Positions 1-64,000 of a stretch of 64,000 bases of DNA are shown one piece after another. This DNA comes from Ephemerocybe angulata (taxonomy: Eukaryota; Basidiomycota; Agaricomycetes; Agaricales; Psathyrellaceae): the NCBI GenBank assembly GCA_013368325.1, contig JAACJK010000066.1:304533-368532 (forward strand). The letters are read 5' to 3'. Each line of letters starts with the position of its first letter. The stretch's first letter is position 1. A program made the translations under genes and the position numbers. The notes under the pieces were generated by a model. The model did no database searches, was not told the DNA's origin, and worked only from the letters and a program-made list of their open reading frames with translations.

Positions 1-805
1 ACTCTAGTAATCACACTTTCGAGCATCCTGGCATTTTTGGGCTTAATGACATCGGCTACCACCCATAGATCTGCCACTCGCAACCAGTAAAGTAGCCACA
101 GCAAGGCACATCAAGTATTACACCGTGAAGCTTTCTCCTCTTCCAAACCTGCCAGGGTCTTCCAAGATTCACCTTCGAACCAAACGACTCCGACTCGGAC
201 TGCCACAAAAAAGACCGACACCAATTACCCTCGCTCACCGCATCCACCCACTCGAATTAAGCTCGGAAACCATCCGCCAAAGGCCAAGCCCTACCGTAGA
301 CCCCCCAGCTTCCAAGGTAAGTTAAAGGAGAATATAGTAACAACTCCCTCCAGCCTCCGACACAGTCGGCAAGCCACTCCTCGACAATCATGATCATCCG
401 TTCCTCGAACAATTGAATGTCCACGAAAGTCTACGTTTGCACCCAGGGGCACAGAACCACACGGCAGAAGCAGAAGCCCCTCGCCTTTCAAGCTTCTGTC
501 TCCTTCAAGCTCCCACCACCGTTCTGTAGCCGCCCAAGCAGACGAGTCCTGGAAAGCGGGGACCTGGGCCTCGGTGTCGTCATCGGTCCTGGACCTGGTG
601 AATAGATGCCGCCGCCACAATTCCCCGTTAGGGAGCGCCCCTATCGCGCTGCTTCTGGCGAGTCGCCAGGATCATCCATCGGATTCTTGTCTTCCGAATC
701 AATCTCTCTTGCAGATCACACCCAACAAGCCCACCACCCTCAAGATTCTCGAGATTAGTATAATACACCGATTCATTCATCCATCCATCCATCCGCACTC
801 AGATC
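1..805. other. left-edge stretch, no gene assigned
   Basis: Short frames exist on both strands, but none gives a recognisable protein. On the plus strand an intron-like GTAAGT follows a proline-rich frame near 315 and an acceptor-like CACAG lies near 361-371. The following frame reads plausibly for about 50 codons and then stops. It could be the 3' end of a plus-strand gene cut by the window edge, or simply the 5' flank of the methyltransferase gene. I see too little to decide. Confidence 0.3.
774..795. repeat. (ATCC)n microsatellite
   Basis: About five tandem CATC/ATCC tetranucleotides end 11 bp before the methyltransferase start codon, so they probably lie in its 5' UTR. Similar short tracts are GATA repeats near 2468-2482 and ATAC repeats at 3080-3097. 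Confidence 0.8.
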
Positions 806-2242
806 ATGGCGGCGAGTGTGAATCATGCCAGTGCGGGCTCAGCGTTCTTGGAAGAAAGGCAGCAGAGGCAGAAGAGGCTGCGCGAGATCGTCAGACCGGA
901 CGATCCGACGACATGGGACAACGCCTGGTAAGTACATACCACACGCACCTCTCCACTGAAGTTATGTGACACCCAAACTTACGGATGGACGAATTCCGGA
1001 CGGATGGTCGTATCGTGTCACTTTCGCGTTCTCTACTATAGGAAGGAAAAGATCACTCCTTGGGATATGGGTGCGGTGCAGCCGTCTCTGAAGGAGGTGA
1101 TTGAGGAGTCTGGGATCGCGTTCCCTCAGACTGGACGAGCCCTCGTCCCAGGATGCGGCACAGTGCGTATGATTAATACTCCTTTCTTCTCAATCGTCTT
1201 CCACTCTCTCTTCACCCGGATGATCCCATCCAATCCAACCCTTGTCTGACTCAACGAGGGTCCCCCTCCCCACCCTACCTCTCGCGTATCCCGGTGGGCC
1301 GGAATTTATCCACCAGTGACGGTCACGCCTGAATCCCAGTCTGCTAAATGAACCCAGCGAGCACCCTGTCCGATCTCCACTTCGAGCGACATTTTCACAA
1401 ACTTCCACACATACTTATTCATCCTTTTCTTTCATCACCAACACAGGGCTATGACGTCTTCTACCTCGCCCAACGCGGTCTCAAAGCCACCGGAATGGAT
1501 ATCTCAGAGACAGCTGTCGAAGCCGCAAATAGGTAAGTATGTACTCAAGGCACCGTACTTGTACCGGCCATGCAATGCCATGCCATGCCACATTGTGTGC
1601 ATGAGGCAGGCGCCCGTCGACGACCCAAAATGCCGAGTCCAAGGCGCTTAGTAGCGCCGGCCGAGCCATTCTACCATACCTTCTTTCAAGTCCTTTGGAA
1701 CGAATTTAGGCTCACTCATCCTACCCGTTACTTACTTACGTGCATTTTAATGAATCCAAAGGGAACGAAGCAAATATCCGAAAGAAGTCATCGACAACTC
1801 CTCCTTCCTCTCCACCGATTTCTTCACCTTCACCCCACCCAACGACGAGCGCTTCGACCTAATCGTAGACCACACGTACGTCCACCCACCCCACCTCCAT
1901 TTCCCCCACCCCCACCCCACCTCAAACAAGACTCGGAAGAAAGGAAGAAAGAAAACTGACACTCCCCGCCTCAGATTCTTCGTCGCAATCCCCCCCTCCC
2001 TGCGCCCCGCCTGGGGCGCCCAAATGTCCTCCCTCCTCAAGCCCGGCGGGCTCCTCATCACCCTCGTCTACCCCATCCTCCAGCCCACAGACACAGGCCC
2101 GCCCTACTTCGTCCGCCCCGAGCACTACGATGCGCCCCTCGCGGCGGAGGGGCACTTTAGCAAGATATGGGATAGGAAGCCTGCTAAATCGAGTCCGAGC
2201 CATGAGGGCATTGAGCAGGTCTTGGTTTGGCGGAGGAACTGA
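806..2242 (+). CDS. TPMT-family (thiol/halide) S-adenosylmethionine methyltransferase
   Basis: Predicted SAM-dependent methyltransferase of the thiopurine/thiol S-methyltransferase family, whose fungal and plant members methylate small thiols, iodide or cyanate-derived thiols in the cytosol. Five exons join in frame: 806-927, 1042-1162, 1447-1532, about 1762-1875 and 1975-2242. Visible signatures are TTWDNAWKEKITPWDMG near the N terminus (TPMT entry motif), LVPGCGTGYDV (SAM-binding motif I, split by an intron after GCGT), GMDISETAVEAA (acidic ribose-binding end of strand 2), FDLIVDHTFFVAIPP and LLKPGGLLITLVYP. The C terminus keeps GPPYFVRPEHY. Total length is about 240 residues, normal for the family. 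The ATG at 806 is the first in frame and gives the expected N terminus. The acceptor of intron 3 could be 9 nt further downstream. The substrate cannot be told from sequence. Confidence 0.88.
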
Positions 2243-3109
2243 TAACAAAGTATTAGTTTGGGTGGGGTTTTGTGATGAGATGAGAAGGACTCGGATGAGC
2301 GAGGGAAGGTTTGAACTGTAAATCAATAGGTGTTAGTTAGGTTGCGTAATGCCCAGGCACGACGGTGGCGACGAGTCCGAGAGTGACGACACTGGTTCAC
2401 CGTTCCTGCATTCGCACCTCTGTTTGTCTGTCTGTCGTCTTATCTCCCCAATTTTACGCTAGATAAAGGATAGATAGATAGATGCGCAAATGTCGTAACA
2501 CTTTCAAGTGCTCGACAACTGGTACCGCAGGCTTCTCCCAGTCAATCGATGCAAGTACATGTTGGGAACAGATGCAGATGCAGGTGCAGATTTCAAGGAA
2601 GGAGAAGGGGCGAACAAACGCCGGATGTATGGATGACGAGGGCTTCTCTGCTTCTGCGCTTCTGTGAGACCGCGAAAGGGAATAAAAAAACATACACCGT
2701 GTTATGATATCCAGGCACAACGAAGGAAGCCCCACCCCAAGTCCGCAAATGGAACCTGAAGTTTTGGAGGCTCCGCAAGGATTCCATGCAGATCGCAACA
2801 TTTGGCTTTGACGAGCCAATGCTAGCTAATCTCATCACTTATCTTTCGCCACTGACGCTCAGTATATCTTGCCACAAGGAGGAAGGCAAGAAAGAGGAAG
2901 GGCTCGGGGTGAGCGGCAACCAACCGTGCGTCCGGGAACCTGGACACGAAACAAGGTTCATCGGTTGGCTGAATGGTCAAATCCAATCTTGGATTGCAAT
3001 CTATCCAATAGGGCCTCCATGCTGCGTAGCGTATCTAGTAATAGTGACGCCCAGACGAAGATTTGAGAGAAAACTTCTAGATACATACATACATACAGAG
3101 ATGCATTCT
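2243..3109. other. intergenic, convergent 3' flanks
   Basis: Lies between the 3' ends of the methyltransferase and the recycling-factor gene. It holds short GATA and ATAC tetranucleotide runs and no frame with coding character on either strand. Probably 3' UTRs. Confidence 0.5.
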
Positions 3110-4160
3110 TCACTTCGCACCGGTGGCTTTCTGCAGCGCCTTGAGGACCGTGTCGACCTCCGCGATGTACTTGTCAGTCAATTTTTGGAACTAAAGGGGA
3201 AGGGGAGAGCGTAAAAGGAAGGGGGAGGGGAAGGGGAAGGGGAAGGCAGATGGTAATCAGCCCAAGCCAGGAACAAGTCGGAGAAAACGGTACCTCTTCG
3301 AGCTCGATCGAGTGCTTCTCAAACTTTCCGCGCTTGAGGCTGGCGGAATGCTGTTTTCTGACTTGGGTCCTGATCTCTTCGGCCTTCTTCTTTGCAGCGG
3401 TGTACAGCGCGTGGCGGGACTCCACTGTAGGTCTAAAGGGAGGGGGGGAGGGGGTCAACAACACAGCGAACGAACGAACATGCAAAGGTGGGTTGGGGAG
3501 GAACGCACTTGGGTATGGAAACCTTGATGGTCTGCGCGTCGTGCTTGTGCGGGACGACGCCCGGGATCCCACAGGTGTGCAGTGCCGATTCGACATGTTT
3601 CATGTTCTACTAGAGCAAACGGCGCATAGGTCAGTACGAGTGGCAACCATAACCCTAACCATCCCTCCCCCCTCCTCCTCAATGTGAACCGAACCCGCAC
3701 TACTCACCTGCTCCTCAAACAGCGTAATCAAGAAAGTCGACCCCTCCCTTACGCCCACCGTCGCCAGCGCCTCCAGCGCATACTCCGTCTCGGGGTCGCT
3801 CGGCAGCCTCACGCGCACGGGGCTCAGAATGGCAGGCGTCACCCGCCCGCTGGCGCGCGTCTCGTAGCCCGCGCACTCCTTCCGGAACCACTCCACGGCG
3901 GTCTTCATCACGCCCTCGGCCTTCTGGTACTCCTTCAGCGCGTCGGGATCCTGGATCTTCATCTTGGAGCCCGGGACGATGGTGGCCGTGGACTTGGTTT
4001 TGCCCTTGGTTGCGTAGAACCGCTGGGATGGGGCTGCCACTGCCATCGTGGCTGGCCGGGGAGCGAGGGCGGGCCGGGAGAAGAGGGGGAGTGTGCGCGG
4101 GGCGCTGCTGGCTCGTGAAGAGGAGAGGCAGCGCAGAGAGAGGGCCCGGGAGAGAGACAT
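3110..4160 (-). CDS. RRF1: mitochondrial ribosome recycling factor
   Basis: Ribosome recycling factor, which with mitochondrial EF-G2 splits ribosomes after translation termination. Four exons on the minus strand: 4160-3708, 3606-3509, 3432-3294 and 3190-3110, all joining in frame. The first about 45 residues are rich in Ser, Arg and Ala with no acidic residues, a typical mitochondrial presequence, followed by a Pro/Gln/Arg-Phe-Tyr-Ala segment. The RRF domain shows the family landmarks GRVTPAILSPVRVRLPS, then TIKVSIPKPTVESRHALYTA, then helices of KKKAEEIRTQVRKQH and FQKLTDKYIAEVDTVLKALQ at the C terminus. The domain is two helical arms with a beta domain between, and its length is normal. The start is the first ATG and places the targeting peptide correctly. 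The last intron carries a long GA-rich tract. Confidence 0.93.
3214..3246. repeat. polypurine tract inside an RRF intron
   Basis: A 33-nt run of only A and G with a GGGGAA period sits in the last intron of the recycling-factor gene. On the transcribed strand it is a long pyrimidine tract. Confidence 0.8.
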
Positions 4161-4441
4161 TGTGCGGGGAGGTGAGAGTGTGAAGGCAAAAGGTTCGCAG
4201 GGCCGGACTAAACGGTTCTGGATGGAACCCTAACCTTATGTCTCCGGGCGCTTCCTACACCCGGCCGAGCGCTTCACGACTGGGGTGCGACACTCATATG
4301 CGCCTTCCGCGCCATATCCACATACCATAGGGTCATTTAGGCGTGTATAGACTGGTACGAGTTATAGACAAAAATGGGTATTCCAACACGGGTAATTTCC
4401 CTCGTAAGTACACTAATCCCGAAGTTAATAAGTCGGGGTGT

Positions 4442-6067
<1,626 letters not shown>

Positions 6068-6164
6068 GGCAAGAAACGCAAAGGCAGGATATGTAGCGGG
6101 AGCGAGTTCAGAGCAACGCCAGAGGTATCGAGTTCCCTTCTGCCTTGTATGTGTACCCCTGCTC

Positions 6165-6174
6165 TTATTTATAT
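6165..6174 (-). promoter_or_regulatory. TATA box of xylanase copy 1
   Basis: On the minus strand TATAAATAAG lies about 100 bp upstream of the xylanase start codon, a usual distance for a fungal TATA box. Confidence 0.55.
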
Positions 6175-6219
6175 TTAACGAATGCGCCGTGAGAGTCGTG
6201 CCGCACCCATCGTACCCCA

Positions 6220-6240
6220 CCTGACACAGTTTCCCCGGTG
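6220..6240 (-). promoter_or_regulatory. conserved xylanase promoter element, copy 1
   Basis: A 21-bp stretch containing AGTTTCCCCGGTG is repeated with one mismatch at 10170-10190, at a similar distance (153 and 168 bp) upstream of each xylanase ATG. The core CCCCGG fits the reverse complement of the fungal carbon-catabolite repressor site SYGGRG (CreA/Mig1). Its function is inferred from position and conservation only. Confidence 0.5.
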
Positions 6241-6998
6241 CCGCTTCTTGAGCAGCCTATGTATGCGCCAATTCAAAACGGACTTAGAGCTCACTGCACC
6301 CGAGGATTGGTTCTCTTCTGAATTGGCTGAAAGAAGCAGCAGCCTTCGTGGGGTTTGGATGATTCTCGGTAAGAGTTGTGATACTGGGAAGTATCAACAC
6401 TAGACACACATTGAGAGACCAACACCTTCAAAGAGCCGGAATCAGTCTGCGTGGTCATAACTTTAAGTTCAAGAGCGACCCTAACCTTAGGATCTTGCGG
6501 GCGCTTCGTCAATCGCCGAGCGCTTCCCTCCTCTCTTACCTACCGTGGCACCTGGTACATCCGTTACGAACACGGGAATAGGCGTCTTCATTCTTGACGA
6601 TCGTGAATAAGCGGTCTGATAACTTACACGAAAGCTAACGGGAGTCCTAATGTTCTCTTTCCCAAACTCGCTCTGCCCTGGGGTGAAGTGTTGGGGCGTC
6701 GTACCCAAAACGCACAGTCGGCGTTTTTTCATTAGCTTTTTCGTAATGGATTCTATGGATCAATGCTAGGTGCACATTTATCCTTGCCCTCCCCTGGTCC
6801 ATAAAGTTGGCCAAAGTATATTTTCTTTGCGTACACATATTCAAATCTACTAGGGGAACAAGATTCTCCTCATAAGCCAGAACGTAAGTGCCCAGCATGA
6901 GGCCACAATGTCGAATTACACTGCCCCTTCAAAATCCTAGGTTGGTCTAAGCCCCTCTCAGGCGAGGCGTGCGAGGGTTGCCTTTTTGAGGCAGAGGC
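6241..6998. other. intergenic, nothing recognised
   Basis: Between the xylanase promoter and the 3' end of the small secreted-protein gene. Short frames on both strands lack splice-consistent extensions and resemble nothing I know. Confidence 0.5.
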
Positions 6999-7015
6999 TT
7001 AGTTGAGCCTAGGCA
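6981..7015. repeat. 35-bp direct repeat, copy 1
   Basis: Thirty-five identical bases starting CCTTTTTGAGGCAGAGG are shared with 7928-7962. This copy covers the last codons and stop of the small secreted-protein gene plus 18 bp of its 3' flank. Confidence 0.85.
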
Positions 7016-7602
7016 GCATACGGCTGAAGGCAATCACACCCCCTTCATTGGGCCGACCTTCGAGGCACTTATCAAGCATCTGCTCGCCATAACATATCTT
7101 GTAGCCCTTTGCGGGAACGGACGCAGTGTAACTCGTAAGGTCAATGCCGTACCGCGCGATAGCCTGCTTGAATAATTCTACCGTCACTGCATGGCGGTTG
7201 ACTTGCATGGTGATGGTCCCGTCCGGTGTAGATCCAGGTGGGCCTTCTCGGAATATCTTGGCAGTCACAGCGACCAGAGCGCGTGCTTCGAGGTCCTCTT
7301 GGTCTTCGCTCATGGAGCGGCGGTGTGCAGTGACTGCTTCCTCGAGGAAGGCTCGGAGCGAGGGTTGGAAGGGAACATCAACGGTCTCGCGCGCTTCGAG
7401 ATCAAAGCCACGCTCCGACAGGACGTCGTCTATTTGGTAACGAGCATCGAGCTCGTTGTAGTCCTGTCAAAGTGGAATTAGAACACCACTCTCGATTGTT
7501 TCCCCGGATGCAACGTACGTTGTAAGAGTAAGCAGCGGCGCTGGCGACCAGATACGATGCGCCAAAGAGAAGGCTGACGAGCGGGGCGCGCGTGAACTTC
7601 AT
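6999..7602 (-). CDS. small secreted protein between the xylanases
   Basis: Two exons, 7602-7519 and 7463-6999, join in frame (AYSYN then DYNELDARY) to give a protein of about 182 residues. The N terminus MKFTRAPLVSLLFGASYLVA is a clear signal peptide. The mature part is acidic and helical in character with few cysteines (KICYGEQMLDKCLEG near the C terminus) and ends SRMLPRLN. I do not recognise a family. A TATAAAA lies near 7656-7666 on the same strand. An in-frame upstream ATG at 7632 exists, but the start at 7602 gives the better signal peptide. Lying between two secreted xylanases on the same strand it may share their expression, which is inference. Its last codons and 3' flank are part of a 35-bp repeat also found at 7928-7962. 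Confidence 0.75.
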
Positions 7603-8429
7603 GGCAAACCGGTGGGGTGGGGTGTTCTGCAATATTTCTTGGTTGATAAACCCCTGGGTTTTATAGGTAGAGCGGCCGTTTTTGATTAGCGCGCTTAAAC
7701 ATAGCCTCTACGGCTATCTATGTGAATGATCGTTGCAATTTAAATAATACTTCTGAGGGAAGATAGCATGTGGATCATCGACGGTCAACCAGGGTCGACC
7801 TCGTACCAACAATAAGTCAATTGGAAGCCATGAGGTAGCATGAGGTCTAGCCATAAGGTTCCGTGAGGGCGAGTCAACTGCGCAAAAGTGGGGCAACAGG
7901 CTAGTCTCGTCGCAAGACCGTATACCACCTTTTTGAGGCAGAGGCTTAGTTGAGCCTAGGCAACAGGCCTAGCAATGGATTCTCTACTAGTAGTCTACGT
8001 CCCAAAATGAGAATTCAAGTCAGTTGAAATGAGATCCGAGGGACGAGCTCAGGCCATGTCCAGGCAGACCGTCTATGGAAGAACTTCCACTTGAGAGTTC
8101 AGCTCGCTGGCCAATCGCTGGCAGCTACTGTCAGTTCGGATTTCCGCACCATCAGTACTACCAATCTCAATTTGGCGCGCTGATTTTAGCGCTGGGTGGA
8201 TCTTGGTGCTTGGAAAAGAATTTCATCGGTGCTGAAACGCAGAAAATATGACCCTGGCTTGACTCAAAGCATTACATCGCTGTGGCGAAGTGTGAAGCTG
8301 CGCATCGACCTCAGCAAGTGCTTCAACAACCCACTCGCCTTCGCCTCGCGTCCAAACCATTCGATATATTTGATTTCAATGGATCTAAATTGTATCCTCT
8401 CGCGACGTCGACCTCTACTCGGAGAGCAT
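7603..8429. other. intergenic with relic repeat
   Basis: Promoter side of the small secreted-protein gene and 3' flank of xylanase copy 2. Apart from the 35-bp repeat at 7928-7962 I find no coding frame of substance. Confidence 0.5.
7928..7962. repeat. 35-bp direct repeat, copy 2
   Basis: Identical to 6981-7015 but with no coding sequence around it. It looks like the stranded 3' tip of a lost second copy of the small secreted-protein gene. Confidence 0.8.
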
Positions 8430-10002
<1,573 letters not shown>

Positions 10003-10169
10003 GCTGGGGTTGAGGTAGGGACGTTAAGGCAATGGGACGGGGAAGGGGTCGACAGTAGCAACCTCGAGAGAACAGCGCTTTTAAGCGCGGATGTAGCTGG
10101 GCTTACGGCCTGTCGTTTCCTGAACGCGGTGGGGACCGAGCCGCTCTGGTACCCTGCGCGCGGGGGCGA

Positions 10170-10190
10170 CCTGACATAGTTTCCCCGGTG
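10170..10190 (-). promoter_or_regulatory. conserved xylanase promoter element, copy 2
   Basis: Same 21-bp block as 6220-6240 with one mismatch, 168 bp upstream of the ATG. Between it and the gene a GCGCTTTTAAGCGC inverted repeat with TTAAAAG on the minus strand sits near 10077-10090 and may serve as the TATA element. Confidence 0.5.
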
Positions 10191-11643
10191 GGTACGTCCA
10201 TGCTACATCGCATGGGAGCCTGGGGTACGCGAACCCCTTCCGCGTCCCGCGGTACCTACCCTACACCGGTAGCACGCAGCCCAGTCTTGCCAAGTCCAGT
10301 TCTTGGAAGGAGAATGCTAACCCCAGCAAGAGGACGCCGAAAGTAGCAAACGCCAACGGCTAAGTATCCAGCGCAAAACCCAACGGGGAAGAAGGGGACG
10401 ACCCCCATGTCAGTGATCGACTCTACGCGCTTCAACAGCATCTCGAATGATTCTCTACGGGCTTAGAACCCTCGCAGCCCGAGAAAATCTGGGGAATTAG
10501 AGTGGGCTATGTGCTTCCGGGCACTTCCTCTTCTTTTCGCCTCTCCCAGGAACTCCCAAGAACAGAGAGAAGCAACGGGGTTCACGAGATGCGGGTAATT
10601 GTCGGGTGGGCATATGACCTTCCCTTTGCCTCCCGCGGGCTGGGGAGTGGGGACCATAGAAACGGCTAGGCACGGTGAATGCGAGGTAATTTCGTGCACT
10701 TCATGTGATAGATGGGCGGGGAATTCGCGGGTTTGGGAGCTTAGGGGTTGGGGAAATCACGAGTGTTCGGTTGAGCGGACTGGTCACTGGGTATTCAAGC
10801 GCTTGGGACAGGCGCCCGTTCCTCGTAGTGAGCGAGGAACAGAGCCTAAGGCACTTGGCTCCGGAATCCAGTAGATTCGCCGGCAGTGAAACTTGCACCC
10901 TCTCGTCCTCCCACCACGATACCCCCGTCGCCTGTGGATCTCTTAGCGCCTCATTTCTCTTTCGTCTGACGTCAATTTAGGTCTTAGAAAATCAGGTTAA
11001 AACGGATATTAGCGTTGTGGAGGATACCTGCGGCAATTGGTTAGCTCAAGTACAACAAAATTGGTGATGAAGGGATGGGGTAAATCAGCTTTCCGTTCTT
11101 GACCCTCGGCTGAAACGGTTCCTTCACAGGGGTGAGTATACCAGGATCAACCCAATAGGTCTGGGGCCGCATTGGAGCAAGATGCTCCTCGGTGTGTGTA
11201 ATTCTCATCGCGTTGGGTCGAAAGACGGGATAAAGGATAGGTGATGCTCACCTATTGAATGGCACTCCCGAGGAATGGGGGTGCTGAAACCTGCTCAACC
11301 TCGGCGCATATTGCTATGTTGAAGAGAAAGCTGCAATCCTTGGTCAGGCTGACCCGCGAAGGGAAAGGTTGGGAAGCCAGCTTTAGAGGCTCAGGTCAGT
11401 AGGCAGCACGATTTTTGGGCCCAGTTCGCATGGCTTCAGAGGACAGAAAACTGCAGCCCCATGTCTGTCGTGTGGACTTGCTAACATAGCAGAGCGTTCG
11501 CCTCGTGGAGTTGATGCTACGTCGGGGGTTTGGGGCACGGGATTTGTAACCCTGAATGAAGATGTGGAAGTCTATTGGGTGCTCGTGTAGAGATACAGCG
11601 ATGAATATAATGCCTGTGGTCGCCTGTCGTTTTCGTGCCCAGT
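10191..11643. other. long intergenic stretch, nothing recognised
   Basis: About 1.45 kb between the xylanase promoter and the 3' end of the ATP synthase subunit gene. Frames of up to about 90 codons appear on both strands near 10600-10980, but they overlap each other antisense, lack splice-consistent extensions and look like no protein family. I see no RNA gene. Confidence 0.45.
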
Positions 11644-12099
11644 CTACGAGTCATGTGCCTCCTTCTCAGCCGCAGCGATGAAGTTGCGGACGCTACAGAT
11701 CACATTCGAGATGTCAGTACACGTAGTTTCCCAAAGTAAAGCAGAACGCACAACTCTTCCTCATCCCTACACCAGCCGAACAGAAAAGAGAGTAGGAAGA
11801 CACGTCGTCAGCGAAGGGGTGTGGTTCGACTAGAGCGTGTACGCACTTGGATCCAGCGTTGATAGGGACAGCGGCCTTGGCCTGCTCGGGGGTTGCGGGT
11901 GCAGCCTTCTTGTTACCACCCCTGGTAGCGAGGAACGCACCACCAAAGGCGGTGGCGAAGGTACCGAGAGCGAGGTACTCGTTCTTGATGGCGCGGCCGA
12001 GGATTTGGCTGATTTTCACAGTTCAGGAAGCACAAGAGTTCATTAGAGATGAGAATGGGGATGAACAGGGCCTGAGCAAATGAGTGCTTACTAGGACAT
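11644..12099 (-). CDS. ATP19: mitochondrial F1Fo ATP synthase subunit K (Atp19-like)
   Basis: Small Fo membrane subunit associated with ATP synthase dimers. Four exons: 12099-12092 (8 nt, ATGTCCTA), 12008-11847, a 12-nt micro-exon 11766-11755, and 11692-11644. The spliced protein begins MSYQILGRAIKNEYLALGTF, continues ATAFGGAFLATRGGNKKA, has a short Pro/Ala-rich linker, and ends with KDEEDVRNFIAAAEKEAHDS. This is the family plan: short N terminus, one membrane helix ending in a basic stretch, and an acidic amphipathic C-terminal helix. About 76 residues. The start is fixed by the 8-nt first exon, since the second exon has no ATG. All introns have GT-AG ends; the donor after the micro-exon (GTTGTG) is weak. 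Confidence 0.78.
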
Positions 12100-13000
12100 T
12101 ATGGATGGAGGGGAACGTTGACGACCTGCAACCACTTTTTCGTGACGTTGAAACCGACGCCGGAAGTTCCCGATTTGTCGCGTGGGATACATATGCCTCA
12201 TTTGGATGCCTGAAATCAATGACTGCCGAGTCTTCCCTTCATCATCCGGTTCTCAACTCTCACCTTATCATCCTTCTACCGCCAGTAGTTTCTATTGAAA
12301 TTTTGGACACGGAAAGAATACAGGTCGAGTATCAGAGCAGATTCTTCTTCCAGCATTATGGAGCTAGGTTGAAGACGTCAACAACTTGCGCTTTGTTTGT
12401 GACCTGTGTGCATAGTGCCCCGCAGGAATCCGTGCTGCAGAACGCCAAACCCACACCAGGATCTGCGGACATACACTGCACCCCGGGCTGGGAAAGACCC
12501 AGCATGTCGGGTGGCTGTCGGTCTGATAGTCCACCGGGAAGCAGGAGAAGCAAGAGACTCCGTTCTTGGTGAAGCAGTAGCGGACGGTGAGCTTGTCGCG
12601 CCTGGTGACCATGCCTGAGATAGATACTCCACCGCAACTCTCGAACGTTCATCCATGTTTCCACGATTCGTCTGAGTCCGACACCCACTGAACGGCGGGC
12701 GCTTAATTGCCTTCCGTAGAATTCCCACGATAGGAACCCCATGACCCCTTCCTACCCTTCCTGCACTACCACGTTCTAGCCCAAAGAGAGCACCTTCTCT
12801 GTACGTAAGCATGCAGGAGCATATAAGAACCTCCGCCAATGGTAGATCTCTTCCCCACATCGCTAGCACGACTCTGAGCCGTCGATTGGGAGCATCGCCC
12901 TGTTCCCTCGTCGTTTCCGAGTCCTACTCACTCGGGATCACCTCGATCTACCACTTATCACTCATTGCTGTCCTCCTCTGTGAGACTGAGTTTGATCAAC
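12100..13000. other. intergenic; possible Cys-rich minus-strand frame
   Basis: Upstream region of the ATP synthase gene. On the minus strand 12612-12364 there is an 82-codon frame with six cysteines within 35 residues (for example YCFTKNGVSCFSCFPVDYQT). It has no signal peptide and no convincing partner exon, so I do not call it a gene. Confidence 0.3.
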
Positions 13001-13803
13001 ATGACGAGGTCCAGTCAGGATGTCAAACCGAAGGCTGCACGTCCATCTCCTGGATCGCCAAAGGGACCTAACCAAGTCAAGCCACCGCCAGTCGCACCAG
13101 CGAAGGCCAAGAAAGAGAAGGGGAGATCGAAGGTTAGCCATACATGGCACAGCCGTCGATTGCGATACTCACGCGACATGTCCCCATCTCCTGACCATCC
13201 TCCCCTCAGCACCCAAACCCGTCAGGATACACCGCTCCTTCTCAGCCATTAGCACTTGGAAAAGACCGTGAAGGATACAATTACCAGAAGCCCCTCGAAG
13301 ACTTCTTCGCAGGGTACCCAGGTTTCAAATACGACAGCATGAAGGAGTCACCTCCGGATGCCTTCAGGCGCCTCACTTCTTTCTTGCATTGGGAAAACGG
13401 GGACCCCGCAATGCACGCTGCGTATGCGAGCTACTGGGCCGCGGTGACCAATCGCTATCTCCCAAAAGCGCTGTGGTACAGCCCCAGGAGGTGGACGAAA
13501 TGTGCCAGGCCAGCTGTATCTAGCACTGCTGTGAAGGGGGCTACAGGGGCAGGAGGTGCTCGTCGTCGAGGCGATGAGGCTTTCAAGCTGTCTCCTAAAG
13601 CGCCTGTCTTTGTACCCAGGCAGAATCGGTGGAAGGGGGTCGCATCAAGTACAGCTAAGGGGAGCAAGAAGGGGAAAGAAAAATGCATTCAGGAAGTCCC
13701 GCCTGCCTTTCCCCTTCGGAGAGATGGGGAGAAGTACAGTGTCTCCGAAGCAGAGGTGGATGCGCTGACTGCACGAGTCTGGGCGGGTCTTTCATTCAAA
13801 TGA
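13001..13803 (+). CDS. uncharacterised basidiomycete protein
   Basis: Two exons, 13001-13132 and 13210-13803, join in phase 0 to about 240 residues. The N-terminal 40 residues are Pro/Lys-rich and disordered. The middle contains YQKPLEDFFAGYPGFKYD and PPDAFRRLTSFLHWENGDPA, a pattern (PLxxFFxxYPxFxYxP followed by a short W-containing helix) that I have the impression recurs in many Agaricomycete proteins of unknown function. The C-terminal half is Lys/Ser-rich and basic, ending SEAEVDALTARVWAGLSFK. No catalytic motif is visible. The composition suggests a nuclear or nucleic-acid-associated protein, but that is a guess. Confidence 0.7.
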
Positions 13804-13982
13804 ACTTAGGTGGATACTCCATCCATCAGTGGTATCCAAGTGGTATCAGTGCTGAACACTTGGAACACCCAAATCTCTGGAGTAAACGCAGGCAAAGTGT
13901 AGATACGAAATGCAATATAGCTGTCTGGTCTAAAGTATAGGTAGATTAGGCTTGATCATTGATCAAGAGACGGTTCGGCATG

Positions 13983-15407
13983 TCACAATCCAATATCCTT
14001 CAAGAACTGCTCCGTAGTTGCAATCAAATCTTCCTTCAATTGATCGTCCGTCGCCGTGGCCGTCATCTTCTTCACAGTCCCTGGAACAGGAGCATCCTGC
14101 ATATACACTCCTCCATCCGCCTGATATCTCTCCCGCTCATCCCTCACTTGCTTGGATGCAGCAGCGAAAATAGAGGTAAGGCACCCCACGTTCGGCTCCA
14201 CCATTCCCAGAAGAACCCTGGCCAGGGCGTTGATGGGGCCCTCGAGGAAAGGCGTCTTCACACGAAAGCTGGTCACCACGCCTGGATGCACGATCAAGAC
14301 GGTGATTCCGTTCCCGAGGGACTCGGATGCGACGAGCTGCGATTGAAGGTGTCGAGACCAGAGCATCATTGCGAGTTTCGAATTTGCTACAGAACATTGG
14401 TGGTCAGCCAAGTAGCCTATGCGCAAGAAAAGGATGTTTACCGTAGCGAATGAGACCGGCGAATGGGCGATACGAGTATTTCACGTTGAAGTCCTCGACC
14501 TTCTTGTACGACACGGGAGTAGGGACTTGGGAATATGCCATCGAGGTGAGCTATGAGGAAGGAGCGTAACTCTGTGAGTTAGAGCGCTGATACACGATAG
14601 GGGAACATACATTGACGATCCGAACGTCGGAGTCGGGTTCTTGCGCCGTTTTCTTCAGAAGTGGGAGGAGGGTCTTGGTGAAGACATAGGGACTTATGTG
14701 GCTGCATGGCTGCTAGTCAGAAATATGTGTGCTATATCCAAGGCTGGGGCATACTTGACAATGTGGAGGGTCGATACCCCTGTAACAGTGGTATCCCGAA
14801 TCAGTATACACTCAAGAGGTTGCCCAGTCGCGAGAAACGCACCATATTTCCCTATATCCAATGAGTACATACTACAAATGTAGCATCTGGTATCAGCTTT
14901 CTGGAGGGTCAAAGGCCGAAGAAGACAACGTACTCGGCCGCATTGTTGACTACGAAGGCGAAGTAAGAATTAGCGCCCTTAAAGTTGGAAGCGCACAGGA
15001 CTCACTCAACACATCCAATCTCGTCTCCTTCTGAATAAACTCTTCAGCAGACGCCTTGGCCTCCTTGGGGTCGCTCAGATCGAGTTTGTGCCAGAAGACT
15101 TCTGCCTCTCCAGGGACAATGAGGCCTTCCACTGCCAGAGACTTGATGGCCTCATTCGCGCGCGTCTCGTTCCTCGCAGCCAAGTAGATTTTCCTGGTCT
15201 TGGCACGAAGAAGTTGCTTAACAGTCTCCAGACCAATACCCGTACTGACATTGTTAAGTTTCCAACGTTATTTTATATAGCGTACAGTGGAACTTACTTT
15301 CCACCCGTCACGATTACGACCTTTCCTTTCATGTCGACCACATCCTTCTCGACATCAAAAGACTTGTGAACTGTCGGCTTGAGGGCTGAGGTGTCCGTAG
15401 GGGCCAT
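13983..15407 (-). CDS. short-chain dehydrogenase/reductase (SDR)
   Basis: NAD(P)-dependent oxidoreductase of the classical SDR type, retinol-dehydrogenase/WW-oxidoreductase-like. Several exons join in frame: MKGKVVIVTGGKVGIGLET (Rossmann TGxxxGIG, interrupted by an intron), KIYLAARNETRANEAI, EVFWHKLDLSDPKEAK, a short exon carrying VNNAA (the NNAG motif), DVRIVNVSSMAYSQVPTP (catalytic Ser), RYGNSKLAMMLW (YxxxK: Tyr and Lys present) and VLIVHPGVVTSFR (PG motif). The N-terminal about 25 residues precede the fold. Total about 330 residues. The catalytic Ser-Tyr-Lys set is complete, so it should be active. The substrate is unknown and there is no membrane anchor. Confidence 0.85.
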
Positions 15408-16501
15408 GGTTTGCTGTTTGAAAGGTCGAGTATCGTTGGGGTTGGGGGAATGCCACGTCTAGCATTGGCATTAGACCGTCTGGTATATATACTCTTTGAC
15501 CACATGAGGCACTTGATGCCGAATATGCTGCCGGCAAAACAGTCATCACGTTCAAAGCGAAGCTGCGGAGTCTGTGTCAATGGTTACGAACATGAGAACT
15601 GGAGACCGTGCCTTCGGGCGAAGCCTCTTGGAAGTGTCACAAGACGAAGGAGCTAGAGCCAAGCTAGAGCAGTATAGAAATCCTAGACCTTGCAACTCAG
15701 TAATTGAGAGAAAAAAACCACCCTTCTGCAGTTGTCTAAATCCACCATGCGTGCCCGATGAATTGAAAAAGATGCCATGCTCCTGCGTGAAACACCAACC
15801 AGCATTGACCCCGTCTCTCGTCTTCTTAGCCTTGTAATATATCACAGTCCAGAACCCGACGCCCGACAGATCCCATACTTAAAGTTAAAAGACGTCCGAT
15901 GGAGAGCGCATCACTTCAGTGAGTGCTCAGACAAGAGGATACTGCGAGGGAAGTACCGGACTTCCATCGTGCCGGAACCCTTTCACTGAGTTTCAGATTT
16001 TGGTGCCGGAAGTGGCGGAATTCGCAAATTCCGTAAACTATCATGTCAAGGGTTGGGATATTCTTGGATTTTACGGCCTTAGCAAGGGGGTCAGCCGAGC
16101 CGCCCGACTCACCCGTTACCAGAGGATGAGTAAGGGACATGGAAATCCCGGGGGTCGGGCTGGGTCGGGCACTGGAATTTCCTATACATACTTAGACCCT
16201 GAATGAGACCAGGCTGGCAGGCCACGACTCTCGAGGTGCATGTGATTATGAAAAACACCTTCATTAGATCCAGCTCTAATCCTGATAAGCGCCCTCGCGT
16301 CGGACGCGCGCTAAATGTGATGCTGGAGCTTCCGGTTTGTCCACGATCAGAGGAGGTCTCTGGGTGGGGTAGGCATTTCATGGTTACTAGTTTGGCTATC
16401 ACAAAGTAAAAATCAAATTAGCCTGGCCACTCGAGGAACTGGAGAGCGAGTAAACCTCCGTAGCCCCAGAGTCAACGCCATCTTTAAGAAACGCAAGAAC
16501 T
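15408..16501. other. intergenic, nothing recognised
   Basis: Between the SDR start and the 3' end of the GH16 gene. Scattered short frames on both strands, with no splice-consistent gene and no notable repeat. Confidence 0.5.
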
Positions 16502-18188
16502 TCACAAAGAAAGGTATAACGTCGACGGCACAGTAAGAGCCAGCACAAGCGACAGGACCATTAGCGCTCCTTGACCTTGACCTCCATTCCACTCGGCCGA
16601 AGAAATGCTGTCATCCCCGCCATCCAGGGACGACGACCCAGAGGAACCAGGTGTCGGAGACGCACTGTTTGATGTGACGGTCGCAGTCGTGGGTGGCGGC
16701 ATACCAGCCCGAGTGGTGTATGTTCGGATGTACGGAATCTCGAAGTACGCGTTGTCGTATCGACCACCTGGACCCACGACGTTGTCGTTATACTGTGCAT
16801 GGTCAGCACTCACCGTCTGAGAGAGTTACAAATGTCTCTTACACATATCCCTGTTGGACCTGAATCGTTACATTGAGGCGCGTAGAGCTCTGGAAGAGAT
16901 GCCCTGTATCGAGAGGTCAGGTGAGCAGGTGAGCAAATTTTGGAATGTGGTATGCTACCTACCATGTACCGCATAGAGTGATATCCAACACGAGCTTCTG
17001 GGGGCCGAAGAACTGTGTTATATTGCATGTATTGGTCGAGGGGAAGGTGGCGGAAGGGGTACCCCAGTCGTCCAACGTCATTGAGGAAGTTGGCCCGGCA
17101 GAGTAGACCGATGAAGGTATAAGTCCCCGCTGTGATTATGGGTCAGTCTCCATTCGTAGCTTGCTAAGCCAATGACTTACTGGCCAGTACCAGATACTAG
17201 GGAGGGTCGACCAAGTTGAATTAACATAATCGTCCAGCGAACCAAAGCGAGCTGAGCTTACTAAATACTACCGTCGAAGTATAAGTTTCTCTGAAGCCTT
17301 TCGAAAGCATGGTCTCGACTACTCACCCGGATGCGTCGAACTGTGCGGCGAATACCCCTCCTCCGCTTGCACCAAAGTCACGCCCATAACTGAACTTCTT
17401 CTGCTCAAAGACCGTGCACCCAGATGGCGCACTGCAATTGGCCTCCCCAGACACGCCGATCTGCCCCCCAGGAGGCGTGGTATGCATGCACCCAGCGCGT
17501 GTGTGCAGCGAAAGCTGGTTTCGATCCACTTCGTTTATGCCTTCTATGATGCTGCGTGGGTGCAACGTTTAGCACGAACGAGTGGGGCTGGGTGATACTT
17601 TCCGACTCACTCTATCTCTCCGTTGTACGGCCACTCCGTGCCCATCGTCCATAGGGCGGGCCACACCTTGGTTTGGAGACGTCAGGATTGCAGAACACAC
17701 CCGAGAGCCTTCCACCGCGCACCGAGCATCCGTAAGGCATGTGGAGGACGTCGGCGATCCATACAGAGCCCAAGTCGTACGCGCTTTGCGTCGTAATGCG
17801 AACCTAAGAAACCGGAACGCATCTCAGTTTGCTTAATCCCTCCAACAGTTCAAATTGTGCACTCACCGTGTTCCTTTTCTCGTTCCACAGAACGTCACTT
17901 GCGTTGTCGACTTTAATGACCGCGTTCCCAGCACCGTTGATGAAAGCCAGCTTCTGGTCTGTCGCCTGCGTTCGATTCAGCCACCATACGTCTCCTATAG
18001 AAAGTGTCAGGTGGCGTAGAAGAGGGTGGTTGCGACTGCTCACCGAGTGTTAGGTTGTCCCAATGACCGTAGAAGTCCCATTTGTCAAAGAAGGTTGCCC
18101 CAGAGAAGTTGTCGACGATTTCATAAGCGAAGATGCGAAAAGTGTTGTGGAGGAAGGCGTAGAGTAAGATGGGAGAGAGGATACGCAT
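16502..18188 (-). CDS. GPI-anchored GH16 endo-beta-glucanase-like hydrolase
   Basis: Glycoside hydrolase family 16 member, predicted to cleave or remodel beta-1,3(4)-glucans at the cell surface. Signal peptide MRILSPILLYAFLHNTFRIF leads into EIVDNFSGATFFDKWDFYGH. In-frame exons give GDVWWLNRTQATDQKLAFI, YDLGSVWIADVLHMPYGCS, VWPALWTMGTEWPYNGEIDI followed by IEGINEVDRNQLSLHTRAGC. The catalytic ExDxxE motif is present as EIDIIE, split by an intron after GAGATAGA. Later exons carry SIWYW, WGTPSATFPSTNTCNITQF and FFGPQKLVLDITLCG, all standard in this subfamily. The C terminus is Ser/Thr/Gly-rich, then a hydrophobic tail (LMVLSLVLALTVPSTLYL), fitting a GPI-anchor signal. An in-frame ATG further upstream exists, but 18188 gives the signal peptide. 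Confidence 0.9.
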
Positions 18189-18511
18189 GGGATAGATTGG
18201 AAGGCTTGGCCGAGTACAGTCGCGACGTTGGGGGTTTGCGGCAAGCACTGTGTTAGGGTGGTCAATTTGCATTGCCCAAGGCCCACCTGTCTCCGGCCAG
18301 CGTCATAGATAGCTATATGACGGCAGCGTAGTTCGTGAGAGACCCACTCATGTCCTCGAGCCTCGAGGACGATAAGACAACACGAGCAAAGACGCCGTTC
18401 TGGATCTGGAATGCGACCTCGAGCTTCATGACGCAATGGGCTTGGGGTCGTGCCTGGCCAACCCTTCCTCATCTAGACGACAACAAAGAATGGGATTTCT
18501 GTGCGACTGGA
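18189..18511. other. short intergenic stretch
   Basis: About 320 bp between the GH16 start and the stop of the hydrolase gene upstream on the same strand. It must hold the GH16 promoter; no clear TATA seen. Confidence 0.45.
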
Positions 18512-19450
18512 CTACCCGGAAGTGCCACTCATAACTTCATACAACCCTTCCTGCTTCCGTCTCGAGAGGTGCTCGCTCCAGAACCGCATTATCGGCTCCC
18601 ACTCGTCCCTAGAGCCTGGCATACCTTGGCGGTTTGCATTGAGCTTGGCTTCGGTGACTGACTGGAAGCCCCGTTGAAATGACTTCAGCGCGTCGGGCCG
18701 GAGAGCTTCTTCGGATGGTGAAGGCCTATGAGCGACGAGTATCGGGGTTGGAGAGGGCGATGAGAGGGTCGGATGGGAAAGGAGGGGCCCTGAGACGGTA
18801 ACGATCGAGCCCAGAGAGCTTGAGGGTGCTTTCGCTGACTCGCTCGTGCTCTCGGAAGGTGCTATTGCGGATCGGTGGGCTTGTAGTTGTTCTTTCCACC
18901 TTAAGATAGCAAACTCAGCTGCCACACTCCCGCCTTGGGCGAAACCGAAGAGATGGATTCGATCCAGAGGCCATTGCAGATCGTCGGTCAGGTGGTTGAC
19001 GACTTTCGCGAGGAGCTCCAGGGCTATTGTCGGGTTGGGATTGGCTAGCATTTCACCTAGCGCGTCGAAGGAAGGGTACCACTGGTAGGCATCTTCATAG
19101 AGGTAGGGAATCCTGATACTTTTTCAGTTACTCAGCTTGAACTCGATGTGAGGTTTCAACCAACTGTTCCGATGCGCGAAGGGCGAGTACAGCAGTCTGC
19201 GGCAACTTTAGCGAGTGGCCCAGCTTCCCGAAAGGTACCTGTGTATCTCCTGGATGCCATATTCAATCTTCTCAGTCACTCATTCTATGTCCGACGACGT
19301 ACCAAGTCCGTGCAGAAGGACCAGCAAATTCTCATCTGTTCCATCGTCGCTCGGCCAGTATGAGAACGGTGTGGGAATGGAAGCCTTCTTCGGCTTTTCT
19401 TTGACTTTGGGAACGGTGTTTGGTGACTCTCGTATGTGATATTCAGACAT
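18512..19450 (-). CDS. acyl-protein thioesterase-like alpha/beta hydrolase, nucleophile Ser replaced
   Basis: Member of the phospholipase/carboxylesterase (APT1-like) family. Exons join to give an N-terminal LLVLLHGLG (oxyanion-hole HG motif), VPFGKLGHSLKLPQTAVLAL, PYLYEDAYQWYPSFDALGEM, then DRIHLFGFAQGGSVAAEFA and a C-terminal MPGSRDEWEPIMRFWSEHL. The nucleophile elbow, normally GFSQGG, reads GFAQGG on the DNA (codon GCC), so the catalytic serine is missing. The C-terminal region also lacks a clear GH catalytic-histidine motif. It is therefore probably a non-catalytic or altered member. Start at 19450 chosen as the first ATG giving MSEYHIRESP. It lies head to head with the sphingoid phosphatase gene across about 480 bp. 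Confidence 0.8.
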
Positions 19451-19930
19451 GTTTTCCTTAGGACAGTGAGTCGAGGGGCAAAGGAAACTGAGAGAGGAGA
19501 CCGATTCAGATTCTTGGGTCGGCAGCACCCGTGATGCCATCACTGATTCACTGCGCTCTTTAAAAGCCACGAAGCCGGTTGAAAGCCGAGCACCAGCGGG
19601 TGAGCGCAGGTTTTGGCCTTGATTTTGCTCAATTACCTTCGGGTGGCACATAACCAGAGTATACAGAATATTTCGCCCGCTCTTTAAACGTTCGAACTGC
19701 CCCAAGCTCTGCAATACCATCCTACAACCGCTACGATAAATCACATTCAAATTGCCGGTATTGGTATTGTTACCGATCGAGAGGGATGAATCATCAAATT
19801 CAGTGCACTGTTTCTCCCCTTCAACCTAACCAGAACCTGCTCCACGACGACGACAATTGAACAAAGTCGGCCATATTGGTGTGTACTCTTGGCGCTTTAT
19901 AGTCCTAAAGCTGAAGGCCTTGAAGCTGGG
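19451..19930. promoter_or_regulatory. divergent promoter region
   Basis: The 480 bp between the thioesterase-like gene (minus) and the sphingoid-base phosphatase gene (plus) must contain both promoters. I see no clear TATA box. A minus-strand frame extends upstream of 19450, but most of it is likely 5' UTR. Confidence 0.5.
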
Positions 19931-21908
19931 ATGCAATCACAGAACGATGCTCGTGGCAGGAAGCATTTCACGATTTCTGTAGCAGGTTCGACTACATCGT
20001 CTCGTTCTGCATCCCCAGCACCAAGCTTCGACGACGAGTTTGACGAAAAGTTCGCCCCAAAGGGCGAATATGACGACCCACAATCGACAGACGTGTACGA
20101 CATCGTTCTACCGTGGTGGAGAGCGGCCATCCGACGGAAACTCGTGGAGCGAGTACGCCTGGAGTCTAAGATTATTGCGAAGCTTCAGGTATGTCTGGGC
20201 TTCTGTTAGGTTGACCCATATTAAGCCCCTTCGCAGCCCATCGTGCGACGGCCATGGCTAGACCTGTACTTCGTGTACACCTCCCTCGCTGGATCCCACA
20301 CATTCTTCATGGTCATGCTGCCTGCTTTTGCATTTTTCGGCCACGAAAACATCGCACGAGACCTCATTATAGTCCTAGCGTCGGGGGTATACCTCAGCTC
20401 TGTCATGAAAGATCTCTTCTGTGCTCCACGACCCTTCGCGCCCCCCGTAACGCGCCTCAGTACGTGCTCCGATCCTAGACTCCCACCGTGTGTTAACCAC
20501 CCATGCAGCAATCGGCTCCTTCCACCTGGAATACGGCTTCCCATCGACCCACACGACCAACGGCGTCTCTATCGCCCTCTTCTTCTTCGTCATTGCCCAC
20601 CAATTAACATATACCCCAACCGCGTCCATCACCCCGCTCACCTTGAGCATCATCTCTGGAGCCCTAATCTTCTATACCTTTTCGATTGTGTTTGGGCGGA
20701 TATACACCGCCATGCACTCCTTCACCGACTGTGTCATGGGCGCGATCCTCGGCACTGGTATCTGGTGGGGCAACACCAACTGGGCCGGGCACCCGTTCAC
20801 GCTCTCCACATCCAACCCTCTCACGGCAATTCTCAGCGCCCTGGGCCTGGGCAAGCTCGTCAACGCCGACCAATACCTCATCCACGTGTTCCCAGGTCTT
20901 GGAGGAGCAGGCTGGATGGACAACTGGGCGCGTACGGGCGGCTGGGAGGTGCCTCTGCTTCTCATCCCGCTGTGCCTGCTCGCTGTCAATCAGCATCCGC
21001 AGCCTGTGGACGACTGCCCGTGCTTCGAAGATGCGATTGCATTCGGAAGTGTTGTTTTGGGCGCTACGGTGGGGCTGTGGGGGATGAAGAGACATGGGAT
21101 TGCGGTTGAGCTTAATGGACCTTCGATTATGCCTGGCAGTGGGTGGGTGCGGGATGCCGCGGGTCTGTGGCTCCAGGTTGAACGGACGTGGGGTGACGTC
21201 GCTCTCTGGTGGATGCTTTCCCTTTTGAAAATGGCAACAGGTGTGTGGAAACCATTCCTTCCATATCACATTTCTTACGCTCTCTGCAGGCATTCTTGCA
21301 ATCTTTGTCTGGCGTATCGTCGCCAAGTCAGCTCTGCATCTCATTCTCCCCCCGACGTTCCGTCTCCTCTCGAAGGCTTTCAGTCTACCCAATCGTCGCT
21401 TCTACATTCCTGCCACGGAGTACAAGAACGTGCCGAGTGAGTTCCACGTCGCCGAGGACGGCACTATCGAGCTGCACGCCATCCCCTCCGTCATCGACCT
21501 TCCCTCCTCCGCCGGAGTCATGGTTGAGACGGGTGGAATTGGTAGTGGCGTCAGCGGGTCCTCGCACAGGTCACCCAACAACGCGGAGATGAAAATGCGC
21601 TCGGTGAACGGGTCTGGGACGCACACTGTCGAGGCGAAGAAACACAGCATCCCTGCGACGTCACATAGTGTACGGTTTGGCTCCGCCGCGGACGAAGAAC
21701 TGCATAGCGTCCCAGCAAAGGACTCTGTAAAGCATTACGATGCTGAAGGTGAGTCTTTAATACTTGGTTGCAAGAGTTCAGCGTCTCACCACCTCCCTGC
21801 AAAGTCCTCACGAAGGTCATCGTGTATGCTGGCATTGCCTTCATTGCTTGCGAAGTGATGCCTCTGTTCTTCGAAGCCTCTGGGTGGGGACTCCGATCTT
21901 CACCTTGA
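19931..21908 (+). CDS. long-chain sphingoid base 1-phosphate phosphatase (PAP2 family)
   Basis: ER-membrane phosphatase dephosphorylating (dihydro)sphingosine 1-phosphate, the Lcb3/Ysr3 and mammalian SPP1 family. Five exons: 19931-20188, 20237-20459, 20509-21240, 21290-21748 and 21805-21908, all in frame, about 590 residues. The three PAP2 signatures are visible: KDLFCAPRPFAPP (KxxxxxxRP), EYGFPSTHTTN (PSTH), and GRIYTAMHSFTD (xRxxxxxHxxxD, with Gly where Ser is common). The catalytic histidines and arginine are present. Many hydrophobic segments surround these. The N-terminal about 85 residues are Ser/acidic and cytosolic. The long insert after the last P-loop motif ends with a further membrane helix VIVYAGIAFIACEVMPLFF. 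Start ATG 19931 gives MQSQNDARGRKHF. Confidence 0.92.
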
Positions 21909-22171
21909 CTCATACATTTTGGCACTACTGCCGCCTATTTCTCACTGTAGCTATCTATCTCTGTCTCAGCGTTTGCCGAGCATTGACATTTTCTGTCTAT
22001 TGGATACCATGGAACTAACCTACTAACCTACCTACATACTCATTTTGTTGTCGTTTCCGTCGCTGTCGTTTTACTGTAATTTTAGCTGATCTGGGGAAGA
22101 ATGACATTCTCAAGCCTAATATCCTAGGTACTACTACAGTGCTGCAAGGCACAACTACCCGCTACCAGGCG

Positions 22172-22847
22172 CTATGTTTCTTGTTTCACGACGACCGTTC
22201 CGTTGGGCTCAACTGTCCAGTCTACGGTCTCCTTCTTTTCAACACACGCCTTCAAATTCATCCAGGGAATGTCTTCCATACTCGGCGTCATCCACTTATT
22301 AGTCAGTGGGCCCAGCGGAAGTTGAGCTGATGGTTCAGCAGGGAGGGACGCTACTATGGCTTCAGATATCTTCGTTCTGTCTTCAGCCGTCAGCTTTGCG
22401 TCCAATTCAGACATGTAGTTGATTCTCTCAATCAGATGGGGGTCGAAGCTTGTGAGATGCGCCAGGAATATGCCAACATTCGTAGGGTCATACACCTGTG
22501 GACGGAACCAGAGTCAGCTAGGTCGTCCACGAGCATCGGGATTAGGGACTGCTTACCTTTGATTCTAAAGGACAGGTGATCTTTGATCTGAGTAGCGATG
22601 CAAACGTCTCTCGGAAATCGGAGAGGAGTTCCTCCGAGTCCTCTTGTAAGAAGACCTCCAGTATTTTGCGTACGAAGGCTGCTATTGCCTTGCCACGACC
22701 ATGACCTAGCCCTGAGCCAATGAGGCCATTGATAGCCTTGGTGTACGTGTAATAGTTGTAGTCTTTGAGGGATCTGGCCAGCATGGAGGTGAAACGAGCT
22801 ACTTCATTCTCAAAGGTGAGTGACTTTGGATCTTCGTTAGAGCTCAT
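22172..22847 (-). CDS. stand-alone MIF4G-like protein, copy 1
   Basis: Two exons, 22847 to about 22557 and about 22495-22172, joining in phase 0 at ITCPLESK|VYDPTNVGIF. About 200 residues. It resembles the HEAT-type MIF4G fold of eIF4G: a first helical pair, a repeat with GRGKAIAAFVRKILEVFL, a conserved F..TFASLLRSKITCP block and NVGIFLAHLTSF, equivalent to the eIF4G segment around IKFIGELFKL. Three relatives occur in this window (36508-37322, 47763-48941, 50127-50612), all with a phase-0 intron at the same place. No other domain is present. Role unknown; binding of translation factors or RNA is the natural guess from the fold. Two start-proximal ATGs are not in conflict; MSSNEDPKS is used. 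Confidence 0.65.
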
Positions 22848-23921
22848 GATTGAGTATGAATGGTCTGAGGAATTGGATGAGTTGGCGAGGGCGGTCTCTG
22901 GGGAGGGGGTGGGCTATCTTGTCGTTAAAACCCGGTCGATGGCGGCGGTTTATATTACTTTGAGGATTCAATTAAAGCAAGCTTTTCCTCCGTCCGCGTC
23001 AATATAAATTCTCTGGGCTTTGTCTGAAGAGCTCTGTAGTTCTGTCAAGTGCTCGTGCTTTGATTTCCCCGCTTTGCCCTGTCCGAATCAGCTCGATGCT
23101 CCTCGGTCTACTCTGACGTCCTTGCCGCTCTCACATCCTATTTGGACTTTTGGAGTGGCGGGTGCTGTTGGAAACTGTACGGCGTTTGGGGGCGTGTCAA
23201 AAGGCGCAGTGGCACTGACCTTTCGTCGAGTGTGATACCGAAAACGGATGCGACGACGCCACGAGGCTGGCGCTTGTGCATCTCCTTTGCGGGCTTTGTG
23301 TACTGCGGGATATCTCGCTTAGACGCGGCGACCGTTGTCGCGGCGGCGCGAGTGCCAGCTCGTAGATCGGTGTTTCTTGCCAGGGGTTTTCCCACGGATC
23401 CATGAGCTGTGCTGGAGGTAGGCTCGGAGATCCATGTTCTCCTCCGTGTTCCTATCCCATACGCTCTGGCCTTCGGCCCTGTGAGTCGCGCTGGCCAGCC
23501 CCAGCGCAGGAGTCACTTCGCGCTTTTCGCAACCCCCGGCGTCCGCCTCGAGCGAGCCCCAGATCGGTTTAGGCGCCCATCATTTAGGCGCTCACGTGTG
23601 ACCTGGGATCCCGACAGAGCATCGGCATCCCGACTCACCGCTAGGCGCATTCCGCCTGCGCGCCGGCTGAAGCCTCCCCCAGCCCACGAAACTAGGATCA
23701 AACCCTGAGCTTGGAATCTCGTTTCGATGGCTCTCTCTCGCAGGTTACATAAAGTGGCGAGTCTCTTACCTCGTCTGACTTGTCCAGATCTGTCGTCCAT
23801 GACTCTCCCCGGATGTTTGCATCCTGCCTGTCGTCCTCTCCTCACCTTCTCGAGACAAAAAGTTTGAACTTGGGGTCAAATCCTGTGGTAGAGATAAGAT
23901 AAGATCGCTAGTAATGGATCA
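22848..23921. other. intergenic, nothing recognised
   Basis: About 1.07 kb between the MIF4G-like gene promoter and the left edge of the duplicated ABC-transporter block. GC-rich near 23100-23700 with chance frames on both strands; no splice-consistent gene seen. Confidence 0.5.
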
Positions 23922-25858
23922 TATCTCCCATCAGAATGTCTGGCAACTGACTTTCACATGCTTGAACCACACTAACTCCAGTCCATCCATGTGTTAATCA
24001 TAGTCTCCTCCGACGAGGCTTGCTCACTGTCGTTCATGTTGGCCAGCGATGGCCATCTTCTCAAAGCCAATACGACTGCCTGACCTCATCAAGGCCCAGC
24101 GGCGACCGCTGGTACTCGCTGCTCTTGTTCTCCTATTGCTGCGATCGCGTCTGGGGTCTCTCAGCAAGGAGAGCATCGATGTCATAGCGTCGAAGCTCAA
24201 GGGGGAGGAAGCTACGAAGAAGCTCTCGCCAGAGGAGAACCTGAAGGTCCTGCAGAAGATATACGAAGAGGATCCGACGGACAAGGATGCAAAGGTGCTG
24301 TTGGTGCCGTATCGGGACCGTGTAACAAAGGTGCACAAGACGTACCAAGAATACACGGATGACGGCTGACGGGCGCTCACAGGTTCCCATAAAGCCCATA
24401 TCACCAGAGAAACTCGAAAACGACAAATCCCACTTCCCTCTACTCCCACCGTCCGCCCAGAACAAACCCAACATCGACCTTTCCTTCCTCAAACAGATCC
24501 GAGCCATCCTTCTCCGAATCGTGCTTCCGCCCAGCTCATGGGACGGCAAGGGCAAGAGTCCGCTCTGGAGGAGCAAGGAAGTAGGGATCCTGACACTCCA
24601 CTCGGCCTTCCTCGTCCTACGAACGGTGCTGAGCATCCTCGTCGCCCGGCTCGACGGCCGCATCGTGCGGGACCTCGTCAAGGCCGACGGAAAAGGCTTC
24701 CTCAGGGGGCTCGGCCTGTGGTTCGTGCTAGCCATCCCTAGCACCTACACCAACTCCATGATCCGGCACCTCCAATCCATCCTATCGCTCTCCCTCCGGA
24801 CGCGCCTGTCGCGCTACGTGAACGACCTATACCTGTCGTCGTACCCGGACCTCCGGTACTACCGTGTCGCCAGCGACGGAGCTTCCTCGGAGAACGACGA
24901 CCCCAACAAGCCACCGGGAAGCGCGCTGGACGGCGTCGAGCAGTACATCACCTCCGACGTGGAGTCGTGGACGACCGCCATCGCAGGGCTCTACGGCAAC
25001 CTGCTCAAGCCCTCCCTCGACATGCTGCTGTTCACGTCCCAGCTGTCAAGGTCGCTCGGTGTGCGCGGGACGGTGCTGCTGTTCCTCAACTACTACGGCA
25101 CGGTCGCCATTCTCCGCGCTGTGACGCCGGCATTCGGCCGCCTCGCGAGCGTGGAGGCGAAGCTGGAGGGAGAGTACCGGAGGGGTATGGGCAGAGTGGG
25201 TCGGGAGAGCGAAGAGGTTGCGTTCTATAATGGAGGTTATAGGGAGCGGGATATTCTGACCAAGGCGTACATGAGGTTGATCAAGCATGTCAATTCGATC
25301 TACAAGGTGTGTGTTGTCCAGGCTTTTCGTGGCTTGTGCTGAGCTTTCCACAGATTCGCATTGCGTACGAGTGGACGGAAGACTATGTGATCAAGTATCT
25401 GTGGTCCGCTGCGGGCTACGCTCTTATCGCGGTCCCCATTCTCTTCACCCGGACGAAGCGTTCGTTGGGTATCCAGACCTCGCCAGGTGATGCGGCAAGG
25501 GAGAAGGCGGGTCGAGATGACGCTGTCGCCGGACGGACAGAAAGTAAGTACCTCTTTCCCATATAACAACCTGCGTCTAACGACGAACCCCAGCCTACAT
25601 CTCAAATCGGCGGCTCCTCCTTTCGCTGGCGGACGCAGGAGGCCGGATGATGTACGCGTACAAGGACCTCCTCGAGCTCGCTGGCCTCACGACGCGCATC
25701 TACACCCTCGTCTCCACGCTGCACCAGCTCCCTCCCCTCGAAACACCCGAGATCTCCCTCGGGCAGGACGTCAGCCGCGACGCGGACGCCATTATCCTCC
25801 AGAACGTCGACGTGCGTGTCCCCGGAGCAACGGAGGTGGACTGATGATTACGGAAAGC
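23922..25858. repeat. segmental duplication, truncated copy
   Basis: Nearly identical to 32746-34745. Identity begins at TATCTCCCATCAGAATG in both copies, 127 bp upstream of the ATG, and ends here shortly after the start of the nucleotide-binding-domain coding sequence. Confidence 0.9.
24049..25844 (+). pseudogene. truncated ABCD transporter copy, membrane domain only
   Basis: Copy of the transporter at 32873-35757 covering its first four exons: 24049-24330, 24383-25306, 25354-25543 and 25594-25844. The membrane domain reads through intact, including the EAA-like loop EEVAFYNGGYRERDIL. Just before the nucleotide-binding domain, two deletions relative to the full copy remove the coding sequence around GIQEMDLVSDLSLTIRPGEH, and a stop follows VPGATEVD. 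Walker A, signature and Walker B are all absent. Most differences from the full copy in exons are synonymous and introns have drifted more, so the duplication is recent and the frame stayed open for a while. It could still make a membrane-only protein, but transport is not expected. Confidence 0.85.
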
Positions 25859-26810
25859 AACTGATCGCTGGGCTCGCTGTGATGCGCCTTGTCGGGAATT
25901 ACCAAAAGAAGGGTGAAAATTTCCTATTGGGGCTAAAAAGGCGAAAAAAGAGCTAACTTATTTACTCTACACAATCTATCTAGGCTCTTCAGATCGGGGG
26001 ACCCATGCTACGACCGTGAATACATGTCTTGTTGAAAAACATGCAGAGCACGGCCGGGCATAACTTGGGGCTGACAGCCCTTCGTTGGGGGCAGCGAGCG
26101 AAGTGGGCTGGGTTTATATAGCTTGCTGTAGCGCACGGACCAACGGCTCCTCTTCGCCTCGCTTCCGCTGCCTGTCATGACGTGAGTCTCCTTCAATCCT
26201 TCCTCCATGCTCATCCCTTTTTCTGCTACCTTTGAGAGACCTATTTCTTCAGTGCCAGTGAAGAAATGGCTTGCTCAAAAGTGCAGAAAAAGGCCCCTCC
26301 TCCTCGTCTTTTCCAAATAACAGTGCCTTCGTCTTCGGGTCCCGCCTTCCGTAACTCCGTGACATGTGTAAAGCCTTGGTAAAGCCCGGTGTGCCCGACG
26401 TATTGTTCCCTTCTCTCTCCTCAGTATTTTGCTAATCTCTTACCTAGGTTCCTCTACGTGCCGTTACAAGAGTATGGGCTCTGGAGAAGGAGAATAGGAG
26501 GCTTCTGTAGTTGGGTAGCCTACATGTACTTTGCTCTTGAATAGACTACCCGAGTGAATTGATTCAGTACGTGTTTCATACCCCCCGCTTCTTCCGCGCC
26601 AAGCCCGTATTCAGCCGTTCCATTCCATTTTCGTATGCCAAGCAACGTGTCGCTTCTATTCCGCTGCCTCTTTTCTTCAGAGATGCCCATTCGCTACATC
26701 GGTCTTTAACTCCAGGCATTGACTCCGCCCTACGCGTCACGGTGAGGAGAAATTTGGAGTCGGACTCACCTCTAGACAGTCCTATCCCAACCCCCAATAA
26801 TCCAAAGTCC
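25859..26810. other. intergenic, right flank of the truncated copy
   Basis: A/T-richer stretch downstream of the deletion junction. Splice-like signals begin to appear near 26420-26570 but no gene can be assembled. It leads into the repeat array at 26811. Confidence 0.45.
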
Positions 26811-28320
26811 AGTGAGTTGGCCATGTCCTCTCTCTCTTTATGGATTTGCTCATGGGATTTATTTCTGTATAGCCTGTGTCAACGACTTCGCCACAACGCG
26901 ACGACCTCGAATTGAGTCGGTACCATCAGCTCCAGCCCTCCGACCTCGCTCACGGGATTTATTTCTGTCTAGTCTTCGTTGTTCAGCCTCCTCACGAATA
27001 TGCGTGCCCGTGCTCTCACTTGCATCCGTCCACCAGGCTTTCCGGAACTCCGCTCGTCACCTGTGAGTCTTCCTCGTCGCCGCTCGCCACCATTGCTCAC
27101 GGGATTTAGTTACATATGGTCTTCATCATTTCAAGTCCACGCAAGGACACTCGGAGACTCAGACCACACCATTCCGCTCGCGGGAATTCGATCCATTGCT
27201 TCTTCACCAAAGGTGCGTTACCCCATCACAACCGGTCTCACGGCTCACCGGGATTAAAACTACAGTCCGCATAATTCGTCGCCAGACGCGTCACGCAACT
27301 CCCTACGCCTTCACATCCATGTGCGCTTTCACCCTGCCATGACGACCCCCAAATATTGAACCACTGGTGCCGGTGAGTCGATTTCGCCCCGAGCCTCCTT
27401 CCTGCCGCCACCGCTCACGGGATTTAATTCTGTATAGTCGATCATGAAAGGCCGCGCGAGACGCTTAGAATTCCAGGCTGCCGGCGGCCGTAAGGCTCAC
27501 GCTCGCTCGCTTTGAATTCGATCCATTGCCAGTACGTATTCTTGAAATCTCGGGAATCCCAAGGCTCCCAGCTCATCGGAACCCACAGTCACCAACACCC
27601 AGTATTCTCTCATACGCCGACACCACTTATTCTATTCCAGCACACTGCTCGCGGGAAAATTTTATGTTGCGTCTTCGTCATTCTGGGTGCTTTGATGTGA
27701 GTATTCTTCATTTGGTTCCCCCGGCTCCCAGGTCGCTTACAGGCCATGATTTGCGTTTAGGCTTCAAGTAGCTTCAAGTGTGCGACTGCAGAGCTGGTAC
27801 GTCACGGCCATTTCTTTTTGAACCGACTCGGAAGTGGGCGAAGTCTGACAGCCGCCGGACAGATTGCCGGCGCCAAAATCTCATTTCGCGTTTGTCAATT
27901 CGCGCTCCACACTCCCAAGTAAGCCATCGACTCATTTTTACGCCAAAGGCACCCTCCATCAACTAACAGAGTAGGCTACGCCATCATTGAACCGACACCC
28001 TGCTCACCGGATTCATTTCTGTCGTGTCTTCGCCATCCGGGGTGCTTTGACATGTACGTACCTTTCCAATTCGGCTCAGGCGCCTTCAACTCGCTCAACC
28101 TGGCATATTTTTAGACTTTTACCATCCGGAAACGAGCAGAGTACGTCACTTTTCTTAACTTCGCCTCCGTGCGTATCCTGACAGCTCTCGCGCAGATCCA
28201 TCATGTTGGCGCCGGGCGCCAGTTATCACGGCCCACGTACGTCCGTTCATTCTGACCTCTCTATTCGGCATTGTAACTTACAGTGTCATTTTTGCGCAGT
28301 GGTCTCGTTTCGAAATGCTC
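26811..28320 (+). repeat. array of related intron-like segments
   Basis: At least seven degenerate copies of a block with core CTCACGGGATTTATTTC start at 26848, 26948, 27095, 27243, 27413, 27647 and 28002. Four end like 3' splice sites (TATAG, TCTAG, CTACAG, TATAG), and several are preceded 45-65 nt upstream by donor-like GTGAGT or GTGCGT (27063, 27212, 27373). The CTCAC in the core fits a branch site. Downstream of copies 2, 3, 6 and 7 a second shared block (TCTTCGTCATTC, then GGTGCTTTGA in copies 6 and 7) is followed by another donor. Further introns without the core follow to about 28310. I could not find a single open frame through the exons. It may be a degenerate multi-exon gene grown by tandem duplication, a spliced non-coding transcript, or a set of introner-like insertions. 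Confidence 0.55.
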
Positions 28321-28595
28321 TGTGGAGCATTTCCGTGCAGGACGGCCCATCCAAGGCCAATTTGGATTTCGGGAGAGGCACGCGAATTGTACCTCGCGTG
28401 GGCGCTTATTTCGCCACGGACCGTATTTGTGATTATGTAGAGCTAGTGCGCGTCGATGTGAGAGGTCCGGAAAAAAGGGGTAAACTAGATACGGCGCACA
28501 CGTACCATGGGCTGAAAAGGAACAGGGCGTCGCCGTCATTACGGGGCCCAAGACGGGTCCCGAGGATTGTAATTCTGGGCGCTTCGCGCCGATGA
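28203..28595 (+). other. 130-codon frame at the end of the intron-rich stretch
   Basis: An open frame beginning MLAPGASYHGPRT and continuing past a splice-like ACAG at 28283. It might be the last exon of the preceding intron-rich locus (from about 28310, RNALWSISVQDGPSKANLDF). No family recognised and no independent support. Confidence 0.2.
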
Positions 28596-30441
28596 ATTCC
28601 GAGCTTTGACGTGAATGCGTGGGAGTTGTTGATGAAGGGGACGTTTTAATTTGGCAAGTACTGTTCTGCAATGTCAGTAGATTAGAAAAATTCGACTCCC
28701 TTGACGTTATCTCCGGGCATAGCTGAGAGCTCGGCGCATCAGGATTCGGCGTTCGCTGCGGTGAGAAGCTTTCATCTACGATAATGTGCTACCCATGAGG
28801 GAGTGTAATTCATCAGGAACGTAAGTTAGTTACCACCACACGGAGTTGGAGTCAATCCGGACTCCGGAGGCGCGGAATGTCGGACAGCGACAACGCCATG
28901 ACGTTACAGACCGTCCGGGCGCGAGACTTTCTGAAATCAGCCAATCTGGATTTCGCAATGAACTTGGTGAAAGCTCACATATCCAGATGTATGACAGTCG
29001 TAAAGATAGGTACTGCACCACACTGCTAGACTGAGCCAGACATGCTCCCAGCTTGGCGCGAACTCCCCTCAATCCCATTCAACAAACTCACAAGGCGCAT
29101 CCGAGCCCCTCATCATATCCCTCCCACCATTCCACGCTGTCTCTACGTACGCACGCACAGACTTACCTACACTAGTAGCTACTTCGGATTCTCGCGTACC
29201 CGAATAATCACGCCAAGGCCTTCGGATCTCGGAGATTTGGACCCAATGCAAAACCGTCTGAACGGGGCCTGCACACAAAGCGCGTCTACGCTGTCGCAAC
29301 ACTTCTATGAACGTAGCGCGCATAAACTACGCAGAAATGTGTAAATATGGTCAAGAGGAGTGCTATAGGCACCGATCATACCTTCAGATCTCACCCAGCG
29401 ACGCAGGGACGCGCGATCCAGTGCGCGAAAGACGTAAGCGCTTAAAGCGCATTTGGGCGCTTATCGCCAGAAACGTCCAATTCCGCCTCTTCCACACATC
29501 CCACTTGCCATCAAATGCTAATCCTACCCTTAATCCTCCTCTAGACCACGGATGGGCTGCATCCTCCGCCGATCGGATGTCCAAAGGCTCGGAAGAACCC
29601 AAGTAATCCAGCGCGCTGATACCGCAACATCCATACATACATGTGTGCGTATGCGCGGTTGCGCTGAATGGTTGGAGCTTCGGACAGCCTGGGTGCCGAG
29701 TAGTTGGTCTTGGCGTGGCGTGACGGGTGTGTAAGATGCGGGTTGCCTTGGAGGTTTGGATGGATGGGTGTCCGGGAGGAGGGCGCAGCATGGATGCGCG
29801 GTTGCGTGCGTTTGCCGTTGGTTTCATGGTAATTGGGTTGGTTGGGGTGTATGAATATGTCTGGTGTACTGAGTGTACTGCGAGAGTGATGTTTGGTGTG
29901 GTGAAGATGAAGACGCGATGTTGAGTGCACTTCGATCTCAATTTGCGTTTAGGCGCGTTTATCATCATATGTTGCTTTACGCGTAACATACCGCCGTGCA
30001 CCTACCGTGTGCTTCGGACTGGTCTCGTATTGTATCTTAATATGTACGTACCCATGTAAGTCTACCGAGGGTGCAAATTCCATCCTTCCCCCGAAGTTAG
30101 CGAATCTAAAGATGCATGAATGACTAGGCGGAATACCCATGCTCCCGAAGCCCCCAGTCGCACAGACGCACTTCCAATCGCTTCGCTTCGGCTTGACATA
30201 TCCTTGGCAGCACAATACTTCCGTGAATACGTACATCCCATATACTCACTGACAGTTCCGCCCATGTACTAGCGACCGCATCGCGACGGCAGCGTCCTTG
30301 CGTACGAAACTCGTCAATTCCAGTTTCGCTATTCGCTGCGCCATTTGCTGGGCAAAGATAAGTTGGTAAAAATAGATCTTTTATTCGGGTGTGCATAGGT
30401 ATGTACGTACAGGGTGAGAAGAGGAGGGGTGCTAGGGGATG
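28596..30441. other. intergenic, nothing recognised
   Basis: About 1.8 kb with short frames on both strands, none with convincing coding character. Ends at the TATA box at 30442. Confidence 0.45.
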
Positions 30442-30449
30442 TATATAAG
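30442..30449 (+). promoter_or_regulatory. TATA box of the many-intron locus
   Basis: TATATAAG followed about 40 bp later by a long pyrimidine-rich stretch (CACACCCCTCCACTTTCCTCC), the usual layout of a fungal core promoter and transcription start. Confidence 0.5.
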
Positions 30450-31926
30450 ATGGGAGGATGGGCTGGGGTTTGGTATCAACACACCCCTCCACTTTCCTCC
30501 CTTCCTTCCACCCTATTTCCTCCCTTGTCTCTTTTCTCCTACGTCACTCATTCCTTATCGCCGTCGCCGTCCAGAAGCCCCTGCTCGTCGTCGCACACGA
30601 CGAGCTCAGGTTAGTGTTCCCCTCTCGTCTTTCTGCCGACCCAACTGATGTCATACTCACTTAGCCTTGCTCGCTTCACCGCATCGCACCTTCCGCGTTG
30701 CTCATCACAACACTCTCCTCTCTTCCACCACATCCTCCCCCGTCGTCGTCGTCGTCGAACGCAGCGCGCAGGTTTCCCAAGTACGTGAGTCTCACGTCGT
30801 TGACGTCGTGTCGGCACTGACGCACATTCTTTCGTTGTGCAGGATAGGCGCGGGACGTGTTCTCGTCGTCGTTCGTGGTGGTGAGGAGGCGACGTCTCGA
30901 CGATGTCGCGTTTGTGGTGAGTCTTCGTTGTCTTTTCCCCGTGTTATGGGAGTCGTTGACGGTGTTTCGGCAGGGTGTTCTACATACCGGGAGTCGTCGA
31001 GGTCGAGGCGCATTCGTCGCCGTCGGCGTTCTGACGGTGTCGTCGTCTAGCATGGCGTCGTCGTCGTGCTCGATGGGCCACAGTCCTAATGAAGGTAAGT
31101 CAGGATACGCGAATCGAAACGGGGGCACTGACCTTATGACCATCTAGCCGTCTCTCGCACCAGGCTCGGTTGGGATGGGTGCTCGTCGCCGTTCGTCGCA
31201 GTGAGGCGAGGGTTTCTTGAGGCCGCTGTACGGCGCCAACGGGCTGCTGGCCGGGTACGCGGTAAGTCTTCGACGTCGTCTTGCGTGTTCTGGGCACATC
31301 GCTGATGATTTTCTCGCAGCGTGCTCCATGCGCCGAGAGTCGAGGCGGCCGAGGTGCGTTCTCTGTCGTCGTAACCTTGTCTTCTTGCTAACAGTGTAGT
31401 CGTCTAGCTGTCGTCGTTGTCGTCGAAACAACGGGACTGAATTCGGAACGCCGGATACCTCACGGCTGCCGGAAACGAGTGCTGGCAATGGAGAGGGTCT
31501 TGGGTTTTGGGTACGTCGTAGTCGTCATCTGTGGGCTGTGGTGCTGACGGCGTCGTAGTGCTCGATGTCGGAAGGCCGGTGTAGTTCGGCTTGGCCGTCA
31601 CTCAGGGCTTGCTGCTCCAGGTCGTCATCGCTGTGCTCGGCGTCGTAGGATCTGTCCGACGGGTAAGTAGGCTCATAAGAGAGCTGGAACGAAATTACTG
31701 ACCGATTTGACATCGCAGACGCCTATTGCGGTGGGGAGCTCGTTTCTCTCGGTGCGTACGATTGTATCTTGCCCCCGGGTCTCGCACTGACTCTTGCACA
31801 TAGAACCCAGGCTTTCTGAATGGTACGTCAGGCAGTCGAGCATCCTTTTTCGTTCCACGGCTGGGGAATGGTAAGTCAGTTGAAGTAGTCAACAGTCTCG
31901 AACACTAACACACCTTTGGGCCTAGA
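30450..31926 (+). CDS. many-intron gene, Arg/Val-rich protein of unknown kind
   Basis: Hand splicing gives ten exons: 30450-30609, 30665-30780, 30848-30916, 30974-31094, 31148-31261, 31320-31353, 31400-31510, 31559-31662, 31719-31751 and 31804-31870, with the stop TGA split across the next intron (TG at 31869-31870, A at 31926). Introns are 45-70 nt, mostly with CTGAC or CTAAC branch sites. From 30665 on, 256 codons run without a stop through nine phase-matched junctions, which is unlikely by chance at this base composition. The protein is rich in Arg, Val and Ser, partly from CGTCGT runs, for example RLAVVVVVETTGLNSERR, and I recognise no domain. The start is uncertain: the ATG at 30450 touches the TATA box, and the next in-frame ATG is at about 31051. 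One acceptor (30847) was chosen over a competing AG for frame. A non-coding spliced RNA remains possible. Confidence 0.4.
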
Positions 31927-32745
31927 ATTTTCATGCGCATTGCTGTGCGCGCCGTGCCGTCGAAGCTCGCCCCGCAGCCACCGTGTTCTGGTTGTGCGAG
32001 TGTGCCGCGATGGCGCGTTGTGTGGTTTCGCCCCGCGTTTGATGTTGGGAAGGTGCAGACGGGTGGGATCGCGAAACGAGAGTGAGCGGCGTTGGTAGTA
32101 TGCGACCGTCCTCAGTTCGTGGCATGGCTAGTATATGGTAAGTCCGTTGTAGTAGACCTAGACCCCAGTACTGACTGACGCACCTTTGGTTTAGACTCGC
32201 CGTGCACGCCCTCCCACCCAAGATCCCACTGCCCGTCGCGCGCCGTCACAATGGCTGCATAATCGCGGGGCTTGGCTGTGAAAATGCAGAGGTTGGTAGA
32301 CTAGTAGAGCGACGTGAGTACTCGTTCTCGCCAGATTTAACGCTGTACTAACGTACCTGAAATCTCCAGCTAGCACGATGGGCGCGCATATGCACGATTT
32401 GAGGCCGAGATGTCAGTGGCCGTGGCGCGTGCGGGATCTGGCCGAGTGCGCTCTTGGACGGAGAGCGCGTCGCGTCGATGGGAGGAGGGAGAATCATGGG
32501 GATGGAGGGCGGGAGGGCGTTGGGAAGGGGCGGCCAAGGGGTGGCAGATGCGCGAGGATGTGGAGGAAAAGCGACGGCTACAGTGAATCATCGCTCTCGA
32601 GCGCGCTATATTGGGCTCTGTAGACTTGCTAGAACAGAGAATTGACGTGACGAAGAGAGAGGGGACTCGCGATCGGACGCGGCAGAGGGTGGGGGGAACA
32701 GAGAGGGACAGGCACAGACGTCTGGTCGTCGCGGGAACCCTAACC
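31927..32745 (+). other. continuing spliced-looking stretch 3' of the many-intron locus
   Basis: Two more clear introns follow, 32138-32194 and 32314-32369. The intron 31871-31925 resembles 32138-32194 (shared GTAAGTC, GTTG.AGTAG, CACCTTTGG and TAG). The exon 32195-32313 has an open frame (LAVHALPPKIPLPVARRHNG), but joining it to the preceding exon again creates a split TG|A stop. Beyond 32370 lies an Arg/Gly-rich frame from the ATG at 32378. Could be 3' UTR, alternative exons or a second gene. Confidence 0.35.
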
Positions 32746-34745
32746 TATCTCCCATCAGAATGTCTGGCAACTGACTTTCACATGCTTGAACCACACTAAC
32801 TCCAGTCCATCCATGTGTTAATCATAGCCTCCTCCGACGAGGCTTGCCCACTGTCGTTCATGTTGGCCAGCGATGGCCATCTTCTCAAAGCCAATACGCC
32901 TGCCTGACCTCATCAAGGCCCAGCGACGACCGCTGGTACTCGCCGCCCTCGTTCTCCTATTGCTGCGATCGCGTCTGGCGTCGCTCGGCAAGGAGAGTAT
33001 CGATGTCGTAGCGTCGAACCTCAAGGGGAAGGAAACTACGAAGAAGCTGTCGCCAGAAGAGAACCTGAAGGTCCTGCAGAAGATATATGAAGAGGATCCG
33101 ACGGACAAGGATGCAAAGGTGCTGTTGGTACCGTATCGGGACCGTGTAACGAAGGTGGGCAGGCACACCAAGGATACACGGATGACGGCTAACGGGGCGC
33201 TCGCAGGTTCCCATAAAGCCCATATCACCAGAGAAACTCGAAAACGACAAATCCCACTTCCCTCTACTCCCACCGTCCGCCCAGAACAAACCCAACATCG
33301 ACCTTTCCTTCCTCAAACAGCTCCGAGCCATCCTTCTCCGAATCGTGCTGCCGCCCAGCTCATGGGACGGCAAGGGAAAGAGTCCGCTCTGGAGGAGCAA
33401 GGAAGTAGGGATCCTGACCCTCCACTCGGCCTTCCTCGTCCTACGAACGGTTCTGAGCATCCTCGTCGCCCGGCTCGACGGCCGCATCGTGCGCGACCTC
33501 GTCAAGGCCGACGGAAAAGGCTTCCTCAGGGGGCTCGGTCTGTGGTTCGTGCTAGCCATCCCTAGCACCTACACCAACTCCATGATCCGGCACCTCCAAT
33601 CCATCCTGTCGCTCTCCCTCCGGACGCGCCTGTCGCGCTACGTGAACGACCTGTACCTGTCGTCGTACCCGGACCTCCGGTACTACCGTGTCGCCAGCGA
33701 CGGAGCGTCTTCTGAGAACGACGACCCCAACAAGCCACCGGGAAGCGCGCTGGACGGCGTCGAGCAGTACATCACCTCCGACGTGGAGTCGTGGACGACC
33801 GCCATCGCAGGGCTCTACGGAAACCTGCTCAAGCCCTCCCTCGACATGCTGCTGTTCACGTCCCAGCTGTCAAGGTCGCTCGGTGTGCGCGGGACGGTGC
33901 TGCTGTTCCTCAACTACTACGGCACGGTCGCCATTCTCCGCGCTGTGACGCCGGCATTCGGCCGCCTCGCGAGCGTAGAGGCTAAGCTGGAGGGAGAGTA
34001 CCGGAGGGGTATGGGCAGAGTGGGTCGGGAGAGCGAAGAGGTTGCGTTCTATAATGGAGGCTATAGGGAGCGGGATATTCTGACCAAGGCGTACATGAGG
34101 TTGATTAAACATGTCAATTCGATCTACAAGGTGCGTGCGGTCTGAGTTGCTTGTGGCGTGTGCTGACCCCTACGTAGATTCGCATTGCGTACGAGTGGAC
34201 AGAAGACTATGTGATCAAGTATCTGTGGTCCGCTGCAGGATATGCTCTTATCGCAGTACCCATCCTCTTCACCCGTACGAAGCGTTCGTTGGGTATACAG
34301 ACCTCGCCAGGCGATGCGGCAAGGGAGAAGGCGGGTCGAGACGACGCTGTGGCTGGACGGACAGAGAGTAAGTACCTCTTTCCCTTCAGAAACCCTGAGT
34401 CTAACGACGAACCCCAGCCTACATCTCAAATCGACGACTCCTGCTCTCGCTCGCGGACGCCGGAGGCCGGATGATGTACGCGTACAAAGACCTCCTCGAG
34501 CTCGCCGGGCTCACGACGCGCATCTACACCCTGGTCTCCACGCTGCACCAGCTCCCGCCCCTCGAAACACCCGAGATCTCCCTCGGGCAGGACATCAGCC
34601 GCGACGCGGACGCCATTATCCTCCAGAACGTCGACGTGCGTGTCCCCGGAGCAACGGAGGAGAATGGCATCCAGGAGATGGACTTGGTGTCGGATCTGAG
34701 CCTGACGATTAGGCCTGGAGAGCATTTGATGATTACGGGAAGCAA
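32746..34745. repeat. segmental duplication, complete copy
   Basis: Counterpart of 23922-25858. The left junction is preceded by AACCCTAACC. To the right the transporter gene continues beyond the shared part. Confidence 0.9.
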
Positions 34746-35757
34746 TGGGGTGGGGAAGACCGCCGTTGCGCGTGTGCTTGCTGGACTGTGGCCTGCCTTT
34801 GGCGATAATGCTGCGATCCACCGGCCCTTGGAGACGTTCGATGAGGAGAAAGGGAATGGGGATGGACGGCCTAGGCAAACGCTGTTTGTCGTTCCTCAGA
34901 GGAGCTACATGGTCACTGGATCCCTATTGGAGAACATTATTTATCCAGATACGTATAATGACTTCGTGAAGACCGGGAGGAGCGAGGACGAGTTGCAGGA
35001 GATCCTTGAGAGCGTGTTTTTGGGATACTTGAAGGAGCGAGAGGGCGGATGGGCAACGAGGAAGGAGTGGAGAGATGTACTCAGTGGCGGTGAGAAGCAG
35101 AGGTTGGGCCTTGCACGAGTCTTCTGGAGGAGGCCCAGGTTCGCGGTATTGGATGGTCTGTGCATTTCTCTTCGATAGGGCGCAACATCGTTCTGACTCC
35201 ATTGATAGAATGCACGAGTGCAGTATCGAGCGATGTCGAGGGAAGAATGTATGAGAGCGCCAAGGCGTTGGGAATCACTCTCATTACGATCTCGCTACGG
35301 TACGACCTCTTTCATCCCAACTGCTCACCATGATGGACTACTGACGTATCTTACTATCTTCAAGACCCTCCCTGATTAGGTACCACAATCAACTGCTCAC
35401 ACTTATGGGAGAGGGTACCGGCCGATGGACGCTTTCACGCATCGGGACCGCCGAGGAGAGGCTCAGCATTGGAAAGGAAATCAAGGTTCTCGAACAAAAG
35501 GTCAGTTTCTCTGACAGCGTCTTTCTCTGTACACTTGCTGACTAGTGCCTTTCGATTTGCAGCTTTCCGACGTTGATGCTTGGGAGAAGCGCGTCAAGGA
35601 ACTCGAGCGGATGCTGGGACCGGATCAGCAGTGGGACGGCGAAGCTACGCCCGAGACTGCTGATGTAGATTCGGAGGATCATGAGGAGAGTGCGAGCGCT
35701 GTTTCGGAGAACGGAAGTGAGGCTCTCGCGATCACGGAGAGCATGTTGGAAGAGTAA
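32873..35757 (+). CDS. peroxisomal ABCD half-transporter (Pxa/ALD type)
   Basis: ABC half-transporter of subfamily D, which as a dimer imports long- and very-long-chain acyl-CoA into peroxisomes for beta-oxidation. Seven exons: 32873-33154, 33207-34130, 34178-34367, 34418-35155, 35209-35299, 35365-35500 and 35563-35757, all phase-matched, about 850 residues. N-terminal membrane domain with LRTVLSILVARLDGRIVRDL and the D-family YLSSYPDLRYYRV; the EAA-like loop SEEVAFYNGGYRER. The nucleotide-binding domain has Walker A as GSNGVGKTAVARVLAGLWP (Ser and Thr in place of the usual Pro and Ser), signature VLSGGEKQRLGLARV and Walker B FAVLDECTSAVS (split by an intron), then the switch region ITLITISLRPSL, with Ser where the H-loop His is usual in D members. 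The C terminus is acidic with a coiled-coil-like EIKVLEQKLSDVDAWEKRVK. A truncated copy lies at 24049. Confidence 0.92.
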
Positions 35758-36273
35758 GCAATCTTGCAGCTTCCCTGTTGTGTTTTATACCATTGGAATC
35801 GTAGTCATAATCTTGGGAATACCAAGTATACCCGTACTTAAAGGACAGAGGTGTCGAACTGACAAGCTTCTCTTCGCTTGTTGGCCTCCAGTAACTAGTA
35901 GAATCCTTGTCTATACAAACTTTTCCCGCCTGTATTTTCTAGAACAACCGCTACTTTGTGACCAGCTACTCTCCTAGGTCTAATTCACGAGCTCTTTGGT
36001 CTGCAGGCTCTGCAGAAAGAGCTTGTGTGAAACTTCCCCTCGCCCGTTCAACTTTGGGATAGCCGCGGCGCCTAAATAAGCGCCGGAACCTTATGTGACG
36101 AATGGGCCCGCCGGGACTGAAATGCATATCCTGGAAGGATGAGAAGAATGAAAGGGTCTTACAAGGACAATGACCGGTCACACTTCGAACCACTAGCCAC
36201 TCTAGCGACGGTTACCATCGTGTGGCAGCAGTCTTTGTCCATTGATACACGCCGGAAGGCCGTTGTCGTCGTG

Positions 36274-36288
36274 AAAGGCCTGACCCGT
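36274..36288. repeat. 15-bp flanking direct repeat, copy 1
   Basis: AAAGGCCTGACCCGT, identical to 37417-37431. The two copies flank the MIF4G-like gene 1.14 kb apart. Confidence 0.5.
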
Positions 36289-36366
36289 TGTACTTCCCTG
36301 TGCTTTGACGATATCTTCAACAGCCCTTGAGCTGTAGTAAGTTAATGCCCGGGAAGCTTGCCAGGG

Positions 36367-36374
36367 TATATAAG
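36367..36374 (+). promoter_or_regulatory. TATA box of MIF4G-like copy 2
   Basis: TATATAAG, 134 bp upstream of the ATG. Comparable TATAAGTA elements precede the copies at 47763 (near 47672) and 50127 (near 50070). Confidence 0.6.
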
Positions 36375-36507
36375 CTGCCCGTCGTTCGCTGAAACTTACC
36401 ATTCTCCCCGCCGCCACCCAACCGCCACCCCAGCGTACAGCACCCGCGCGGATACTCCCAGTGTCCCACACTCCACTCGACCCAATACAGCAATTCTAGC
36501 TGACGTC

Positions 36508-37322
36508 ATGCCAGTTACAACGAGGTACAGAGAGCTCCGGACATTCAACCTATGCGACGAACCGACAGCGACGGACCTAAGAAACACGACTGTGACCCTC
36601 CTCCGACGGTCATATCCTGACAACCTCCACAAGTTCATACAAATGATCAACACGATCATCACCTTCGGATTAGATTGCGGCCCAGAGTCGAGCCGGACCG
36701 TGGCCTTCGCAGTCTCCGATATTATGAGCGAACTCGCGAACAACCCGGGTCCACTGTTTAAGGAATTCCAACTAACATTTATCGACCTTCTTCACGGAAA
36801 GATCTCATGTCCGGCGGAGTCCAAGGTAGGATAGCGAACCTATCGACGATCGTCACGATCCCGCACTACAAATGCTGACTCTCGCAGCTATACGACTTTC
36901 AAAACGTTACCATATTCCTAGCCGATCTCTATGCCGTCGGAAAGGGTCTGGTCGACCAAAAACTTCTCGATTCCACAATTCAGGTCCTCCTCAATCCGCA
37001 GCCAGGAGAATTCCTGTGTAGCATCGGGGTCCTGGAGTCATCCTTATGGCGCGCGATGTCTCACATGGGAGAACACTTCACCAACCCTGGCTTCTACATG
37101 GAGCTCCGATCACGAGTCCTGAGTATGGAGAAAGCGCTCGGTATCCGGAACTCTGTGAAAGTTTCACATCTCTGTGAATCTCTCGAAGCACTACACTCCG
37201 ACGCCAACCGAAGTGCGTCGGGATGCTGCCTGGTTGATGTCGCCGACACGTTCGATGAGCGACAGAACTTGGTTTGCAAGGAGCTGTTGAGAATGGTATT
37301 GGAAGTGTACAGCAGAATTTGA
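36508..37322 (+). CDS. stand-alone MIF4G-like protein, copy 2
   Basis: Two exons, 36508-36825 and 36888-37322, phase 0, about 250 residues. This is the clearest member of the local family. Its helix pattern follows the eIF4G middle domain: LLRRSYPDNLHKFIQMINTI, ESSRTVAFAVSDIMSELA, FIDLLHGKISCPAESK (intron) LYDFQNVTIFLADLYAVGKG, LLDSTIQVLLN and LESSLWRAMSHMGEHF with FYMELRSRVLSME. These match in spacing the eIF4G segments beginning VRSILNKL, GVIDLVFEKA, GNIKFIGELFKL and LCRLLTTIG. No other domain. MIF4G domains bind eIF4A, RNA or decay factors; whether this small protein does so is inference. Flanked by 15-bp direct repeats. Confidence 0.75.
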
Positions 37323-37416
37323 GCAGAATAGATGGTTGTGAGTGAAGTTCACAAACCAGTCGGTTATCTGTCTGCGATGGTTGGGCACTGATCCAATTGA
37401 TGTTCCCACATCAGCA

Positions 37417-37431
37417 AAAGGCCTGACCCGT
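37417..37431. repeat. 15-bp flanking direct repeat, copy 2
   Basis: AAAGGCCTGACCCGT, identical to 36274-36288, about 95 bp after the stop of the MIF4G-like gene. Confidence 0.5.
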
Positions 37432-37740
37432 GCAGAGCGTGGGGCCCGTGTCAGGCGCGTCTGATCGTGGAGCTAACACTGTCACGCCTGCGCACGCCAT
37501 CACACGCGCCCAGACGCTTCCACACGTTCGGTGATCACTGCACGGCTTCCACACCTGCACGGATTTGAATTCTTGGATGTGGGCCAGTGGCTTCCCAAAA
37601 GCACAGCAGCCATGATGGCTACATAATACGGTGAATTGAGAGGAATGTATGTGAGCCAGGATTCTTCCGAATCTTCGCATCCTGGGTCTGAAAAAGTTCA
37701 TATCTAATCTCAAGTGTGCCTTTTCATTGTTGATCTATGT

Positions 37741-38456
37741 ATGTATGTTCTTCCACGTAGCAATGCTAATCCTGTCTTCACATTTAAAAAAGTATGTATT
37801 TTCAACCATATAGCTATACGCCGGGTAACAGGCACGATCCTCCAATTCCGAATCTCCCCCAAGTTCGTTCAAACTCCGATTGATGAAGCGCGCACACGTG
37901 ATGCGCTCAAATTTTCGTGGGGCTCCGACGCTTCCGGCTCTAATCTGGCTTCCACCATCATCCCCTTCTCCGACGCTCCTTGGCTTTCCGTCGTCCCTCC
38001 TCTGCTCTCTACTCATGCCGATGGGTGAGATCTAGTGTCTGTAAGCCCTCTACCTCGCTTCCCTTGGCACGTCACTTAGGCACCTCACAATCACAGCCCC
38101 TTTCTGTCTTCATGTTCGACCGTCAGCCGATGGAAATGCGACAGGTATGTTTTTCATGCGATCGATGATTCATTTGCGCTTACCCACTATCTTATCAGCC
38201 CGTTCAACCTCCCCAGCATATTTAGCTTGCGTTCTTTCCCCCCAAGCCTACGTTCCGGCCCCGATCCAACTGTACAAAGGTTCGTGTCTCTTTTTGCCCT
38301 GAAAATAACTACTGAGCGGTCTTTTCCTATCCTAGTGTGTCGACTGTCCGCCCTGACCTCCAAGTTTTGATGCCCAAGGCCTACTACACGAGGCTCCCGC
38401 GACCTGGCCCCTTCGGGTGGCTGCAGCACCAGCAAGCACGGTGGAGGAGAGGTTGA
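37741..38456 (+). CDS. hypothetical four-exon gene
   Basis: Exons 37741-38024, 38097-38144, 38199-38279 and 38336-38456 join with matching phase (2 at every junction) into about 177 codons without a stop. All three introns have GT-AG ends and plausible branch sites. The protein starts MYVLPRSNANPVFTFKK, contains DEARTRDALKFSWGSD and ends RLPRPGPFGWLQHQQARWRR. I recognise no domain. The support is only splice-phase consistency; the start is uncertain because the frame is open upstream of the ATG. Confidence 0.35.
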
Positions 38457-39549
38457 CCAAGGCCGGAGCCGCACTGGCCGCGGATAGCTTAGCTTAAAGC
38501 GCCTTAGGGTAGATTAGAGTTACTGCCGATGGCTTGCTACGTAGATGTATCTTAGTCTGTCGTATAGAACAATTGAATGAATACTTTTTTCTACCTATCA
38601 TCTATGGAATTTAAGGAAATTCAAAGCGTGAACTGACCGTGGGCGCGGGCGTGGACGAAGCGTGCAAGGCGTGGAGAACTGTGTTTCGTGCAGCCACGAG
38701 CGCCGTGAGGCGCCGTGGGCCCACGAATCTGTTGTGATCAAGACGCTAATACCTTATGGGTGCACGGTGATCGTGCACCCGTGATGGCCGTGCCACACGC
38801 CCCACACGGGTCGGGCCTTTTCCTGATGCACCCCTGGGCGTCTAATCCTTATTTCCTATCGTTTAACCACAAACTAGTACACAGTGTAGTCAGGAATTGT
38901 ACTTCCCGGCGCGGTACTTAACTAGATATGTGCTCGTACAGACTGTGTATAGACACCTACTACACATCCACATTATTCGGACGCAAACGTTAGCTTGCAA
39001 CCACTCCAGGTCCACAGTAGACAATCTATCCGAGTTTGGCTTCAAATTCTACCTTATCACCTACATATCACCAATCACTAATCACATATCTTAAACCTAT
39101 ATCAAAGACACAGAATGTAGATATAACAACCTTTTTCCCTTGCACAATTGTACTTCGCTGCTCTCTACTATCAGCCTTCGCCATACCACCCATCTGACTG
39201 ACCAAAACTCAGTGTTGATGCACGAAAGTGAAGATAGGAGTGGGGGATCTCGCAAGGTGTGCTAAAAGGGTGGTGGGCCGTGTAGGCAATCACGGAGCTG
39301 GGTCGCTTCTATGTTACAGTCTAATTAGTGTATGTGTGTGTGTGTGTGCGTGTGTGATGCTCATGGGATGGGTAGTAAGCAGTGTTTCCACCGCCAGCTG
39401 ATAGGGCCACGGTCATATGCCTTGGATTGGGAGCTACCCACAGAGAACCCACAACTTGCTGCATATAAATACGACATCGGGGGGAGCGAGAGAATCCTCA
39501 ACAGCTGGACTGTTCACTTACAAGCAGGGTCTTACAGGCAACCTAAATA
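38457..39549. other. intergenic with hairpin, GT microsatellite and TATA box
   Basis: Contains a GC-rich part (38640-38830) with a perfect hairpin at 38758-38780, a (GT)n run at 39329-39356, and CATATAAAT at 39462-39470, 80 bp before the secreted-protein ATG. No gene seen. Confidence 0.6.
38758..38780. repeat. perfect inverted repeat (hairpin)
   Basis: GGGTGCACG, a 5-nt loop GTGAT, then CGTGCACCC. It sits in a GC-rich intergenic stretch. It could be a factor-binding palindrome, a terminator-like structure or a remnant of a mobile element end. Confidence 0.6.
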
Positions 39550-40702
39550 ATGAAGCTACAGCAACTCCTCTTCCTCTTCACCACTGCGACTTGTTGGATC
39601 CTGGCAATCTCCGCGCTTCCGAGTCCTGCCCGCAACCATTTGAACCTGCGAATTGACACCTCTCTTGCACAACAGAATAGCAATAACCAAAACCCGCCGG
39701 TCAGTTTGCTTTTTTCTAATCACCTTGCGACCGAGGCTGCCTTGTACTTATCGTTCAATTAGGTTCAACAGCCGGATCAACCCTCCAGAAGCCAATCGAA
39801 CGCCAATGCAGTGAGTCCTCCCTGATCAATCACTCACCCTACACCACTCACTTCGCATCGAACTCCAACTCCCTATGTTTCAGGTGAGTCCCCCTCCCCC
39901 GTTCTATGTGGGATAGCCTCCAACTAATACAACAAAGAATGTCAATGCTGACCAGCAAAGCTCCAATCTGAATCAGAGCCCATGCCGCGCCAGCCCGTGC
40001 CCACCTTCACCGTCCATGTCGGTGGCCACGGGTGAAGCGCTCAACTTCGGACCCCCATCCCCCATGGTCACGCCCGGAGCCGCACCGCTTACGCCCATAT
40101 CCCCGGGCACTGCACACCATGGACAGTACAGTCACGGGCCTTCCGATCCAGCCCCTCCCACACCAGAGTTTATACCAGGTACACCGTGGTCAGGCGACGG
40201 AAGTCCCCAAGGATCCCCCAAGAGCTTGAAGAAAGGAGCTGCACCTAAGCCCAAGGATGCTCAAGGTGCTAAGATACCTGTCGGTGGTAAACCGACCCAC
40301 GTCCCAGCGAAGGCGAAATTATCGGGTCGGGTTCAAAAGCTAGCGCATGCTCAGCAACCGAAGAAGAAAGGACGCACGCCGGCGAGTGTTAAAAAGGCTC
40401 AGGCAAAGGGGAAACCAGCTCAGAAGAAACCAGCACCCGGAAAGCCTGTGGGTGCTGGCCAGCCAGTAGCAAGGCGGAAGACGGTCAAAGGGCAGAAAGG
40501 CTCCGCCGCGAACGCGAAACCTGCTCCAGGTCGTGTCAAAAAGGCGACTACACCGCGGAAGGCAGTTCAAACGAAGACTCAGGCTCGCGGCACAGTGAAA
40601 CCTCAAGGTCAGAGTGGGAAAGCAGGCCCAACAGCGGTGTCCCCAAATCTCGCCAAGCGCCGGGTCCGATTAGGGCGACCGCGATGGGCAAAAAGTGGCT
40701 AG
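39550..40702 (+). CDS. secreted Lys/Pro/Gly-rich basic protein
   Basis: Exons 39550-39699, 39763-39810 and 39938-40702 in phase 0, about 320 residues. The N terminus (MKLQQLLFLFTTATCWILAI) is a signal peptide. The next part is Asn/Gln-rich (SLAQQNSNNQNPP, NVNADQQSSNLNQ). The remainder is disordered: Pro/Ser-rich with PPTPEFIPGTPW, then over 100 residues dominated by Lys, Ala, Pro and Gly (for example KKAQAKGKPAQKKPAPGKP). It has only two cysteines, close together (SPCRASPCPP). No domain recognised. The extreme basicity suggests binding of polyanions, cell wall or nucleic acid outside the cell, which is a guess. Between exons 2 and 3 two introns lie back to back with no exon between. Confidence 0.7.
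39811..39937 (+). other. double intron with zero-length exon
   Basis: Within the secreted-protein gene, TTTCAG at 39878-39883 is directly followed by GTGAGT at 39884. Donor 39811 and acceptor 39937 bound the whole. The arrangement matches a recursive-splicing (ratchet) site. Confidence 0.55.
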
Positions 40703-41469
40703 TGACGTAGTCTCGCCTAGCTAGTGACGCTTCTCAGTAGGGTGAAGGATGTTTAGACCTCCAGATTGTAGAATGGTAATATCAGCACTTACCTTCGGAT
40801 GTGCACGGTTCAACCAACTTTTGGGGACTCAGGAGCGGTCGCTGAATCAACGATGGATCTCAAACGCGGTAATAAGACACCAAAGGTAAGATGGCAAAAA
40901 TTGCAGGTATCCGATGGTGATTGGTAAGGTATCCCACGGCGTGTTCCGGGGTCGACTGTGGGCGCCTAATCGTTCGGACTTGTGTGTTGAGTCCATACAC
41001 TTCTCCACGTTCTTCAAAACCTGACGAAGATAAAGGAAAGCTCGAGAATCCACCGTCTGTATTTCAAGCAGCCCAACACCAGGACAAGGCTGCGTCCAAG
41101 GACGCCATATAGTTCAAACGAAAGAGCGACAATTCAATATCATAATCGAACAAGACAAGAACAGGTTTACAGGAAACATATCTAGGGGCCCCAAAACGGA
41201 CCGCCGTCAAAAGAGTGTAGGGTAGACTGAGACAAGGCAAAATAAGCAAACGAAGGTACAGTACAGTATGCAGTAGAACACAACAAGAATAGAATAGAGT
41301 AGAGTAGAATACTCTAGAAAACAGAACGAGTCTACAGGTACTGGCAGCGGCAAGAACATTACGATTATAAAGGAAAGGAGAGTGACGAACATCTTGAAAT
41401 GAACCAATAGAAAGAAAAAGTATAAGTTACAAGAAAGGTTGGGCATACGTCGAACGAGAAATCGACTCC
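40703..41469. other. convergent 3' flanks, nothing recognised
   Basis: Between the stops of the secreted-protein gene and the helicase gene. Holds an AGAAT/AGAGT-rich low-complexity run near 41286-41316. No gene seen. Confidence 0.5.
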
Positions 41470-44400
41470 TTAATAAGTGAGCACACGACCACGAGCATCC
41501 AAGTTGAACAAATTAGCTAGAAAACTTTATCAGTAAATGCATCGAGAAGCAAGATAACAAGAACGACATACCAAGCTGCGCGACGGTAAGCTTGCCGAGC
41601 TTCTTTCCTTTGCCCTCGCCCAAGCTACCATCAGCCAGAGATTGCTTCCGGTCCTGGAGGGCCATGATACGATCCTCGACGGTACCAGCGATGACGAGCC
41701 TCTGCACATTAACGGTGCGAGTCTGCCCGAGACGATGAAGGCGATCCCATGCCTGCGACTCGACGGCGCGAGACCAGGCTAAGTCGAGCGAAATGACGTT
41801 GTTAGCACGCGTAAGATTGAGACCGACACCTGTAACGACAGTTAGCACCTGAAGCCGCAAAAGGAAGCATGAAAAAGGCGTACCACCGCACTTGAGGGAC
41901 ATCAGCATAATCTTGGCCTTCTCCTTGGACATGAATACGCGGACGGCAATGTCGCGCTTGTCACGATTCATGTCACCCTGATACCTAGCCAATAGTTAGC
42001 ACCCGTCGTCATTGAGAGAGGCGAAGCTGGTAAACTTACTTAACGTGACCAATTCCCTTCTCGGTCAGATAATCAGAGACGAGCGAGAGACACGCTGTCC
42101 ACTGGGACACAATCAAAATCTTCTCCTCCGGGTTCGCCTTGAAGATCTTCTTGATAAGTTCCATCATGAACTTCATCTTCGTCGACGGCAAAAACCTCGG
42201 CATCTTCTCCAACGCCTCCTTCTCCAATTGCGCCTTGCTCTTCCTCCCCAAAAGCACGCCCTCGATCTCAGGCGCGTCCTCCACCTCCTCGTCCGAGTCA
42301 ATGATGACATTCGCCCTCCGCTTGCCCTTGCCCTTGTTACGCCTCTGCTTCAAGGCGCGTCGGGCATCCTTGTCCTCCTCGTCTTCGTCATCCTCAACAA
42401 TGAAGTCGCTCATATCATCGTCCTCATCTTCGTCGTCGTCCTCTTCCATGCCGCGGTAAGCGCCACGACCGCGCTTCACAGCCCGACCCTTGCCTTTACG
42501 AGAAACGGGCTCTTCGTCGTCGTCGTCAACATCCATAGAGTCGTCGGAATTGATGGCCTCGCCCTCGTCCTCGCTTTCCCGGGCGTTGGGGTTCAACTCC
42601 TTATCAGAAGGTTCGAACGCAGAGCGAGTGAAGAGGAGGTTCTCGGAGATCGAGGCACGGCAGACGGGGCCTGCCGAAAGGTATATGTTAGCATTCGACA
42701 GAATTTGGAGAAGGATAAGGCGAGACTCACAAGGACGCTCATCCTTGCGACGGACGACTTCATCATCAACTGCAGGATTGTTGATCACATCCACTAGAAG
42801 ATGAAAGTTTGGTCAGTCCCAAAGGGAGGAAGTCTAAATAACTATAAACCCACTAATACACTCTTTGCAGAACGCGTGCTTGCACGCCGTAACAACTGCA
42901 GTCTTGGTCATAACGTCGAAGCAGATAGGGCACTCCTCCCCTTCGAGCGCAGCGTCGGCAGACTGATCCATACCCGTTAGCTCATATCCCCACTCCAAGG
43001 GCATAGGTAAGAAACGTACCTTCTTCTCCGCCTCCATACGCGCGATCATGCGCTCCTTCATCCTGGCCTTCATATCCGTGACGAACTCGGGATTGATAAG
43101 TTTAGCGGCGCGGGTCAATTCGCTGGCGAGCTCAGGCTTGGAGTGATCGACCTCTTCGAAAGGCACGAACGCGCCGACTTCCTCCAGGATGAGGCAAGGA
43201 TGCGAGCACACCTGGCGCAGACGGAGTAAAAGGACAAGAACTTGATGGTAGTTCCTACAATCATAACATTAGTTTCGACCCCGGGGCAAAGAAGAATGAA
43301 ACGCACTTGAGAACTGTCCCCGCGCGCAAATACCTGTTGAACGTAGCTTGCGTACGAGCCTCAACCATCTTGTAGATCTCCAACTCCTCAGCGGTAAACT
43401 CGAGGGCAGTGATCTCAATCGTCTTTTCAGGGATTTCAATCAAACGCTTGCCATCCAGCATCGACTGTTTCGTACGACGCAGCTGGAAAGTAGCGAGGAT
43501 TGCCTGAAGACGAGTAACAGCCAAGCTCGCTAAAGGAAAGCAAGGGTTAGATTCTGTTTTGGAAAGAATAGGTATTGTGAAACGCACGATTCTTCTTCTC
43601 CTTGAGTGCAATGTGCGCGTTGAACTCCGACCAATCATACCAGGGACGAATCTTCAAGAATCGTATATACCCATAGGTATCTGTCAACGAATTCATGATT
43701 GGTGTCCCGGTTAGACACCACCGGTACGTGGCGGTGAGCTCGCTAACGGCCCTCGAACCACCTATGAAATATTATCAGTACTGAAAACAGATATTGAAGG
43801 TGAAAGCACTTACGAGTAGTGCGATTCCTGACGTTCTGGCCCTCGTCCAAGATGATACGGAAGAACTCCATCTGGAACAACAACCCAGACTTCTCCTTCC
43901 GACCGCGAACCTTATCCTCGTACAGCTCGCCATCGGAGTCCTCGACGATGAACGAGTCGTCGCGCCTCTTCTGCTTCCTCGCCTTTGCCTTGAGCTTTTC
44001 CTGTTTCTCATAGTCGGGCCACTCCATAGCCATCGTCTATAAATGCCACATGTTAGGAACTGAAACGTTAGAACCACAAATCGTACTCACATTGTATGTC
44101 GTAAGAATCACGTCGTACTCTCGCAGAGCGGACTTCTTGCGAGGACGGTTCTGGCCTGCGGCACATCAAAAACACCCCTGTCAGTCGCGATACACAGTGA
44201 ATGAAAGGTGAGTCAAACGCACCGTGATAAATAAGAACCTTAAGACCGCAGCTGGTCTTCGTCTCGATCTCGTACTTCCACTGATCGAGCAACGCGAGCG
44301 GCGCGATAATGAGGTTAAGTTTATGCCTGACCGTCTCAGGCGCCTTGTTCATGACCATCAATGCGATCCTAAAGAAAGATTTTTGAACATGTCAGATCAA

Positions 44401-47135
44401 TCCCGGAGTAGCCGATGAAAGGAAAGGACGCACAATTGGACAGTCTTCCCGAGGCCCATATCGTCGGCCAAGCATCCGCCCTTGGTCGGACCAGCCTCTT
44501 TGTCGATCATCCAAGACACGCCAATGACTTGGTGGGGCATCAACGAGACTTCCATCCCTGGGATGAGGTCGACCAGCGCCTTCAAGCTCAACTTTTCAAG
44601 ACCCTTCGCAACGGACGCGCTGCTATCGAACTGCTCCGCGTTTCCAGCCATAATCAAGAACTGGTTGATGCTGCAGAAAGATCAGAGTTAGCATCGCCAT
44701 AGGATAAGGAAAGATATGAAGAAACGTACTCTCCCGCTCGGGCCTGAGGTCCCGCATAGATATCCCTACCACGTCCATAGAAAAGGCCCTCGTCGTCCCT
44801 ACCATCCCGCATGGGGGCGGGGACGTCCATACCAACCTTCTCCAACAACTCCTTCGCGACCTTGGCAGCTGCATCGTCCCCGGGGTCCCCGAACAAGTCC
44901 CTCGGATACTCGCCCATGTCATCAGAGTCGTCGTCATCACTGCTCGGCATGGGGAGAGGAAACGAGGAACGATGAGCTCCCGTTGAAGGGGACTTCGACG
45001 ACGAAGCAACAGCATTGACACGCTGCTCAGCCTTTACGAGGGGCTTGATGTCTGACGACTCAGCCTTAACCCCAGCAATCGCCCTGCTAACCGCCGAGCC
45101 AGACCCCGAGCCCGAAGCTACCACGTTCTCCCGCTTCACCGGCGCTCCGCCGAGGCTGGCACCGACTGCGCTCAAACCAGACCCAGAGGCAACAGCGTTC
45201 GCCTCCCGCTTCACCAAAGCCATCGGCGTCTGTTCGGGTTTCACAAGGAACTGGCGGGGGGCAGCACCGGATCCGACGACCTGTAACTGTTGTCGGGCGA
45301 GTACATCGGCGGCGAGGCGGTTGCGTTCAAGTTGGATGGCGAGAAGAGCCCGTTGCTTGCTCTCCGCGGCTCTCAGCTGGGTTTCCCTCTCGTAGGCAGC
45401 CTGGTTAGCGGGATTCGCTTGTCTGAGTTGCAAGGAGCGAGGGTCAACGGCCATGGGGAAATCTGGCTCGCGTTTCGGCGCCATGTCGGCCTTGGGCGCT
45501 TGTCTCGTTGAGCCCGCCGATGTGGAGGCTACCATCGATGTCGTCCCGAATGTAGGTCGAGGGCGCTTCCACGGACTGGATGGTCGCTGTGCAACGGTAG
45601 GAGGTGGGAGCCTAGTCGTCTGCGGCTCGGCTTTAACAACTACAAGAAAGGGATTAGGCAAACGACCTGAATGAAATGAACGGGCGACATACCAGCCATC
45701 GACGACTCGGCCATCGGAGCTTGGCGCGTGGCTACAACGACCGCATTCGCACTGCGAATCTGTTCCTTCCACTCGTCTCTCTGCTTGTAGAGTCTTTGCA
45801 AGTGGAGCTTGAGCGTGCTGCACCTCGTTGTCTCCGACTTGGACTTGTTCTTCTTCCGCTGCGCTCGGTCGTAGATAACCTCTTCCTTCGAGATCTTAGC
45901 GAGGAGCTCTCGGAGTTGCTCTTTCAGATCGTCGATATCGACCTCGGGAGTGGAGCCAGCGGGCGCAGGGGCGATGAGCGCGGGCGTGTGGTTGAGTGTA
46001 TTCCTGTTCGTGGCCAAAGGCGATTTCGGGGACTGCATGGTGTCGAGGCGGGCCTTCTTGGAGGAAGGGCCAGATTCAGGTTCTTCATAATCCATAAATG
46101 TATCGTCGAGCGCTTGGCCGAAGGAGTATTCTGAATGGCGTTTACGGCCCATGGTGGGAGGAGGGGCAAGGTCAGTGGTATAGCGAGCAGACGCCCGTCG
46201 ATTTGTATCGCCTGCGGTTTTTATACGATTAGCTGGGTCCATCATAAAGTGGGGATGATGGAAGAAACATACCGTCCACAACTCTAAGAGCACGAGAAGC
46301 AACCGCGTTGATACCACGTGTGTCGTTCATTTCAGTTGCGGGCGCCTATGGGGAATGGAAAAGGGCAAAAGTAAGTGTAAGCGCTCGGGAAGCTTGCTCA
46401 TGGGAACAGAAGCCAGAGCTTATATATGATGAGCGTGCTTACCGCAGTGCCACCCGGGTTCGACGCCTTTGCCTCTTGTGCTTTGCGGCGCAAGCAAGCT
46501 TTCTTGTGAGTGGCGTGTGTTTCGATATGGTCCTTTGTTACGCGAGCACGCCGCATTAGCGAGGTTGGACAATGCGCGAAACGCTTTGACCACTCACTTG
46601 ATATGCGGAAAGGGATCCCAAGCCGATTCGCTTTCCTCCATCCCGTGCGATATCCTTCTCGAGCGGGGTTAAGGGAATGACCACCTGGCATCCTTCTTCA
46701 AGGCACGTCAAAAGACCGACTATTTGGGCGACTCTGAGCTTAGGCGGGTAGGTGAAAACGTGTTAAGCATGAAACTTACAGTCTTTCTTTGGTTGGCGCT
46801 TAAGGGTAAACTTTAGATATGGCGTCAGCATGAGCTCTTCCATCAATCACGAGGAATGGTGACACGGACATGGTCGTCCCAGGGGTACTTGTCTAGGTGG
46901 TTTTGAAGCACTTTCAGATACGTCTTAGGGATGGTACAGTCCTAAACAAAACTTTCATGAGCATTCAGAGGCACAAAAGGGGGCGCGTCGCCGGGAAACG
47001 CGTCTTCTTGGACCCGCGGCCCCTCGCCAACGCGACGCTAATGAGTTGGCAACGACGACGCGAATTTCAACGTACAGGAGCTGTAACGAGGTACTGGAAC
47101 TGGGCTTTGGCCAGCGCAATGAGAGCTTCCGACAT
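41470..47135 (-). CDS. SNF2-family helicase with RING finger (Uls1/Rad5/Rad16 type)
   Basis: Nuclear DNA translocase of the SNF2 subgroup with a RING E3 finger inserted between the two helicase lobes, as in Uls1, Rad16 and Rad5/HLTF, acting in DNA repair and SUMO/ubiquitin-linked removal of chromatin proteins. N terminus: 47135-47076 (MSEALIALAKAQFQYLVTAP) spliced to 46941, then a likely zinc finger (CLEEGC...DHIETHATHKKAC). Then an acidic, disordered region with a coiled coil, motif I (CLADDMGLGKTVQL), IIAPLALLDQWKYEI, DEAH-like ILDEGQ, LTGTPIMNS, the C3HC4 RING (CPICFDVMTKTAVVTACKHA, closing with CPVCR), an Asp/Glu-rich linker, and lobe 2 (ILIVSQWTACLSLVSDYL, VGLNLTRANNVISLDLAWS, AWDRLHRLGQ). 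It ends ANLFNLDARGRVLTY. Near 46843-46850 the frame must shift by one base. A TATAAAA lies at 47225-47234 (minus). Confidence 0.88.
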
Positions 47136-47762
47136 CGTGGAAGCGGAAAAAGCGCGTCGTCGACGACGACGGCAAGGGATGGGAGCAAAATGGGGAACGG
47201 GACGAAAAAGCGGGAGGCGAAATTGGTTTTTATACGCGTCGGGTATTTTCCCACGAATGCAATTAGTGATCTCGCTTCCGCGCCCTGAACCCATTGCACG
47301 ACAGGGGTTTACAAGGAGACGAAGAAATTGTCAAGTCACTCGTCTACCGTAATGTAGCAACAGGCTACTGGTCTCTGTTTCTGCGCAACGTTGAGACTTC
47401 TTGTTCGACCTCTATTGTCAAAGCACAGTGGCGCGGACTTCGACACGCCATTGGACCGCTCCATGCCCATTTGGTAACGCGGACACAATACTAAGCTCTT
47501 CCATGAATCTGGTTTCCGTGGCATTGACGAGTGTGCTTTGTATACCGCAGCACTTGTGGCAACGGTTTCCACGTTAGTGCCCCCATAGCCGCGGTAGCAA
47601 CGTGGCGCCGACGTCGACACCGCTTGAACTTTTGTGGCCAAAGCAAAAAGCTCATGGCTTTGACGCCCAGCTATAAGTATTGGCTTACAGGATCTCCAGA
47701 AGGGCATTAACAGCGCAAGCAAGTCAACAACTCATCTCTATCTCCCCCACTCCAGCATAACC
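47136..47762. promoter_or_regulatory. divergent promoter region (helicase / MIF4G-like copy 3)
   Basis: About 630 bp head to head. On the minus strand TATAAAAACC (47225-47234) fits the helicase. On the plus strand CTATAAGTATTGG near 47671 fits the MIF4G-like gene. A plus-strand Arg-rich frame across 46897-47352 is antisense to helicase exons and is not called. Confidence 0.55.
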
Positions 47763-48941
47763 ATGCTCCCACCCGAACTCGAAGCTATCCGCACCTTCGA
47801 AGTCCCAGACTCATGGGTGCTTTTGACAACAGGGCTCGATATCGCACCCATTCTTTCCGAGTTCTGTAACACAGGAAGACCCGAAAAGGTCACCGAATTC
47901 ATGCAAATGTTCATCACATGCGGTTTTGCCTCGAAGAACAACAGCAGGACCATTTCGATGCTCCTCGAGGTGATTTGTGGGATAGCTTCACTGGAAGATC
48001 ATCATGCAGCACAAGCATGTGCGTTTCCCCCTTCGACGGTCCCCGTGATGCATGTATTGCAAAAGAGCTTCATCTCTGTGGTGACCGATAAATCTATATG
48101 GACTCATGTGGCAAACGTACGTACATAGTTTCTAACAGCTGTGTAGAGCGTTCAAGCTGATTACTATCTCATTTATAGGGCCATACCCTCCAGGATGTTA
48201 GCAGACACCTGGGAGATCTGTATGCAGCTTGCAATAGGTTATTTACCGAGGATTATTTCCATATGACTACCATCAGGGAGATTCTCGAAGGTACTACTGC
48301 GTCAAGCCTGTCGCGGAATCAAACGGCAGTCAGGAACAAGCTTGAAGCCATCACGATAATGCTGCTCCGAGCTCTATCAGGCGAGGGCAGAATTCTTGAT
48401 TTTTGCCACTATGGGGAAATACTCCAGAAAGTCCGATCGATATGTAGGGATGCAGGTGTCCGTGAGTCGGTTGAAGCTAAGAATCAGATGTTAAAGAACG
48501 CGATAGAGGAGCTCCAGTCTGACATCCGGGATGAGCTTGATTATTCTAACTGGAATCGATGCACTATCAAAGTCGTTGAAAAGCACTCTAGCGCGCAAGA
48601 CGAGGTTTGTGCGAGATTGCTTCAGAAAACGCAGGTACTCGCAATGTTTTATTAGACAGTCGTATGCGTTGAACGCAGCAACTCCTATTTACTATCTCTT
48701 AATTTATCATAGTAGTCCAATCTATTACTACCTGTATCGTCTTCTATTCTCGAACTACAGAAGCTCATTCTTAAGCCAATTTTGCGACTAAACCGTCTTG
48801 CAGGCGTTTGCTGCAGCCACTGTATCAGCACTGAAGTCACCTCACCTACTTTCGGTTTCTCATGAAAAGTCGATGCGCACGAACCATCATCGCTTCCAAA
48901 ACGCACAGAATGTTGAAATGGAAGTCATCTCGCCTCTGTAG
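47763..48941 (+). CDS. stand-alone MIF4G-like protein, copy 3
   Basis: Three exons: 47763-48116, 48179-48634 and 48804-48941, all phase 0, about 315 residues. Relatives in the window: 22172, 36508, 50127. Matching blocks are TEFMQMFITCGFASKNNSRT ISMLLEVICG (compare GFASEQDSRTVALIVRKICD in copy 4) and, after the shared phase-0 intron, DVSRHLGDLYAACNRLF (compare NVTIFLADLYAVGKGL in copy 2), then LEAITIMLLRALSGEGRILD. The third exon encodes a Ser/His-rich tail ending QNVEMEVISPL; without splicing at 48634 the frame stops soon after. Fold assignment as for copy 2. Function unknown. Confidence 0.68.
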
Positions 48942-49239
48942 AGCCTGCTTTCCTTAGTATGCATCGCTCAGAGGTGCCTACTTGGATCCCCGGGAAGATG
49001 GGGACCCCTACGCAAATAGGCGCTCAGGGCGCCAAGTCAGGAGTGATCATCGCGCCCAGACTCCTGAGTTGGCGGAGCCAGCTCCTTGAGCCAATCATAC
49101 CTTCTGAAGTGTGGAACTCAAGCTTCCACCGCAGGGCTGCAATGACACTATGCGTACTATTGTATACGTTGCGGTATAAGAGTACGTCTTGTGCCGTCAA
49201 TTGACAACTTAGCGCAGTGTCGCGCGACTTCGACGCGTG
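48942..49239. other. intergenic, nothing recognised
   Basis: Left flank of the TCCGGA-rich repeat. No gene seen. Confidence 0.5.
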
Positions 49240-49940
49240 CCAGCAGCGCGGACGCAGGATTCGGCAAAAAAAAAGGCTGAAAAGGGCAATAAAGGTCAAA
49301 AGACGAAAAGTCAAAAGCCAGGCCCCACCTTCCCGGATACGAGAAAGGGATTCAACGGAATGATTGACATGGGAAATTCCGACCGTGACCAGGGTGCGGC
49401 TTCTTTGAGATTTTGCACTTTTCCGCTTTCCAAAAGCGAGAAACTGGGGGAAAGAGGACCCCGGAATATACCCCTCGATGATAGATCCTCAGGAGGGGGT
49501 CCTGTCCGGACAAATTTGGGCCAAAACAGACCCCAAATGTCCGGATAAAAATCGAGGTCTCCAACCTCCCGGGCGTCTGTGTCCGGACTGCAGATCCAGC
49601 CCAAATATTCCGAATTTCTCGGATTTTCTGGCTTTTTCCCATTTCTTGGCGCCGAAGCGCTAAGGTCGCCCTGATTGAGCGCACGGAACTGAAGGTTGGC
49701 ATCCACGGGGTTCGAACTCAGTCGAATTTTGGGGAGGGCCATCACCCTTGTCCAAGGCAAAATCCACTGGTCCATTTGTCCGGATTCTGGATCTACCTCT
49801 CGGTGCCCCAGGACCCAAATGTCCGGACCAGGGATCTGGGTATTTTCGACTTTCGACCCCAAATGTCCGGATAAAAATCTGGCTCCCGCCGCCGAAGGCG
49901 GCGGTTTTGTCCGGATTGTGGATCTATCATAGGTAGGGAT
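49240..49940. repeat. TCCGGA-rich repetitive element, unclassified
   Basis: Seven TCCGGA motifs occur at about 49505, 49540, 49582, 49779, 49822, 49865 and 49910. Two units share CCAAATGTCCGGATAAAAATC, followed by a short variable part, then GTCCGGA and GATC. The second unit holds a perfect hairpin (CCGCCGCC, loop GAA, GGCGGCGG, 49886-49904). A B-box-like GGTTCGAACTC lies at 49708-49718. All three minus-strand frames stay open for over 100 codons in part, as often seen in repeats. It looks like a non-autonomous mobile element or composite of diverged repeat copies. Confidence 0.55.
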
Positions 49941-50126
49941 ATTCAGGGGTCCTGGGGAAAGTGAACAATTAACCTGTCATTTAGCTGATCTCGGGCTTGG
50001 GCGTGGATTTGGTCGCATATTCGGCTACAGCTTGGCTACAGCCCTATGAAAGCATTACCTCACGTATATGCTATAAGTACCAGACTCCAGGGCAGCTTCA
50101 GGGCACTCAATAACCCACCAACAATT

Positions 50127-50612
50127 ATGGAACCTAACTGCCCTCCCTTCACTATCCCCTCAGCACGAATAAACGCAGCGCGCACCATCCCCGTTCCACA
50201 CTTCGACTTCCTGATCCATGACACAGGGTTTGTCGTTGCAGCCATTCTCCGAAGTCTCTTTGTCGAGAACAGACACTACAAGATCACTTTCTACATTCTA
50301 CTCCTCATCGAGCGCGGCTTTGCGTCAGAACAGGACAGCAGAACTGTCGCACTCATTGTCCGGAAAATTTGCGATAACTTACTGCACCAAAACGCGGCCT
50401 GCCGGACCACTGCCAGTGGCTTTAGACCAAATGGAATGACTGGGACGTTGAGTCCGCTACACTGGTTCCAGCACACATTCTCGACGATGTTGATTCGAAA
50501 ACTCGAGACCATACGCCAGGTGAAGGTATGTATACCTGTGGGAAGCCGGCCGATGCTGCGCACGGCAATGTGTCCGAGGCATTTTGGCTCCATTGTGCGG
50601 CTTCTTAATTGA
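50127..50612 (+). CDS. MIF4G-like protein, copy 4, probably truncated
   Basis: Single frame of about 160 codons from ATG 50127; TATAAGTA lies near 50070. Contains FLIHDTGFVVAAILRSLF and the family block ITFYILLLIERGFASEQDSR followed by TVALIVRKICDNLL, then FSTMLIRKLETIRQVK. At the position of the conserved phase-0 intron there is a good donor (GTATGT at 50526), but I could not find a second exon equivalent to the NVTIFLADLY half. Either the protein ends in the unspliced frame at 50612 or the gene has lost its 3' half. Confidence 0.5.
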   Translation: MEPNCPPFTIPSARINAARTIPVPHFDFLIHDTGFVVAAILRSLFVENRHYKITFYILLLIERGFASEQDSRTVALIVRKICDNLLHQNAACRTTASGFRPNGMTGTLSPLHWFQHTFSTMLIRKLETIRQVKVCIPVGSRPMLRTAMCPRHFGSIVRLLN

Positions 50613-50860
50613 TGCCACGAATGCCGTGATGCCTTTCCAGTCAGGAATTAAAGTGCATGATTGTACGCAACTCCCCTTTTGGAGCAATACCCCTTATACT
50701 CTTTAACAGGCCCGTATGTCTTATATTATGATGTGTAGTATGCCAGAAGAAGTGTATATACTGGATCATGCAGGTAAAGGTGCGTTGAAGGGGAGGGTGA
50801 GGTTGAGACGGACGCGATGTTATGCCTCGCTGAAGCTTACTGTTGGTGCAGCTTGATGAG

Positions 50861-51342
50861 TTACAGCATCATATCATACGCGCGCAAACATACCATTCTA
50901 TGGAGTTCCTCCGCTTCCAGGGAGTATCCACGTGCCCTCAGGTGCCTGGCAACGCAGTGGCGCGCTTTGTCTCCTAGTCCATACGCTACTTCAGCGTTGT
51001 AGAGGCGCATGCAGTTCATCATTCGGTGTGCCAGTTGCTGACACACGCCCGTGTGAATGATCCCATCACCCAATCCAGCTTCAGCGCCGGCTACGGCGAG
51101 GAGGTGGGCCCAGTGTCGAAGTTCGACGGAGTCTTGGATCGGGCCCACATGCGTCCTCAACTTCTGGGCCTCCTCCAACCGCTTCGTCAACGCCCTAAAC
51201 ATTTTTGTGGTGTAGTCGAACAGCAACTCAGGATCCATTCGGGCAAAGTATTCAGTTGGTGTCTAGATGGTTGTTAGGATCAAAGGAGCGGGTACCCGTA
51301 AGACGAACTCACCATGGTTTCCTCGTTCTGGGCGGTATTCAT
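50861..51342 (-). CDS. small TPR-like helical protein 1
   Basis: Two exons: 51342-51313 (MNTAQNEETM) and about 51264-50861 (TPTEYFARMDPELLFDYTTK onward), about 145 residues. The sequence is all helical with TPR-like spacing: HLLAVAGAEAGLGDGIIHTG, QQLAHRMMNCMRLYNAEVAY and CVARHLRARGYSLEAEELHR. No signal peptide. A TATAAAG lies upstream on the same strand near 51440. It resembles in pattern the gene at 51837-52605, and both begin M-[ND]-T-A-Q and carry an intron after a short first exon, so they are likely tandem paralogues. No enzyme motif; probably a protein-binding scaffold. Confidence 0.6.
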
Positions 51343-51836
51343 AGCGTAAAGGAGAGTGGAGATGCTAGAGAGTGTGTAACGCTAAATTCAGCGGAGAGTT
51401 GGGCAAGGGGTGCAGTGCCGTTTCCTATCCCACCCCAACCTTTATACAAGTAAAATGACCGCCGGTCCGCCCAGCTGTTCTAAAGTACATTTCTGATTGC
51501 AGGGTCCAACTTGTGACCGATCTCGTGGTCTCAGGCTGTCACCTCTACTCAATCCTTATGGAGCAGCCGCATCCGAAGGTCAATGCCGCCCCAATATTCA
51601 AATGTACTTAGATATGGTACGCCAGAACGTTAAGCTCCAATCGATAATCCCTTCTTATACATATGTAGATATATTCGTAGAGTTCGCGTGGTAGAAGATA
51701 ATGTAAATTAGCGACTGCGGCAATAGTATACGGACAAATAGTACGGTACGAAGATGAGGAAATGTAAGGGAACGGTGGGAGAAGGGTAAACCGACCGGTC
51801 CTAACAGAACACAGATCTTGAAGGTGCAGCGGGTGC
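51343..51836. other. intergenic, promoter of the small TPR-like gene
   Basis: Nearly 500 bp with a TATA-like element near 51440 (minus) and nothing else recognised. Confidence 0.45.
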
Positions 51837-52605
51837 TCAGATACTGTGTCGTCGCTCACGAGGTGTGCCCACTGACGCCTCATCTTCGCTACCCTCGCTG
51901 GTGGCACCTAGGCGAACAGCACGGCCCTCAGTGGCGCCGACATCGTGCTCGCCGCGGCACTGAGGCAAGTCGTTGAGGCAGACGTTGTATTCGAGTTCAG
52001 GCCAGCCAAAGTCGTCGTCTAATTGCTCACGTCAGGGTCTATTAGTGTCTTTCCCTTGTCGAAGGTTACTCACCTATTTCTCGGACCTCTTCGTAAAGGT
52101 CTTCTGCCATCGCGTGCTCGTTCCGATCGACCAGGGTCTGCGCCAGCATCTGCACTGTATCTCTCGAGAACTCGAGGTGCATGCAGACGGTGTCGAATGC
52201 CGACCATGCTTTCTCGTATGCGACCTGAGTCCGATGGACCTCCTCATTCCTCCACCCCCCTATTGCGAGCGTATCCGTCCAGTCCAATGCCCGGGAGAGG
52301 GCCGCACGCCACGACCTTCTCATGACATACTTTCTTCGCCTATCGTCGCACTTCCGCCTTGCTTTCCTTTTCCTAGTACACAGTATTTTGTGCATGTCAA
52401 TGGCGAGCGCGACGGCGTCTTCAGAGGGGAGACTTTCGATGAACTCGATCGTAGTCTAGAAGAGACCGTCATATTATTTAAGTAGCGGTAGTATAAAGGT
52501 TGTTGGGAGAAGGCAGCTTACTTCGAAGGGTATTGTCTCCCCGGTGGCAGCCATGCGAAGCAGCTGTTCGATTGCTGGGATGAGGGGATACTGTGCTGTG
52601 TCCAT
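51837..52605 (-). CDS. small TPR-like helical protein 2
   Basis: Three exons in frame, about 220 residues: the first begins MDTAQYPLIPAIEQLLRMAA, the second TTIEFIESLPSEDAVALAID with a very basic stretch (TRKRKARRKCDDRRRK) and the TPR-like helices YEKAWSAFDTVCMHLEFSRD and QMLAQTLVDRNEHAMAEDLY, and the third an acidic tail from DDDFGWPELEYNVCLNDL to RERRHSI. Upstream on the minus strand ATATAAATTC near 52668 fits a TATA box. Likely a tandem relative of 50861-51342. No known family name. Confidence 0.6.
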
Positions 52606-52969
52606 TGGAGAATAGTGGGTGGTTTAAGACAGAGATGTTGGTGCTATAAAGCGCCTAGCTTCTTGAATTTATATGGGGACCTAAAGGATCATTTGTGCAA
52701 TCACTGTGCGGTCCCGTAATTCGGAGCAACCCATGCCGTCTTGTTAGGTGAGATCAAAGGGTCCAGGACAATCCCCAGCAACACGCCGCTTCCTTTCACC
52801 GCCCCATTCTGCCCCTTCCACGCGAAAAATTCCTCCTGCTTCTATAGGCATTGCCTTCCCCCCTTCCAGCCTTCAATAAAGCTATAGACGGACGCCCGGG
52901 TTGTCTGAAGGCATGTATGTGGGGATATACTATTTTAGGCAGCCCGACGGGCTGCTGTGACCTCCACAT

Positions 52970-53870
52970 ATGTCACGTCAGGAGTGGGACACGGCGAGTC
53001 CACAATTTAGGTAAGTACCGTTCATGTCCTGCCTTCTACTAGTCCGTTAGTCTAGGAGACAGGTGTGGACCGTCCCTACCGCTGAGGGAAATCACGGACA
53101 CCGTACCATACGGCTTCTCGACGTACTTCAAGAGGATCGAATCGCATACCGCCCTTTGGCACAGTTAGGAATGTTTTCGTCTGCACGGCCCGAAGTCTAT
53201 CCCTCTGAGGTACGAATTGCAAGCTATATTACCCATGCGATCTGACCCACGACATACGCAGGTCAATTGGTAGATACCCGCCAGCCTGGGGTAAAGGCTG
53301 CGGTCGCGACACGACGACGCCAACACCCCCTACCATCGGTAGTCGGAAGCGAATACTCCACCTCCTTCGACGCCGTTCAATATGCCTCTCGGGACATCCA
53401 TATTCAGGTTCTTCCGCACACCTACCTACCCATGTGGCAGGCGCAGCCATCGCTCAGGCAAGAGGTTCTGCTGGGATATATCGGACGGTGATGGCCACTT
53501 TCAAGTCCCCAGCTGGTACAGGGATTCGTATGGCAAGGAGTACCAATACACCTAGGACATTCATCGACAAGGACAGCGCGCTGCTACCAAAGCGCTGGAG
53601 CAAGTTGGTTTCGGACAGGCATATTTCGTCGTCGGGTGCCCATGAGGCTTGTACTAGCTGTCCTGGCGCACAGTGCCGATGTCACACATTCGGGTCAACC
53701 TCTTGTCTGGTACGTCTTTCCAGTACACGTACGACACTACGTCTAATATACTATTCACTCAGTATTTCAAGGCGTTCTGTTCACCCTCCATGCCCTCCGC
53801 CATCCGATGGACACCACCCTTCATCCCCGCAAGTCCTTCGCAAATGATCCCCAATCATTGTGATCATTGA
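52970..53870 (+). CDS. hypothetical five-exon gene
   Basis: Exons 52970-53010, 53056-53209, 53285-53464, 53506-53709 and 53763-53870 join with matching phases into about 228 codons. It starts MSRQEWDTASPQF, contains RTIRLLDVLQEDRIAYRPLA, FDAVQYASRDIHIQVLPHTY, a Cys-rich part HEACTSCPGAQCRCHTFGS and ends MIPNHCDH. No family recognised. Introns 2 and 3 use less certain sites (acceptor CGCCAG at 53284; donor GTTCTG at 53465), and an alternative frame GHFQVPSWYRDSYGKEYQY near 53490 also looks coding. Possibly part of the same gene cluster as its right neighbours. Confidence 0.35.
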
Positions 53871-53960
53871 TGACAACACAATGGCGGTCACGCCTGGCGG
53901 GGCTGGACAGGTTCAAGGTTGGGTAAGCGAGCCAACCCCTGCTTTTCGTTTGCTTCCGAC

Positions 53961-54715
53961 ATGGACCTCATCGTACACGAGGTGGGCGACGTAGACGTGG
54001 AGTTGCTCATCGCCGACGCGAAAGCCATATCTAGGGTATGCTCTATCGCACGGCTTACAGTCATAGAACTAATGCCACGTCCATCGTAACATCGCAGGGT
54101 CAACGGTGGCCGATGACGAAGTGTGCCTTCTTTGGTTCTAGTTGTTCTAAGCCTTTCATAGTCCCAGCGGCTACCCAGTGCACATCCATTGGAAAGGGCC
54201 GACCTATGGACATATTCTTCAGATCGTATGTCAACGCGGCGATCCCCCGCTCGTCGTTGGTATACAACCTGGACGACTACTTCATAGAGGTCAACAGATA
54301 CCCTGCGCACAGCTTGGTGGAGGGCCCATGGCGGTACGCCATATTCACGTCTCAAAACGTACGTGATTCGGTTACAAGCATGAACTTGAAGAGTATTCTA
54401 AAATCATCTAATATCCGCGCCTTGTAGTGCAACGACGAAGTGAACAAGTTGGTGCGACGCCTGTACAAAGGTCAAGACCTGCACGTCCATGGCTGTGTGC
54501 TAGTCGCCAAGGCTGACCACATGGGCATCGTCCATCCGGTACACGAATCCGATTTGTCGCAGATTGAGACCATGCTTGTCGAGTAGGTCTCCGCCTTCCA
54601 GTTCATGAGATCTGTGCCCTCTAATCGATTACGATCCAGGAACCTAATCACACAGTATCAGGTGGTGACAGTCAACCCTGACATGCGATCCACCGAAGCG
54701 ATCAACGTATTTTGA
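53961..54715 (+). CDS. uncharacterised Agaricomycete protein, module gene 1 (plus strand)
   Basis: Exons 53961-54035, 54098-54358, 54428-54582 and 54640-54715, phases 0, 0, 2; about 188 residues. Visible: MDLIVHEVGDVDVELLIADA, MTKCAFFGSSCSKPFIVPAA, DIFFRSYVNAAIPRSSLVYN, WRYAIFTSQN, then DLHVHGCVLVAKADHMGIVH. The last block (short basic region, then a GxxLVxK beta pair, then an acidic helix) recurs in the gene at 57809-58573, which has the same intron phases in its second half. No catalytic motif recognised. It stands 234 bp upstream of the nucleotidyltransferase-like gene on the same strand. The start may be further upstream, since the frame is open before the ATG. Confidence 0.6.
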
Positions 54716-54949
54716 GGAGCGGAATTTTGATGTATCCCCGCGCGTATACCCCACCACCATCTCTTCGCGTGGACGCGGGACGTTGGGGAGACGATTGGGG
54801 CTTAAAGGTCCGACTAGTAATGTCGAAGGTCCCCGCACCTCACATTCCTCCCCTTCGCGCGATATATCCCTCTCTTACTCTCTCTCACTGTCGTTACATG
54901 CCCCAATACCATTCCTTTCACTACCCCCGATAACTTAGTCCCAAGCATA

Positions 54950-56143
54950 ATGTCCTCTCCCCTTTCAAACTATTCGTACCCCTCCACGCCTCCCGCCAGT
55001 CCCAGTTCGATTCGAAATACGCCATGGGCACCGTCGCGCACCCCTACACGAACATCTGCACGCCTGGCCATCAAGAACACTCGGTTTCCGTCGTTCCCTC
55101 GGTTGGACGAACCCGTTACGCTCTTCGCGCCGAAGATAAAGGACCGCGCAGGTCCACGCCGATTCAACAGCGCCGAAGCCTTCTACTATTGTACGGAGCT
55201 CATGGGTATGGCACTGTCCTACTGCGACTGGCACACCATCCAAAGCATGTCACGCACTAATCGACACGGGAGAGGGTTGGCTCAAACCGCGACCGAGATC
55301 ATCCTGAAACACATATTATGCCCTTTCATCCTCCTCCACCAGTTCTACGACTTCTTGGAAAAGATGAACGATACCGGCGCCGGCATCATGGGGTCGGTTG
55401 CCAGAAGGATGCTCGCTACCAACTCGATGATGATGCAACACGCCATAAAGGTCAAGGACTTTCGGTACCTCAGGTCCAACGACCTGAACATCGTGGTCCC
55501 CAAAGGGAGCTTGGACGCGATGGTGGAGTGGTTTACAGCACACAGTTACGACGCCTGGGACACCGAGGTGGTATCAAAGCCGTACGTCGGATCGGTACGC
55601 AGGATGGTCTCCGCGACCCGTCAGCCGCAGAACGGAGTTCCGGTGGGCATCTCGATTAATGTTATGTGGGAAGCGCGTTGACCCTCATCATGCCAACAGC
55701 GCGCGAGAATTACGATTAGCGAAAGCCTAGGGAATGTGATGCAGGTCATCCTTGCATCCAACATGACCTGCCAAACCAACTTGGTGACGTCCACACGCGT
55801 CTACGCAGTCTACCCCACGCTGGTGACAGACCAGCACGCCCTCAAGACGGACATAACGAGTCTCATCTCTCCGCGTCGACCGAGACCCCCTTACCTCCTT
55901 CGCACCTCGAACTTCAGGTGGACCGGACCCTGCGGATTCCACTGCCCATCTCTACCCAGGAAAACAGTCGGGGACAAAGGGATAGCTTCTTTCCTATGGA
56001 ACACGAGGTATCCTATCCCGGAGTCTAGGTACAGCGACACAGACTCCCTCTTGGCCCAATCCATCTTGCAATGGCGCTTTGCTAAACGCTGTGGAAATCC
56101 CAAGTGCAAGCGGTTCATGCCCCCGCGGTCATTAGTAATGTAA
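54950..56143 (+). CDS. nucleotidyltransferase-fold-like protein, module gene 2 (plus strand)
   Basis: Two exons, 54950-55660 and 55700-56143, phase 0, about 384 residues. After a Pro/Ser-rich N terminus, helices lead to GAGIMGSVARRMLATN, then FRYLRSNDLNIVVPKGSLDA and MVEWFTAHSYDAWD. This resembles the GS...DxD core of nucleotidyltransferase-fold proteins, with DLNI where a catalytic DLDI would be. Then RITISESLGNVMQVILASNM and the region FRWTGPCGFHCPSLPRKT and RCGNPKCKRF, the last two with possible metal-binding Cys/His. The paralogue at 56810-57764 shares all these blocks. The family appears abundant in Agaricomycetes in my recollection, with no assigned function. The intron donor is a non-ideal GTTATG. 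Confidence 0.62.
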
Positions 56144-56809
56144 GCACGGTTATTGGGACCTCCAGATACCTCTGAGCGTCGACTTTCTCCCCACGCTGAG
56201 GCTTTCGCTTCCCCTTCGAAGATTCCCCAACTCTCTTTAGCGGCGCTTATTCCTTATTCCATTACTCTAACGTTCGTGTTTGTCGTTTCGTCCAAGTGAG
56301 GCCCCAACATTCTCAACCTGGAACGGTTACGTATATACCCCTTCAGTACCCTTTACCTCTTGGACAGTTCATCGCCCATCTCCCTCCGTTTCTACCCCAA
56401 TCCCGGTCTATTTGCGTCATGCGTCCCTCCTCGCGCTTGTATACCCCGACCGGTCGTCATATGTCATATCATCCCTTATACTCTACCTATACCTCCCACC
56501 CTCTTTCATCCTTCGAGTCCATCTTCTACAAATACGACACGCTGTAATAGGTTCCAACTATCGTCACTCATTTGCATGCCTATGTCTCAGCCCGTCGGGG
56601 GGAAGCAATTAAGTCGTCATACCGCGGTACACGGACTGGTGGCAGTAAGACCCTTCCACTATTGGACGGTGGACACCCTCGTAGCCGCACGCTGCAATAC
56701 TTTTGCGAACTTAACACCACATCATACCGCGGCGGTGAGACGGCGGATACTCAAGGTCGAACGAGATGGGTATCGATTAGATAACTAATCAGCACTACGT
56801 ACAATAGAG
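56144..56809. other. convergent 3' flanks between the two modules
   Basis: Between the stops of the paralogues on opposite strands. Pyrimidine-rich short frames near 56280-56790, no splice-consistent gene. Confidence 0.5.
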
Positions 56810-57764
56810 TCAAGGGCGTAGATAGCGGCTGCGATCCTCGAACAACACCTTATTGGGACAGTGGTCATTATGGCACCTGCTATGTACCCTCCATATAAGA
56901 GGCTCGCTGCGCAAGAAGGATCGTCCATCGTCCTCCACCGATCCCCATGATGTAAACTGTCCATCATCCATGGACCAGGAGTATATAGCGGCGCCATCGT
57001 CGTCGGGTGTTTTCCTCCAAGTTGCAGGGCATTGTAATCCACAGGGACTGGTCCAGTGGGAGTTGTTGGGGATGACGGAGAACGTAAGATCTTCCGCATT
57101 GGAACTGGCGGGCGCTCCTTCGACGACTAAGCTTTCGTTGGCAAGAGTTGCACGAGGAAGCATGCACACCACGCTGTTATGGGTAATAGCGCACATTTGA
57201 GCTGAGTACGGGGTGCAGAGAACAACGCTGAGTGCTCTGGTCGCGCTGACGGACAGGAGGATGGTCCTGGTCTGAGAAATGTGTCACGGGGTACCGAGAA
57301 CGGTCGAGATGTAGGACACTGACCTCGCATGGGGTTCGTCGATCGAACCTCTCTATAACGTCGACGCTCGAACTACGTCGTTCGGAGGGAGGAAGAGCTC
57401 TCGACCGATATCCCTGCGAGCGCAGGAACGAGCGCATGACTCCTTCCATGCCGAACGACGTTGTAATATTGAGGTTGGTAGCCTTCCGTCTGGGCTGAGT
57501 TGGCCCGTTCAGAAGGAGGACTTCTCGGACGACTGAGCCTACTATCGCTCCCTCAGACGCACGGAGGTACTCGATGAAGTCATCGAACGCGGTCCGCTCG
57601 ATATACGGCTCGATGGCGTCCTTGATGCGTTGACGAAGCTCGTACTGGGCGACATTGGGTGCCGCGTTGGGGAAGAAGGAAGCTTGTACTAGGCGATCGA
57701 TGGGCAAGAATCGAGCGACTTCGGCAACGATATCGGATGGGAGGTCTCGGGCGGTAGGGCTCAT
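56810..57764 (-). CDS. nucleotidyltransferase-fold-like protein, module gene 2 (minus strand)
   Basis: Two exons, 57764-57324 and 57271-56810, phase 0, about 300 residues. The N terminus DLPSDIVAEVARFLPIDRLV is F-box-like. Then EGAIVGSVVREVLLLNGP and KATNLNITTSFGMEGVMRSF match the corresponding GS and DLNI blocks of 54950-56143, again with Asn in place of the second Asp. The second exon TRTILLSVSATRALSVVLCT, HWTSPCGLQCPATWRKTPDD and RVHSRCHNDHCPNKVLF parallels the paralogue's second exon, and the intron falls at the same place. It is 44 bp downstream of the stop of 57809-58573, so the two are very tightly linked. Confidence 0.65.
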
Positions 57765-57808
57765 GATTCGTAGATAGGGATTGGGATGAGGATGTAATAC
57801 AAACAATA

Positions 57809-58573
57809 CTACCAAGCCTGCCATCCCCAATACGACTTCGGTTTAGGGCTGACTAACGGATTTACGACTAAAGGATGGTTGTATTTGTTGTCGTCCTCAA
57901 ATAGGCTACAAATGGCAGTGAGCCCCCTCTGGTAATGAGCTGTGAAATAGTGATCATGCGCACCTGTAGATGAGAAGCTCCGCCACCCCTATGTCCTTTT
58001 CCACCATGTCGCAGACTTCGCCCATACGATCTGTCTTCACTACGACTATGTTACCCCACACTGTACGGACGCCGTCCTCGCACTTGTAGGACTCGTACAG
58101 ATCGTTCACCGGCAGGTCTATAGGTCCACGACCCTATCGCGGAACCAAAGAGAGGTGAGAAGCTGAAGGACCATCTAGAGCTGTGGAGCAGGAGCGCTTA
58201 CCGCCTTAGTGGCCGTAAAAATAGCCCAGTTATTACGCTGAAGGCGAGGGGCACCATGAGGATACCTCCTGATGCAAGACCCCGCATGCTCGAGGTTCCT
58301 GGGTGCTGCAGGCGCTGCATAGGTGGGCGGGTACAGGTATTGCTCGACGTAGAGATCAATGCTCCTTGGCGCTGCCTCGTACCCAGGGTGCACAGCAATT
58401 GACACGAGGTGGGCCTGAGTACATCGGGCACCGACGACACACCCCTTTACTGTAGAAAACAGCCCTTCCTAATGGCACTATGAGTACTATGAACCGAGAA
58501 AGCGATGATAACACACCTGGTGTGCGGTATCGAATCTGGACGAGATCGCCAGAACATCGCCGTCGGAGAACAT
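57809..58573 (-). CDS. uncharacterised Agaricomycete protein, module gene 1 (minus strand)
   Basis: Exons 58573-58517, 58468-58202, 58133-57964 and 57905-57809, phases 0, 0, 2; about 196 residues. Visible: MFSDGDVLAISSRFDTAHQ, GCVVGARCTQAHLVSIAVHP, IDLYVEQYLYPPTYAAPAAP, NNWAIFTATKA, then VRTVWGNIVVVKTDRMGEVC and a C terminus ending YWGWQAW. It parallels the plus-strand gene at 53961-54715 in block order and intron phases (compare WRYAIFTSQN and VHGCVLVAKADHMG). No known function. The start is uncertain; the frame is open for some codons upstream. Confidence 0.58.
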
Positions 58574-59668
58574 GAGTGGCCCTGAGCAGTCGACCGATCT
58601 ATACCAAGATGAGTTCGAGGGTTGTTTTCGCTTTTCTTTTGTCTTCCACCGTGAAGGCTAAGTCCGAATGGATCGTGTCACGATGCTAGGAGACATGATT
58701 TCAAGTTGATGCTGACCGGAACATGAAGCAGACACCGTCGCATGGAATGGGGTGCGGGTGCTGTCGCGCTCTGATTGGAAAACCACCTGAGTCCGAATGC
58801 GACATGGGCAGCATACCACTGCGCAGAGCGATACTCCCTGTCATATCCACCTACTCGACGTCGCTCCAAACGCGCCCACGGCGGTCCGAGCGGATCTACA
58901 GGACGTTACCGGGAGACGCACCTGGCAGGGTGGGGCGGCATGGTTAGACTGGAAAAGGTGGAGCGTCAGGACGGGGGACCATGCGAGAGCCTGCGAGAGC
59001 GTACCGAATAAGCGCCCGAGCTTACCCGTATCCTACGCATAAGCGACCTCCAGATGGTGCAGGCCAGGAGGTTAACTTCGCAAGCATGGTGTTGCATGGT
59101 CCCCTTCGCGTAGCCTGACGTGGCGGACGAGCGTCTCTGCTGATTGATAGGTCAGTAAACGGTACCCATATAGACGATGAGGCCAGATCTTGCCGACGCA
59201 GAGAACTTCGCTTACCGATTACTGGCGGTGTGCTCAGTACTACCAGAGCAAGGGATAGTGCCGACACGGAGCACGATAAGATGATGTCAAGGAGTTGCAA
59301 TCACAAGACAATGCCAAACAGGTGTTTGCCGGCGCGTCAATCAAAGGACGATGCCAAACAGGGGGTGGGCGCGGCAACCACCGGGGCCGTCGACCACACT
59401 ACCCTTTAATCCGTCCCTATGTCATTCATCGCACGGAGCGCCGTCGGTAGCGACTTATGGGGGAGACAGATGGGCAAACCGGTGGATAGATACGGAGGGA
59501 CAGCCGCTGTGGGATGGTCCAGGTCCCCTGATTCAGAGGAGAGATGAGGAAGTTCATCGTACGTTCTGAGTTATCTGCAATGATAAGCGAGCGCCTAACA
59601 GACATACTGCGAAGATGGCAGGCGGCGCCCACAGTTGGAGAGCGAAGATGGTCTGTACACATATCCGG
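58574..59668. other. intergenic between gene cluster and Helitron
   Basis: About 1.1 kb. Two similar stretches with GATGCCAAACAGG / AATGCCAAACAGG lie near 59310 and 59350. The Helitron 3' end (CTRR after a short hairpin, on the minus strand) should lie here but I could not place it. No gene seen. Confidence 0.4.
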
Positions 59669-60553
59669 TTAGTCTCTAATATATACAGCCAAAGATGCCA
59701 CATTTCCCCCCATTACAGAGAGAGAGCGGAGCTGACTGGTAGTCCTTAAAGTAAACTCGTACTCCAGCTTACCCTCATTGACCATACCGTCGTAGGCGTA
59801 CACCCGCATATCATGGTCCACAACTCTCGAAGCGAAGTGATTTCCACCCCAGTACACCACGCCCGCTAACCTGTACCTGCAATCAGACAGTTCCATCAAG
59901 CTATTAACAATTAAGCGCTTCTTCACTGTTGCGAGCGGTAGGTTGGGCAACTCGACGCACATGAGGGATGGATACTCGTGTTCAATCATGAGGTCTCCCG
60001 CACACTCATCACACTGACCTGACACACGCTCTAAGGAGGCCAAATACCTTGCCACTGACTCGTCTCTAGTAAGGGTTGTCCTCATTACGGTATACCGTCC
60101 GATCCCCTCGAACATGAACCCGGGGATCCGCCGATGACAACCGAAACAGAGGCGGTGGGTCGTGTTGGAAGGATCGGTCGGTGGAGGCACACCGTTAACA
60201 GCTCGGGTGAGAGAGTAGAGGTCAGCACCAAGTTGCCCCTTCGGAAACCCTACAGGGTCCATCTCCCACAAGATGGTCCGAAGGCGCAGTCTGCAACTGT
60301 CTAGAGGCAGGTCATCAGCGTGCGCTGCAGCGAAAAGGTCGAAGGCATACGGGAGGATCTGACTGTCACCACAAATCGACCTAAGGAAAGTGCTATCCCG
60401 GCCATACCAAATGTACCGCAAAATGGTGAAGTACGAGTCGTACGCACAGCTCCAGTTCACATCATCCCATTTCCAGCTATGTACCCAGCCCGGTTCGTGT
60501 GCGATAGGTTGAACCACGCGAGCGGAAGCACCTGGTACAACTAACCTCTGCAC
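59669..60553 (-). CDS. Helitron C-terminal ubiquitin-protease-like domain
   Basis: Intact frame of 294 codons continuing the Helitron coding order downstream of the helicase. VNWSCAYDSYFTILRYIW fits a catalytic-cysteine box of a C19-like (ubiquitin-specific) protease and VVYWGGNHFASRVVDHDMRV the histidine box; in between, CFGCHRR and CDECAGD give two CxxC pairs of the kind seen in the zinc ribbon of USPs. The ATG at 60553 is probably not a natural start, because the sequence upstream continues the helicase C terminus after one frameshift. Such a domain fused to Helitron helicases is, to my recollection, found in Agaricomycete elements. Protease activity is inferred from motifs. Confidence 0.6.
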   Translation of the reverse strand: MQRLVVPGASARVVQPIAHEPGWVHSWKWDDVNWSCAYDSYFTILRYIWYGRDSTFLRSICGDSQILPYAFDLFAAAHADDLPLDSCRLRLRTILWEMDPVGFPKGQLGADLYSLTRAVNGVPPPTDPSNTTHRLCFGCHRRIPGFMFEGIGRYTVMRTTLTRDESVARYLASLERVSGQCDECAGDLMIEHEYPSLMCVELPNLPLATVKKRLIVNSLMELSDCRYRLAGVVYWGGNHFASRVVDHDMRVYAYDGMVNEGKLEYEFTLRTTSQLRSLSVMGGNVASLAVYIRD

Positions 60554-63500
60554 CTTAGAAGGTCGAACATCCTCGCACAGACTCTGTTCCGCCTTTCGTT
60601 TACTCGATTGTAAGCCGATCGTTTCTGCGACATGAACATTTTTCGGAACTTCGACTGACGTTCCTCACACAGACAGATCGCCTGCCTTCCTCTTTCGAGA
60701 AGCGATATCAGCTTTTGTCGCGGCCTGCATTCTCTGCCAAGCTTTGTACGAAAGTATAGTGGAGGCACGAAGACGCTGCACCACAGCAGGGGGGAGAGTG
60801 CCCTCGACCTCCCTTTCGTGATCTCGTCCAGTGTATCTATGACCCTATACTCCTGACGCAGGTAGCCAGATATGCCCCCGGTGAGTTTAGATTCTTTAAA
60901 GTCTCTCAATATATGGTGGATGCTGCGCTTGTGCCCCTCGAAAGAGCGGTGTCATAGCCTGATGGTTACGAGAGCGCAAAAGATCGACGACGTTCACCTC
61001 GCGTGTTTTACCCTGCGAGGCATAGTCGGTCATAGCGAAATTTAGGAGCACAGGTACCTGCTGGCGGGAGATGTGGATGCCGGCGTCGTGGGGAGAACGG
61101 CGCGAAGCGCTGTGGACATTCGGGTGAGTGGAACGACATTCTCTTCTAGATGTGGGAGCTTTATGTTGTCCTTCGGATTAACTAGTTTAACAAACAGTAC
61201 TTCGAGGGCGAAGCGGCCGGGAAAACCTGGGATCTCCTGGCTAGTCAACCTTGACCACCGCTTCCTGCCCCTTGGTAATACCAAGCTCCGTCGCGTCATT
61301 ATTACGGATCATAACAGGCATACCAATACATAATGGTAGACATGCGGGTATGTGTTCGCTGGTATAGGGAGGGGATCTCCACAAGGCCTCTTGCACCGCC
61401 GGAGTAAGTCTTATCTTTGGTTCGTTAGTGTCTCTCGCGGGCTTTGCCTAACCCGCCCCTTTCCTCTTCCTGCTATCTACAGAGTAGAACATGTGAGCGG
61501 GCGGTTATTCTCGCGTGCAAATCGAATGGCATTCATAGCGTTGATTTGATCTTTATGCGTATTCCAGGCGGTGATTACTGAAACATCGCACCACATGGGA
61601 TCACCGAGATTGAGAGCAGGGTTATTGCTCGGATTCGAGACCGAAGGAACTCTAAATCCGCTTCGGTACAGTCTTTATATCGCATGTGCTCTAAACAGGT
61701 TCGCAGTGAGTCCTCAGCTGCATCTGAAGTGTTCGTCTGCCTCATGTTCTGGCGGAGCACGACGACCGTGACAAATAGATTCCACAACAAGAGACCAGCG
61801 TGTTTTCCTGGTCTGTCTGACTCTGCCTAGGTCGCTGTACCTTCGATACTTCTCCGCTGTAAAGCGATAGACCTCTAGCGGAGGGAGTTGTGCGAAGTCT
61901 CCAGCTACGATGATGCTGAGGCCGCCAAAAGCATGTCTTCTAGGGTGTGACATCTTTAGGCGTTATCTATAAGATAGAGGTCCTGGCAGGACACCATAGA
62001 ATTTCGTCCATGAAATGTAGTCGACGCCTCTCATTCGGAGGCGAGCTCGTCAAGAGCTCGACCCCGCGAGGAGCATATGCACGTCGGTCGCCTGTAGCGA
62101 CACCAGATACGAGTGATAGGTAGAGCCGCGAACGACGGATGCCGCGGCACCGGTTGGGGCTGTCACAGCCATACGGTTCGCCTCAGATCGGATGGTGAAC
62201 CAGTACCTGAGGGAGTCTATCACCCGCGTCTTGCCCGTCCCCCCCATTCCACCTATGTACATCAACAATGGGGCGGGGGACACAGATATAGAGTGTCTTG
62301 CAACGATGAGAACGCTCTCCGCTGTTCCTCATTGAGCGAGTACTTGGTGACTGCTTCTGTTAGTTGTGCCTGCACGTCAGCGTCCGCGAGTTCGAACTCC
62401 GACAAGAAATAGGCGCCGGGCAAAACACGAGCATCGTTTACGACCTTGACGCCATCGTACGCAGGGTCCTTCGAACCCACATCGTCGTCGTGAGCCAGTA
62501 TGTGCCCTTTCGCATTCACCAACCTCGAATCTAACACCTCTTTTCGCGCCGCTGAAACCACAGATTTCCACTTATTCGGTCCCATCATGCGGTCTGGCGC
62601 GAAGGAATCCTCTGTCGAGCGGGTCTGGGAGGACACGCTGTCGACCGTCCACCCGGCTGACTGCATGACAGCCTCTACCTCTTTCATTTGATCTAACTTT
62701 TTCTGGGACCACACACCAATACCGCTCCTCCAACAGAACCGCATCGAGGACGTCTGCCACGTCGGCGTCATCAGGACACTCCTCCTCTTCGTCCTCAGTA
62801 TCTAAATCAGCATCCTTATCGTACTGAGCGGCGACCTGGAGCTTCAGCTGTGCGTGGTAGTCATCACGAGCATCGTAGCATTCATGTCGGATGTTCATGT
62901 TGCTGATTATCTGAAGGTGCCTATCTGAAAACGAATACCTATCGAACGCTGCATCCCAACTTTCGCATGACGACTTCAAATCGAGCGGAGACCTCCAGGG
63001 TACGAAGAGAGTGAGTATAGTGCAACAATAGTACTCGCGATCGTCTCCATCGGGTCTCGGTAGATAAGCCCCGAGGAAGTTGGGGACGACAGTCTGCATC
63101 CTTCGGACATCGTAAGCAATGCGATGGGACTTGAATAGAGGATGCCCTCTCTGATAGCATAAGAGCGTCTTCGACGGATTTTTAACACCCACCACTGACT
63201 TACGGACGCTACACTGGATCCAGTCATACAAACATACCGCGGTAAGCTCTTCGGGTCTCATCATGTAGTCGTCGACACTTGACCGACTCAAAATCCTTCC
63301 GTAGGTCCGTTTGATCGCCACAGAGTCCTCTTCGTCCTCGTCGCCGCCGTCGTCGAAGCAGGGCTCAACGTCTTCCATTTCATGGTCAATGTCGTCTCCC
63401 ACCGGAACGGGGAAGGAGTTGTCCACGGCGCCGTCGTTGGAGCGAGGATTTTCCGCTCTGGAGGCTTCCTCTGCGGCGGCCCACTCGTTCTGTACATACA

Positions 63501-64000
63501 CCACGTAAGTTCGCCAGTATAACTTCTCGAAGGAGTGACTGGAGTAATGATCCGGGTGACCAAGCAGATACATAGCGGCCATAGGACCGCCTATCTCGAT
63601 TTTCGATGTCAGAGAATTTGCCATTTTCATTATAAGTTGCCGGGCTGCATCGTTCTCGGATTTACTTTCTACCCACACGTCTGGATTTCGTTCGAAGACA
63701 TCGTATATGGAGGAAAATTTGGTAGGTCTTCAGACCCATCTTACAGATATAGTCTGCAATATACCCAGCGGTCGCTTTAACAGCTGTACCTGAGGACAGC
63801 GAAGAACAGTCGGTGTTACATCCGAAACAGTACACCATGACATCGTTGACAGTGTTGATGTTGGGCTCATTCTTCATGAGGTGAATATGTCCCTCTTTGT
63901 CTACGACGGTGACCTTGGAGATCTTCCTGGGAAACCTCGCGGTGCACACTTTCTCCTTATTCAGACAGCCTTTCCCAACGATGAGCTGCTTGTCGACCCC
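60541..64000 (-). pseudogene. Helitron helicase, frameshifted
   Basis: The helicase-encoding stretch can be followed only by changing frame. Breaks are seen near 63710 (KTYQIF to SIYDVFERNPDVW), 62715 (LLEERY to GIGVWSQKKLDQM), 62275 (before SPAPLLMYIGGMGG), 61965-62050 (around the region preceding SHPRRHAFGG), 61790 (KTRWSLV to WNLFVTVVVLRQNM), 61580 (to CDVSVITAWNTHKD) and 60560 (before the protease-like domain). Walker A (GGTGKT) and the DFAQLPP motif survive. An active element is not possible with this copy as read. Confidence 0.85.

What the first reader, a model, noticed from the sequence alone, without database searches (positions are those of the whole stretch)
53961..58573. Same two-gene module twice, facing inward on opposite strands
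On the plus strand an uncharacterised gene (53961-54715) is followed by a nucleotidyltransferase-fold-like gene (54950-56143). On the minus strand a relative of the first (58573-57809) is followed after only 44 bp by a relative of the second (57764-56810). Block order and intron phases agree within each pair. Conserved pairing suggests the two products work together, and the tail-to-tail arrangement points to an inverted duplication of the whole module. It sits beside a Helitron, in a region rich in lineage-specific families. This is the best candidate here for an undescribed two-component system.
Basis: partly seen in the sequence, partly recalled or inferred. Interest (0 to 1): 0.8.

Follow-up and report, generated by a model that had tools for sequence, protein, structure and literature searches.

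The report
Twin gene pairs carried by Helitron
Four neighbouring mushroom genes, two related pairs facing each other, are not ordinary host genes but a long-conserved cassette inside a very large, recently active jumping element, and one of the proteins appears to be a worn-down nucleotide-transferring enzyme of unknown purpose.

Summary
Two gene pairs, A>B and A'>B', lie tail to tail with matching intron phases; A/A' and B/B' are anciently related. The context differs from the one proposed: the block is not beside a Helitron but inside one. From a sharp edge at window 50534 to the contig end, everything belongs to an element of about 24.7 kb with Helitron2-type ends and a Rep-PIF1 helicase gene. 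At least 12 near-identical copies lie in this Ephemerocybe angulata genome. Eight copies compared over 5.2 kb showed no substitution, so amplification was recent. The four diverged versions read here (43-79% protein identity between them) carry the same A>B> <B'<A' block under purifying selection. In the genome, A' has B' beside it at 27 of 30 A' loci. B has a predicted nucleotidyltransferase fold; its acidic motif is partly lost, and wholly lost in B'. Best reading: conserved accessory genes that serve the transposon. What they do at the molecular level is inferred only. Helitrons with accessory genes are known; I found no description of this cassette in the papers searched.

The parts
50534..50594 (-). 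3' terminus of the element (ends ...CCCACAGG followed by T on the minus strand), with a short hairpin GCCG..CGGC
   Evidence: Of the 11 other copies listed at 100% identity, 7 start exactly here, 2 one base before, C215 19 bases before, and C92 45 bases after at its contig end; the end sequence recurs in 3 diverged elements whose 20-base flanks differ; fold
50573..50590 (.). Asymmetric terminal inverted repeat: reverse complement of the element's 5' terminus TCCGAGGCATTTTGGCTC, which lies about 11.2 kb beyond the window end in other copies
   Evidence: 5' end seen in L033, L037, L038
50861..51262 (-). Additional cargo ORF C1 (unnamed)
   Evidence: Protein-level similarity to two diverged elements, L035 and L036; no Pfam family
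52066..52455 (-). Additional cargo ORF C2, by eye related to C1; sub-threshold TPR-like match
   Evidence: Protein-level similarity to L034; TPR_10 E 0.012, below the curated cut-off
53961..54715 (+). Gene A: exons 53961-54035, 54098-54358, 54428-54582, 54640-54715; phases 0,0,2
   Evidence: homologues in 3 diverged elements; 20 loci in the own genome
54950..56143 (+). Gene B: exons 54950-55660, 55700-56143; predicted nucleotidyltransferase fold; motif GS..DLN..E; C-terminal CGxxCP and CxNxxC
56810..57764 (-). Gene B': exons 57764-57324, 57271-56810; homologue of B; motif GS..NLN..S (acidic residues lost)
57809..58573 (-). Gene A': exons 58573-58517, 58468-58202, 58133-57964, 57905-57809; homologue of A; phases 0,0,2
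59669..60664 (-). ORF downstream of RepHel with a Cys-box and a His-box resembling a papain-like thiol protease (read by eye)
   Evidence: 392 aa in copy C93; no Pfam, NCBIfam or PDB sequence match
60541..64000 (-). 3' part of the Rep-PIF1 helicase gene (left border approximate), cut by the contig end; the window copy carries gaps relative to copy C93, which has Helitron_like_N, DUF6570 and PIF1 domains

Best explanation
The block A>B> <B'<A' is a conserved accessory-gene cassette of a giant Helitron2-type (rolling-circle) transposon of about 24.7 kb that has recently amplified in the mushroom Ephemerocybe angulata. Shown: it lies inside the element; the same block is present in all four diverged versions read; it goes back to one old duplication of a two-gene module; and it is under purifying selection. 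Inferred: because it is kept by the element and not by one locus, its products serve the element (transposition or evasion of host silencing). Most likely B and B' act as nucleotidyltransferase-fold proteins that bind nucleic acid or a nucleotide. B is at most weakly catalytic and B' is a pseudo-enzyme. Each would work with its small neighbour A or A', perhaps as a mixed A-B-B'-A' complex. Probability of the cassette reading is about 0.9; of the pseudo-enzyme plus partner mechanism about 0.35.
Confidence: 0.86

Rival explanations
1. Passive capture: the element picked up a host gene cluster by chance and carries it without use.
For: Pleurotus HELPO1 Helitrons carry captured genes of unknown function (PMC4289320, section 7). 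Eight A'-B' pairs lie apart from any detected same-strand Helitron N-terminal domain, which could be the host source.
Against: The full block is kept in four diverged element versions with low dN/dS; passive cargo should decay. Of the 21 B loci tallied, 19 adjoin a Helitron gene and the other two (C126, one C217 end) are cut by contig ends; only the lone C140 stretch stands apart.
Confidence: 0.06
2. Addiction module: B or B' is a nucleotidyltransferase-type toxin and A or A' its antidote, so that losing the element harms the host.
Against: The acidic motif is incomplete in B and absent in B'; the MenT3 match is weaker than that to tRNA enzymes; no toxicity data.
Confidence: 0.1
3. Subtelomeric repeat with a telomere-linked helicase; the module marks chromosome ends.
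For: The 12 near-identical A-B copies lie within about 21 kb of a contig end.
Against: No run of three or more perfect TTAGGG units in loci L001-L036; in the window one imperfect double unit at 3647, also seen in 21 of 100 shuffles. C226 and C215 carry the element at both ends in the SAME orientation, as expected if assembly breaks in a long identical repeat and not if both ends are telomeres. The versions on C11, C43, C105 and C128 lie inside contigs.
Confidence: 0.03
4. A local inverted duplication of a host two-gene locus, independent of the neighbouring Helitron.
For: The mirrored arrangement is real.
Against: Copies share the outer border and the Helitron gene; A/A' and B/B' diverged far more than the element versions did.
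Confidence: 0.02

Closest known systems
Helitron2 elements of Fusarium oxysporum (FoHeli; PMC5148889, passages seen)
   Same: Asymmetric terminal inverted repeats with the 3' copy about 20-51 bp inside the end, Rep-Hel protein, signs of recent activity
   Different: FoHelis are about 5-11 kb; none of the passages seen mentions such a cassette; here about 24.7 kb with the further ORFs A, B, B', A', C1, C2
Pleurotus ostreatus HELPO1 Helitrons with cap genes (PMC4289320, section 7 and passages seen)
   Same: Basidiomycete Helitrons carrying lineage-specific genes of unknown function beside RepHel; capB is even shared with a few other basidiomycetes, beside RepHel in the same orientation, so conserved Helitron cargo has a precedent
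   Different: The named cap genes differ between the subfamilies; here one ordered, mirrored four-gene block is kept across diverged versions. The cap sequences were not compared here
Animal Helitrons with VTD or OTU deubiquitinase domains (PMC9741609, passages seen)
   Same: Accessory functions that may protect proteins needed for transposition
   Different: Those are domains within the Helitron reading frame; A, B, A', B' are separate genes, and B has another predicted fold
Nucleotidyltransferase-fold proteins (tRNA CCA-adding enzymes, Pol beta family)
   Same: Predicted fold of B residues about 140-300
   Different: Catalytic acids partly or wholly replaced; about 10% identity; extra C-terminal Cys-containing region

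Membership tests
Helitron (RepHel rolling-circle transposon) | Rep (Helitron_like_N) plus PIF1 helicase in one gene | tested here: met
   C93 copy: PF14214 E 6.7e-36 and PF05970 E 2.2e-23 in two adjoining pieces; one search gives one open frame of 2006 codons there. The window copy is cut by the contig end
Helitron2 variant | Asymmetric terminal inverted repeat | tested here: met
   18-bp 5' end found inverted 39 bp inside the 3' end, as described for Helitron2 in PMC5148889
Helitron2 variant | Hairpins at the termini | tested here: inconclusive
   A GCCG..CGGC hairpin recurs in 3 of 3 3' ends folded, but folding is no better than shuffles in 2 of these 3 (z -0.17, 0.46, -2.28); one 5' end folded has z -1.79
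Helitron (all) | No target-site duplication, defined dinucleotide target | tested here: inconclusive
   Flanking T in 3 of 3 right ends and 6 of 6 left ends read; no empty site compared
Helentron | C-terminal AP-type endonuclease domain | tested here: inconclusive
   No such Pfam match in the three RepHel-region pieces scanned; an absence at this sensitivity only
Nucleotidyltransferase fold (B) | Fold match to solved members | tested here: met
Active nucleotidyltransferase (B, B') | Acidic triad Dx[DE]...[DE] (motif recalled, not from a call) | tested here: not met
   B: D-x-N...E in 6 of 6 B proteins; B': N-x-N...S in 3 of 3; the columns were picked by pattern, not from a structure
F-box protein (B) | F-box domain | tested here: inconclusive
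   No Pfam F-box match in 9 of 9 proteins scanned up to E 10; two of the four best viral structure matches are named F-box proteins
Addiction (toxin-antitoxin) module | One product toxic, the other neutralising | not testable with these tools
   needs expression experiments

The most novel reading that the evidence does not exclude
A transposon-borne protein machine: a duplicated, mirror-image pair of (small partner + nucleotidyltransferase-like protein) genes. One enzyme copy keeps part of its active site and the other has become a pseudo-enzyme; together they form a mixed complex that a giant Helitron needs for rolling-circle replication or for disarming host silencing. That would be a kind of Helitron accessory system not described before.
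Probability: 0.25. Interest if true: 0.75.

Novelty: new variant of a known kind. Interest (0 to 1): 0.52.

Why it matters
Genes carried by fungal Helitrons are mostly described as captures of unknown function. Here an ordered, mirrored four-gene block has been kept for as long as the element versions read have diverged, under purifying selection, in an element that amplified recently. That makes the question of what a Helitron needs beyond Rep and helicase testable in a mushroom. It also warns that clusters of 'lineage-specific families' in fungal genomes can be transposon cargo.

Tried and rejected
Telomere reading: TTAGGG searched in the window and in the loci then held, nothing convincing, and the orientation at contig ends argues against it. 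Viral relatives by sequence: 51 pattern stretches in viral contigs, none a relative. Family libraries: no significant Pfam or NCBIfam family for the A, B, A', B' proteins or exons scanned; no PDB sequence relative. Structure of A': failed. Whether the eight lone A'-B' pairs lie in decayed Helitrons: not settled, as the PIF1 search did not complete. Literature: no paper held with Helitron, F-box, nucleotidyltransferase and fungi together; other searches; only openly licensed PubMed Central papers are held. Synonymous dating of A/A' and B/B' was not attempted: 23-28% identity is beyond saturation.

Rows dropped: tblastn pieces under 38% identity were left out to avoid mixing B with B'. Stop codons inside the kept pieces (0-4 per gene and element) were skipped; they may be introns or decay and were not told apart. 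The tally uses one typed piece per locus: second pieces of a locus, hits of the B query on B' loci and of the B' query on B loci, and the lone B-like stretch on C140 were left out. Its Helitron list held 21 of the 106 matches; on the contigs of the lone pairs the full list shows nothing nearer.
Full report
What was claimed and what is there. Gene models confirm this: A (53961-54715) and B (54950-56143) on the plus strand, A' (58573-57809) and B' (57764-56810) on the minus strand, 44 bp apart. Intron phases worked out from exon lengths are 0, 0, 2 for A and A' and 0 for B and B'. Profile comparisons show that A and A' are homologous (96.1%, E 3e-9), and so are B and B' (99.5%, E 1.6e-22), while A' against B' gives 0.4%.

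The organism. Five protein records found with A' and B are named Ephemerocybe angulata (Psathyrellaceae) and lie on contigs of 319493, 36369, 23274, 225795 and 832317 bases, the lengths of C154, C39, C228, C43 and C185 of the window's genome. The window is the last 64 kb of contig C214.

It is a repeat. The DNA of A-B is found at 100% identity in 12 places (the one on C126 cut at its contig start), plus a 99% fragment on C91. That of B'-A' is found in full in 10 places at 100% and on C91 at 99%, in part at a C217 end, and truncated on C39 and C228. The stretch before A shows a sharp common edge at window 50534: of the 11 other copies at 100% identity, 7 start exactly there, 2 one base before, C215 19 bases before, and C92 45 bases after, at its contig end. 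The stretch after A' is repeated to the contig end at 98-100%. The 11.2 kb shared with C93 shows 0 mismatches and 36 gap columns, 34 of them at 59-63 kb near the contig end, and 7 comparisons over 5.18 kb show 0 mismatches and 1-3 gaps. So the copies are very young, and the broken frames of the helicase gene in the window look like assembly gaps more than decay; this is an inference.

It is a Helitron2-type element. On the minus strand the element begins TCCGAGGCATTTTGGCTC, seen in three right ends (L033, L037, L038), and the inverse of this sequence lies 39 bp from the other end, whose last bases are CCCACAGG followed by T. The same end occurs in three diverged elements with different flanks. 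This is the asymmetric terminal inverted repeat that characterises Helitron2 in the Fusarium paper (PMC5148889, passages). The helicase gene in copy C93 carries Helitron_like_N (E 6.7e-36), DUF6570 (E 6.9e-36) and PIF1 (E 2.2e-23). Summing the window part (13,467 bp) and the part in C226 (11,224 bp) gives about 24.7 kb; the two parts come from different copies.

It is probably not a telomere repeat. No run of three perfect TTAGGG units was found in the loci held; the window has one imperfect double unit at 3647, also met in 21 of 100 shuffles. C226 and C215 carry the element at both contig ends in the same orientation, as expected when assemblies break in a long identical repeat.

The cassette is conserved. 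Three diverged elements (L034 on C43, L035 on C42, L036 on C11) carry A, B, B' and A' in the same order and strands. Protein identities between the four versions, the window's included, are 43-79%. Trees split B from B' and A from A' with 100/100 support; L035 and L036 are sisters in both halves of the B tree, and the A tree is unresolved inside its halves. L035 against L036 gives dN/dS 0.10 (A), 0.14 (B), 0.20 (A'), 0.11 (B') at dS 1.3-2.1; comparisons with the window are at or near saturation at synonymous sites, with dN 0.24-0.53. Two further ORFs on the left side also show protein-level similarity in these elements.

From, tallied: A' has B' within 3 kb downstream on the same strand at 27 of 30 loci; the misses are two truncated copies and C37, where the pair is about 7 kb apart. 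A has B at 18 of 20; the misses are C41 (A without B) and C104 (11 kb apart). B has A at 18 of 21 and faces B' at 20 of 21, with a further lone B-like stretch on C140 not entered. B' has B at 20 of 28. Of 20 loci with A' near B, 11 have a Helitron N-terminal hit within 30 kb, always on the strand of A'. The other 9 lie at contig ends; 8 of these have the helicase gene's other end beside them, and one C217 end is cut before it. Against a pure cargo reading, eight A'-B' pairs (C146, C32, C115, C125, C232, C47, C37, C214:117-119 kb) have no A or B, and none has a same-strand Helitron N-terminal hit within 30 kb. Nor does each Helitron carry the cassette: one search lists 106 N-terminal matches (some are pieces of one gene) against some 20 cassettes. 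Proteins of another tag series (DFP72DRAFT, taken here as another E. angulata assembly) show B-like and B'-like members with neighbouring locus tags twice. A Coprinellus aureogranulatus protein joins an A-like and a B-like part in this order; each part falls with A or B in the trees. Counts include allelic or duplicated contigs.

Mechanism. Shown: element cargo, ancient module duplication, purifying selection, recent amplification. Inferred: the products work for the element. My first choice is a nucleotidyltransferase-fold binder (B, with B' as pseudo-enzyme) acting with its small neighbour, in transposition or counter-silencing. Parallels for counter-silencing or protective cargo exist: TET/JBP dioxygenases in Helitrons (PMC12730594, passages) and deubiquitinases in animal Helitrons (PMC9741609, passages). 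Cargo genes in Pleurotus Helitrons are known, one of them (capB) shared with other basidiomycetes beside RepHel (PMC4289320, section 7); they were not compared by sequence.

Novelty. Helitrons with accessory genes are known, and even conserved cargo has a precedent; this cassette was not found in the searches, of which only titles, abstract starts and the named passages were seen. I rate it a new variant of a known kind.

Noticed in passing
window 57956-57970; L032, L033: Two truncated copies (C39, C228) begin 7 bases apart inside A', at ACCTGTAG next to a splice donor, a sequence resembling the element's own end ACCTGTGGG; possibly a premature 3' end.
   Followed up: partly
window 59669-60664 (-): ORF after the helicase gene with NWSCAYDSY and GNHFASRVVD boxes, like a papain-type thiol protease by eye; no library match.
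   Followed up: partly
window 50861-51262 and 52066-52455 (-): Two ORFs, related by eye, one with a sub-threshold TPR match, similar to ORFs in diverged elements: further cargo.
   Followed up: partly
window 59000-63999: The window copy differs from C93 by gaps only, no substitution, clustered near the contig end: frame breaks in the helicase gene there are probably assembly errors.
   Followed up: partly
G000 C146, C32, C115, C125, C232, C47, C37, C214:117-119 kb: Eight A'-B' pairs without A and B and without a same-strand Helitron N-terminal hit within 30 kb: source genes, relics or another element.
   Followed up: partly
whole genome G000: 106 Helitron_like_N matches, many in open frames over 2000 codons: a Helitron-rich genome.
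   Followed up: no
P0008, P0012: Public gene models look wrong: P0008 lacks a segment of B that P0009 and P0010 keep; P0012 seems to fuse A and B of Coprinellus into one protein.
   Followed up: no
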